Shown piece after piece: positions 1 to 38,448 of a stretch of 38,448 nt of DNA. The stretch spans positions 1 to 38,448 of the IMG/VR virus record IMGVR_UViG_3300046171_000174; one strand, given 5' to 3'. The DNA comes from a virus. How positions within the stretch are numbered: the first letter of the stretch is position 1; each line of letters begins with the position of its first letter. The translations under genes and the position numbers were made by a program. The notes beneath the pieces are model-generated. The model did not search any database. It was given only the letters and a program-made list of their open reading frames with translations, and was not told the origin of the DNA.

Positions 1-225
1 TGGTGATTTGGTGTACATCCACCACAGGATAGCCCAAGCACTAAATGCTGACTTTCCTACACCATGACCTGACCTGACAGCTATACGGTCTTCAGTGCAT
101 AGACTTTGCAGTGCTTCCTGTTGCCATATCTCTGGCGTTGCCCCTAGTGCCTGTTGGACAAACATCGCTGGATTCGTCTGCCACGCTTTGCCCAATGTCT
201 GCCACTGTTCCTGTGAGCCACTCAT
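1..225 (-). CDS. terL: Terminase large subunit, N-terminal part (5' part of terL, cut by the window edge)
   Basis: This is the ATPase end of the packaging motor that drives DNA into the procapsid. The 75 codons here begin MSGSQEQWQT and contain the Walker A segment RSGHGVGKSA at residues 51-60, followed by AWAILWW, which is typical of phage large terminases. The frame is open to base 1. The remainder of the protein enters from the right end of the window (37316-38448), with a short stretch missing between. The start ATG at 225 overlaps the upstream terS frame by 134 nt. Met21 (base 165) is an alternative start, but it would still overlap. Confidence 0.9.
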   Translation of the reverse strand, partial: MSGSQEQWQTLGKAWQTNPAMFVQQALGATPEIWQQEALQSLCTEDRIAVRSGHGVGKSAFSAWAILWWMYTKSP

Positions 226-475
226 AGATTGTTCCGTTTACCTCTGCTTCAACTTTTTGTTCAACTGATGCAAGTTTAGGGTGCATGTATGGAGCGCAAG
301 ATTTTGCCGCATCCATGCGAGTATCAAATTCCTGTGTTGGATCACGCATAACGTTAAGCATATACTCTAACGGCGTTATGCCCTCTTCAGCGCAACGCTC
401 CGCAATCACTTTTGTTTTGATGTTTTTTGTACCAGCTTTTCTGCCGCTGTTTGGCCTTGGGCCACCTCTAGGCAT
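92..475 (-). CDS. terS: Terminase small subunit-like protein
   Basis: This protein of 127 residues probably recognises phage DNA and starts packaging together with TerL. The N-terminus (MPRGGPRPNSGRKAGTKN) and the segment EEGITPLEYMLNVMRDP...AKSCAPYMHPKLASVE match the small-terminase type common in short-tailed phages of Proteobacteria. An SD-like AAAGGTG lies upstream of the ATG. The last about 45 residues lie over the terL start in another frame and look less like a conserved protein, so the functional part may end near residue 85. It lies directly before terL in the same direction, as expected. Confidence 0.78.
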   Translation of the reverse strand: MPRGGPRPNSGRKAGTKNIKTKVIAERCAEEGITPLEYMLNVMRDPTQEFDTRMDAAKSCAPYMHPKLASVEQKVEAEVNGTIYEWLTGTVADIGQSVADESSDVCPTGTRGNARDMATGSTAKSMH

Positions 476-511
476 ATGTCACCTTTTGATTTCAGTTTGG
501 TTGTTTTTCAA

Positions 512-700
512 TTAATGAAGTGTGCCGCCATGCCATTCAAAAACGTCCTGACCAGCTAAAAGTGCGGCGTATTGCTCTGCTTGATGCTGTTCATCGCTGG
601 CAAATCTTGTCAATTCGACAACCAGATATGTGCCGTCTTTTCGTTCATATACTGATACTGTTCCTTTACCAATTTCTGGCACTTTATTTTTTTCGTACAT
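512..700 (-). CDS. Small hypothetical protein before terS
   Basis: A 62-residue protein (MYEKNKVPEIGKG...) with no recognised domain. It lies 36 nt upstream of terS in the same direction, and its start is about 11 nt after the T-run of a leftward terminator (712-751). It would be the first gene of the packaging/late operon if transcription passes that terminator. No strong ribosome binding site is visible. The residue composition (alternating charged and hydrophobic, GKGTVSVYERKDGTYLVVEL) suggests a small beta-rich fold. Function unknown. Confidence 0.55.
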   Translation of the reverse strand: MYEKNKVPEIGKGTVSVYERKDGTYLVVELTRFASDEQHQAEQYAALLAGQDVFEWHGGTLH

Positions 701-711
701 AAAATGCTTTC

Positions 712-751
712 AAAAAAACAGACGGCCAGCGCAAAGGCCAGCCGTCTAGTT
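712..751 (-). terminator. Leftward intrinsic terminator upstream of the packaging genes
   Basis: The arms AGACGGC (720-726) and GCCGTCT (741-747) form a 7-bp GC-rich stem. Read leftward it is followed by a run of seven T (bases 718-712). It stands only 11 nt before the gene at 700, so it would stop transcription into the packaging operon unless antiterminated. Confidence 0.7.
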
Positions 752-765
752 TAAGGAGAGGAATA

Positions 766-792
766 ATGTCAGTAGTCGCTGTTTTACAATAA
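766..792 (+). CDS. Possible 8-codon leader peptide
   Basis: A strong AAGGAG ribosome binding site at 753-758 precedes ATG and the short frame MSVVAVLQ, then TAA, then directly the terminator at 791-828. The arrangement (good SD, tiny frame, terminator) resembles a leader peptide or a remnant of a longer gene. No promoter is evident and the call is weak. Confidence 0.2.
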   Translation: MSVVAVLQ

Positions 793-828
793 AAAACGGG
801 GGACAAGTTTGGACCATCCCCCGCTTTT
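791..828 (-). terminator. Second intrinsic terminator, strong leftward and possibly bidirectional
   Basis: CGGGGGA (797-803) pairs with TCCCCCG (817-823). Leftward the stem is followed by six T (796-791). Rightward it is followed by CTTTT. Together with the 712-751 terminator it forms two tandem leftward stops just upstream of the packaging/late genes. Confidence 0.75.
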
Positions 829-960
829 AAAAGCTAAAACACATGGTCGATGAAACTTACGCCAGCGGCTAAAAAGTTAGACTTTCAATTTTTGGAGAAA
901 TTGGCCGCTAGGCGCAAGTTTAATCGTGAAAACAACATACAGTATGACTTTTTTCCGTCA

Positions 961-1058
961 ACCCTTAATTATGCTATATGTTGTGCGTAAACGTTCGTTT
1001 ACGTTCGTGGGCGGTGTCCCACTGTCCCATTCCCTAGTGCGGGGACAAATGGGACACC
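961..1058 (-). promoter_or_regulatory. Control region with two large dyads and a possible late promoter
   Basis: The 370-nt gap 701-1070 holds no convincing gene apart from the two terminators. At 986-1003 lies CGTAAACGTTCGTTTACG, a perfect 8-bp-arm palindrome. Leftward, a -10-like CATAAT (973-968) is centred so that the dyad would cover the -35 position, as in activator-dependent promoters. At 1013-1058 a long hairpin pairs GGTGTCCCA (1013-1021) with TGGGACACC (1050-1058), and inside it GTCCC (1024-1028) with GGGAC (1042-1046). TGTCCCA is directly repeated there. Roles are inferred. Bases 829-960 show nothing recognisable except a weak 46-codon plus-strand frame at 850-990. Confidence 0.4.
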
Positions 1059-1070
1059 TTAATTTCTCCA

Positions 1071-1319
1071 TCAATAACATTCTTCAATTATAACATTCAG
1101 CTTTTCAGTTTTTTCATCAACATATTCTTTGCCTTGCTGAATGGCATTGACCAGATCATCATCTATCGTTGACAGCCAATCTTTTGTTTCTAGACAGGTC
1201 GAGTCATCTTTAGCCTTGCTGATCGTTTCTCGCAATGCAATTGCGCTTTCAACAACATCTTGCATTGTGGTTTCTTCGCGTGTTGCTACACGAACATCGT
1301 ACAAACAATACCGCCGCAT
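1071..1319 (-). CDS. Hypothetical 82-residue protein coupled to a membrane peptide
   Basis: The protein starts MRRYCLYDVRVATREE and is largely helical and acidic (SKAKDDS, STIDDDLVNAIQQGKEYVDEKTEK). Its ATG overlaps the TGA of the preceding membrane peptide (TGATG at 1321-1317), which indicates translational coupling. A longer reading of the same frame is possible only from a TTG inside the ribosome binding site of the upstream peptide, so the ATG at 1319 is preferred. No family recognised. It shares the operator-controlled promoter at 1449-1477. Confidence 0.55.
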   Translation of the reverse strand: MRRYCLYDVRVATREETTMQDVVESAIALRETISKAKDDSTCLETKDWLSTIDDDLVNAIQQGKEYVDEKTEKLNVIIEECY

Positions 1320-1417
1320 CAGTTCAACCCCATCGCAACGCCAATGAAGTAAACCAGAACTGGCAGGGCTACCAATACAAGAAGCCCACCGATTACATCG
1401 CTTAAAAATTGTCTCAT
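1319..1417 (-). CDS. 32-residue single-span membrane peptide
   Basis: The frame reads MRQFLSDVIGGLLVLVALP and then VLVYFIGVAMGLN. Residues about 8-31 form one hydrophobic helix. It is preceded by TTTTTGGAGAAATTAG, the same extended ribosome binding site used before several other early genes of this phage (1580, 1805, 30981). Its stop overlaps the next start. The promoter with an operator in its spacer lies 32 nt upstream. A small inner-membrane peptide expressed early or under repressor control could act in exclusion or in modulating the host membrane, but this is inference. Confidence 0.55.
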   Translation of the reverse strand: MRQFLSDVIGGLLVLVALPVLVYFIGVAMGLN

Positions 1418-1448
1418 CTAATTTCTCCAAAAATTAATTACTTAATGG

Positions 1449-1477
1449 AGTCTAAATTACTTTTAGTAATAAATCAA
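1449..1477 (-). promoter_or_regulatory. Leftward promoter with operator palindrome in the spacer
   Basis: -35 TTGATT (1477-1472), 17-bp spacer, -10 TAGACT (1454-1449). The spacer holds ATTACTTTTAGTAAT (1456-1470), a 15-bp palindrome with 6-bp arms. A degenerate second half-site ATTACTT begins at 1437, 19 bp away, the same spacing as the operator pair at 30927/30946. Confidence 0.6.
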
Positions 1478-1482
1478 GCATT

Positions 1483-1530
1483 AAAAACAGCATTATTGCA
1501 GTTTATATAAAAACAGCACTATTGACGTTT
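1483..1530. repeat. Tandem direct repeat between divergent promoters
   Basis: AAAAACAGCATTATTG at 1483 and AAAAACAGCACTATTG at 1509 are near-identical copies 26 bp apart, each followed by GTTT at the same offset. The second copy includes the -35 box of the rightward promoter. They may be binding sites for a regulator. Confidence 0.4.
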
Positions 1531-1552
1531 CTGTAAAATGCGGTTATATAAT
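1522..1552 (+). promoter_or_regulatory. Rightward sigma70-like promoter
   Basis: -35 TTGACG (1522-1527) and -10 TATATA (1545-1550, 17-bp spacer). An overlapping TATAAT lies at 1547-1552 with a 19-bp spacer. It would drive the small plus-strand operon beginning at 1580. Confidence 0.6.
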
Positions 1553-1579
1553 AAGCATAACTGATTTGGAGAAATTGAA

Positions 1580-1762
1580 ATGAGCGCATCAGCTTTAATA
1601 ATTAAAGAATTGGAAGAAATTTTAAGGGATCTTTGCAAGGTTGCAGATAAAGAAATTTCATATCAATACCCTCAAACAAACGGCGAGATAATTCTTTTGC
1701 TTACTGATGAAATAAAAAAAATAACAAAATATTTATTAAGACGTAAAATTCGCAACAGTTAA
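1580..1762 (+). CDS. Small hypothetical protein, first gene of early rightward operon
   Basis: 60 residues, MSASALIIKELEEILRDLC... The predicted structure is a helical hairpin with charged faces (ELEEILRDL, DEIKKITKYLLRRKIR). No family recognised. The start is fixed by the extended ribosome binding site TTTGGAGAAATTGAA directly before ATG and by the promoter at 1522. A terminator with a UACG tetraloop follows 5 nt after the stop, so part of the transcript ends here and part reads on to 1805. Confidence 0.6.
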   Translation: MSASALIIKELEEILRDLCKVADKEISYQYPQTNGEIILLLTDEIKKITKYLLRRKIRNS

Positions 1763-1766
1763 ATAA

Positions 1767-1792
1767 AGGGGCTACGGCCCCTACCTTTTTTT
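1767..1792 (+). terminator. Intrinsic terminator with UACG tetraloop
   Basis: GGGGC (1768-1772), TACG loop, GCCCC (1777-1781), then seven T (1786-1792). The same hairpin occurs at 31317-31330. Its T-run leads directly into the ribosome binding site of the next gene, so terminator and translation signal form one compact module. Confidence 0.75.
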
Positions 1793-1804
1793 GGAGAAAT
1801 TGAA

Positions 1805-2008
1805 ATGAAAATCAAGATTGAATACACGATTGAGGTAGATACCGACAAAGCCCAAATTTATTTAGATGAAATGGGTGATGACGATAGTGTGCGCGAATTT
1901 GTTGGATCGTATTGTGTTTCTGTAGCTGTAGATCAAATTCAACAAATGTTTGTAAACGCAATAGGCGAATATGATGTTGTCAAACTTATAAAGGATTCCA
2001 CAAAATGA
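1805..2008 (+). CDS. Small protein of the MKI-YTxEVD type, paralogue of the 31641 gene
   Basis: 67 residues beginning MKIKIEYTIEVDTDKAQIYLDEM. The start closely resembles that of the protein at 31641 (MKIHVHYTVEVDDKKIREYLEKA), so the two are probably paralogues within one genome. The first strand-rich part is followed by a helical segment. It is preceded by TTTTTTTGGAGAAATTGAA and overlaps the next gene by 4 nt (ATGA). Short proteins of this kind occur in many phages. Function unknown. Confidence 0.6.
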   Translation: MKIKIEYTIEVDTDKAQIYLDEMGDDDSVREFVGSYCVSVAVDQIQQMFVNAIGEYDVVKLIKDSTK

Positions 2009-2367
2009 CTGATAAAGAACCAAAGACCATTATACGGTTGCGTAAAATCTGCGAGGATAACGGCGTCACGCTTCATTCTTCAGACAGTGAAAGCGGTTGG
2101 CGTTTTATTTTTTACGCACCTCTAACATTGTTTTGGCAATCATCAAAATCTAATGTGTTGTGTAGCTTTGGCGGCGCAATTTATGGGATTATCGGCATTT
2201 TAAGAGAAGAACTTAAAACTGGTTTTTTTGAAGACAAAGAACGTTTTTTATCTGAGGCAGAATGGTCAGAGGAAATGTATGAATGGTACAAAGCTGATGA
2301 AAGTTTTTACTGGCTTCAAAAACAAAAGTTAGAGTCCTTTTATGGGAAAATTAAGGAAAGAAAATGA
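2005..2367 (+). CDS. Hypothetical protein, 120 residues
   Basis: Starts MTDKEPKTIIRLRKICEDNG with an ATGA overlap with the preceding gene and ends with an ATGA overlap with the following one, so the three are co-translated. The middle is aromatic and hydrophobic (WRFIFYAPLTLFWQ, FGGAIYGIIGILREEL) and may pack as a small alpha/beta domain. The C-terminus is charged. No family recognised. Confidence 0.6.
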   Translation: MTDKEPKTIIRLRKICEDNGVTLHSSDSESGWRFIFYAPLTLFWQSSKSNVLCSFGGAIYGIIGILREELKTGFFEDKERFLSEAEWSEEMYEWYKADESFYWLQKQKLESFYGKIKERK

Positions 2368-2561
2368 CCAATGCAGGGGCCACCAGACGTTTAGCTGATA
2401 TGAAAATCAAGCAAAAAGAATTAGCTGAACGGCTTGGAGTGACAACAAGTAGCTTTCAAAGGGCATTGTATCGCGGCAACGGTAGATATTTGGCTATCGT
2501 TGATTTACTTGAGATAATGAGCGAGGCACAGCGCAATGTATTTTTTGGAATTGAGAAATAG
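2364..2561 (+). CDS. Small helix-turn-helix protein
   Basis: 65 residues. The segment IKQKELAERLGVTTSSFQRALYRGN (about residues 15-39) fits a helix-turn-helix of the Cro/XRE kind: recognition of KELAERLGV, turn, then SFQRAL. It is probably a DNA-binding regulator of the early genes. It is the last gene of the 1580-2561 operon. Its 3' end overlaps the end of the convergent gene 2494-2982 by 68 nt, so the two transcripts would be antisense over that stretch. Confidence 0.6.
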   Translation: MTNAGATRRLADMKIKQKELAERLGVTTSSFQRALYRGNGRYLAIVDLLEIMSEAQRNVFFGIEK

Positions 2562-2982
2562 GAATAAGCGCAACCTCTTCTGTGTCTTTGTAGCCAGCTT
2601 TTGCTATCCTAGTGTTCCATTTGGGCGAACTCTTGGTAATCTGTAATTTTTTATTCAAACGGCAATATGCCAAACAATCCGCAAATTGAACTACAAAAAA
2701 ACATTTTGTGTCTGTTGCGCTTTCGATCAAATGCGCTTCCAATAATTTTTTTAAGTTTATATAAACGTCTGGGTAAACGTTTATTTTGTGGGATCGACAA
2801 CGCATTTCTATAAAAGCGACAATTATTTTTTCGCGCATCGCCACATAGTCAAATGTTGAAAATTTAGCGTTTTTTTCCATTTGGCAATGCCATTTGGCGG
2901 CTAACGTTTTTGCAATTGCCATTTCATTAACGGCATCTTGCTCATTTTCCATTGTTCTTTTGTGGTTATAACCGCCAGACAC
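2494..2982 (-). CDS. Hypothetical protein, possible PD-(D/E)XK-like nuclease fold
   Basis: 162 residues, last gene of the replication operon. The segment KIIVAFIEMRCRSHKINVYPDVYINLKKL followed by FFVVQFADCLAYCRLN resembles phage proteins in which a strand with E-x-K/R, a YP motif and a helix form a degenerate nuclease-like core. Catalytic residues are not certain (R replaces the usual K). GTG at 2982 has an AGAGG ribosome binding site and overlaps the upstream stop by 17 nt. ATG at 2952 is the alternative start. The 3' end is convergent with the 2364 gene. Confidence 0.5.
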   Translation of the reverse strand: MSGGYNHKRTMENEQDAVNEMAIAKTLAAKWHCQMEKNAKFSTFDYVAMREKIIVAFIEMRCRSHKINVYPDVYINLKKLLEAHLIESATDTKCFFVVQFADCLAYCRLNKKLQITKSSPKWNTRIAKAGYKDTEEVALIPISQFQKIHCAVPRSLSQVNQR

Positions 2983-3499
2983 GAACAGCCTCTTCTAACG
3001 CTTGCCGTAGCATTACCTGTGGACTATCTGCCATCGGTGTCCAATGTTTGCGCCTTGCCCAAACGGTTGGAAATTCGGCGTGTCCACACACGCCAATAAT
3101 TACTGCCGCTTGCCGCCTTGTTAAATTCTTTAAAACGTTGTTGATTTCTTGCCTTGCAATGACTTCCTCATCAAAGCCGCCGCCAACGCCTACTGAGGCT
3201 CCATATCGTGCGGTTACACGGCTCTTGAACATGCAACGCTCATACAATGACCTAAAGCGTATGCCAGCCTCATGCGCCTTGTCTGTGATCTGCGCTCGAT
3301 GCCAGATTACATCTAACGGATGCTCATAACGAACTCGCCGCACCTTTTGAACAGCTTTGCCGCCCTTGGGTTTAAAATCTATTTCATCAACTGGGCTATG
3401 CTGGCTACGTTCTGGGGTTTCACGCACATCTGGCAAATCTAACAATTGTTTTTTATTTTTTTTCATGCGGCCCCCAGTATCTAACGACAGGTTCGCCAT
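2966..3499 (-). CDS. DUF6456-like protein, possible transcription regulator
   Basis: The C-terminal half (HEAGIRFRSLYERCMFKSRV, then LKNLTRRQAAVIIGVCG, then VMLRQALEEAVRVW) has the spacing of alphaproteobacterial DUF6456 proteins, which look like helix-turn-helix regulators and often sit near phage replication or late-control genes. The N-terminal about 60 residues are basic and low in structure (MKKNKKQ, FKPKGGKAVQKVRRVR). ATG at 3499 has AAGAGG upstream. ATGs at 3520 and 3466 are possible starts. It overlaps the methyltransferase-like gene. A role in late activation is inference. Confidence 0.5.
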   Translation of the reverse strand: MANLSLDTGGRMKKNKKQLLDLPDVRETPERSQHSPVDEIDFKPKGGKAVQKVRRVRYEHPLDVIWHRAQITDKAHEAGIRFRSLYERCMFKSRVTARYGASVGVGGGFDEEVIARQEINNVLKNLTRRQAAVIIGVCGHAEFPTVWARRKHWTPMADSPQVMLRQALEEAVRVWRL

Positions 3500-3983
3500 T
3501 ATGACCTCTTCTGAAAACATGCCAGACGTAGTTGTGAATGGGTTGGGCCTTTACCTCACCAGCTATCCAGATGGGCCTAAACAGCATTTTTGTTTGCCCT
3601 GCATAGTGAGGGCTTTTAAATAGGTGCTGGCGTGTCTTGGCATGGTCAAAGGCTGTTCGCATCAGAATGCAAAGCATGTTTACTCTGCCCTCATCTAAAT
3701 GCTTGTGGCATTCATCAAGAATGGCATCTACCAGCGGCCTTTTGTAAGGTGGGTTTGTAATAATAGTTTTCCATTTTTGTGGATGCTGGAAAATATCGTT
3801 CAAATCACCATTTACAGCTGGTAGTAATGGGGTTGGTTCTTTTGAGTGGCAAACGTCAATAGCTGGCGTTTCTAATATCCATGTGCCTTGAAGGGCTTGC
3901 ATACATCGTTCGTCTATTGTGGGGTAATGATCGTTTTCAAATCTGGGGTAACTGGAAAGTGCGTAACCATGCGATACCCTCAT
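3453..3983 (-). CDS. DNA adenine methyltransferase-like protein, motif I not seen
   Basis: 176 residues. The catalytic-type motif NPPY (in TNPPYKRP, about residue 78) and the downstream pattern (helix, LMRTAF, ... NYVWHVFRRG) match small phage SAM-dependent N6-adenine methyltransferases. The usual glycine-rich SAM-binding motif I (FxGxG or EPACG type) is not visible. In its place is WILETPAIDVC. It may bind SAM poorly or be a derived member. It could protect phage DNA from restriction. The start overlaps the upstream stop as ATGA (3983). Confidence 0.65.
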   Translation of the reverse strand: MRVSHGYALSSYPRFENDHYPTIDERCMQALQGTWILETPAIDVCHSKEPTPLLPAVNGDLNDIFQHPQKWKTIITNPPYKRPLVDAILDECHKHLDEGRVNMLCILMRTAFDHAKTRQHLFKSPHYAGQTKMLFRPIWIAGEVKAQPIHNYVWHVFRRGHNGEPVVRYWGPHEKK

Positions 3984-4522
3984 GCAACCGCCTTAAAAAC
4001 ACGCTCATCAATTTGCTTGTGTCGTTCGTCTAATTTCCATTTTTCAAAATTATCAACAATCACTGCTATACGCTCATTCAAATCATAGTTTGTTTGTAGC
4101 TGTTCGTTAATTTTATTAGCTGAATAAATGATTGTTGTATGGTCTTTGTTCATTTTTCTGCCAATAGTAGGTATCGACCAGCCCATGCAAAATTCTTTGG
4201 CAAGGTACGCTAAAACCTGTCTTGGAATTACAAAATCTCTGTCCCTTCTTTTGCCCATTATGTCAGGTTTTTCTACATCAAATTCTTGCGCCACCAACTC
4301 TTTGAATTTGTCAAAAACTTGCTGATCTGAAATCGTTGTGTAAATTTGTTTGTCCTGTTTTTCTTCCTCAACAGGTTTTATTTCTGCCGCCAATTCTTTT
4401 ATCAATCGTGCTATCGTATTTTGCGGCAACGGCATATCAACAATTGGTTTTGCAATGTTAAAAATATAAACCCTCAACCTTGCCTGTTCTTTGCCTACGC
4501 TTGGGAAAATATTTACTCTCAT
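3980..4522 (-). CDS. Protein with DnaA domain IV (dsDNA-binding), probable replication protein
   Basis: 180 residues. The C-terminal part has VIPRQVLAYLAKEF, WSIPTIGRKMNKDHTTIIYSANKI, which is the DnaA signature of domain IV (KDHTT with the following A and I). No AAA+ ATPase motifs (Walker A/B) are present, so this is a domain-IV-only protein with a different N-terminus (MRVNIFPSVGKEQARL). It probably binds DnaA-box-like sites at the phage origin or competes with host DnaA. It lies directly after the initiator gene that carries the origin, with overlapping start and stop (ATGA). Confidence 0.75.
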   Translation of the reverse strand: MRVNIFPSVGKEQARLRVYIFNIAKPIVDMPLPQNTIARLIKELAAEIKPVEEEKQDKQIYTTISDQQVFDKFKELVAQEFDVEKPDIMGKRRDRDFVIPRQVLAYLAKEFCMGWSIPTIGRKMNKDHTTIIYSANKINEQLQTNYDLNERIAVIVDNFEKWKLDERHKQIDERVFKAVA

Positions 4523-5373
4523 TGAACAGCCCTCATACTTGGGGTTGTTTTAAAATGCACAACTGTTCCGTTAGGCTTTGGGAGTGTTACGCCTTGTGGG
4601 GCTAATTCTCTTAATTCTTTCTTCTGTTCATCAGTGGCCTCTTTCCAAGCTGTTTCAATTCGCCTTTGTTCAATTAATAAAGAGGTTTCTGTCATATTTG
4701 CCGATCTATTCTGCCAAGATTTTTTTAGTGTTTGAACAGCGTTGAGTTGCTTGGCGAGTGGTGCATTTGCATAAACCTCTTCTCTCCATTTGTTGCCAAA
4801 CATCATGTTGCCAAACCAACTTGGGGTATAAGCCCAATCTTGCCAGTCGGGTTTGGTTTCAATGTAAGTGTTTAAGTCGCTAAGAATTTTCTCTAATGAT
4901 GTTCCAGATTTTCTAGCTTTTTTAAATCTGCTAAAGGCCACATCTTTGTTTCCTTCTTTGCGTGGATACTTTGCATAAAACTGTTCAAATTCTTCTGAAT
5001 AATTTTTCTGGTTTTTGTTATTAATCTTAGTTTGTTTCTTAGTTTGATTCTTAGTGTGCAATGGTTGCACTTCGGAAGTGCAATGGTTGCCTATCGGATG
5101 TGCAATGGTTGCACTTCTCTCCTGTTCTTGCAGTGGTTGATTCGGCACTATAAGAATTTCGTATTTATTAGCTGAACCTGTTTTAACCCAATCAATTAAT
5201 TTTCGTGTTTTTAAATTGTTTAGACAGGTTTGCACTGTGCGGCGAGATAAGCCTGTCTCTGCCGCCAAAGTTTCAATGCTGGGAAACACATTAGGTAAGT
5301 GCGTTGTCAAAATTAGTAATGTCAGCTTTTCAGATGACGGCAAACGCAAATCTCTAATCGTGGGCAAAATCAT
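4519..5373 (-). CDS. Replication initiator with winged helix-turn-helix, origin inside the gene
   Basis: 284 residues, lambda-O-like in organisation. The N-terminal winged HTH (PSIETLAAETGLSRRTVQTCLNNLKTRKLI, about residues 31-60) would bind the iterons. The middle (about 85-118) is a low-complexity linker rich in K, N, Q and T, encoded by the iteron and AT-rich DNA. The C-terminal part holds FEQFYAKYPRKEGNKDVAFSRFKKA, common in phage replication proteins, probably for recruiting helicase or loader. Start and stop overlap the neighbouring genes (ATGA). No phage helicase or polymerase is visible, so host enzymes are probably used. Confidence 0.75.
   Translation of the reverse strand: MILPTIRDLRLPSSEKLTLLILTTHLPNVFPSIETLAAETGLSRRTVQTCLNNLKTRKLIDWVKTGSANKYEILIVPNQPLQEQERSATIAHPIGNHCTSEVQPLHTKNQTKKQTKINNKNQKNYSEEFEQFYAKYPRKEGNKDVAFSRFKKARKSGTSLEKILSDLNTYIETKPDWQDWAYTPSWFGNMMFGNKWREEVYANAPLAKQLNAVQTLKKSWQNRSANMTETSLLIEQRRIETAWKEATDEQKKELRELAPQGVTLPKPNGTVVHFKTTPSMRAVQ
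5024..5140. other. Predicted origin of replication: iterons plus AT-rich 12-mers
   Basis: Three copies of GTGCAATGGTTGC start at 5056, 5078 and 5100, exactly 22 bp apart (about two helical turns). Copies 1 and 3 are palindromic (GTGCAATGGTTGCAC). A diverged copy TGCAGTGGTTGA begins at 5129. Next to them TCTTAG recurs at 5025, 5037 and 5049, a 12-bp period within an AT-rich stretch, like the DNA-unwinding 13-mers of bacterial origins. The block lies inside the initiator gene, as in lambdoid phages. Confidence 0.72.
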
Positions 5374-5690
5374 TTTATAACTTCCCCATGTGTTTCAAGT
5401 GTCGAAATAATCAATGTCGGCTTGTTTGGTTCTGTAATACTCAACAGCGCACCAGACGGCGCACCCTCTAGCCACTTACGAATAGTTTTAAAGCCGCCTT
5501 TAACTCGCTTCTGCTCAAGCGGCTTTTCCTGACCGTTAGGATATTTCAAAAGCAAATCACAGCTTTGGTCTGCGCCCAGTTGCCCAAGCCGCCTGTCAAC
5601 ACGCACCGCATCTATGCCAAATTTAATTAGCTGGTCACGCACTTTCATTTCGTCAGCATATCCAAGCCGCGCCGCTTTGCTTTTAGCCAT
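5370..5690 (-). CDS. Small PD-(D/E)XK nuclease, Hjc-like Holliday junction resolvase candidate
   Basis: 106 residues. The pattern GYADEMKVRDQLIKFGIDAVRV, CDLLLKY, LEQKR gives the E ... D ... E-x-K order of the PD-(D/E)XK fold as in archaeal-type Hjc resolvases. It may resolve recombination or replication intermediates before packaging. It is the second gene of the replication operon, starting within the end of the Cro-like gene and overlapping the initiator start by 4 nt. Exact substrate is uncertain. Confidence 0.6.
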   Translation of the reverse strand: MAKSKAARLGYADEMKVRDQLIKFGIDAVRVDRRLGQLGADQSCDLLLKYPNGQEKPLEQKRVKGGFKTIRKWLEGAPSGALLSITEPNKPTLIISTLETHGEVIK

Positions 5691-5916
5691 CGCGCAATTC
5701 CTTAATTAACTCGATAGGGTTAATCTGGTCTTCAGCCATCAACAGGGCTTCTAGCTTATTCCTCATTAGGTAATTTTTTGGAATGCCACGGTTTAACCAA
5801 TGCGAAACAGCCGATTGGCTTACCCCAACTTTTTCAGATAAACTTGTAACGCCGCCTAACGTACTTATAATTTTAGATGCTAGGCAGAGATTGCTATTGT
5901 TGTGTTGAATTGTCAT
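5683..5916 (-). CDS. Cro-like/YdaS-type helix-turn-helix regulator
   Basis: 77 residues. IISTLGGVTSLSEKVGVSQSAVSHWLNRGIPKNY (about residues 17-50) is a classic Cro/YdaS HTH followed by a short dimerisation tail. It is the first gene of the leftward replication operon and divergent from the repressor at 5999, the usual Cro position. It probably turns down repressor transcription during lytic growth. The start has no clear SD. A possible -10 box ends 6 nt upstream, so the mRNA may be leaderless. Confidence 0.75.
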   Translation of the reverse strand: MTIQHNNSNLCLASKIISTLGGVTSLSEKVGVSQSAVSHWLNRGIPKNYLMRNKLEALLMAEDQINPIELIKELRDG

Positions 5917-5922
5917 GAAGAA

Positions 5923-5951
5923 TCTTTATTACAATAAGTGTATTTTGCCAA
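5923..5951 (-). promoter_or_regulatory. Possible leftward promoter of the replication operon
   Basis: -35 TTGGCA (5951-5946), 17-bp spacer, -10 TAAAGA (5928-5923), then ATG of the Cro-like gene 6 nt later. A dyad TTATTACAATAA (5926-5937) overlaps the -10 and may be a weaker operator. The boxes are moderate, so this is tentative. Confidence 0.4.
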
Positions 5952-5963
5952 GAGTTTTTTTTC

Positions 5964-5992
5964 TAGACAGATTACAAAAAGTAATTTACTAA
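5964..5992 (+). promoter_or_regulatory. Repressor promoter with operator in the spacer, predicted leaderless
   Basis: -35 TAGACA (5964-5969), 17-bp spacer, -10 TACTAA (5987-5992). The spacer carries ATTACAAAAAGTAAT (5971-5985). AGTAATTTACT (5980-5990) is a second overlapping dyad. The expected start of transcription falls at about 5999, the A of the repressor ATG, so the mRNA would have no leader, as for lambda cI from PRM. Confidence 0.55.
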
Positions 5993-5998
5993 GAATCC

Positions 5999-6298
5999 AT
6001 GCTAACAAAAAACCAAATCTCAGAGGAAGTTTCAGCCTTAAATAAGAGGGTAGGTATAACGTTAAAGCGTTTGCGAGAAACTCACGGCCTCCAACAGATG
6101 GAAATAGCCAGTGAAGTTTCCGTCGTTCCAAATCATATTTCGTCTATCGAAAAAGGGCATAAAGGCTGTGACGGCAGAAAGCTGTTAGCTTTTGCTAAAT
6201 TGTTTAACGTCACTACTGACTTTATATTAACTGGCAACAGAGAGGGTCTTTCTAGCGCATCGAAAGCAATGCTAGATGGTTCGCCTTGGTTCGATTAG
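5999..6298 (+). CDS. XRE-family repressor (CI-like)
   Basis: 99 residues. VGITLKRLRETHGLQQMEIASEVSVVPNHISSIEKGHKG (about residues 19-57) is an XRE-type HTH, followed by a short helical tail (LAFAKLFNVTTDFILTG). There is no peptidase/cleavage domain, so it would not be inactivated by RecA self-cleavage like lambda CI. It is divergent from the Cro-like gene and the likely binder of the ATTAC-N5-GTAAT operators. It ends overlapping the next gene by 23 nt. Confidence 0.75.
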   Translation: MLTKNQISEEVSALNKRVGITLKRLRETHGLQQMEIASEVSVVPNHISSIEKGHKGCDGRKLLAFAKLFNVTTDFILTGNREGLSSASKAMLDGSPWFD

Positions 6299-7079
6299 CC
6301 AAGATACGACAACCAACTCACGCATACTACAAGAATATTATACGCAACATCGTACTGATTTATCGCGGTTAGAGCCAGCCGTCAAAACTAAATGGGAAAT
6401 GGCAACTAAAATTGTTGACGATAGTTATGTGTTCCCAATTTCAGCATGTCCTTGGGATGATGACTATTTTAGCACGGGAAAATTTTTAAACTCGCACGGC
6501 GAGATAGTCACTGGCAATAATATTTGTCCAGAATTTATAAGAAGAAATAGAATTAATTTTTTGTTAGGCCGCGCTGAAAACATTATTGACCAACGATCTT
6601 TAGATGCGTGGTTTTCAACTGGTACTGTATGGGGAGTTATCGCCGCAAAAATTTTGCATGGCACATATTTATCGCATTTTACAAAAAATGAATTTTCGTT
6701 ATATTCCCAAGACCAGCTAATAAACAAATTAAGTCTAGTTGGGGCTGTAAAAAATTCTAGCAAAACAGTTTTATTAGAACTTTTAAAAAACAATACATAT
6801 GATGCTGAAAAACAACTCAATTTAAATGCGCCGCTAAATTCGATGAGGCCGCAAAACGGAAATACAAAAAAACGTTATTATTGCCGTGTAAATTCAAGGA
6901 TGATTTTTTGTATAAAAAGTGTTGTTGAACAAGCAAATTATTTGAGCGAAAGAATTTATAATAATGCGCGGCACTGGGACAGCGACAGAGATGTGTGGCT
7001 AAACGATTTAGGCCATACTATGGATATTGTCGATTATTGTATTGAATTAAAAAAAGAAACAGTACATGCACATTGTTAA
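6276..7079 (+). CDS. Unknown 267-residue protein co-transcribed with the repressor
   Basis: Starts MVRLGSISQDTTTNSRILQEYYTQH within the end of the repressor gene. The sequence is rich in aromatic and charged residues (PISACPWDDDYFSTGKF, RNRINFLLGRAENIIDQRSLDAWFSTGTVWG). No signal peptide or membrane span is seen. No family recognised. The codons are more AT-rich than those of the structural genes. Since it would be made in the lysogen along with the repressor, a part in immunity, superinfection exclusion or antiphage defence is possible, but there is no direct evidence. No good SD at the chosen ATG, so coupling to the repressor is likely. Confidence 0.6.
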   Translation: MVRLGSISQDTTTNSRILQEYYTQHRTDLSRLEPAVKTKWEMATKIVDDSYVFPISACPWDDDYFSTGKFLNSHGEIVTGNNICPEFIRRNRINFLLGRAENIIDQRSLDAWFSTGTVWGVIAAKILHGTYLSHFTKNEFSLYSQDQLINKLSLVGAVKNSSKTVLLELLKNNTYDAEKQLNLNAPLNSMRPQNGNTKKRYYCRVNSRMIFCIKSVVEQANYLSERIYNNARHWDSDRDVWLNDLGHTMDIVDYCIELKKETVHAHC

Positions 7080-7175
7080 TTTTTAATTAAGAACTGTTAT
7101 CGGATTTCGATACCGAATTTAGATATGTCTTTTTTAATTTCTTTTTGTAATCTATGATTCGGAAAGGAAAGTTAA

Positions 7176-7298
7176 ATGTCTGAAACTCTTAAAAACGCTA
7201 TATTTGAACTCAAAAATGATGCTCCCGATGACTGGACATTAGAGCGGTTGGCGATCATAGAAAAAGAAATCGGCCTTTTTTTAAAAGAAAAATCTTAA
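7176..7298 (+). CDS. 40-residue hypothetical protein
   Basis: MSETLKNAIFELKNDAP... with a good ribosome binding site (GGAAAGGAAAGTTAA). Mainly helical and charged, ending EKEIGLFLKEKS. No family recognised. It lies after a dyad near 7099-7117 and before the operator-controlled promoter at 7318. Confidence 0.45.
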   Translation: MSETLKNAIFELKNDAPDDWTLERLAIIEKEIGLFLKEKS

Positions 7299-7317
7299 AC
7301 AGCAATTAATTTTTTGT

Positions 7318-7346
7318 TTGTTAAATTACTTGAAGTAATATAGATT
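7318..7346 (+). promoter_or_regulatory. Promoter of the recombination operon with operator in the spacer
   Basis: -35 TTGTTA (7318-7323), 17-bp spacer, -10 TAGATT (7341-7346). The spacer holds ATTACTTGAAGTAAT (7325-7339), arms of 6 bp. Same design as at 1449-1477, 5964-5992 and 30920-30948. Confidence 0.62.
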
Positions 7347-7379
7347 CTAAATATTGTATTCAATTTTTGGAGTCTTTTT

Positions 7380-7568
7380 ATGGAAAAATCAGTAGAAGAA
7401 AAGATGAAGGAAGCCTTTTTAGAAGGGGCTTCTGAAAGCGAATTGCTAGAAATCCAGCAACAAAAAGATATGCTTGAGATCGCAATCCAAGACACAGCCA
7501 ATGAATTAAAACAAATTGGCATGGTGCAAGAGTCAACACGATATTTACAGCTTAAAGGGATGCTTTAA
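7380..7568 (+). CDS. Small helical protein, first gene of the recombination operon
   Basis: 62 residues, MEKSVEEKMKEAFLEGASESELLEIQQQ..., strongly helical and probably coiled coil (residues 1-50). It is preceded by CAATTTTTGGAG at 7362-7373, related to the extended ribosome binding site of other early genes. Its stop overlaps the exonuclease start (TAATG). Function unknown. The position suggests an accessory role in recombination. Confidence 0.55.
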   Translation: MEKSVEEKMKEAFLEGASESELLEIQQQKDMLEIAIQDTANELKQIGMVQESTRYLQLKGML

Positions 7569-8494
7569 TGCTTGGCCCTTTTGAGCGCATAGACACGCCT
7601 AAAGGTTTTACAGTAGGCGCGACAAAATATGCGGCGATACATTACCACAAAGATAATGGAATGTACCAAGAGTGGCTAATTGATACTGGCCGCCAACAGC
7701 CAGAAGACTTGTCAAATAAACTGGCGGTGCAACTAGGGTCATACACAGAAGATTTTAATGCTCAATGGTATGAGAAACAGACAGGCATTGAATTTGCTGA
7801 CATGACGCAATGGAAAAAAATCTGGAGGGATAAGCCAGAAATTGAGTTTCAGCACCGCGATCACCCTTGGTTAAACACGCACCCTGACAGGGTTTATGCT
7901 GATCCTACAACCGCTGAAATTGTGCTGGTTGATTGCAAGCATACAAACATTAATAACTATAGTGGCGGCTATAACCGCAACAAGTTCATTGAGCGTTATG
8001 AACCACAGATGCAAATGCAAATGTTTGCCGCATCATCAGCGTTAGGTGTGGAAGTCAAACGATCTGAATTGTCGGTAATATACGGAAATTCATATTGGGA
8101 TAAAATAGAAATTGAAGCCCAACCATTACGGCAAATGGAAATATTTAAAGAACTTCAGCAATACGTTCATTTTGTAATAAACGACATAGAGCCGCCGCAT
8201 ACAGCGGCAGAAGAAATCACCAAACAAAAAGTTGCGGCCACAGAAATCCTAGATTGGGATGAATCCAATGAGGACAATTTTGGATCAAACACTGCCATTG
8301 AATGGTCTGTTTTTCGTGAAGAATATTTGAAAACAAAAATTGACCACACGGCGCATGAAACTGTGAAGAAAAATGCGAAAGCATTTATGCCAGAAACCGC
8401 ACAAAGGGCTGGCTGTGCAAACCTTTGGATGGAAAGAAATCGTGCTGGTCACATAATGTTTAAGGAAAAGAAAGCAAAGGTGCGGCATGGGTAA
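7568..8494 (+). CDS. YqaJ-type/lambda-exonuclease-like recombination nuclease
   Basis: 308 residues. LGSYTEDFNAQWYEKQTG (about residue 56 on) and the catalytic pair HPDRVYADP ... VLVDCKH (D then D-x-K) are typical of the YqaJ/lambda-exo PD-(D/E)XK fold, which resects double-stranded ends 5' to 3'. It acts with the single-strand annealing protein encoded next, which overlaps by 8 nt, and with the SSB two genes on. Together these form a Red-like recombination module used for repair, concatemer formation and exchange with other phages. Confidence 0.82.
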   Translation: MLGPFERIDTPKGFTVGATKYAAIHYHKDNGMYQEWLIDTGRQQPEDLSNKLAVQLGSYTEDFNAQWYEKQTGIEFADMTQWKKIWRDKPEIEFQHRDHPWLNTHPDRVYADPTTAEIVLVDCKHTNINNYSGGYNRNKFIERYEPQMQMQMFAASSALGVEVKRSELSVIYGNSYWDKIEIEAQPLRQMEIFKELQQYVHFVINDIEPPHTAAEEITKQKVAATEILDWDESNEDNFGSNTAIEWSVFREEYLKTKIDHTAHETVKKNAKAFMPETAQRAGCANLWMERNRAGHIMFKEKKAKVRHG

Positions 8495-9152
8495 TTTAGA
8501 TTTATGGAATAAGGTTGCTCTTACTAATCCTGACGCAACAAAGCGTGTTAATCAGCGTGGTGGCTTTACCGCAATTGATGCTTACAGCCAAATAGAAAAA
8601 GCAACAGAAGTTTTCGGGCCTGTGGGTGTTGGTTGGGGTTGGACGGTCAGTGATCCTATTTTACCTAACAATGACACTGTGGCGTTTAAAATTAGTCTAT
8701 GGCATGGCAACAAAGATCAGGTGGTCGAACAATTTGGACAAGCCGCTTTGACGGCTGGAAGTCGCGCAGACAATGATGCCTTTAAAAAAGCTGTTACTGA
8801 CGGTTTGACCAAATGTCTGTCTTACCTTGGTTTTAATGCTGATGTTTTTCTTGGCAAATTTGACGATAGTAAATATGTGCAACACGCCAGACACATGGCG
8901 AAACAAAACGAACCGTCATTAGAAGCGAAAAATGTTAAAGCACAATTAGAACAAAAACCTAATCCTATATTAGAAACGCTTTGCGCCCAGTTGTTGCAAG
9001 CGCAGACATTTGACGCATTGGTAAGCAACAAAAACGCCATTAAAGAATCCAGCGAATTTGCTGGTTTGTCAGGCGATGACAAAAAGCAATTTGTGGCAAA
9101 ATTTCAAGAACTTTACATACAGCATCAACCCCAAGCACAGGCGGCAGAATGA
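8487..9152 (+). CDS. Single-strand annealing protein (Rad52/ERF-like)
   Basis: 221 residues. YSQIEKATEVFGPVGVGWGW, then RADNDAFKKAVTDGLTKCLSYLGFNADVFLGKFDDSKYV match phage annealing recombinases of the Rad52/ERF type: KKAxTDGLTKxLSxLG is the hallmark. The C-terminal about 70 residues are helical and variable. It binds single strands made by the upstream exonuclease and anneals them to homologous DNA. Its stop overlaps the next start (ATGA). Confidence 0.75.
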   Translation: MGNLDLWNKVALTNPDATKRVNQRGGFTAIDAYSQIEKATEVFGPVGVGWGWTVSDPILPNNDTVAFKISLWHGNKDQVVEQFGQAALTAGSRADNDAFKKAVTDGLTKCLSYLGFNADVFLGKFDDSKYVQHARHMAKQNEPSLEAKNVKAQLEQKPNPILETLCAQLLQAQTFDALVSNKNAIKESSEFAGLSGDDKKQFVAKFQELYIQHQPQAQAAE

Positions 9153-9337
9153 CAGAAGAACAATATCTTGATTTAGCAAATGCAATAAACGGCGCAACAA
9201 ATAAGCGCGACCTAGATAAGGCATTTACGGAAGCGGTTAAACGCTGTGCAAAGCTGGATGCGAGTATGAAACAAACCAAGTGGTTAAAAGGACTTTACGA
9301 AACCAAAATTAAAAGGGCTATGAGAGGAAAAAAATAA
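9149..9337 (+). CDS. Small hypothetical protein in recombination operon
   Basis: 62 residues, [26 protein letters not shown]..., helical with a basic C-terminus ([10 protein letters not shown]). Start and stop overlap or touch the neighbouring annealing-protein and SSB genes, so all are co-translated. No family recognised. It may be an accessory factor for the recombinase or SSB. Confidence 0.6.
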
Positions 9338-9792
9338 TGGCTGGAAGTGTAAATAAAGTAACGTTGGTGGGTAATTTAGGGCGTGATCCAGAGGTACGGT
9401 CTACCCAAGACGGCGGCACAATTGTTCAATTGTCGTTAGCCACTAGCGAAAGCTGGAAAGATAAAAGCTCTGGTGAGCGTAAAGAAAAAACAGAGTGGCA
9501 TCGTGTCGTTATTTTTAATGAAGCGTTGGGGAAAGTTGCAGAACAATATTTGCGTAAAGGGTCTACAGTTTATTTAGAAGGGCAATTACAGACCCGAAAA
9601 TGGGCAGATAAGGACGGCGTGGATAAGTACACCACAGAAATTGTCCTCCAACGCTACAGAGGCGAGTTAACGATGCTTGGCAATAAAGCAGATGCCGCTG
9701 TTGAAAATTATCAGCCGCCAGCATTAAAGAAATTAGATGATGGGCTAATAAACGGCGCACCAAATGAATTAGATGACGAAATCCCTTTTTGA
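9337..9792 (+). CDS. ssb: Single-stranded DNA-binding protein
   Basis: 151 residues with a full OB-fold: [65 protein letters not shown]. The C-terminus ends DDEIPF, the acidic tip that docks host partner proteins (RecO, PriA, polymerase III chi) in bacterial SSBs. It protects single strands during replication and recombination. The downstream small gene begins inside its last codons. Confidence 0.92.
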
Positions 9793-9913
9793 TTTAAGGA
9801 AACAACTTGTCAAAGAAATTGGCAAGGCAGATGAAACTACGCTGGAAAGTTTGGCGTGGCATCTGAAAACATTAGAGGCAGTAAAGAAAGGACAGATTCG
9901 TGAAAACAATTGA
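9773..9913 (+). CDS. 46-residue hypothetical protein overlapping the SSB end
   Basis: Frame [25 protein letters not shown]..., predicted helical. Its ATG lies inside the ssb gene 20 nt before the ssb stop, and its end overlaps the next small gene by 14 nt. The chain of overlaps (9773, 9900, 9989) supports all three as real. No family recognised. Confidence 0.45.
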
Positions 9914-9992
9914 TTTTTTTGTGCTGGTTGTGTTTTGCGGCTTAACCGCCGTTGGCATTTTTCAAGGCATGGTGGCAATAGCTGGCCTATGA
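9900..9992 (+). CDS. 30-residue single-span membrane peptide
   Basis: GTG start with AAAGGA 7 nt upstream, frame [20 protein letters not shown] followed by FQGMVAIAGL. Almost the whole peptide is one hydrophobic helix. The stop overlaps the next start (ATGA at 9989). A second tiny membrane peptide among early genes, like that at 1319-1417. Confidence 0.45.
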   Translation: MKTIDFFVLVVFCGLTAVGIFQGMVAIAGL

Positions 9993-10297
9993 AAAACGTT
10001 GAACATCAATGGAAACTAGTGGCTGACCAAAAGGCTGAAACAGAAAAAGATGGCTGGTCGGCAAAAGAAAATGGCAAATTGAGAAAGGCGCGATATGATT
10101 TTGACCAAGGGACTCATGTCATGGCAACGGTTAAGATTGCAGAAGACTGGCATCAAATCTGGTGTAAAAGAAAAGAGCATCCAGATAAGCCAAGCCCTTA
10201 TTTCTCGCTTTCACTTACTGAAAAATCGGCTTTATATGATCGTTCACAAAATCCAGCAATTCCAAATTATAAAGGGAGAAAAAGAATCAATAAGTGA
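9989..10297 (+). CDS. Hypothetical protein, 102 residues
   Basis: MKNVEHQWKLVADQKAETEKDGWSAKENG..., charged at first, then a segment rich in aromatics and prolines (CKRKEHPDKPSPYFSLSLTE). The start is chosen at the ATGA overlap with the membrane peptide. The codon pattern is coherent to the stop. A competing frame at 10095-10382 also looks open but has no start signal. No family recognised. Confidence 0.5.
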   Translation: MKNVEHQWKLVADQKAETEKDGWSAKENGKLRKARYDFDQGTHVMATVKIAEDWHQIWCKRKEHPDKPSPYFSLSLTEKSALYDRSQNPAIPNYKGRKRINK

Positions 10298-10362
10298 TAA
10301 ATACTTTAATAATTGCATCGAACGACATTTAAAAATCATTTGGCATTATCAGGACAAGAAAA

Positions 10363-10590
10363 ATGCAACCACGCTGGATTAAGTTAAAAAGTGCCGCAAA
10401 ATACTGTGATATGGACGTTGCTACATTTGACAAATTAGTGAGGCCGTATATAGATGAAATCCCTTTAGGGCGCGGAACAAGAGTAGATGCGCGGCAAATT
10501 GATGGCGTGATGATTGGCAAGCGAAAAAAACAAACAGAAATTAAACCGCTAATGAATGGCTTTTTATTAGAATGTCAAAACGCAAACTGA
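10363..10590 (+). CDS. Excisionase-like HTH protein
   Basis: 75 residues. WIKLKSAAKYCDMDVATFDKLVRPYIDEIPLGRGTRVDARQID has the layout of MerR/AlpA-type small DNA-binding proteins (HTH then wing GRGTRVD) that often serve as recombination directionality factors. It overlaps the integrase start by 19 nt. It would bind the attP arms and favour excision. Assignment as Xis is from fold and position, not from strong similarity. Confidence 0.6.
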   Translation: MQPRWIKLKSAAKYCDMDVATFDKLVRPYIDEIPLGRGTRVDARQIDGVMIGKRKKQTEIKPLMNGFLLECQNAN

Positions 10591-11663
10591 AAAATATTCA
10601 GCGAGTTAGAAAAGGCGCAACATTCCATTTTTACTACAGAAACCAAAAAACAGGTTTCAGAAAACGTTTGCCTGACGAACTCGATCCAGCTTTTATTTTG
10701 GCTTACGGCCAAGCGAAATTAGAGGACGAAACAAAAGCCTCAAAAAGACCTGATGAAATTTACACATATGGCGATTTAGTAAACGCATTTAAAGCAAGCC
10801 ATCATTTTCAAAATCTAGCGGAACTTACAAAAAAAAGTTACACGCTGTATCTGGAAAACATTTCATACCGACAAACATCGAAAGCTATGCTTAAAACGCC
10901 ATTAGCGCAAATAGACGGTCATGGTTTTGAAGCGGTAAGAGACATTATATTGGCGCATGGAACAAACGGAGAAAAAACAAACTGTCATCGTTCTGCAAAT
11001 TTTTTCCTAACCGTCATCAAACGCATGTTTCGGGTAATGGCAAAATACATAGATTACAACCCATCGTATCATCCACGCGACATACTGCCCATTAAACATA
11101 CAACTAATAGTAACCGCCCTTGGACAACAAAAGAATTTGAAGTGTTTATGCGAGAAGCACACCCAACAATAGCATTAGGGATTGCCATCGGTGGCTATTT
11201 AGCGTTGCGTATTTCCGATATGGTAAAATTATCGTGGTCAGCTAGAAATTATGGTGAGTTTTTGATTGGGAAAACATCACAAGAGCATCCAATCACAGAG
11301 CCACTTGAATTAAAGGAAATTTTAGATCCGTTAGAACAAATAAAACAAAGTCCTATTATAGTTGTAACACAAGGCCGAAAAGACGGTGTGCCAAAACCAT
11401 ACACAACAGACGGATTTAGAACGCAATTTACCCGAACACGGCAAAAACTTTTAAAACAGGGAAAAGTCGGGGAGGGTTTAACATTTCATGGTTTACGACA
11501 TTTTATAATGACCAGAGGATTGGAAGCTGGATGCTCAGATGCACAACTTAGGGCAATCGGCGGTCATATATCGGAAAACATGATTAGGCTTTATACGAAA
11601 AAAGCCCAAATGAAACAGCATCAAAAAGAAGCTATTTCGATGATTTTTAAGAACACAAAATGA
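10572..11663 (+). CDS. int: Tyrosine-type site-specific integrase
   Basis: 363 residues. The N-terminal arm-binding/SAM-like part runs to about 180 and the catalytic domain from about 185. Active-site residues seen: R213 (ALRISDM), K234 (GKTSQ), H306-x-x-R309 (HGLRH), H332 (GGHISENM) and Y341 as nucleophile. It recombines attP (11747-11791, 84 nt downstream) with the host tRNA-Thr gene. It ends before TTAGTAAAC repeats that are likely arm sites. Confidence 0.92.
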   Translation: MSKRKLKNIQRVRKGATFHFYYRNQKTGFRKRLPDELDPAFILAYGQAKLEDETKASKRPDEIYTYGDLVNAFKASHHFQNLAELTKKSYTLYLENISYRQTSKAMLKTPLAQIDGHGFEAVRDIILAHGTNGEKTNCHRSANFFLTVIKRMFRVMAKYIDYNPSYHPRDILPIKHTTNSNRPWTTKEFEVFMREAHPTIALGIAIGGYLALRISDMVKLSWSARNYGEFLIGKTSQEHPITEPLELKEILDPLEQIKQSPIIVVTQGRKDGVPKPYTTDGFRTQFTRTRQKLLKQGKVGEGLTFHGLRHFIMTRGLEAGCSDAQLRAIGGHISENMIRLYTKKAQMKQHQKEAISMIFKNTK

Positions 11664-11668
11664 ACAGT

Positions 11669-11834
11669 TTAGTAAACTTTTTCCTAAAAATTAGTAAACC
11701 AAACTGCTTATTTGCTTTAAAAATCATGCTAAGTCATTGAAAAGACTGGTGCCGGCTGGGGGACTCGAACTCCCGACCTGATGATTACAAATTATGCGCT
11801 CATTCAATATTATCAATAACTTAGTTAGTAAAAC
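11669..11834. repeat. Direct repeats flanking attP, probable integrase arm sites
   Basis: TTAGTAAAC occurs at 11669-11677 and 11691-11699 (22 bp apart) on one side of the attP core, and TTAGTAAAAC at 11825-11834 on the other. Such short direct repeats on both arms are typical binding sites for the N-terminal domain of tyrosine integrases. AGTTTAGTAAACT followed by TTTTT at 11667 could also end integrase transcription. Confidence 0.5.
11747..11791 (-). other. attP: attP core: 3' part of tRNA-Thr(UGU)
   Basis: On the minus strand the 45 bases run from an anticodon loop TTTGTAA (anticodon TGT) through variable region, T-arm with GTTCGAGT, acceptor GCCGGC and encoded ACCA. The 5' half of the tRNA is absent, and the bases upstream of the loop do not pair, so it is not a tRNA gene. 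A partial tRNA just after an integrase marks the crossover region. It predicts integration into a host tRNA-Thr(UGU) gene whose 3' end the phage restores. One T-stem pair (A52-C62) is mismatched. Confidence 0.85.
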
Positions 11835-11848
11835 GCCTATTTTTGGCC

Positions 11849-11995
11849 CTATTTAGACTGATTTAGATCGGTTTCACTGTCAACAGGGATATGGCCCTTG
11901 CAACGGCATATTTTAGGATCACAGTTGCATTCTACACAATTATCGCAATCACACTCACAACGATCTGTATACCTAGCGGTAATTTCTTTTTTCAT
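11849..11995 (-). CDS. Cysteine-rich metallothionein-like peptide
   Basis: 48 residues: MKKEITARYTDR then eight cysteines at 13, 15, 17, 20, 23, 25, 30 and 32, with acidic residues between and His35 after. The CxC and CxxC spacing is that of soft-metal (Zn, Cd, Cu) binding peptides of the metallothionein kind, not of a zinc finger (too many Cys in 20 residues). The start overlaps the upstream stop as TAATG (11997-11993), so it is translationally coupled to the basic small protein. It is the last gene of the late operon, next to attP. It is too short for routine gene callers. Confidence 0.65.
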   Translation of the reverse strand: MKKEITARYTDRCECDCDNCVECNCDPKICRCKGHIPVDSETDLNQSK

Positions 11996-12162
11996 TATGC
12001 TGTCGCTTTTCGTTTACGTTTAGCTTTGTTCTTTTTACTGTTGGGAAAACCAGCTTGCATTTCTTTATATGCTTTTGCGCTTATTGTTGAATTTTTTCTA
12101 CTTCTCGATTTGTCTTTATTCTGCCTTGCTCGAATGTTTGCATATAAACCACGCCCTGCCAT
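11995..12162 (-). CDS. Small basic phage protein (MAGRGLYANI type)
   Basis: 55 residues, MAGRGLYANIRARQNKDKSR..., ending in a lysine/arginine-rich tail (KKNKAKRKRKATA). Proteins beginning MAxKGLYANIHAK are common as short highly basic open frames in podoviruses. They may bind DNA or be minor virion components, but the role is not known. An SD-like AAAGGAAAC lies upstream. It is coupled to the cysteine-rich gene. Confidence 0.65.
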   Translation of the reverse strand: MAGRGLYANIRARQNKDKSRSRKNSTISAKAYKEMQAGFPNSKKNKAKRKRKATA

Positions 12163-12209
12163 TTATTTGTTTCCTTTCTTTCTAAACATCTGCAAAACAA
12201 AAACGTAAA

Positions 12210-12374
12210 TCATTTTTTTTCTCTATCGTTCCAAAGCGAAAATAGCACTTTTACTTTTTCTTCTAATACGTCTAAGCGATTAAAGGCTTTAGCAAACAAC
12301 ACAATGGCCGCTGTTACAGCAACCAACACAGGCCAGATGGCATTAAAAATATCGAGCAATGTTGCGTCAGCCAT
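12210..12374 (-). CDS. Small membrane protein of the lysis cassette
   Basis: 54 residues. One transmembrane helix (about residues 8-27, IFNAIWPVLVAVTAAIVLFA) followed by a helical coiled-coil-like tail (RLDVLEEKVKVLF). It starts 1 nt after the lysozyme stop. Position and topology suggest a spanin-like or holin-modulating protein. No precise family assigned. Confidence 0.55.
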   Translation of the reverse strand: MADATLLDIFNAIWPVLVAVTAAIVLFAKAFNRLDVLEEKVKVLFSLWNDREKK

Positions 12375-12375
12375 C

Positions 12376-12804
12376 TTATCCCTCACGAATTAACTCAGCG
12401 TTTCTGTTGGCCCTGTTGGTTACTTGCTTTGCGTAATTACTGTCTAGCAACTCTATTGCGCTATTTTCGTAATCGCCGCCCTCTAAATACTGTAAACATT
12501 TTTTAAACGCTTTTAATTTTGGCATCCCTAAATTAAACGCTAAATCGGCCAATGCTATTCTTCTGTTTTCGCTTAAATCGTTCCACCAAGGAAAAGCATC
12601 GTCCAATTCTGAAATAACAATATTTATATCGGTTTCTAACATCGTTAAGGCTTCAGCTTTTGTAATGCCTCTGCTTTCGACATTTCGGCCAATTCCTAAA
12701 GTTTTGTAGCCAGCGGGGCAATCATACAAAAAAAGTTCACAACCTTCCTCTTGTTCTAAACGCTGAGATAATTTTTCGATAAACCCGCTTGTTATATCTA
12801 TCAT
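12376..12804 (-). CDS. Endolysin, GH24 lysozyme (T4-type muramidase)
   Basis: 142 residues. The catalytic triad of the family is visible: E20 in EEGCELFLYD, D28, and T35 in AGYKTLGIG. It cleaves the glycan backbone of peptidoglycan. The segment NRRIALADLAFNLGMPKLKAFKKCL is the usual C-terminal lobe. No signal sequence is seen, so export depends on the holin encoded directly upstream (overlap 4 nt). Confidence 0.88.
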   Translation of the reverse strand: MIDITSGFIEKLSQRLEQEEGCELFLYDCPAGYKTLGIGRNVESRGITKAEALTMLETDINIVISELDDAFPWWNDLSENRRIALADLAFNLGMPKLKAFKKCLQYLEGGDYENSAIELLDSNYAKQVTNRANRNAELIREG

Positions 12805-13202
12805 TTAGAAATCCCGATTTTTTTTTCGTAGGTTCTGAGCGAACCCAAACCTAACATTCCTAAAAGCACAGGCATCATTTCAGTCATGTCTAAAGCAGGG
12901 AGCGTTACCAAATAATCTAATTGGCCTAAAACAAAAATAGCGATTGGCTGAATGACATAATTATATGCCATCGCAAATCCCATCGTCCACCCAAGGAAAG
13001 GCCGCCACCCAGCAATAAAAACATTTCTGCTTTGCGCTTCTGCTTTGTTAATTTCAAGCTGGCCTTTTGCTAACTCTTGGGCATGACGTTCAGCCATTGT
13101 GCTAATTTCATGCGCCAATTGGTTTTTCTGGTCTTTGTCTTCAATAAATTTATCAAGCAGTCCTGTTACTGGCTGAACTAATGAGCCTAACAAATTAATC
13201 AC
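12801..13202 (-). CDS. Holin of the GTA_holin_3TM type
   Basis: 133 residues. AGWRPFLGWTMGFAMAYNYVIQPI, then TEMMPVLLGMLGLGSLRTYEK is the typical sequence of 3TM holins found in alphaproteobacterial phages and gene transfer agents. The N-terminal half is an amphipathic helical region (residues 1-60, HAQELAKGQLEINKAEAQ). It would form the inner-membrane lesion for the lysozyme. Overlaps both neighbours by 4 nt. Confidence 0.8.
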   Translation of the reverse strand: MINLLGSLVQPVTGLLDKFIEDKDQKNQLAHEISTMAERHAQELAKGQLEINKAEAQSRNVFIAGWRPFLGWTMGFAMAYNYVIQPIAIFVLGQLDYLVTLPALDMTEMMPVLLGMLGLGSLRTYEKKIGISK

Positions 13203-13468
13203 TTTTTATTAGCCCATGTTGTAAAGCCCATATACGCACCACATAGACTAGCAAGTGCAAAATACATGGAACTGATCAGCCCACTCAAAGCGGTTACTCT
13301 TGCTTCAGGTACAACAGGCGTACACATAAGAATTGTGATGCAAACCATCAATGCAAATGCACAAATAGCCATGTACCTTTGCGTTTCCTGTTTATCGTGG
13401 GCATCACTAGCCTGTTCTTCCTCGATAGAAATTTTCCCATCGCCGTCATAATCCCTAATAGGAGTCAT
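13199..13468 (-). CDS. EF-hand membrane protein of the lysis region
   Basis: 89 residues. A canonical EF-hand calcium loop DYDGDGKISIEE lies at residues 6-17 (D1, D3, D5, G6, I8, E12), then a polar helix and two transmembrane helices (about 33-50 and 58-82). Placed between a small membrane protein and the holin with ATGA overlaps on both sides. It may be an accessory holin or a calcium-responsive membrane protein. The function is not known. Confidence 0.6.
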   Translation of the reverse strand: MTPIRDYDGDGKISIEEEQASDAHDKQETQRYMAICAFALMVCITILMCTPVVPEARVTALSGLISSMYFALASLCGAYMGFTTWANKK

Positions 13469-13596
13469 GTTGCGAAACTCATTGCATAGGCAATTATTGC
13501 AAATGCAACTAAACCAACCATAACGATTTGCGCCATCTTTGGTTGGCGGCTAAACCATTTTTTTGCCGTACCTAACAACTCACAAATTGCTTGCAT
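13465..13596 (-). CDS. 43-residue single-span membrane protein
   Basis: Frame MQAICELLGTAKKWFSRQPK followed by one hydrophobic helix (MAQIVMVGLVAFAIIAYAM). The ribosome binding site AAGGAGAAAG is strong. The stop overlaps the EF-hand protein start (ATGA) and the start overlaps the preceding gene's end. Lysis-cassette context. Confidence 0.55.
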   Translation of the reverse strand: MQAICELLGTAKKWFSRQPKMAQIVMVGLVAFAIIAYAMSFAT

Positions 13597-13792
13597 TTTT
13601 CTTTCTCCTTACATCTAAAACACAGGCGGCAAGATACATGCTTAATTTTTGCGCTTGATCGCCACTCAAAATAAATTTTCGTGCTTGCGTGTGCAAAACA
13701 ACGTTATCGCCATCGACTGTTGTCCAAACATTTGTAGTTGTTTCGTTTAATGATGGTGATTTATAGCTATCGCCTTGCAACTGAACTTCCAT
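13580..13792 (-). CDS. Hypothetical 70-residue protein
   Basis: MEVQLQGDSYKSPSLNETTTNVWTTVDGDN..., probably beta in the first 45 residues and helical after (SGDQAQKLSMYLAACVLDVRRKK). Preceded by TTGGAGAAATA, the phage's own extended ribosome binding site, inside the end of the nuclease gene (TAATG overlap). No family recognised. Confidence 0.6.
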   Translation of the reverse strand: MEVQLQGDSYKSPSLNETTTNVWTTVDGDNVVLHTQARKFILSGDQAQKLSMYLAACVLDVRRKKNASNL

Positions 13793-14118
13793 TATTTCTC
13801 CAATATAAAATGAGGGGTTATTGTGCCGTCAGAACTAACGACCAAAAGTTTTACGCCATACTTTTTTTGATCTGGCCGTAAAGGTTTATGATTTGCTTCA
13901 GTTTCTAAGCTATGATATTTGACTTCGATTAAATGAATTAACAGCCGCACCCCTTTGCGTTTAATCGCAACCAAATCGCAAATCGATTGCGTTCCGCTAT
14001 GCGAATAAACCTCAAATTTGCGCCTAGTTAAAAAAGCGGCGGCTTTGTACTCTGCCCACTGCCCAACCCGATGATTAAAATAACTGCCCTTATTTATCTC
14101 ATCGTTTCGATTAGCCAT
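13792..14118 (-). CDS. Small PD-(D/E)XK nuclease-like protein in the late operon
   Basis: 108 residues. GQWAEYKAAAFLTRRKFEVYSHSGTQSICDLVAIKRK ... LIHLIEVKYHS gives the E ... D ... E-x-K pattern of Hjc/VRR-like endonucleases. This is a second small enzyme of the fold besides the one at 5370-5690, here among lysis genes. It may act in DNA processing or host DNA breakdown. Substrate unknown. Confidence 0.6.
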   Translation of the reverse strand: MANRNDEINKGSYFNHRVGQWAEYKAAAFLTRRKFEVYSHSGTQSICDLVAIKRKGVRLLIHLIEVKYHSLETEANHKPLRPDQKKYGVKLLVVSSDGTITPHFILEK

Positions 14119-14306
14119 GCTATCGCCCCTGAGATGATTACTAGTAAGCCGCCGATTCTAAGAGCAACCCAAAAACCACCACGACTCATATTTAAGGCCT
14201 TGGTAAGCTGTGTTGTGTCTTTTCTAATTGCTGAAATATCTTCGCGCATATCTGCAATCGCTTGCTCCGCTTTTGCTAATCTGTCGCGCTCCTCTGGTGT
14301 CATCAT
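14094..14306 (-). CDS. Coiled-coil plus transmembrane protein
   Basis: 70 residues: a helical coiled-coil region (about 5-40, ERDRLAKAEQAIADMREDISAI) followed by one transmembrane helix (about 45-65) near the C-terminus. The arrangement resembles small phage lysis accessory proteins. The start follows the TGATG overlap with the exported protein gene. Confidence 0.6.
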   Translation of the reverse strand: MMTPEERDRLAKAEQAIADMREDISAIRKDTTQLTKALNMSRGGFWVALRIGGLLVIISGAIAWLIETMR

Positions 14307-14584
14307 GTTTGCTTGCCACGTTTGGCATAACTGCCGCTATGCCCAGCATCCAACGGACAAGCCATCTGATCGTTTTTGAGCATTAAAGCCGTCCAGCCGC
14401 CATGTTCTCCCATATAAATAATAATTATATGTCCTCTTTTTGACTTCCCTTTCCAAATTGGTTTTTCAACATGCTTGCTTTCCAACTCGCTATGAAGCTG
14501 TGCAAATTTTTCACATTGTATCGGCTGGGCATTTGCGCTGTGGGCAAATAAAAAGCACAGCAATCCTATGGCAAAACGAAACAT
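14303..14584 (-). CDS. Exported protein with signal peptide
   Basis: 93 residues. MFRFAIGLLCFLFAHSANA is a clear type I signal peptide with cleavage after Ala19 (SANA/QP). The mature part has two cysteines (in QCEKFAQL and MACPLD) and WTALMLKNDQMACPLDAG near the end. It has a strong AAGGGG ribosome binding site. It may be a periplasmic factor in lysis or exclusion. No family recognised. The 111 nt before the gene hold no further frame of note. Confidence 0.6.
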   Translation of the reverse strand: MFRFAIGLLCFLFAHSANAQPIQCEKFAQLHSELESKHVEKPIWKGKSKRGHIIIIYMGEHGGWTALMLKNDQMACPLDAGHSGSYAKRGKQT

Positions 14585-14695
14585 TGCTTTTCCCCTTTTC
14601 CTTGCTATGATTCTGGATGCTCAATAAATATGAATGGATATTCTATCTGAGCCTATTCGCTATTGTTGTAAGCGGTCATTGGGCTACGGTTGCTG

Positions 14696-16915
14696 TTATT
14701 GTGTGGCCGCTACTGGTGGCTGTGCTTGCTGGTTTAGCGGTATATTTTGTTGCATTGACTGTGTATCCATTTGGGGCATATTCAAGCCGCTGGATGACAA
14801 AGCATCTACATAACTTGATAAGGCAACTTTAATATCCTCGCTTACATCTTGACCAACAGCAACGGCTGGCAGTCTATTTATATGCGCTAATAATCTAGTA
14901 GGATTTTTCTCAATTACTTCGCCAGCTTTAGCTAACCAGTTTATAAATTTAGGTGATGTCATTAACGTACCTAAAGCCTTATTAACCGCTAATGTACCAG
15001 CACCACCAGCGGCGGCTGTTGTAAGAGCCGTTCCAGCGTCTTGCGTAACCGCCAAACCAAGCCCACCGCCAGCACCAGTTAAATAACCAAACAAATTATT
15101 ATAAAACGATGTGTTACTGGTGTTCAGCATATTCTGGCTATCTTTTAATGAACCACTAAGTCTTGCTAAACGATCTAATGCCCTTCTGCGCGGATCAGCC
15201 GTTGTGCCAAACAGCGCATCTTTTGCCCTACGATTTATATTGTTCCAATTCGTTAGAAACGTATTAACACTAAACGCATCGCCGTCAACATTCTGACCGC
15301 CGCTTTTAGCTAGGCCCATTTCTCTTATTTTATAGCCAGTAAATGTATCCCAAATATCTTTTGGCACACCGACTTTAATTTTACGAATGGCTATATGTCC
15401 GTCTTTCGTGCCAGCTAATGCCTTATTAATTATCTGCGCTGGTTGGCTTTCAGCATTGAGTAGCGGATCTAAATACGTTTTATTGCGCTCTGCAAAATTA
15501 GACCAATAACGATTAGCCCTATTAAATGCGGCTGTTCCTTTTTCGCCACCGTATCGTGTTGCCGCTTCGCCCATATCATCAGATAAAGCAAAGTATAATT
15601 CTCTCAACTCTTTAGCGTTTTCTGGTGGTGGGCGTGCAAAAGCCTTTGGGCCTATTATCGATCTTAGTTCTTTAATTTGTTGATAATTAGTTTCGGCAAT
15701 AGGACGCTGTGTTTTTATAACCGCGCCATTTTCGCCCACCTCTTCAACGGTTTCTGTAAGTCCTTTTCTAAATTGAGCAACCATAGGGTCTTCTAAAATT
15801 GAAACTAATCGTTTAGCTTGCTCTGGATCGGTTGCTGTTGAAGTTATGCGGTTGTTTATATTGTTTAAAACTGCTTGCGTATTATTTATAGTTATAGGCG
15901 CATCTGGCTTTACATATTGATCTAATACTTTAAACAATTCGTTACCGCGCTGTTTAAAAGTATCTATACTTTGTTCAACGCCTCGCAATAAAGTTTGCCC
16001 TGTGGCTTCTTTATCGTAACCAGAACCGCCAGCCGACATTTTAGGTGGGTTATATCGATTAGCAACTTCATTGATTTTTGTTTTGAGTCCATCAAACGTT
16101 TCTGTTAATGCGCCTCTAACTTTACCCTCTGAACCGATATTTTTTGACAAAAGGCTTTCTAAAGCTTGCACCCATTTCTTTCCACTCACAGCCCCAGCGG
16201 TTGGCTTTACGCCAGCCTTTGTGAAATCTTCCAACATTTGCGCGGCAGATTGACCAGCCGTTGTATTTTTTAATTTACCAAAACCAGCTTTAATAAGTGG
16301 CCCTATTTTATTGCCAACTATTTGCCCAGCGGCATCCTCACCAGCAACAATGCCAGCCTCTAAAATGCGCTGTGGTGTAGTTCGTGAGTCCTTTCGGCCT
16401 CTAAATTGTTCAGCTACAACATCATAGATTTCTTTACCAGCAGAAGCCCCAAGGCCAACGCCAGCTACTGGCCCAAATGGACCGCTTACTGATGCGCTTG
16501 GCAATGCTACAGCACCGCCGATTACACCGCCAACGCCTCTTGCTATTTCTGGAGCAATACTTGCTAGATCGCCAGCCGTTGGAATAGGGATATTTAAAAT
16601 GGTTGGATTGTCTTCATTATAGGCCGTTAATTTTCCTGAGTCTGGATTAGTAAAAAACAACCGACCATCGTTATCTTGTTGAGCCTCTATATCTTTTCCG
16701 TAATAGTTTTTTAAAGAAATTTTTAAATTATCTAATCTATCAGCTTTATTAGAACCGCCTACAAATTCTCTAACAGTTGGCGGCGCACCTGTTTTCATAT
16801 CTATAAGGCCATCAAGATTTGGCGCAATGGTAGCTGGATCAGTACCAACTGGAACAGTAACGTCTATTTTTAAGCCGTTTTTTTCTGCTTCATAAGTAAC
16901 AGTTTGGTCAGCCAT
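14696..16915 (-). CDS. Large putative DNA-ejection (internal virion) protein
   Basis: 739 residues. An N-terminal beta-rich part is followed by a small-residue-rich hydrophobic stretch (IARGVGGVIGGAVALPSASVSGPFG, about 124-150) suited to membrane insertion, then long alpha-helical regions and a second GA-rich stretch near 620-650. This layout and the place between tail and lysis genes fit the internal proteins that podoviruses eject to form a conduit for DNA. The C-terminus is Q/P-rich. Sequence similarity to a named family is not evident. Confidence 0.55.
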   Translation of the reverse strand: MADQTVTYEAEKNGLKIDVTVPVGTDPATIAPNLDGLIDMKTGAPPTVREFVGGSNKADRLDNLKISLKNYYGKDIEAQQDNDGRLFFTNPDSGKLTAYNEDNPTILNIPIPTAGDLASIAPEIARGVGGVIGGAVALPSASVSGPFGPVAGVGLGASAGKEIYDVVAEQFRGRKDSRTTPQRILEAGIVAGEDAAGQIVGNKIGPLIKAGFGKLKNTTAGQSAAQMLEDFTKAGVKPTAGAVSGKKWVQALESLLSKNIGSEGKVRGALTETFDGLKTKINEVANRYNPPKMSAGGSGYDKEATGQTLLRGVEQSIDTFKQRGNELFKVLDQYVKPDAPITINNTQAVLNNINNRITSTATDPEQAKRLVSILEDPMVAQFRKGLTETVEEVGENGAVIKTQRPIAETNYQQIKELRSIIGPKAFARPPPENAKELRELYFALSDDMGEAATRYGGEKGTAAFNRANRYWSNFAERNKTYLDPLLNAESQPAQIINKALAGTKDGHIAIRKIKVGVPKDIWDTFTGYKIREMGLAKSGGQNVDGDAFSVNTFLTNWNNINRRAKDALFGTTADPRRRALDRLARLSGSLKDSQNMLNTSNTSFYNNLFGYLTGAGGGLGLAVTQDAGTALTTAAAGGAGTLAVNKALGTLMTSPKFINWLAKAGEVIEKNPTRLLAHINRLPAVAVGQDVSEDIKVALSSYVDALSSSGLNMPQMDTQSMQQNIPLNQQAQPPVAATQ

Positions 16916-16921
16916 TTTCCG

Positions 16922-18460
16922 CTAATCCTTCTTTAAATTAACTGTCCAACCAGACGTATCCGCTTTAGGGGCTGGCGTTGAAGCATTAGGTTCAACAGGA
17001 CTAATCCTTTTTTCAATCGCTCCATAATTTTGCTCAAACGCTTTGTATTTATCAGATACAACTTTTTCTAATTGATCTAATTGAGAAAGCATAACTTGCG
17101 TTCCATCATAACCATTAAACGGAACAGCGTCTTGGAAGTTTAATGATTTACTATCAGGTGGCGTTACAAGTCTTTCTAGCAATGCTAAGTCAGGCCCAGC
17201 TAAAACCCCAAGTTCTAAAAGGTCTTTCAGTTTCATTAAAAGAAACGTATGCGCTTGCGTCATTTTTTCAGCTTCTGGCCCTAACATTTGCGGCCCATAT
17301 TTTGTAACAAGTTTTCTGTAGTCACCTGTCAAACTTCGCACTTCGTTAACCATTTGCCCAGCTTTTTGCATCTGTATTTGATCTTGTTTTGTTTGGACAA
17401 GCGGCGTTTCCACTACCGAAATTGTACCGCCTTTAGGCTTTTGTGGCTGGTTATTCGATGGTGGTGCGCCAGCACTAGAGTCAATGATAGGCATATTACT
17501 ATTAACGTTAGGATTAGTATTAGGCATATTACTATTAGCGTTAGGCGGCTCAATAACTGCGCGGCGTTTTTCTTGCATAGATCGTGGTAATGGTTGAAAA
17601 AATTGGTCTGATTGTGGTGCTTCTGTATACAGCTTACCATCTTGAAAAAACGTTCTTTGTTGCTGGCTTACAACTTGTGCATTACCGTAAGCAGTTACAA
17701 CGCCTCTACCATATTTTTCAATTAAGTTTGGCATAGACATACCGCTTTGAATATCTGCGCTTATCTCGCCTTTTTGAATATCTGAAATTTTGTCTGGTGG
17801 TGCAGACGCTTGCAAATTCGGATTATTATTTATTTGGGTAGGCGTAGCATATACCTCTTGTTTAGTTTTACTATTATAAGCCTTAACTGGTTTTTCTGGT
17901 TTTGGTGTAGACGCTGGCCCTTGGGCTATTATCTTTCCTGTTGCGTCTGTAACAACATCATCTTTACCTAATTTGTATTCTTTAGGCGGCTGTAGCGCAA
18001 ATTTCATAGCGATTTTATAAGCAGTGTCAGTATCACCAGATTTGACCGCCTCTTTAAAAATAGCCTTTGCCTGATCTGGCATATTAAGCTGGCTCAATCG
18101 ACTAGCTTTAGGCGTAGCTGGCGCAGAAGGGCCACCCATCACGCCACTGTCTTGCATCATTCCTTCCATGCCATCAGCTTGTACTTGTGGCACAGTAGCG
18201 TTAAACGCTTCGCCCTCGCCCATATCATCCTCTTGCACAAGACTCTGCACAAGTTTTGCCCTATTTGCTTTTTGACGGCTTTCCTTGTTCAATTTGTTGT
18301 ATTCCATTGCGTTTTTGCGAAATGATGCCGCCGCATTTTGAAAACTGTTTCTAGGAGCCGTTGGAGCCGCCGATTGTAACTGCCGCCCCTGCGCTTGTAT
18401 TGGCCTTATTTGCAAACCCTGAGTAGCTTGACGCTGTGGCATATTTACACGAACAGCCAT
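16922..18460 (-). CDS. Putative internal virion protein
   Basis: 512 residues. Helical N-terminus (SFRKNAMEYNKLNKESRQKANRAK), low-complexity middle with short repeats around residues 296-318 (NSNMPNTNPNVNSNMP), and a helical C-terminal part with ELGVLAGPDLALLERLVTPPDS, a segment type seen in phage ejection proteins. Starts 2 nt after the upstream stop and ends 6 nt before the 739-residue protein. The two are probably made and packaged together. Confidence 0.5.
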   Translation of the reverse strand: MAVRVNMPQRQATQGLQIRPIQAQGRQLQSAAPTAPRNSFQNAAASFRKNAMEYNKLNKESRQKANRAKLVQSLVQEDDMGEGEAFNATVPQVQADGMEGMMQDSGVMGGPSAPATPKASRLSQLNMPDQAKAIFKEAVKSGDTDTAYKIAMKFALQPPKEYKLGKDDVVTDATGKIIAQGPASTPKPEKPVKAYNSKTKQEVYATPTQINNNPNLQASAPPDKISDIQKGEISADIQSGMSMPNLIEKYGRGVVTAYGNAQVVSQQQRTFFQDGKLYTEAPQSDQFFQPLPRSMQEKRRAVIEPPNANSNMPNTNPNVNSNMPIIDSSAGAPPSNNQPQKPKGGTISVVETPLVQTKQDQIQMQKAGQMVNEVRSLTGDYRKLVTKYGPQMLGPEAEKMTQAHTFLLMKLKDLLELGVLAGPDLALLERLVTPPDSKSLNFQDAVPFNGYDGTQVMLSQLDQLEKVVSDKYKAFEQNYGAIEKRISPVEPNASTPAPKADTSGWTVNLKKD

Positions 18461-18461
18461 A

Positions 18462-19616
18462 TCAGATCACCTTATCCATAAAGAATTTAATAATGCGTTT
18501 AATAGCTGGCTTGTCTTTAATGAAATCAGCAACACGCTCACCATATTGACAATAAGTGTCATGCAACCAAGTTGGGGCTTTTGTTTCTAGCCATTCTCTA
18601 AACAGCAACCATCTATCATCTTGATAGACTTCTCTAGCTACCCAGCATTTTTTTAATGCCGCCGCCCCCATGCCTAAATCACCAGCACCAGACATTTTAC
18701 CAGCCGTGTTGCGTGGGGTTTTGCCTATAGTCGTTGTGCCAGTTGGTACGCCACTAGCAAGGCTTGCGCCGTAGCCTAGCATCTCCAGTGGATATTGAAA
18801 TTCTTTAATAAAATCGTCATACGCTAGATCAAGGCTTTGTTGCCCCATATTTTGTTGTGCGCCGCCTATGTTTAACAAGTTCTGCACATCGTTATTTTGC
18901 AATTCAGTTTGCGTAGATGCCGCACTTGGCAAGACACTTGCGCCTTGTAATTGAAGCTGTGCGCCAAGCCCTGTCATGTCGTTATACTGGCTGGCATCCT
19001 GTGCGCCGAATGTATTTGCCGTGTCAAAACCCTGCTGTAAAATTTTAGCTACGTCACTACCATAGGTTCTCATTGCCGCTTCGTTTGTCAGCGCAGAAGC
19101 TACGCCCTGACCACTGCCCCCAAACGCACCAGCCGCCGTAGCAAGTGCATTGTTTGATAATTGTGCTTGGTTTAAGGCGTTAGTGAACTGGTCTGTGTAT
19201 GCGTCTAAAACGGCCCCCTGATAGGGGTTGAAATAGTTTTCTGCTAAGTCAGCACCCTCAACAACATTCATTGTTATTGGGTCTAACGGCGGCGGCGCAA
19301 ATGGAATTGTTTCTGCCGCTGGCACTGGATCAGGATCATAAACAGGCTGTGGTGCGGCAGGGGTATAATCAACAACTGGTGGTGGTGGCGTATTATTAAT
19401 TAATGGTGCTTGCCGTCCTTCGCCAAACCCATGTATCAAATAATGATCGAGGCCAGTTATTTGGCCATCTCCATCTGCGTCAGCCGTAGATGCTAACGAA
19501 AATGCGCTGTTAGGATCAGCAACGGCACTTGCAACATCGCCGTACAAATCTAGGTAGGCTTGCTCGTCAAAAGAATCTATTAAATTTTGACGGTTAAAAT
19601 TGTCTTCTATTGCCAT
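18462..19616 (-). CDS. Tail/internal structural protein, second half of a split gene, with EF-hand-like insert
   Basis: 384 residues. Residues 1-70 hold YLDLYGDVASAV and ADADGDGQITGLDHYLIHGFGEGR, a dockerin/EF-hand-like calcium loop. Residues 80-115 are proline-rich. From about 125, NPYQGAVLDAYTDQF ... ATAAGAFGGSGQGVASALTNEA matches a phage structural family. The C-terminus (KKCWVAREVY ... RWLLFREWL) is a widespread virion-protein tail. In related phages the start of this family is the sequence found in the adjacent 19617-19976 gene. Confidence 0.6.
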   Translation of the reverse strand: MAIEDNFNRQNLIDSFDEQAYLDLYGDVASAVADPNSAFSLASTADADGDGQITGLDHYLIHGFGEGRQAPLINNTPPPPVVDYTPAAPQPVYDPDPVPAAETIPFAPPPLDPITMNVVEGADLAENYFNPYQGAVLDAYTDQFTNALNQAQLSNNALATAAGAFGGSGQGVASALTNEAAMRTYGSDVAKILQQGFDTANTFGAQDASQYNDMTGLGAQLQLQGASVLPSAASTQTELQNNDVQNLLNIGGAQQNMGQQSLDLAYDDFIKEFQYPLEMLGYGASLASGVPTGTTTIGKTPRNTAGKMSGAGDLGMGAAALKKCWVAREVYQDDRWLLFREWLETKAPTWLHDTYCQYGERVADFIKDKPAIKRIIKFFMDKVI

Positions 19617-19976
19617 CTAAGCAACTCCCCCCTGTGGCGGTAAAGGCGGTAACTGTGGGATTGGCATTGCTTGCGCTCTTTGAGTTTGTGGTATTCCATT
19701 TCGTACACTAGAGCCTTGTATGCGTGGCCCTTGTGCAAACCTTGCCATTGTGTTCATTGCTTGGTTCATCGCGGGTTGATACGTTCCAATGTTTTGCCTT
19801 GTCATATCAAAGCCAGCTAGTTGATCTGGTGTGAACGATGCTATTCTTGGAAGTTCATATTTAGGAAATGGACGCTCCATTGCTTGCCCACCATAGTCTA
19901 AAATATTGTCAACTAAGGCTTGCAATTTCGGGTCTAGCTTTACCGTTGATGATGTTGTCTGTGAACCGCCACTCAT
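19617..19976 (-). CDS. Structural protein, first half of a split gene
   Basis: 119 residues, MSGGSQTTSSTVKLDPKLQALVDNILDYGGQ, ending in a Q/P-rich tail (PIPQLPPLPPQGGVA). KLDPKLQ and FTPDQLAGFDMTRQNIG are typical of the N-terminus of one larger virion protein in related phages, whose remainder is encoded by the following gene. TAG at 19619-19617 is directly followed by the ATG at 19616. It looks like a gene split in two with new sequence inserted at the join. Confidence 0.6.
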   Translation of the reverse strand: MSGGSQTTSSTVKLDPKLQALVDNILDYGGQAMERPFPKYELPRIASFTPDQLAGFDMTRQNIGTYQPAMNQAMNTMARFAQGPRIQGSSVRNGIPQTQRAQAMPIPQLPPLPPQGGVA

Positions 19977-19978
19977 AA

Positions 19979-20380
19979 TTATAACTCCTTTTCAAATCGC
20001 TTACTTACGGCCTTAGAGTCAGGCCACATTTTGTCGAACATTCTAGGCGATAAACAGGTTATGCGTTTTGCCTTGATATGCCGTCCTAAACCTTCAACAA
20101 ACCCTATGTGATCGGATAATTTTGCTGGACGCTGAAATGTGCCAATCCAGATATGCAATTCACTTTCGCCAAAATTATTTACTGGCCTTAAAAATAAAAC
20201 GCCGTCAATGCACGAACCTTCGCCTGTCACATAGCAAAACGTATCTTGAATCATGCACTGGTGGTAAATATCCTCAACAATGAAAGGATCAGTACAGCGT
20301 GATTTTTTTCTGGCTTTTTCAATCATTGGCCTTAGTTGAGGCCATGCTTTCCTTAGACTATCGCCTTCTAGTCTTATCAT
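19979..20380 (-). CDS. Hypothetical protein, possibly GNAT-like
   Basis: 133 residues, starting MIRLEGDSLRKAWPQLRPMIEKARKKS. DIYHQCMIQDTFCYVTGEGSCIDGVLFLRP and HIWIGTFQRP give alternating helices and strands like a small acetyltransferase-related fold found among phage structural genes. The acetyl-CoA loop is not clear, so an enzyme activity is not claimed. It lies 2 nt from the split structural gene. Confidence 0.45.
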   Translation of the reverse strand: MIRLEGDSLRKAWPQLRPMIEKARKKSRCTDPFIVEDIYHQCMIQDTFCYVTGEGSCIDGVLFLRPVNNFGESELHIWIGTFQRPAKLSDHIGFVEGLGRHIKAKRITCLSPRMFDKMWPDSKAVSKRFEKEL

Positions 20381-20383
20381 TAA

Positions 20384-20992
20384 TTACACACCGCCCCCAT
20401 CGCCGCCGCCGTAATTAATATCATCAATAAGTTCAAACTGGTTCATAGCTTGCATCATTGCGGCTTGCTTGCCCAATGCTGTGCCATCCTCTTTTAAAGA
20501 TTGATGCAAAGGCACACCGCCACGATACATAACATTTGCATAAGCACCGCCACCGCTGGCATTTTTTCGCGGATTGTAAGTGCCGTCTTCCATTCGCTCA
20601 AACATTTTGAAAACATCAACATTAGCGTATGGATTGCCTTTTTGTGCGGCGTTATTTAATTGGACTAAATCGCCTATGTCATACGCACCTAGCGGGTCAG
20701 TAGATGCGACCACATCTTCAACAACTGGCAAAGGCATAAAAACATTTGGGCTATCCGTTTCGCCGCTTGGCCCTGTGTAAGCGTTTGTCTGACCGTAATT
20801 AAGAGGGTTGCCGCCAAAGTTACCAAAATTAGCAGTAGCATCACCAGCATTTACCGCACTTATTGGATTGCCTTGGCTGTCTGTAAAATATTGAAATTGG
20901 TTTTGAACAGGGTTAGGTGATATTGTGCCATCCCCTAACGTATTGAATCCAACAATTTGATGTACTGGTGGTAAACCTTGGTATGCTGTCAT
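20384..20992 (-). CDS. Hypothetical structural protein, glycine/asparagine-rich
   Basis: 202 residues, MTAYQGLPPVHQIVGFNTLGDG..., with many N, G and P and a C-terminus YGGGDGGGV. No domain recognised. Tight packing (2-3 nt gaps) between the hub-like protein and the possible GNAT protein in the late operon suggests a virion component, probably tail. Confidence 0.5.
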   Translation of the reverse strand: MTAYQGLPPVHQIVGFNTLGDGTISPNPVQNQFQYFTDSQGNPISAVNAGDATANFGNFGGNPLNYGQTNAYTGPSGETDSPNVFMPLPVVEDVVASTDPLGAYDIGDLVQLNNAAQKGNPYANVDVFKMFERMEDGTYNPRKNASGGGAYANVMYRGGVPLHQSLKEDGTALGKQAAMMQAMNQFELIDDINYGGGDGGGV

Positions 20993-20994
20993 AG

Positions 20995-23088
20995 TTAATC
21001 TCTCCTACCGCCACTTGCGTTTATGTCAAATCTCATCTTGCCTAATCTCCAAGTATTTGGCGCACCATTGCGTACAAATTTCCAACCCAGTTGTCGGCCT
21101 GTCACTCTTACATCAACACGCTCTGTTGTTGGCCCAATCGCAAAAGGCCCATTCACAATTTCTGTGGAATTAGGCTTGTCTTTCGTTAGCAAATATAATT
21201 CGCCGCCAGCGGATAGGCTCTGAAAGTCAGGGACGATGCCACTAACATCCATAGTAACCTCACCTTCGCCCTCAACATTTAAGTCAACTGGTGATGCCTC
21301 TATCCAGCTTTCAAACGCATCGCCTTGCGCTGAATTGCCTTTTTCATGCAACCAGATTTGTGCATTCTCTGAGCCGTATGTGTAGTCAAACATTATTGGG
21401 TAAATGAACGTTGCGCCGTCTAAAGCATATGTTCTGTTAAAAGTTCCTGTGGCCCATGTTTGCGTTTGAAAGCTATATATAACGTATTTGTTTACTTCCA
21501 GATTTGAAGCTGGATAGAAAAACCAGCCCTCGCCATATTGACTAATACCTGTGCCAACTATCTTGCTTTGCTGTGTTCCTGTGACAACGGCATCTCTTAT
21601 AAAATCACGAACAGGGCAAGGCACTGCTTGTAATTGACCATTTAAGAATGTGTAAAATTGCCAGTTAGCTGACAAAAACATCAGGCCACCTGTTTGGCTA
21701 TCTTTTGCCCAAGCATTCGGCCCCATAATACCAACGTTAGCCACTAGGTCTTGACTGTAGATAAATACAGTATCTTTTAAAAATCGTAGCTGGTGCATCG
21801 AACTGTCTGTCATCACCACCGTAACAAACGATGAGGGAATCATGCTCTGAATATGTGAGCCAGCACCTAGTCTTAATGATCTGCTTGTGTTGGTTGCTTT
21901 TGCCGTCCAGTCACCTGTTGTAAAGCCTTGCGCTTGCGCCGCCCATATAACCAGCAAGCCATCAAACCCTGTGCCGTCATCACAACCGCCAAGCATTAAA
22001 TATTGCTCTGGCGTTACCGTCATAAAATTAATTTTTGTAGGACAATCGGTTGCGGCATTAACCGCCGCTCTTTGACTTCTATTTAACTGCCAACGGTAAA
22101 GACTGCCACCTCTTGGCACAGCAACCAAATCTTCGCCGTAATTTTCCAAGCACCATATTCTAGCGTCATATGTAGTAGCAACCTCTCCCCCACTGCCGTA
22201 TACGCCCATTCCAAAACTACCAGTACCGTAGCCAGCTTGCGCCGTACTGCTTTCTAACCCAGCTTGTAATTCTATTATTATACTGCCGCTGTTACCGCCG
22301 CCTGTGGCCGTAGAACTGCCCTGCGCCGTTGTTATCGTAAACGTTGTGGCAGATGGCACTGTAACCACTTCTGCTTGTTTGTAGGCAACATAAGCTGGCG
22401 TACCGCCTGTTGCTCCGCTAGATGTAGCTGGCGTTGTTATCTCAATAAAAAACTGTGAAGTGCTGGTAACATATACGCTGTGTTGAGCGTTTAATTCGCT
22501 ATCAGGTATGCCATTCTGTGCGCCACTTACACCGCTAATTGTTACGAAATCACCACGCTTTAAACCATGCGCTGAAAGCGTAACTTGCACAATGGTACTG
22601 CCTGACGTTGTAGCAAACGGATTGCTTGCAAAGCTACCACTGCCACCGCCAACCGTAACACCGCCTGTTGCCGTCAGACCAGTGATATAAACAAATGTGC
22701 CAACTGTTAGATAATGGCTACCTGTTGTTGTGATGGTTGTTGACGTTTCGTTATTAGTAACGCTGACAGGGTTGTTAGGTAAAGATGCTGGAGCCTCACA
22801 AGGGGTTATGTCCCAAACGTTATCTCCGCGCTCAACCATTAATTTACGATGACTGCCAATAGCTAAGTAACTGTTGCTTTGGTTGTCACGCCATTGGTGT
22901 GCGCCGCGCACCTTACCTAATACCGTATCAGTGCATTTCAATTCCCAGCCGCCAATTGTTTGCGGTTGTGCGCCAGCACCTTGAACAGATCGAAACCGTA
23001 TTTTTTCGCTATCCACATAACTGCTAACGCTATATTCAGATGCGTCTTTTACTGTTCCAGCTTGTGGCTGTATTGCGACTAGAGGCAT
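20995..23088 (-). CDS. Tail tube/hub-type structural protein
   Basis: 697 residues. The start MPLVAIQPQAGTVKDASEYS and QWRDNQSNSYLAIGSHRKLMV followed by repeated beta segments (GDFVTISGVSGAQNGIPDSELN, FVYITGLTATGG) are usual in podovirus stabilisation or tubular tail proteins with a beta-propeller-like body. The last 120 residues (GEGEVTMDVSGIVPDFQSL, WKFVRNGAPNTWRLGKMRFDI) form a jelly-roll-like end. It probably builds the short tail below the portal and adaptor. Confidence 0.6.
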   Translation of the reverse strand: MPLVAIQPQAGTVKDASEYSVSSYVDSEKIRFRSVQGAGAQPQTIGGWELKCTDTVLGKVRGAHQWRDNQSNSYLAIGSHRKLMVERGDNVWDITPCEAPASLPNNPVSVTNNETSTTITTTGSHYLTVGTFVYITGLTATGGVTVGGGSGSFASNPFATTSGSTIVQVTLSAHGLKRGDFVTISGVSGAQNGIPDSELNAQHSVYVTSTSQFFIEITTPATSSGATGGTPAYVAYKQAEVVTVPSATTFTITTAQGSSTATGGGNSGSIIIELQAGLESSTAQAGYGTGSFGMGVYGSGGEVATTYDARIWCLENYGEDLVAVPRGGSLYRWQLNRSQRAAVNAATDCPTKINFMTVTPEQYLMLGGCDDGTGFDGLLVIWAAQAQGFTTGDWTAKATNTSRSLRLGAGSHIQSMIPSSFVTVVMTDSSMHQLRFLKDTVFIYSQDLVANVGIMGPNAWAKDSQTGGLMFLSANWQFYTFLNGQLQAVPCPVRDFIRDAVVTGTQQSKIVGTGISQYGEGWFFYPASNLEVNKYVIYSFQTQTWATGTFNRTYALDGATFIYPIMFDYTYGSENAQIWLHEKGNSAQGDAFESWIEASPVDLNVEGEGEVTMDVSGIVPDFQSLSAGGELYLLTKDKPNSTEIVNGPFAIGPTTERVDVRVTGRQLGWKFVRNGAPNTWRLGKMRFDINASGGRRD

Positions 23089-23096
23089 ATTTCCCC

Positions 23097-23369
23097 CTAC
23101 GGCTTTGTAGGCCAGTTAATATCGTGCGGAAAACCAGACTGCGCTGGAACATCGCGCAAGGCTTGGCGATAGGCTTTCATTGCATCGCTCATCGTAACGT
23201 CACTGCTTGCTGTCCAATCGGTTTCTGCAAGCAAAGCGTTTCGTTTATCTCTAGCCTCATTTGCTAATTCTGTCGGCAGATTGTCTTCCGATTGTTTTTT
23301 TCGCGCATCAATTATAGCAATTTCATCTGCTGATAAATCGACCAAAACGCCATTGACCATCTCTTGCAT
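23097..23369 (-). CDS. Phage_tail_APC-type tail assembly protein
   Basis: 90 residues. KRNALLAETDWTASSDVT, MKAYRQALRDVPAQSGFP, INWPTKP are the hallmarks of the small tail-fibre assembly/chaperone family (LxxTDW ... YRQALRD ... WP). It sits directly after the fibre genes, as usual, and probably helps fibre folding or attachment. Confidence 0.78.
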   Translation of the reverse strand: MQEMVNGVLVDLSADEIAIIDARKKQSEDNLPTELANEARDKRNALLAETDWTASSDVTMSDAMKAYRQALRDVPAQSGFPHDINWPTKP

Positions 23370-23371
23370 TT

Positions 23372-24196
23372 TTAGCTCCCAGCCAATCCATATAAATTAA
23401 ACTCACCTCGCGCAATGTTTGCTCCCCCTATTTCATAAAACCGAATACCTGTGATGTCGTGGGATGTTTGGCCTCTGTAAATCGCGCCACCTAGCAATAC
23501 TCCACCGCCTTGATTACTCGCTGTCTGAGTCCCTTGCCAAGCAAAGCTACGATACAAGCCGCCATTTGCGCGGGTATTAAAATAAAAGACTAAATTTGTG
23601 CCAAGGGCAGACGCTGAACTTCCAGTATTGCTATACATCATTCTAATGTAGCTATTAGTCCAACTATTCCCGCTTGCAAGCATATTAAAGGAACCGCCAG
23701 CGGCAGAAACATATTCAGCGACATGGAATTGATAATCCTCTTCGCCTGTTCCCTGCCTCCATGCTCCGTTGGCGTAAATAAAAGCTCCAAGTTTTCCAGA
23801 ACTATTACCAAAATTTACATGGTTCATTACGACTGCATAATTTGTGTAAGAGTTTGTCACTTTGGTATTGTCAAAAGTTGAATAACTTGTGTTAGAGGTA
23901 ATGTCGTTTTTGGCAAGCCAAGTCCACCCAGCACCCCCAGCCGCCGCTTGAGATGCCCAAGCCGATCCAGTTGACGTTAAAACATTTCCAACAGTTCCAT
24001 GTGCTGGCAACGGGTTTGCTTCACTCGCCCAAGCTGAACCAGTTGATGTAAGGATGTTGCCATCGGAGCCATGCGCTGGCAATTCTGTCGGCACGGCTTG
24101 GCTCGACCAGTTTGTACCATCGCTTGTTAGGACTTGACCGTTGGTCCCAGCAATTGTTCCCAAAGCTCCATCTGCGACATCTCTTGCTCTACTCAT
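23372..24196 (-). CDS. Tail fibre protein
   Basis: 274 residues. Two and a half copies of a LPAHGxxGNxLTSTGSAWAS repeat (about residues 38-84, with a degenerate one from 18) form a fibrous shaft, then a C-terminal domain (from about 92) rich in aromatic, Ser, Gly and Asn, typical of a receptor-binding head. Probable receptor-binding or side fibre working with the large spike encoded upstream. Confidence 0.7.
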   Translation of the reverse strand: MSRARDVADGALGTIAGTNGQVLTSDGTNWSSQAVPTELPAHGSDGNILTSTGSAWASEANPLPAHGTVGNVLTSTGSAWASQAAAGGAGWTWLAKNDITSNTSYSTFDNTKVTNSYTNYAVVMNHVNFGNSSGKLGAFIYANGAWRQGTGEEDYQFHVAEYVSAAGGSFNMLASGNSWTNSYIRMMYSNTGSSASALGTNLVFYFNTRANGGLYRSFAWQGTQTASNQGGGVLLGGAIYRGQTSHDITGIRFYEIGGANIARGEFNLYGLAGS

Positions 24197-24205
24197 TTAT
24201 ATCTC

Positions 24206-27200
24206 CTAAACTACTCTGACTTTTAATGTTGCCGCGTTGACGGCTGTTATCCTAACTTTGTTTAGTGCTGGGACATCGTAATTATAATCGGTTCCCAGAA
24301 TCGCGCCTTGGTTGGCTACAGCGGCATCGTAGTTGATGCTTACGCCATCACTGCTTGGTATGCCTGATCCACTCGACAAGTTTAAAATTATCGCCAAATC
24401 TAGATTATTGCTAAGAGGGAAATGATTTGCGTCAGATACAGCTTCTAACTGGATTTTATCCATTCTATTTTGCGCTGTTCCCATCGCTTCTTGGATTGTC
24501 GCTAGTTCATTGTTGGTTGCCCCAGCCGTCCAAGTTTCAGAACCGTAAGTTGCGTTGGAATTATATTTCCAAGTACCGCTATCATTTTTAACAATACTTC
24601 TAACGCCAGATGTATTATGTGCAATTTTCCAAGTGGTTCTATCGTCAGTTGACACGGCATAATTTACTGTGCCAGACCCAGCCGTTTCATTAGCTGTCAT
24701 TGAGTTAATATCAGTCCAATAAGTGCTGTCGATTGAGGTTGTCGTGTGTGCAGCATGGTAGCCAGATGGTGCGGATAAAGTTGCAGTGTCGTAGCGATAA
24801 ATATAATCATGTGCAGTATCTATGATGTTAAGCTGCGAACCAGTATCGTTGAATGCTAATCCTCGACCCGAACTAGCATTTGTTGCGGTGTATTGCCCAG
24901 TGTATCCGACAGAGGAAAAAGAAAAGGCTGTTGAGGTGTCATAGATTTTTACAGCATTTGCTGAATCGCTGTAGATAAAAAATCTAGTACCGTCTGGCTT
25001 CATAGTTATAGCAGTAGCATCAATCGAGCCAACACTTGTTTCCGACACCATTGCTATCGTGGAACTGGGATCATAACCAGTGGAAAGGCTTAAATGATAG
25101 ACTCGATTTCCCGTAGTTCCAGTGACATACATGTTTGTGCCATCTGGGCTAAAACAAATTCCAGTAGGTGTGCTTTCGCCATCAGTGCTATTCATGTTTC
25201 GCACCAGTGCAAAATTAGAACAGGTCGTAATGTCAAAAGGCGTTGTTAATTCGTATGTGTCAATTCGACCGCCTTGCGTTTGCGTCAAAAATATTCGTGT
25301 GCCATCGGGGGTAATTATAAAATCCGATCCCTGTGAAAAATTGCTGGAAGTCGAAAAACTATTAACCAATGACCTTGTTGTGACATCAAAAGGCGTTGAT
25401 AGATTAAACTCATATATTTTTTGTTGGCTTGAACACATGATATAAAATTTTGTGCCATTATTACCAAAACATAACCCTTGTGGATTACTAATAGAATTGC
25501 CCAAAGCACTATTGTCAGTGTAGGAAAAAACGCCGTTAGCGTACGCATTCGCAAATGTATGACTGAGTTCAAGATCAGTGGCAACTGTGTCGAAATTAGT
25601 ACCGTACATTTCCCAAGAGCCAGAAGCTACTTGGTTGTAGTTCGATGGTGCAGTTGTAGTTGAAAATGTTCCGCTTGTTGCCGTTAAAATAAATTTACCG
25701 TTGTTGGCCTCGATTGTTTTGGCAACATCAGCCGCCGCGAAAGATCCAGAACCAAGACTGAGCGTTAGCGGTAAATCATACTGATAAACAATGTTTCCGC
25801 TTTCGCCAAGCATATACATCTTTCCACCACCCGAACCGAAAGCAACGTCTGTGGCATTACCATTCTGGCTTGAAACATCTAAATTTGTATTGGGATAACT
25901 TATTGTAGACAGATCAAAGCCAGTGCTTAAATTAAACAGAAAAATTTTATCTTGGCCTTGACCAGCCATAAACAATTTTGTGCCATCAGCGTTGAAAGTG
26001 ATTCCTTTGGGAGTGCTTTCATATGGACCCACAGAGAAACTCACTGAGGCATAACTTGCCGTAGATAGATCAAATCCAGTTGATAAAGTATACTGATATA
26101 TCGTGTCGTTATTTCCCCCAACGACGAACATTTTTGTTCCGTCATTGTTAAAGGCTAGGCCGTGAGGACTGCTATCTTGTGACGCGACAGAAAAGGTATT
26201 ATTGCTGTAACTTGCTGTACCAACATCAAACGCTGTCGAAAGGTTATATTGAAAAATAGCATTCCATGAATCACCCGCAATAAACATTCGAGTTCCGTCA
26301 GGACTAAACCGTACTGATTGGGGAACAGTTTCTTGGGACGATACCGAAAACACTTTTTCATAACTTGCCGTTGCTATATCCCAAGCAGTTGACAACGCAT
26401 ATTGATTTACGTCATCGCCACTATCACCAATGACATACATTTTTGTGCCATCGGCATTGAACGTCAGCCCTTGAACACCAAGCTCTTGAGTATTGACGGC
26501 AAAACTTTTTTCGTAAGATGCGTTAACAAGATCATACCCAACAAAGTCTAAAGTTGTAGCTGGCGCAGAATTGTATCTAGTGTAATTTGGTGCTGACGAA
26601 TTGACGTTCCATTGGTTGTTGGTGATGCCAACTTGGGGAACTTCTTTCGTTACCGCAACACTTGGAGATAGCGCATTTGCTGACAGATTTATTGTCGTTT
26701 GTTGCCCCGCTGAAAATGCTTGTGTAAGAGTGCCAAGCTCTGTCGAGCCTGTTGCTATTGCAACTCCATTCACAGTTGGAGAGCCAGTTAATGCTGGCGA
26801 GGCCAATGGAGCTTTAGTAGCCAAATCAGTATTGGTCGCTTTAGCGGCAAGTAGCGCATCTGCCGCGCTTCTACTGTAAGTATCTGAAACATTGAATGCT
26901 CCAAAAGTGTGTATTGTGACCTCGTCATTTAAAGCCGCGCCACTTGCTAAAGTTACTGACGTTCCATTCGTAGCCGTGTAATCGGTAGTTTTGAGCAATA
27001 CACCGTTTAAAAATATGCTAATCGCCGCACCGCCAGCCGTTTGATCATAAGCAATCGTGCCTGTTGCTGGAAATACTGTTTGGTTCGCAGTTGCTACATA
27101 CTGGTATATTTCGCGTAGCCCATTAACCGCCGACCCAGCATCTTCCCAAGCACCTGACGTTGCATTGTATACTCGCAATTTATCGGCTGAAGTTACCCAC

Positions 27201-28579
27201 GCCAACATCCCATCTGCTAGTGAGGATGAACCATCACCGCCAGTTGTCGGGTTGTTCGTGCTGATCTGGTAGGTGTTTCCAAAGCTATTTACTGAGCTAA
27301 TATTTGAGGAAACATTATTGACGGACGCTATGTTAGTTCCAACATTGTTGACGTTCGTTATTGCGCCAGCCGTAGTGTTGATATTGCTTTTTAATGGGTC
27401 AGTATTTACCGCCGTTACGGAACTAGCTATTGCATTTACGCCAGTAATCGCGCTGGATATACCTGATAGCGTATTCATGTTTGTGACGTTTTGGGATGTA
27501 CCCAATACGTTCATGTCATTAACGACATCGGCTGTACCAAGCGTATTCATATCAGCCACTACATCAGCCGTAGCCAATGTATTCATGTCCGCAACAATAT
27601 CGGCGGTAGCCAAAGTATTCATGTCTGCTATTACGTCAGCATTTGCCAAAGTATTCATGTCAGAAACGATGTCTGCCGTTGCCAGCGTATTCATGTCACT
27701 TATTACATCTGCCACTGCCAACGTATTCATGTCAGATATTATATCTGGCACAGCTAACGTTGCCATATCTGTTAGCACATCTGTTTCAGCTAATGCCGCC
27801 ATATCTGCCAAAACATCAGTAACCGCCAGCGCATTCATATCTGCGACAATATCAGGCGTTGCTAACGTATTGAGATCGGAAACCACATCAGGCGTTGCCA
27901 ACGTATTTATGTCGGAAATAACGTCTGGAACAGCAAGCGTATTCATATCACTAATAACGTCTGGCACTGCTAACAAAGCCATATCATTAATTACATCTGC
28001 CACTGCAAGCAACGCCATATCATCGCGCACTGCTTGCGGAGAAAGCGCATTCATAGAAGTTATAACCGCAGATGCCGCAAGGTTTGGAATATTGCTATTA
28101 GCTATCTGCGCGGCTATTGACGCTATGTTCCCATTTGTCACCTGTGGAGCTACTGTGGCAACGTCTGCGCCTGTCGCTAGGTCAATGCCGTATAAAACAG
28201 AGCCAGTTTGCCAGATCAAAGCTGTGGTGATATTTGCCGCCACTGATACGGTTGCAGAACCGTTGCTAAACGTAATGCCGTATGTGCCGCCAAGCGCATT
28301 ATGAATAATGTAAAAACGCTCTGTCGATGGCAACGTTACTGTTGGCGTTCCAGACAAGCTATTATTTGTAAATCTTAAAACCCTGTTGCGTGACTGGTTG
28401 CTGACATACTGTGTTGTTGAAAGCGTTACGTCACCACTCAGCGCGATTGTCTCAACGCCAGCTATGCCCTCATCTATCAGGTTGAGCGTATCGCTGTTTA
28501 ATTCTGATCCCCAAGTGTCTTGAAAATCGCCAGTGCCGATAAGCCGTAGCCCTAATCTATCTGATGGTGTTGAAGCCAT
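24206..28579 (-). CDS. Giant tail spike/fibre with repeats and beta-propeller units
   Basis: 1457 residues, the largest gene. Residues 1-140 are a tail-attachment domain (WGSELNSDTLNLIDEG). About 187-371 are fifteen 12-residue repeats of the type SDMNTLATADVI. About 400-435 hold NVNN/SVN repeats. About 440-570 form a domain found in phage fibres (YQYVATANQTVFPATG ... IFLNGVLL). Ten propeller blades with the F-x-DGTKMYVIG core follow in two groups of five (690-935 and 1032-1255), and a C-terminal domain. Likely main adhesin binding host surface glycans or protein. Confidence 0.75.
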   Translation of the reverse strand: MASTPSDRLGLRLIGTGDFQDTWGSELNSDTLNLIDEGIAGVETIALSGDVTLSTTQYVSNQSRNRVLRFTNNSLSGTPTVTLPSTERFYIIHNALGGTYGITFSNGSATVSVAANITTALIWQTGSVLYGIDLATGADVATVAPQVTNGNIASIAAQIANSNIPNLAASAVITSMNALSPQAVRDDMALLAVADVINDMALLAVPDVISDMNTLAVPDVISDINTLATPDVVSDLNTLATPDIVADMNALAVTDVLADMAALAETDVLTDMATLAVPDIISDMNTLAVADVISDMNTLATADIVSDMNTLANADVIADMNTLATADIVADMNTLATADVVADMNTLGTADVVNDMNVLGTSQNVTNMNTLSGISSAITGVNAIASSVTAVNTDPLKSNINTTAGAITNVNNVGTNIASVNNVSSNISSVNSFGNTYQISTNNPTTGGDGSSSLADGMLAWVTSADKLRVYNATSGAWEDAGSAVNGLREIYQYVATANQTVFPATGTIAYDQTAGGAAISIFLNGVLLKTTDYTATNGTSVTLASGAALNDEVTIHTFGAFNVSDTYSRSAADALLAAKATNTDLATKAPLASPALTGSPTVNGVAIATGSTELGTLTQAFSAGQQTTINLSANALSPSVAVTKEVPQVGITNNQWNVNSSAPNYTRYNSAPATTLDFVGYDLVNASYEKSFAVNTQELGVQGLTFNADGTKMYVIGDSGDDVNQYALSTAWDIATASYEKVFSVSSQETVPQSVRFSPDGTRMFIAGDSWNAIFQYNLSTAFDVGTASYSNNTFSVASQDSSPHGLAFNNDGTKMFVVGGNNDTIYQYTLSTGFDLSTASYASVSFSVGPYESTPKGITFNADGTKLFMAGQGQDKIFLFNLSTGFDLSTISYPNTNLDVSSQNGNATDVAFGSGGGKMYMLGESGNIVYQYDLPLTLSLGSGSFAAADVAKTIEANNGKFILTATSGTFSTTTAPSNYNQVASGSWEMYGTNFDTVATDLELSHTFANAYANGVFSYTDNSALGNSISNPQGLCFGNNGTKFYIMCSSQQKIYEFNLSTPFDVTTRSLVNSFSTSSNFSQGSDFIITPDGTRIFLTQTQGGRIDTYELTTPFDITTCSNFALVRNMNSTDGESTPTGICFSPDGTNMYVTGTTGNRVYHLSLSTGYDPSSTIAMVSETSVGSIDATAITMKPDGTRFFIYSDSANAVKIYDTSTAFSFSSVGYTGQYTATNASSGRGLAFNDTGSQLNIIDTAHDYIYRYDTATLSAPSGYHAAHTTTSIDSTYWTDINSMTANETAGSGTVNYAVSTDDRTTWKIAHNTSGVRSIVKNDSGTWKYNSNATYGSETWTAGATNNELATIQEAMGTAQNRMDKIQLEAVSDANHFPLSNNLDLAIILNLSSGSGIPSSDGVSINYDAAVANQGAILGTDYNYDVPALNKVRITAVNAATLKVRVV
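27467..28021 (-). repeat. Fifteen 36-bp coding repeats in the spike gene
   Basis: Imperfect tandem repeats of 12 codons (consensus S/A-D-M-N-T-L-A-x-x-D-V-I), visible in DNA as recurring GTATTCATATC-like segments on the plus strand. Their similarity suggests recent duplication and possible variation in copy number, which would change spike length. Confidence 0.85.
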
Positions 28580-28588
28580 TAGTCGCTC

Positions 28589-28948
28589 CTAAATTGTAAA
28601 CCAAAGTGTTGGTGATGGCGCAAAAAGCATTTTGCTAGTCGATGCGGCAATTGTTGTGCTTGCTGAACCGTCTACTGTTTCATTAGTTTGGCAATAAACC
28701 GTAGCGGCATTTGCACCACTATTTCGTATGCAGATAAAGCTACCTTCATATGCCAGCGGTAACTTAACTCCGCTACCGCTTCCAGCCGTTGTAATAAGGA
28801 CAAGTGTTGCGTTGATGTCAGCGGCATCTGTCGCGGTATTGCCTGTCGCTGTGAGAGATTGCGCCGCCAAGTCTGAAACGACTGGGAGCCTGTCTCTTTT
28901 TTTGTTTTCGAGGTCTTGGACTGCTTGCTCAACTGGGAGTTGGGCCAT
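28589..28948 (-). CDS. Small structural protein
   Basis: 119 residues, MAQLPVEQAVQDLENKKRDRLP..., then a beta-rich Ser/Thr/Gly/Ala region (TTAGSGSGVKLPLAYEGSFICIRNSGANAATVYC) ending LWFTI. A small jelly-roll or head-fibre/decoration-like protein is possible. It sits between the adaptor and the spike genes, so a tail or neck part is also possible. Confidence 0.55.
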   Translation of the reverse strand: MAQLPVEQAVQDLENKKRDRLPVVSDLAAQSLTATGNTATDAADINATLVLITTAGSGSGVKLPLAYEGSFICIRNSGANAATVYCQTNETVDGSASTTIAASTSKMLFAPSPTLWFTI

Positions 28949-28949
28949 G

Positions 28950-29579
28950 TCATGTTACCACAACTGAAACATCTAAATCCCAACGCACCTCATCGTCAGC
29001 GACATGCAATGTTTCTATCTCGCCCTCTGCCAATCGTAACCAATACAGCTTATCGCTATCCTGTTTTAAAAATTCATTTGCCATCGCCAAGCAAATACAC
29101 CGCAATAGGCGTGGGCTTTGGTTCGTCAAAAAGTTGGTTGTATTAGACGGCCCCAATGCTGTCGGCTGTGCATAGTATCGCCAGCGATATGGAAACGTTG
29201 CGTTAGGCGCAATTGGAAAATAGGCATTTGTGCTATCAACATAAAACGTTGTTGGCTTGCCTTGGCTTACATTGCCGCTTGAGTCATAGGATCGCGCCGC
29301 CTCTATCGCATCCAGTGTACTGTGCTTAATTTCAACTTTCTCTGTGCCACTGTAATAGAATGAGCGTGATGCTACAAAGTCGCTAGGCACTGCTATATAG
29401 TCTTGCCCAACTACCATATTGCCAGTTGCAATTGACAGCATTTCGCGCACACGCAATCTGCGAAAAATCCAATCCTCTGCTTCACTCAAAACAGTCGTTG
29501 CAGAAAAGGAGTCGTTGTTCACCCAATTTTGTATTGAGCCATCCGTACTTTTACTTGCTACTAGATTTGTGTAATCCAT
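28950..29579 (-). CDS. Head-to-tail adaptor protein (P22 gp4/T7 gp11-like)
   Basis: 209 residues. MDYTNLVASKSTDGSIQNWVNND, LSEAEDWIFRRLRVREML, QDYIAVPSDFVASRSFYYSG and the C-terminal CICLAMANEFLKQDSDKLYWLRLAEGEI follow the plan of podovirus adaptor proteins that form a ring under the portal. It starts inside the end of the glycosyltransferase gene (29-nt overlap). Confidence 0.7.
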   Translation of the reverse strand: MDYTNLVASKSTDGSIQNWVNNDSFSATTVLSEAEDWIFRRLRVREMLSIATGNMVVGQDYIAVPSDFVASRSFYYSGTEKVEIKHSTLDAIEAARSYDSSGNVSQGKPTTFYVDSTNAYFPIAPNATFPYRWRYYAQPTALGPSNTTNFLTNQSPRLLRCICLAMANEFLKQDSDKLYWLRLAEGEIETLHVADDEVRWDLDVSVVVT

Positions 29580-30912
29580 TTTTTATAGCCTTAAATATTG
29601 TTTCTGGCTCAATAACCGCATTGCAAAGTGATGCGCCTGTTTGTTCGTCCTTGGCACAATGCTCAAAAGAAAAATGTAATCTATGGCAAGGAAAGCATGG
29701 TGCTTTTTCTGGCAGTATTTCCTTTGCATTAATCCAGTGTTTCGTTAGCTGTTCTTTACCGCTATGGCTGACCAACACAACCTTATGGTTTTTGCTTCTG
29801 CCAACAGCGTTTAGAAGCCCTGTTTCTGGCCCTACAACAACGTCTGCCGTATCTGCTATTGCCATGCTCCCACGCATCGGCAACGTACCGCATTGAGCCG
29901 CTATACGGCTTACATCGCCATATATTTCCTGTGCTTCTGCAATCGCGCTATCTTGCAATGGGATTGCCTCATCATCGCCCATTAGCATGATATATGCGTC
30001 TGTCTCTGCTAACAGCTTTGCCAGCACCTTGCCCATATGCGGATACCATTTATGGACGGCAGAACCAGCCACAGCCCAGCAGATTAACGGCGCATCAAAC
30101 CTTTGCCGTATTTCTTTGGCTTTCGCCCTTTCAGCACTTGTTGCATAGAATAAGGATCGAGAAAAATTATGTTTAACGCCAGCAACATCATGTGTCCGCT
30201 CCATATAATTTGCATTAAACAATTTATGTCTTGCGCTCTGAGGCCAGAAAAACTTTGCGCTATCAGACGATAATAATAATTCGCCTTCTATGCTTTCGCT
30301 TAAATTAATTACCTTGTCGTATTCTGTTGCGATTGCATTCCAGTATTCCAGCAAATCATCGTTATCAACCTGATCTCGATCTTGCACCATCATCTCATCA
30401 ACATGAGGGTTAGTTGCATTTATAATGTCCTGTGGCGTTTGGCAGTTTAACGTAATGTGATGCCCTTGCTCTTTCAGCAACGGAAACACACCAGCGCAAA
30501 TAATCTGATCGCCCCACGCACCATATCGAATGACCAAACAGGAATTTTTAGGCTTTGGCTTTTCAGCCAGTTGTTTGTTTTTGCTCATCACCAATAAGCC
30601 GTATCGTTTTTTTGCAACAACCATGTCAGGCCAGAGATGTTTTGCGTTTTGCTCTGCTTCGTTTTCGTCTGAATTTATAAAAACAATATTGCCGTCAGCT
30701 TTAACGACTCTTTCCCATTCGGCTGGTGAATTATTAGCTGGTATTTCTTCGCCGCATATAATTAGAGCATCTAATGCGCCGTCTTTTATAATGCTAACAT
30801 CACCTGTTTTTTTCCAGTGATTAAACAGCGCGGCATCACCGCCAATCTGCATCACTTTACCGCAAGTAAATGGCACAGAAAACCATTTTGGATTTTGTAT
30901 TTTTTTTTGCAT
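29551..30912 (-). CDS. Glycosyltransferase family 9-like protein with methyltransferase-like N-terminus
   Basis: 453 residues. The C-terminal about 330 residues (CLVIRYGAWGDQIICAGVFPLLKEQG ... ADTADVVVGPETGLLNAVGR ... CFPCHRLHFSFEHC) are the two-lobed GT9/ADP-heptosyltransferase fold. The N-terminal about 105 (ALDALIICGEEIP ... EWERVVKADGNIVFIN) resemble the end of a class I SAM methyltransferase but lack the SAM-binding half. Fusions of this kind occur in phages. It may modify LPS, capsid or tail glycans. It is the first minus-strand gene left of the divergent cassette. Confidence 0.72.
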   Translation of the reverse strand: MQKKIQNPKWFSVPFTCGKVMQIGGDAALFNHWKKTGDVSIIKDGALDALIICGEEIPANNSPAEWERVVKADGNIVFINSDENEAEQNAKHLWPDMVVAKKRYGLLVMSKNKQLAEKPKPKNSCLVIRYGAWGDQIICAGVFPLLKEQGHHITLNCQTPQDIINATNPHVDEMMVQDRDQVDNDDLLEYWNAIATEYDKVINLSESIEGELLLSSDSAKFFWPQSARHKLFNANYMERTHDVAGVKHNFSRSLFYATSAERAKAKEIRQRFDAPLICWAVAGSAVHKWYPHMGKVLAKLLAETDAYIMLMGDDEAIPLQDSAIAEAQEIYGDVSRIAAQCGTLPMRGSMAIADTADVVVGPETGLLNAVGRSKNHKVVLVSHSGKEQLTKHWINAKEILPEKAPCFPCHRLHFSFEHCAKDEQTGASLCNAVIEPETIFKAIKNGLHKSSSK

Positions 30913-30919
30913 TTTCCTA

Positions 30920-30960
30920 TTTACACATTACCAAATGTAATATAAACTACTTAGAGTAAT
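30920..30960 (+). promoter_or_regulatory. Promoter with tandem operators, divergent cassette/glycosyltransferase
   Basis: -35 TTTACA (30920-30925), 17-bp spacer, -10 TAAACT (30943-30948). The spacer contains ATTACCAAATGTAAT (30927-30941). A second copy ACTACTTAGAGTAAT (30946-30960, one mismatch) covers the expected start site, 19 bp on. It is the same operator as at 1456, 5971 and 7325. Confidence 0.62.
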
Positions 30961-30980
30961 TAATTTTTGGAGAAATTGAT

Positions 30981-31310
30981 ATGTTTTATAAAATTAAAAA
31001 ATACAACAAAGTTGGCGAAATGATCGGAATGACATCTTTTGCCGAAAAAGACTATCCAGACCATCACCCATCGCACGCACGCTATCAAGCGGTAGAGCAT
31101 TTTGAAGACACCATCAAAGAAACGGCGGCTCTTTATCGTATTCTAAAGTCAGATAAAGCTAGAAAAAATTGGACAGACGCTCAATTAAAATCGCATTACG
31201 ATAACGCCGTTGCGAAAATCGAATATCAAGCATTAACTGGTGATAGTTGTGCCTCGATTTGCACTCACAGCATGCACCGCTGGTTTTTAGATACACCTGC
31301 CTTTGTTTAA
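30981..31310 (+). CDS. Accessory protein 1 of the plus-strand cassette
   Basis: 109 residues, MFYKIKKYNKVGEMIGMTSFAEKDYPDHHPSHARYQAVEH, with several His and a charged helical middle, ending CASICTHSMHRWFLDTPAFV. No family recognised. The start is set by TTTTTGGAGAAATTGAT. A UACG-loop terminator follows the stop. Opposite strand to all surrounding virion genes. Confidence 0.62.
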   Translation: MFYKIKKYNKVGEMIGMTSFAEKDYPDHHPSHARYQAVEHFEDTIKETAALYRILKSDKARKNWTDAQLKSHYDNAVAKIEYQALTGDSCASICTHSMHRWFLDTPAFV

Positions 31311-31315
31311 CCAAC

Positions 31316-31337
31316 AGGGGCTACGGCCCCTCCTTTT
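31316..31337 (+). terminator. Intrinsic terminator with UACG loop, copy of the one at 1767
   Basis: GGGGC (31317-31321), TACG, GCCCC (31326-31330), CC, then TTTT (31334-31337) which leads into GGAG of the next ribosome binding site. Same stem and loop as at 1768-1781. Confidence 0.7.
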
Positions 31338-31347
31338 GGAGATTGAT

Positions 31348-31644
31348 ATGACTAGTTATTTATTTAATGAGCCAGCCACAGACGAACAGATGAAAGGCTA
31401 TCGCGATTTAGACCTTACTAACGATGAAAGAATTATGGCTAACGTTGTTGCTAAAAAAATTTCATTTCGTGAATTTCAAAATGTCAAAAATCGGTACAAG
31501 CAAAATGGCTGGGCATATTCTGACCGCCTTGTTCTTGAAGATCTCTATGATGACATTAGGCAGTATCACCCTAAAAACGATATTATTGACTCTTGGTTAC
31601 CAGCATCAAAAACAGTATTAGATAAATTGTGGAGCTATAAATGA
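31348..31644 (+). CDS. Accessory protein 2 of the plus-strand cassette
   Basis: 98 residues from ATG at 31348 (TTTTGGAGATTGAT upstream). MTSYLFNEPATDEQMKGYRDLDLTND, a helical, charged protein ending LDKLWSYK. A start upstream at 31303 would lie in the terminator and is rejected. Overlaps the third gene by 4 nt (ATGA). No family recognised. Confidence 0.6.
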   Translation: MTSYLFNEPATDEQMKGYRDLDLTNDERIMANVVAKKISFREFQNVKNRYKQNGWAYSDRLVLEDLYDDIRQYHPKNDIIDSWLPASKTVLDKLWSYK

Positions 31645-31967
31645 AAATTCATGTGCATTACACAGTTGAAGTTGATGACAAAAAAATTAGAGAATATTTA
31701 GAAAAAGCTAATCCAGATAAGCAATGGTTTAATCCAGTAAATGGGCAAGACGTAAAGAAAATGCCAAGAAAAGAAATTTACAATTTTGTTTGGAATATGC
31801 TTGCCAAAGAATCAGTTGCTCCTGTTAACGCTTTTTTTGAAAAAGCTGGGTATGGAAGCCCAGTGGAGTTATATAATTTTAGAGAACAGAAAATTGAAAG
31901 ACCTGTTCCTTGGCCGCCTCCAAAACATCGATATTTTGATGAAAACCTTGAAGAAATTTTTAAATAA
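31641..31967 (+). CDS. Accessory protein 3, MKI-YTxEVD type, paralogue of the 1805 gene
   Basis: 108 residues. MKIHVHYTVEVDDKKIREYL aligns with the start of the 1805 protein. The middle (EIYNFVWNMLAKESVAPVNAFFEKAGYGSPVELY) continues the resemblance in length and helix pattern, and the C-terminus is proline-rich (RPVPWPPPKHRYFDE). The paralogy supports a shared origin for this cassette and the early operon. Function unknown. Confidence 0.6.
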   Translation: MKIHVHYTVEVDDKKIREYLEKANPDKQWFNPVNGQDVKKMPRKEIYNFVWNMLAKESVAPVNAFFEKAGYGSPVELYNFREQKIERPVPWPPPKHRYFDENLEEIFK

Positions 31968-31986
31968 AAACAAATTAGAAAAGATT

Positions 31987-32013
31987 AGGGGCTGGAGTTA
32001 ACCAGCCCCTTTT
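31987..32013. terminator. Terminator closing the cassette, between convergent genes
   Basis: GGGGCTGG (31988-31995), loop AGTTAA, CCAGCCCC (32002-32009), then TTTT. The stem of 8 bp also has TAATCTTTT on the other side, so it may serve the minus-strand capsid genes too. Confidence 0.8.
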
Positions 32014-32016
32014 CTG

Positions 32017-32199
32017 TTACTTACCGCTGTAAGTCATTTTGGCTTTTGTTGCCATAGAGCCATAAGGCGTTTTGTCAGCAACTCCAGCAAATTTAATTTC
32101 GCTTTTATCTGGCATTGTGCCAGCAGTAGAAGCGTTTTCTGGTGGGCAAGCTTCCATAATGGTAGTTTTGCCACGACCAGCTTGTCTTAATATTGCCAT
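32017..32199 (-). CDS. Small protein after the capsid gene
   Basis: 60 residues, MAILRQAGRGKTTIMEACPP..., no domain recognised. It lies 12 nt after the major capsid gene, last in that part of the late operon before the terminator at 31987-32013. A capsid-associated or head-completion role is likely from position. Confidence 0.5.
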   Translation of the reverse strand: MAILRQAGRGKTTIMEACPPENASTAGTMPDKSEIKFAGVADKTPYGSMATKAKMTYSGK

Positions 32200-32211
32200 G
32201 CTAATTCTCCT

Positions 32212-33171
32212 TTAAGCGGCAGATGCCCACTCGACAATTCGAGCATTTGTTGCATCAGAATGAACAAGACCAAAGCCCTCAAGAGCGTACCAGCCCATAC
32301 CCATTGAACGACCATAGTCAGTTGGAATTTTTCCCCTGATTTCTGGAGCCATTGAGATGACCTCTGCAACCGTATCAGCACCAAAGAAATAGCACCAATC
32401 AGATTTACCAGTAGTCCAGCCTGACCCATCTCTAGCATTACCAGCTAGAACTTGAGTTTGCTCTACAAAGCGCACTGCTTCAAAGCGACCAACTTCGCCA
32501 TTGGTAATCTTGCGATAACCAGTAACGGTATATTGATCGATTTGCTCTAGTTCGTCTTTCAAATCTCTGAAAGTCGTTGGCCTTGCAATCGCAATGTAAT
32601 CATCGCTTTGGTATGCAGGGATGTTACGCTCTTTCATCAGATCACTAATCTTGCGAATGTGAGCTTTATTAAGAGCAATGTTGTTGTTTGCAGTAGCCGT
32701 ACCATTAGCATAAAGCGTACCTGTTGATGCGGCGGCTCCAGTTGCAACATATTTCAACGGAGTCAATTTGAATTTTGACTCTGCTTCACTGTCTAGCACC
32801 TCACGGCAATCGCGTGAAAGTACGTTTCTGGTAACTTCCGTCACAGAGTGCTTACCAAAGTAATCCGTAAGGCTTGTGAAAGGAACAGTGTTGCCCCATT
32901 CGCTAACCGTTGCGGTTGCTTGTGCAATGGTAAAGTTAGTCTCTGGCATTGCAGTTGTTTCAACAAGCACAGCACCTTTTGTTGCCATCTTGCTGTATAC
33001 ATTCCATGTTACGCTAGAACCGTTATGCAAACCTTTATCACTAAAATCTTTTGCATCGCAGAATTGGCGAAACTTGGTTGAGGCGCGAACTTCCATGCGT
33101 AGAACTGAACTTAGTTCGTCAGCATACAAATAACCGCCTTTGGTGTTGGTAGACCATAATTGTCCAGCCAT
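32212..33171 (-). CDS. Major capsid protein (N4-gp56-like)
   Basis: 319 residues. The sequence has the layout of the N4-gp56 family of HK97-fold capsid proteins: N-terminal arm, VTEVTRNVLSRDCREVLDSEAESKF, then YIAIARPTTFRDLKDELEQIDQYT and TNGEVGRFEAVRFVEQTQV (the IxRP ... NGEIGR pattern), and a C-terminal YALEGFGLVHSDATNARIVEW. It is preceded by a scaffold-like gene, as usual. Very likely the shell protein of the head. Confidence 0.8.
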   Translation of the reverse strand: MAGQLWSTNTKGGYLYADELSSVLRMEVRASTKFRQFCDAKDFSDKGLHNGSSVTWNVYSKMATKGAVLVETTAMPETNFTIAQATATVSEWGNTVPFTSLTDYFGKHSVTEVTRNVLSRDCREVLDSEAESKFKLTPLKYVATGAAASTGTLYANGTATANNNIALNKAHIRKISDLMKERNIPAYQSDDYIAIARPTTFRDLKDELEQIDQYTVTGYRKITNGEVGRFEAVRFVEQTQVLAGNARDGSGWTTGKSDWCYFFGADTVAEVISMAPEIRGKIPTDYGRSMGMGWYALEGFGLVHSDATNARIVEWASAA

Positions 33172-33194
33172 TTTTGTAGCCTCCTAAATTGGCG

Positions 33195-34301
33195 TTAATA
33201 AACTGGCAAATTCCTAGCCTCTCTTTCTTCGCGGATAATATCCGCTTGAGTTAAAGGTCTAGGTTCCCCCCGATTGGGAGTTGCCGCACTAATTGATCGC
33301 GGTTGTTTTGCCACGCCAGCTTTACGACTTTGCTTTTCAGCTAGGCCGTCAGTTGGTGTTGCTGAACCCCCTGTTTTCCAATCTCTGGCTTTAGCACCAG
33401 CATTCCTTAAAAGCTGGTCATACGATCTAACGGAGCCATAGTTTTTTGCTCTGGCCTCTGCATGACGCTCATTCCATTGCTGGACAGGTGCGGCATTCAG
33501 TTGTTGTTCCGTATATCCCAAACTCATCAAGTCTTGCTTGACCTCATCCAGATAGAACCGCCCTGCGACTTGTTGCAGTATCGGATCATTCTTGACTTCA
33601 GGGTATTCTTCTAAAGCTTTGGCAAGTACCTGTTGCTGTGCAAGTTGCTCCTGTGCAATTTTCGCCGCCATCATCGCCATTTGTTGAGGGGATGTTTGTT
33701 GACCATTATTGCCATTTCGGAATTCTTGAACCACTCTCCTAACGTCACTTTCCTCGCCATACATCAACGCTTGCACAAGAGCATCATCATCATTGGTAGA
33801 TGCCTGTTGTGGTTGTTGCTGTACTGCTTCCTGTGGTGCTTGCTGTTGCTGTTCAAGCCGTACTTTAATTTCATTGGCTTGACGCAACGCCGCCGCCGCA
33901 TCTTGGAAACGTCTGTCAGCAGAATCTGATTTCTGCGCTAGGGCTATTACTTCTGCTTCAGTTAACTCTTTAGTTTCGCCGTTTACGACTAACTTGAGTT
34001 TCCGCGATTGATCGCCTGTCGAACTTGATTCTGTTGCTGGCTTAGAGTCGCGCACTTCTTGCCGTCCATCTCTGGGTGGGCTTTCAGTTTCGCTATCGGC
34101 TTGCAATTCTTCGTTGTCTTCGGCTTCTGAGAACTCGCCGTCTGACTCGCTCTCAATTTCACTTAGACGTTTTGCCGCTAATTCATCCTCGATTGCATCT
34201 CTTGGATTTGCGGAAACGTCATACTCAGGAGCCTTGGTTTCTGACTCCTTTACGTCTGGTTCGACATCCTCATCACTGAGGGTAGTTTCCTCCATTGACA
34301 T
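33195..34301 (-). CDS. Scaffolding protein
   Basis: 368 residues, acidic N-terminal about 90 residues (TTLSDEDVEPDVKESETKAPE), a Q-rich coiled-coil middle (EQQQQAPQEAVQQQ) and helical C-terminus. Length, composition and position directly before the capsid gene match phage scaffolds, which guide procapsid assembly and are then removed. The name is by plan rather than by clear sequence match. Confidence 0.72.
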   Translation of the reverse strand: MSMEETTLSDEDVEPDVKESETKAPEYDVSANPRDAIEDELAAKRLSEIESESDGEFSEAEDNEELQADSETESPPRDGRQEVRDSKPATESSSTGDQSRKLKLVVNGETKELTEAEVIALAQKSDSADRRFQDAAAALRQANEIKVRLEQQQQAPQEAVQQQPQQASTNDDDALVQALMYGEESDVRRVVQEFRNGNNGQQTSPQQMAMMAAKIAQEQLAQQQVLAKALEEYPEVKNDPILQQVAGRFYLDEVKQDLMSLGYTEQQLNAAPVQQWNERHAEARAKNYGSVRSYDQLLRNAGAKARDWKTGGSATPTDGLAEKQSRKAGVAKQPRSISAATPNRGEPRPLTQADIIREEREARNLPVY

Positions 34302-34335
34302 ATTTTTTCCTTGGGTTGGTGTTTAGGCTATCAGC

Positions 34336-34626
34336 CTACAGATCGGTGATCTGTTCGTTGTCAAGCATTTCACGATGCGCCTGTCTGCCATCATTTACGA
34401 TTTGCTCGATGTCTTCTTGCATACAGCTAAAGCGTTGTATCTCTGCTTGTATGCGTCTTATCTTTGCTGTTTCTTGCTCTGGGTCTAAATCTACCAGCTT
34501 GTCCTTTAGATCATCCACACGCTCTACCATGCGGCCCAGAACGTATTTAAATAATGGTGTGTTTAACTCTGCTTCAATATCTAAACCAAGTTTAGCTAAT
34601 GCTAGTAAATCATCATCAACTGTCAT
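34336..34626 (-). CDS. Coiled-coil protein between portal and scaffold
   Basis: 96 residues, MTVDDDLLALAKLGLDIEAELNTP..., almost wholly helical and acidic (DLKDKLVDLDPEQETAKIRRIQAEIQRFSCMQEDIEQI). Its start overlaps the portal stop (34626). Possibly a small head-assembly or portal-associated protein. No family recognised. Confidence 0.55.
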   Translation of the reverse strand: MTVDDDLLALAKLGLDIEAELNTPLFKYVLGRMVERVDDLKDKLVDLDPEQETAKIRRIQAEIQRFSCMQEDIEQIVNDGRQAHREMLDNEQITDL

Positions 34627-36746
34627 TACATCACATTAACATTTTTAGTCGGCAATAATTGCGCCCTTGCTAAATCAAGTTTAAAATTTTGCTCTGCAAG
34701 TGCGGCTTTACCCTGCACATCCATTTCAGCTTTCTTTACGTCCATCTGGCCCTTCATCTGGGCCTCTGCCATCTTGACTTGCCTATCAATGTTCTTGTCT
34801 TGTAGCTGGCCTTGTGTGGCTTGCAATGCTTGTCCTAGTTGCCCTATCTGCGCTTGCAACTGGGCAATCCTTGGATCATCGCCTTGCTCATTCTTAAAGT
34901 TTAAGAACCGTTGGCCGTCTTTATAACCAGCTTTGCCAAACAACTCTTTCGCTATCTCTTGTACGCCAGATGTTTCCATAACATTAGGCCCATAGACTTG
35001 CACAAGCGGCGCGACAAGCTGTTGAAACGACTGTATAGCCATCAAGAACTTGCGGCCCTGCATCATCGGGTCAGTACCGCCAACGCCAACATTTACAGTA
35101 ACCGTTAATTCGCCCTGCAATAGATCGTCTGTAATTTGGTTGATGCCATACTTCTGCAACAAATCGGCTTTCTCTGCCGCAATAGCTAAGATCACAGCGT
35201 CCGTTTCATACGCTTGCTCTAAATGCACCATTTGACGTAGCACAGGCTCAACAAATGTTTCTGAAAACACACGCAAATCATATTCTGTTAGCAAGTTGCT
35301 TTCACCAGATAGCAAGTGCATACCGCCAACAGTTTCATTCATGCGCCTGTTACTGCTGACAGAACCACCGCTAAAATTGCCAGCCAGATCATCGAAATCT
35401 GCATTGATACGGTCTTGCTCTGCATAAGCCTGACTGTTTACTGGTGGTGGAGCCATTTCTATAACGTCTGTAGCTGGATCATCCATCGTGATAACTTTAG
35501 CTGGTGATCTGTTTGTCAACGCTGGCACAAGTGCTTTGTTGCCACGCCGCACCTTAACCATTGGCGTTAAGCTAAACTTCAATGCGTCCATGCGTAGGTT
35601 TGCTAAGTCGTTTGCCTCTTGCTGTAAACTGCCAAGCATCTCAACACGGCTAGATGGATACGGCTTAAATGCCTCAACATTACTAAAGCCAACCACAACA
35701 GGTCTATCGCCATTCTTGCAATGCAGATAGATTTCTGACACTGGCACAGGATCAGTAAGCAATGCGGCTGTTGCTAGTGTGTAATATTGATAATCCGTTT
35801 CCCCACGCTTAACGAAATTCTCATGCACAAATAAAACCTCATAATCGTCTATTGGCGCATCACTAGATGTTCTGTCTGGCCCATCAAACAAATGCCTTGC
35901 ATCATCAAGGTTTGTTTCGTCCATCTCTTGGCCCATTTTCAGCGTTGCATCATCCAACTCTTTCCAAGCTGGCTGACCGCTTTTAGGGTTATCCGTTGTC
36001 ATCATTGCCTTAACGTCTATCGCAAACATTGGCCGTCTAACGATAAGGTATGGACTGCTATTTACTGGGTCTAGCCAGTCGGACGCTGGATCAAACAAAA
36101 TATTCTCAGGCTCAATAGGCTCAATTGCTGGCCTGTCTTCCACAACAACCATGCGTGGCTCAACCTCCAGATCGCCATCCTCATTGATGATTGGCATATC
36201 TGACTCATCCATAACAGGCTGTTCGCCGTCTTCTGCTTCCTGATATTTCCAATAAATCTTGGCGGCAGTGATGCCGTAAATATCTGCCGTCTGTCTTGCC
36301 CCAATCACAGTACGGAACCAAGGTATGGTTTTTTGCAGTCGATAGTTCAACAACTCTTGGATGATCGCCGCTGACGCTAATTGCTGTTCATCGTTGTCAT
36401 TTTGTGGCGTGATATTCACAACGTCCTGTGTGCTAAAAAACGCCTGTGCAGTCGTTGCTTCGTTTTTCCTTATGTAAGACCGTATTTTTGGCCTAAAGAG
36501 TCGTGAGCGGCGTTTAAATGCGTCTGAGTTGTATTTTGAGCCAGATGGATGTTCGTTGTTGAACAGGTTGATGGATCGCTCCCAGTCATCCCTGTGGCTG
36601 GACTGCACATAATCAATCGCAGTGTCATAACAGTTTTTTGCTAAATCAAGCCAATCGGTATCGTCTTCTGAATCCATTGTTACTTCGTCTTGGTCAGCAT
36701 CGTAGTCCATCAATTTGGAATCAGCGTCACCATCTGTAATACGCAT
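34626..36746 (-). CDS. Portal protein (P22-like/podovirus type)
   Basis: 706 residues, the size of P22-type portals. The acidic N-terminus, FRPKIRSYIRKNEATTAQAFFSTQDVVNITPQNDND, PENILFDPASDWLDPVNSSPYLIVRRPMF and FDDLAGNFSGGSVSSNRRMNETVGGMHLLSGES are standard portal segments. A helical barrel-like C-terminus (QLQAQIGQLGQALQATQ, MAEAQMKGQMDVKKAEMD) follows. It forms the ring at the capsid vertex through which TerL packs DNA. Confidence 0.85.
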   Translation of the reverse strand: MRITDGDADSKLMDYDADQDEVTMDSEDDTDWLDLAKNCYDTAIDYVQSSHRDDWERSINLFNNEHPSGSKYNSDAFKRRSRLFRPKIRSYIRKNEATTAQAFFSTQDVVNITPQNDNDEQQLASAAIIQELLNYRLQKTIPWFRTVIGARQTADIYGITAAKIYWKYQEAEDGEQPVMDESDMPIINEDGDLEVEPRMVVVEDRPAIEPIEPENILFDPASDWLDPVNSSPYLIVRRPMFAIDVKAMMTTDNPKSGQPAWKELDDATLKMGQEMDETNLDDARHLFDGPDRTSSDAPIDDYEVLFVHENFVKRGETDYQYYTLATAALLTDPVPVSEIYLHCKNGDRPVVVGFSNVEAFKPYPSSRVEMLGSLQQEANDLANLRMDALKFSLTPMVKVRRGNKALVPALTNRSPAKVITMDDPATDVIEMAPPPVNSQAYAEQDRINADFDDLAGNFSGGSVSSNRRMNETVGGMHLLSGESNLLTEYDLRVFSETFVEPVLRQMVHLEQAYETDAVILAIAAEKADLLQKYGINQITDDLLQGELTVTVNVGVGGTDPMMQGRKFLMAIQSFQQLVAPLVQVYGPNVMETSGVQEIAKELFGKAGYKDGQRFLNFKNEQGDDPRIAQLQAQIGQLGQALQATQGQLQDKNIDRQVKMAEAQMKGQMDVKKAEMDVQGKAALAEQNFKLDLARAQLLPTKNVNVM

Positions 36747-36758
36747 TGGCTTCTCACT

Positions 36759-37103
36759 TTATTCTGGTCTGCTACCAATATTGTGAAATGCTTTATCTGC
36801 CGCATCTGCATACGCTGATAAATCAAATCTGTTTCGTGCTATCTTTGATCGCTCTAATATTTCGCCGCCAGCCCTCATTACAGCCTTCTCGAAATCAGGC
36901 TCTTGGCTCAGATTGATGAAATAGCCATGATCTGGCGATAGTGCTTGATTACGCACAATAGCAATGCCATCTCTTAACGCCACTTGCCACTTGTAACCCT
37001 TGTAATGGCTATCAAGTGTTGCCGCCGCCCTAGATGCCATATTTACCTCATCAGGCGTAGGCATCTTAGAAGTATCACGATAAACGTTAATATTTTCTGT
37101 CAT
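36759..37103 (-). CDS. Hypothetical protein before portal
   Basis: 114 residues, MTENINVYRDTSKMPTPDEVNMASRAAATLDSHY..., with a KWQVALRDGIAIVRNQALSPDHGYFIN segment and helical C-terminus. Its start overlaps the 37100 gene's stop (ATGA). It lies between terL and portal, so a packaging or head role is likely. Function unknown. Confidence 0.6.
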   Translation of the reverse strand: MTENINVYRDTSKMPTPDEVNMASRAAATLDSHYKGYKWQVALRDGIAIVRNQALSPDHGYFINLSQEPDFEKAVMRAGGEILERSKIARNRFDLSAYADAADKAFHNIGSRPE

Positions 37104-37276
37104 TTGGGCTGACTTGGTGCGGCCTCGCCTTGGATCACATAACGACCACGGCCATGACTATCTGTCGCATTGCTTGGCTTGCCAAACTTATAGACCCACG
37201 GCCTTCGTGACTTCTCATAGAAATCGCGGTCAGCTTCCAAGACAACACTCTGCCAACTTATCACTGTTTGCGTCAT
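37100..37276 (-). CDS. 58-residue hypothetical protein
   Basis: MTQTVISWQSVVLEADRDFY..., with SRRPWVYKFGKPSNATDSHGRGRYVIQGE. Both ends overlap the neighbours (ATGA at 37276 and at 37103). Codon use fits coding. No family recognised. Confidence 0.55.
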   Translation of the reverse strand: MTQTVISWQSVVLEADRDFYEKSRRPWVYKFGKPSNATDSHGRGRYVIQGEAAPSQPK

Positions 37277-37314
37277 TTCTTTTTGCCGCCTTTGGGTTTT
37301 TTCTTTCCATACAT
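37273..37314 (-). CDS. Possible 13-residue lysine-rich peptide between terL and the next gene
   Basis: ATG 1 nt after the terL stop opens MYGKKKPKGGKKK and its stop overlaps the next start (ATGA). It would keep ribosomes moving across the junction. Very small basic frames after terminase are seen in other podoviruses, so it may be real. Confidence 0.3.
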   Translation of the reverse strand: MYGKKKPKGGKKK

Positions 37315-37315
37315 A

Positions 37316-38448
37316 TTAGCTATCCTCAAAGTAGTCAGTTTCGTAAAATTGTTCTTCGCTTGGCCTATGATCTGGACTAGCAAAGGTAAGTAGAAACGCA
37401 TCGGCTAAGTCAGGTGAGCCACCTATGCGCTGTTTGGTTTTGTCCTTTGGCTCAACTTGTATCTTGCCGCTTGCAGTCATTTGGTATTTTGGTGCTGTGA
37501 GTTCGCCAATTAAATCGCCATCATCTGGCATTTTGCAGTCGCGGCTTTCTAGCCATTCGCGGCCTCTGAACCAGAGTTCATCTCTTAGCCTCATGTACCT
37601 TGCTCTAACGCTAGGACTTTCGGCCACATTGATGCCAACGGCTGGTAAGTCTTCGTCTTGCAAAATATCCACCACTCCAGCACCAATGCCTATGCTATCC
37701 ACGCAAATTTTATTAGGCCGTTCTGAAACTGCTGTTTGCAAATATTCGTCAATGATGATCCCTGCTACTTGAGTTACAGATTTGTTGCGCCAGCTTTTCA
37801 CAGGCTCTAATAGTGTGTTCCTTTTGCGCTTTGCTAATGCCGTTGCATCATCGCCAAATCTGGCAACGTCAACGCCCCATGTTGGCTGACCTTCTAATAC
37901 ATCAACGTCACGCCTTATTGCCGCTTCACAAAGCGATAAAGAAATAATTGCGTCATCAGACTGTTCTGGGAAGTCACCAAGCACACGCACAGCGTAGATG
38001 GCACTGTCAACGCCATACTTAAATGCCATTTCATCTATAAAAGCTGGATCAACCCTAGTGCTGTCCTCACAACTGACTCGTTTTGTCCACCATTTAGATC
38101 GATGGCTGTTAAAAGCATCGTAAAAATAGCCGCTGGTTCTTGTCGGGTTGCCCACCATCAGCGTCTTTGCGCCCTTGGTAGACATTGCGCCTTGCCCTAC
38201 TTCAAAAATAACGTCATCAACACCAGATGCCTCATCGATGATAAACAGCATGTTGTCACTATGAAAACCTTGGAATGCTTCTGGCTTCTCTGGACGGCTT
38301 ACCCTTGGCACACTAAACGATGTATCAGGCTGGGCCTTTAGATAAAATCGTGTTGCAGTTAGTTCAAATAACTCTTGCAACTCTTTAGGCATTTTCCTGT
38401 GCCACGTTGCTAACTCTGACCAAAGTATGTCTTGTAGTTGGTGGCTTG
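37316..38448 (-). CDS. terL: Terminase large subunit, main part (3' part of terL, cut by the window edge)
   Basis: The frame is open to the right end of the window: SHQLQDILWSELATWHRKMPKELQ precedes the first internal Met (38392). The ATPase part continues with MLFIIDEASG (Walker B, DE) and TLMVGNPTRTSGYF (coupling motif). The nuclease domain follows with WGVDVARFGDDATAL (first Asp), ICVDSIGIGAGVVDIL and SPDLADAFLLTF (last Asp). It cuts and packs DNA. The first 75 residues are at 225-1, and a short segment between them is missing from the window. Confidence 0.9.
   Translation of the reverse strand, partial: SHQLQDILWSELATWHRKMPKELQELFELTATRFYLKAQPDTSFSVPRVSRPEKPEAFQGFHSDNMLFIIDEASGVDDVIFEVGQGAMSTKGAKTLMVGNPTRTSGYFYDAFNSHRSKWWTKRVSCEDSTRVDPAFIDEMAFKYGVDSAIYAVRVLGDFPEQSDDAIISLSLCEAAIRRDVDVLEGQPTWGVDVARFGDDATALAKRKRNTLLEPVKSWRNKSVTQVAGIIIDEYLQTAVSERPNKICVDSIGIGAGVVDILQDEDLPAVGINVAESPSVRARYMRLRDELWFRGREWLESRDCKMPDDGDLIGELTAPKYQMTASGKIQVEPKDKTKQRIGGSPDLADAFLLTFASPDHRPSEEQFYETDYFEDS

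Follow-up and report, generated by a model that had tools for sequence, protein, structure and literature searches.

The window, meaning the whole stretch of 38,448 nucleotides analysed here (IMG/VR virus record IMGVR_UViG_3300046171_000174), carries a minus-strand late/lysis operon whose final gene encodes a very small cysteine-rich peptide. Upstream of this gene the operon comprises a 55-aa protein, a membrane-like protein, an endolysin and a holin, followed by virion genes, portal and terminase; the portal shares about 35% identity with its counterpart in Vibrio phage 431E46.1. The features around the gene are:

10572-11663, plus strand: tyrosine integrase (PF00589), convergent with the late operon
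about 11747-11793, minus strand: partial tRNA 3' end, tRNA-Thr(UGU)-like, a putative attP core recognised by eye
11849-11995, minus strand: Cys-rich peptide gene, 48 aa, with the core RCECDCDNCVECNCDPKICRCKGH at residues 12-35, assigned from the frame, its relatives and selection
11891-11959, minus strand: conserved core DNA, from Cys13 to His35
11995-12162, minus strand: small basic protein of 55 aa, directly upstream of the Cys-rich gene (PHROG 25774, unknown function)
12210-12386, minus strand: small membrane-like protein of 58 aa with a GTG start, part of the lysis cassette; a similar gene lies upstream in the relative L130
12376-12804, minus strand: endolysin (Phage_lysozyme PF00959, E 1.8e-13)
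12801-13202, minus strand: holin with three transmembrane segments (GTA_holin_3TM PF11351, E 1.6e-21)

No complete tRNA is reported by ARAGORN at the attP candidate, and the genes adjoining the Cys-rich gene include no recognisable metal-transport gene and no recognisable regulator that responds to metal. Four large late genes of the window (24206-28579, 16922-18460, 18462-19616 and 29551-30912) have no PHROG match at E<=0.001.

The frame encodes MKKEITARYTDRCECDCDNCVECNCDPKICRCKGHIPVDSETDLNQSK, in which Cys occupies positions 13, 15, 17, 20, 23, 25, 30 and 32 (eight Cys in 20 residues) and is followed by His35. Its start codon overlaps the stop of the 11995-12162 gene in a TAATG. The frame with its cysteines and His, the coupling to the upstream gene and the location at the end of the late operon had all been described in a first-pass annotation and are borne out here. 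The peptide is acidic (5.5 kDa, pI 5.1), and Cys makes up 8 of its 48 residues (17%) and 35% of the core, arranged in CxC/CxxC motifs (CECDCDNCVECNCDPKICRC). Aromatic residues (F/W/Y) are absent from the core, and a single Tyr occurs in the whole peptide. Low mass with high Cys content, and CxC/CxxC motifs with few or no aromatics, are both part of the general definition of a metallothionein, and the window peptide shows both.

Other viral contigs encode close relatives of the peptide, 77-80% identical to it and set in different flanking DNA. A scan of IMG/VR phage sequences with the pattern CDxCxxCxCxPxxCxC returned 106 stretches in its complete output, which were then sorted by frame; the 117 loci fetched reduce to 86 distinct loci and 77 distinct proteins, and the family profile added two more divergent relatives (L369 and L379). 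Members range from about 30 to 110 aa and share the consensus CxCDSC[IV]EC[GN]C[DN]Px[VI]C[RK]CxCH. The window core is a variant of it (CECDCDNCVECNCDPKICRCKGH), its subgroup being marked by an additional Cys on the N-terminal side, by Ser replaced with Asn and by KGH where the consensus has xCH, and it conforms to the broader core definition CxCD[SN]CxECxC[DN]PxxCxC..H (CDCDNCVECNCDPKICRCKGH). The local family profile scores the window at 39 bits (E 9e-14 among controls), a value to be read with the window sequence being within the profile's source set. Likewise, the invariance of six Cys, the Asp and the Pro is partly built in, because the search pattern imposed them. Residues outside the pattern are nevertheless conserved among the 53 distinct cores: His in 53/53, Glu in 52/53, Val/Ile in 53/53, Arg/Lys in 52/53 and the eighth Cys in 49/53. 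Several positions other than Cys (D, S/N, E, P, V/I, R/K) are thus kept almost as strictly as the cysteines. One relative with the Cys-rich gene, here of 36 aa, is IMGVR_UViG_2788500220_000001 (L337); its name belongs to another number series (27885...) than those of the metagenome contigs, so that it may come from a single-organism genome and could point to a host.

Could so short a frame be a chance opening with no product? Measured against the Cys frequency of 0.6% in 12 large genes, the binomial chance of the Cys run is about 2e-13. A comparable run, with eight Cys in a 20-aa stretch of some frame, does however appear in 5 of 300 versions of the window shuffled by dinucleotide, and two other window frames also contain at least 7 Cys in 20 residues. 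Composition by itself is therefore only suggestive and not decisive. The pattern of substitution is more telling. Between the window core and that of its nearest distinct relative (L130) there are 7 synonymous and 2 non-synonymous changes; among the cores mean pN is 0.18 and mean pS 0.78, a ratio that is approximate because pS is near saturation. Variation at third codon positions is 3-4 times that at first and second positions, and both TGC and TGT are used at every Cys of the core. The core is under strong purifying selection. With the frame and its residues kept in about 100 contigs and a clear signature of synonymous change, the chance-frame explanation is already refuted and can be set aside for practical purposes; conservation in other phages with synonymous change proves the gene real. 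The conditions of no conservation and no selection, named in the first-pass annotation as counting against its claim, fail: the core is present in 86 distinct loci, and the pN and pS values speak for selection.

A search by profile methods, which it had also proposed, did not place the peptide in a known family. Among 35 members, no metallothionein, zinc or Fe-S model of Pfam, NCBIfam or PHROGs was matched. PF02069 (Metallothio_Pro) gave nothing for these members at E<=1, nor for the window peptide and two relatives at E<=10, and PF00131 (Metallothio, animal) was not matched either. Positive controls were recovered: SmtA (4e-21) and PmtA (6e-13) by PF02069, and human MT2 (8e-19) by PF00131. 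Since the controls match and the members do not, the family does not belong to PF02069 or PF00131, although it may still work alike. Searches of the PDB by sequence and by family profile returned nothing convincing. The 95-aa member L133 alone comes near a Pfam model, its residues 37-89 (the Cys-rich core plus tail) matching DUF3648 at 19.8 bits (E 0.001), below the threshold of 20.6. The window peptide (residues 14-33) has a weak, non-significant match to PHROG 27696 (unknown function, E 0.23), which probably reflects Cys composition only.

The family is phage-restricted in the data searched, where sampling and low-complexity masking leave gaps. In GenBank phages, neither tblastn, run with the peptide and with three of the longer relatives, nor blastn, run with the gene, gave any match, in searches where low-complexity masking may hide the core; TerL-syntenic regions were therefore read directly. 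In bacterial genomes, a related-locus search and one pattern scan gave chance matches only, and the family pattern was absent from 385 and 369 genomes of two classes. A Cys-only pattern run over viral contigs returned mostly noise. No phage metallothionein of this type was found in the literature, mostly open papers. The result is a conserved family, present in roughly a hundred sequences of uncultivated marine phages, that appears to be undescribed, judging by the libraries and open papers searched.

Across the family the gene keeps company with late genes. Of the 86 loci, 64 have a lysozyme and 67 have a lysozyme, a holin or both; the two terminase genes, small and large, and the portal gene often come next. 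One large subgroup is of HMO-2011 type, as shown by a TerL (L304) that has 80% identity to the TerL encoded by Puniceispirillum phage HMO-2011. The TerL-syntenic regions of HMO-2011, of the Roseobacter CRP isolates CRP-345, CRP-2 and CRP-212, and of ctYwJ313 contain no such Cys motif, so the gene is accessory in HMO-2011-type phages. In the first-pass annotation the proximity of attP had been offered as a functional clue, and this has not survived. Two relatives (L130 and L279) lack an integrase and retain the Cys-rich gene as the last of the lysis operon, with the next conserved gene following at once, and a third (L132) has a different tRNA-like sequence at the position next to it. Adjacency to attP is thus incidental, and the Cys-rich gene belongs to the late/lysis operon. 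A reading of it as an attachment-site moron was rejected, as the gene occurs without an integrase.

The neighbouring holin, lysozyme and late genes would fit a disulfide-rich peptide of the virion or cell envelope, acting in lysis or as capsid or tail cement. This is very improbable: charged residues stand at the start of the window member, in which neither a signal nor a membrane segment is evident, an invariant His and CxC spacing suit metal more than disulfides, and the position of the gene relative to the lysis genes varies between phages. A second neighbourhood points elsewhere. In 16 of the 86 loci a Fe-S_biosyn protein (IscA/ErpA-like, PF01521, E 9e-14) is encoded less than 1 kb from the Cys-rich gene (L262, L263, L275, L280, L282, L285, L286, L306, L308, L309, L313, L335, L344, L352, L353 and L356), and HMO-2011-type viral genomes have been reported with erpA and iscU (PMC9038755). 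The peptide could accordingly bind iron, a cluster or sulfur and work with the phage carrier, with which it would share thiol-based metal chemistry. We regard this Fe-S accessory role as unlikely. The carriers are unrelated in sequence, 70 of the 86 loci have no such gene nearby, none was recognised adjacent in the window, and the Cys spacing is unlike the classical CxxCxxC ferredoxin motifs. The 16 loci, counted among phages that carry the Cys-rich gene, are only a lead.

By far the likeliest chemistry, judging from the arrangement of eight thiols in CxC/CxxC motifs and an invariant His, would be metal-thiolate binding. In the reducing host cytoplasm the eight Cys and the His would probably take up about 2-3 ions, with Zn2+ as the likeliest metal and Cu+ as a possible one, in a cluster that may organise an otherwise unfolded peptide. 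This number of ions is plausible because a characterised Pseudomonas metallothionein forms Zn3Cys9His and Cd4Cys9His clusters (PMC7387436). AlphaFold2, run with 35 sequences, predicts no regular or confident fold (pLDDT 59, one helical turn), as would be expected of a model in which the metal organises the chain.

What surrounds the core is highly variable. In many members the core is flanked on both sides by long segments of unrelated sequence, the window member having little beyond the core. The N- and C-termini include short tails, a YYRRYY-type N-terminus, GGCGxESI segments and extra CxC pairs; the longer relatives have Tyr-rich N-terminal segments, and other tails are of the IFKNKG, RDFE or EFWRNR types. 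In L270 and its kin (L310, L342, L269, L322 and L349), the core interrupts a small protein, whose two halves are FDSTGSL...WIKVK and KEKYLKDKEFWRNR. The same small protein is uninterrupted in others (L266, L298 and L319), where a separate Cys-rich gene follows, and in L267 and L315 the coding stretch is divided into two overlapping frames. The core thus behaves as a module, because it has been inserted into a small protein that other phages keep intact.

It is possible that the metal serves only to fold the peptide into a small and defined docking surface for a partner, be it a host protein, a phage enzyme or a virion part, so that buffering is beside the point. The strictly conserved non-ligand residues in CD[SN]C.EC.C[DN]P.[VI]C[RK]C, the fusion of the core to varied segments and its insertion into a protein intact in L266 would all suit such a structural zinc mini-domain. 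Yet eight Cys and a His in about 20 residues are denser than single-zinc folds require, no similar solved structure was found by sequence, the AlphaFold2 models lack a confident fold, and the window member consists of hardly more than the core. This role is conceivable and we hold it tentatively, as the less probable one.

The reading that we prefer, at about even chances of being right, is a metallothionein-like mini-domain that would hold or hand over metal late in infection. Late production would be expected given the place of the gene in the late/lysis operon and its start-stop coupling to the small basic protein, and the peptide may hold or donate metal, or guard the thiol/metal balance, during virion assembly. 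Metal binding itself, the identity and stoichiometry of the metal, the timing, and a holding or donating role are what we infer from the gene and its setting. The main doubt about a buffer is that several non-Cys residues are conserved beyond what a simple buffer would need and that the core is used inside other proteins; together, strict non-Cys conservation and insertion into the small protein suggest something beyond a loose metal sponge. In the first-pass term "metallothionein-like", then, the small, conserved Cys-rich gene with its CxC/CxxC motifs and invariant His holds good, but a match to a known metallothionein family does not; its proposals that the peptide could buffer zinc or copper in the host or supply metal to virions are hypotheses.

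Likeness to the bacterial metallothioneins SmtA, BmtA and PmtA (PF02069) lies in the very small size, the Cys-rich sequence with CxC/CxxC spacing and His and, likely, a multi-metal thiolate cluster in the cytoplasm. In contrast to SmtA and PmtA, the phage peptide is without the C-terminal Cys/His part of those control sequences, and unlike all three its gene lies in a late operon and its core is fused to or inserted into other proteins. Eukaryotic metallothioneins (PF00131) share the dense CxC motifs and a core without aromatics, as do the fungal Cu-thioneins. The phage core differs from both in its conserved Asp, Glu, Pro, Val/Ile and His, and the phage peptide has no sequence match to PF00131. 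With the IscA/ErpA-type carriers of HMO-2011-type phages it shares the genomic surroundings in the 16 loci, yet it is mostly found without a PF01521 gene.

More broadly, the family could be a new phage-restricted Cys8His metal-binding domain, a mobile late-gene cassette of marine phages (HMO-2011-type and temperate relatives) that would either manage host metal in virion production or dock metal-folded adaptors on host proteins; we give this wider proposal about even chances. If true, it would represent a new type of part for handling metal in viruses, modular and conserved, with no Pfam, NCBIfam or PHROG match. Ocean microbes are shaped by metal limitation, and the search for phage metal-handling genes has mostly been directed at enzymes or carriers that can be recognised as such. 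Because its members are small, they are easy to express and to titrate with metal, and clear mutants can be designed from the conserved residues.

Other Cys-rich proteins were seen in the same material. Two 61-kb viral contigs (L362:4219-4266 and L370:1400-1447) encode a protein that starts near CRNCSCAPLPCxCGCH and shares the spacing CxxCxCxPxxCxCxCH, outside the marine family. A DnaJ-like zinc motif, MCPKCKGKGCSHCGGTGYHN, occurs in a small protein near the lysis/terminase region of Roseobacter phage CRP-2 (L387, about 2400-2700). A basic phage protein of 151 aa (L205:4535-4990 and L241:1553-2008) has a Cys-rich N-terminus, CSCGCDSCGNCECDNC, and is perhaps an unrelated second Cys-rich type.
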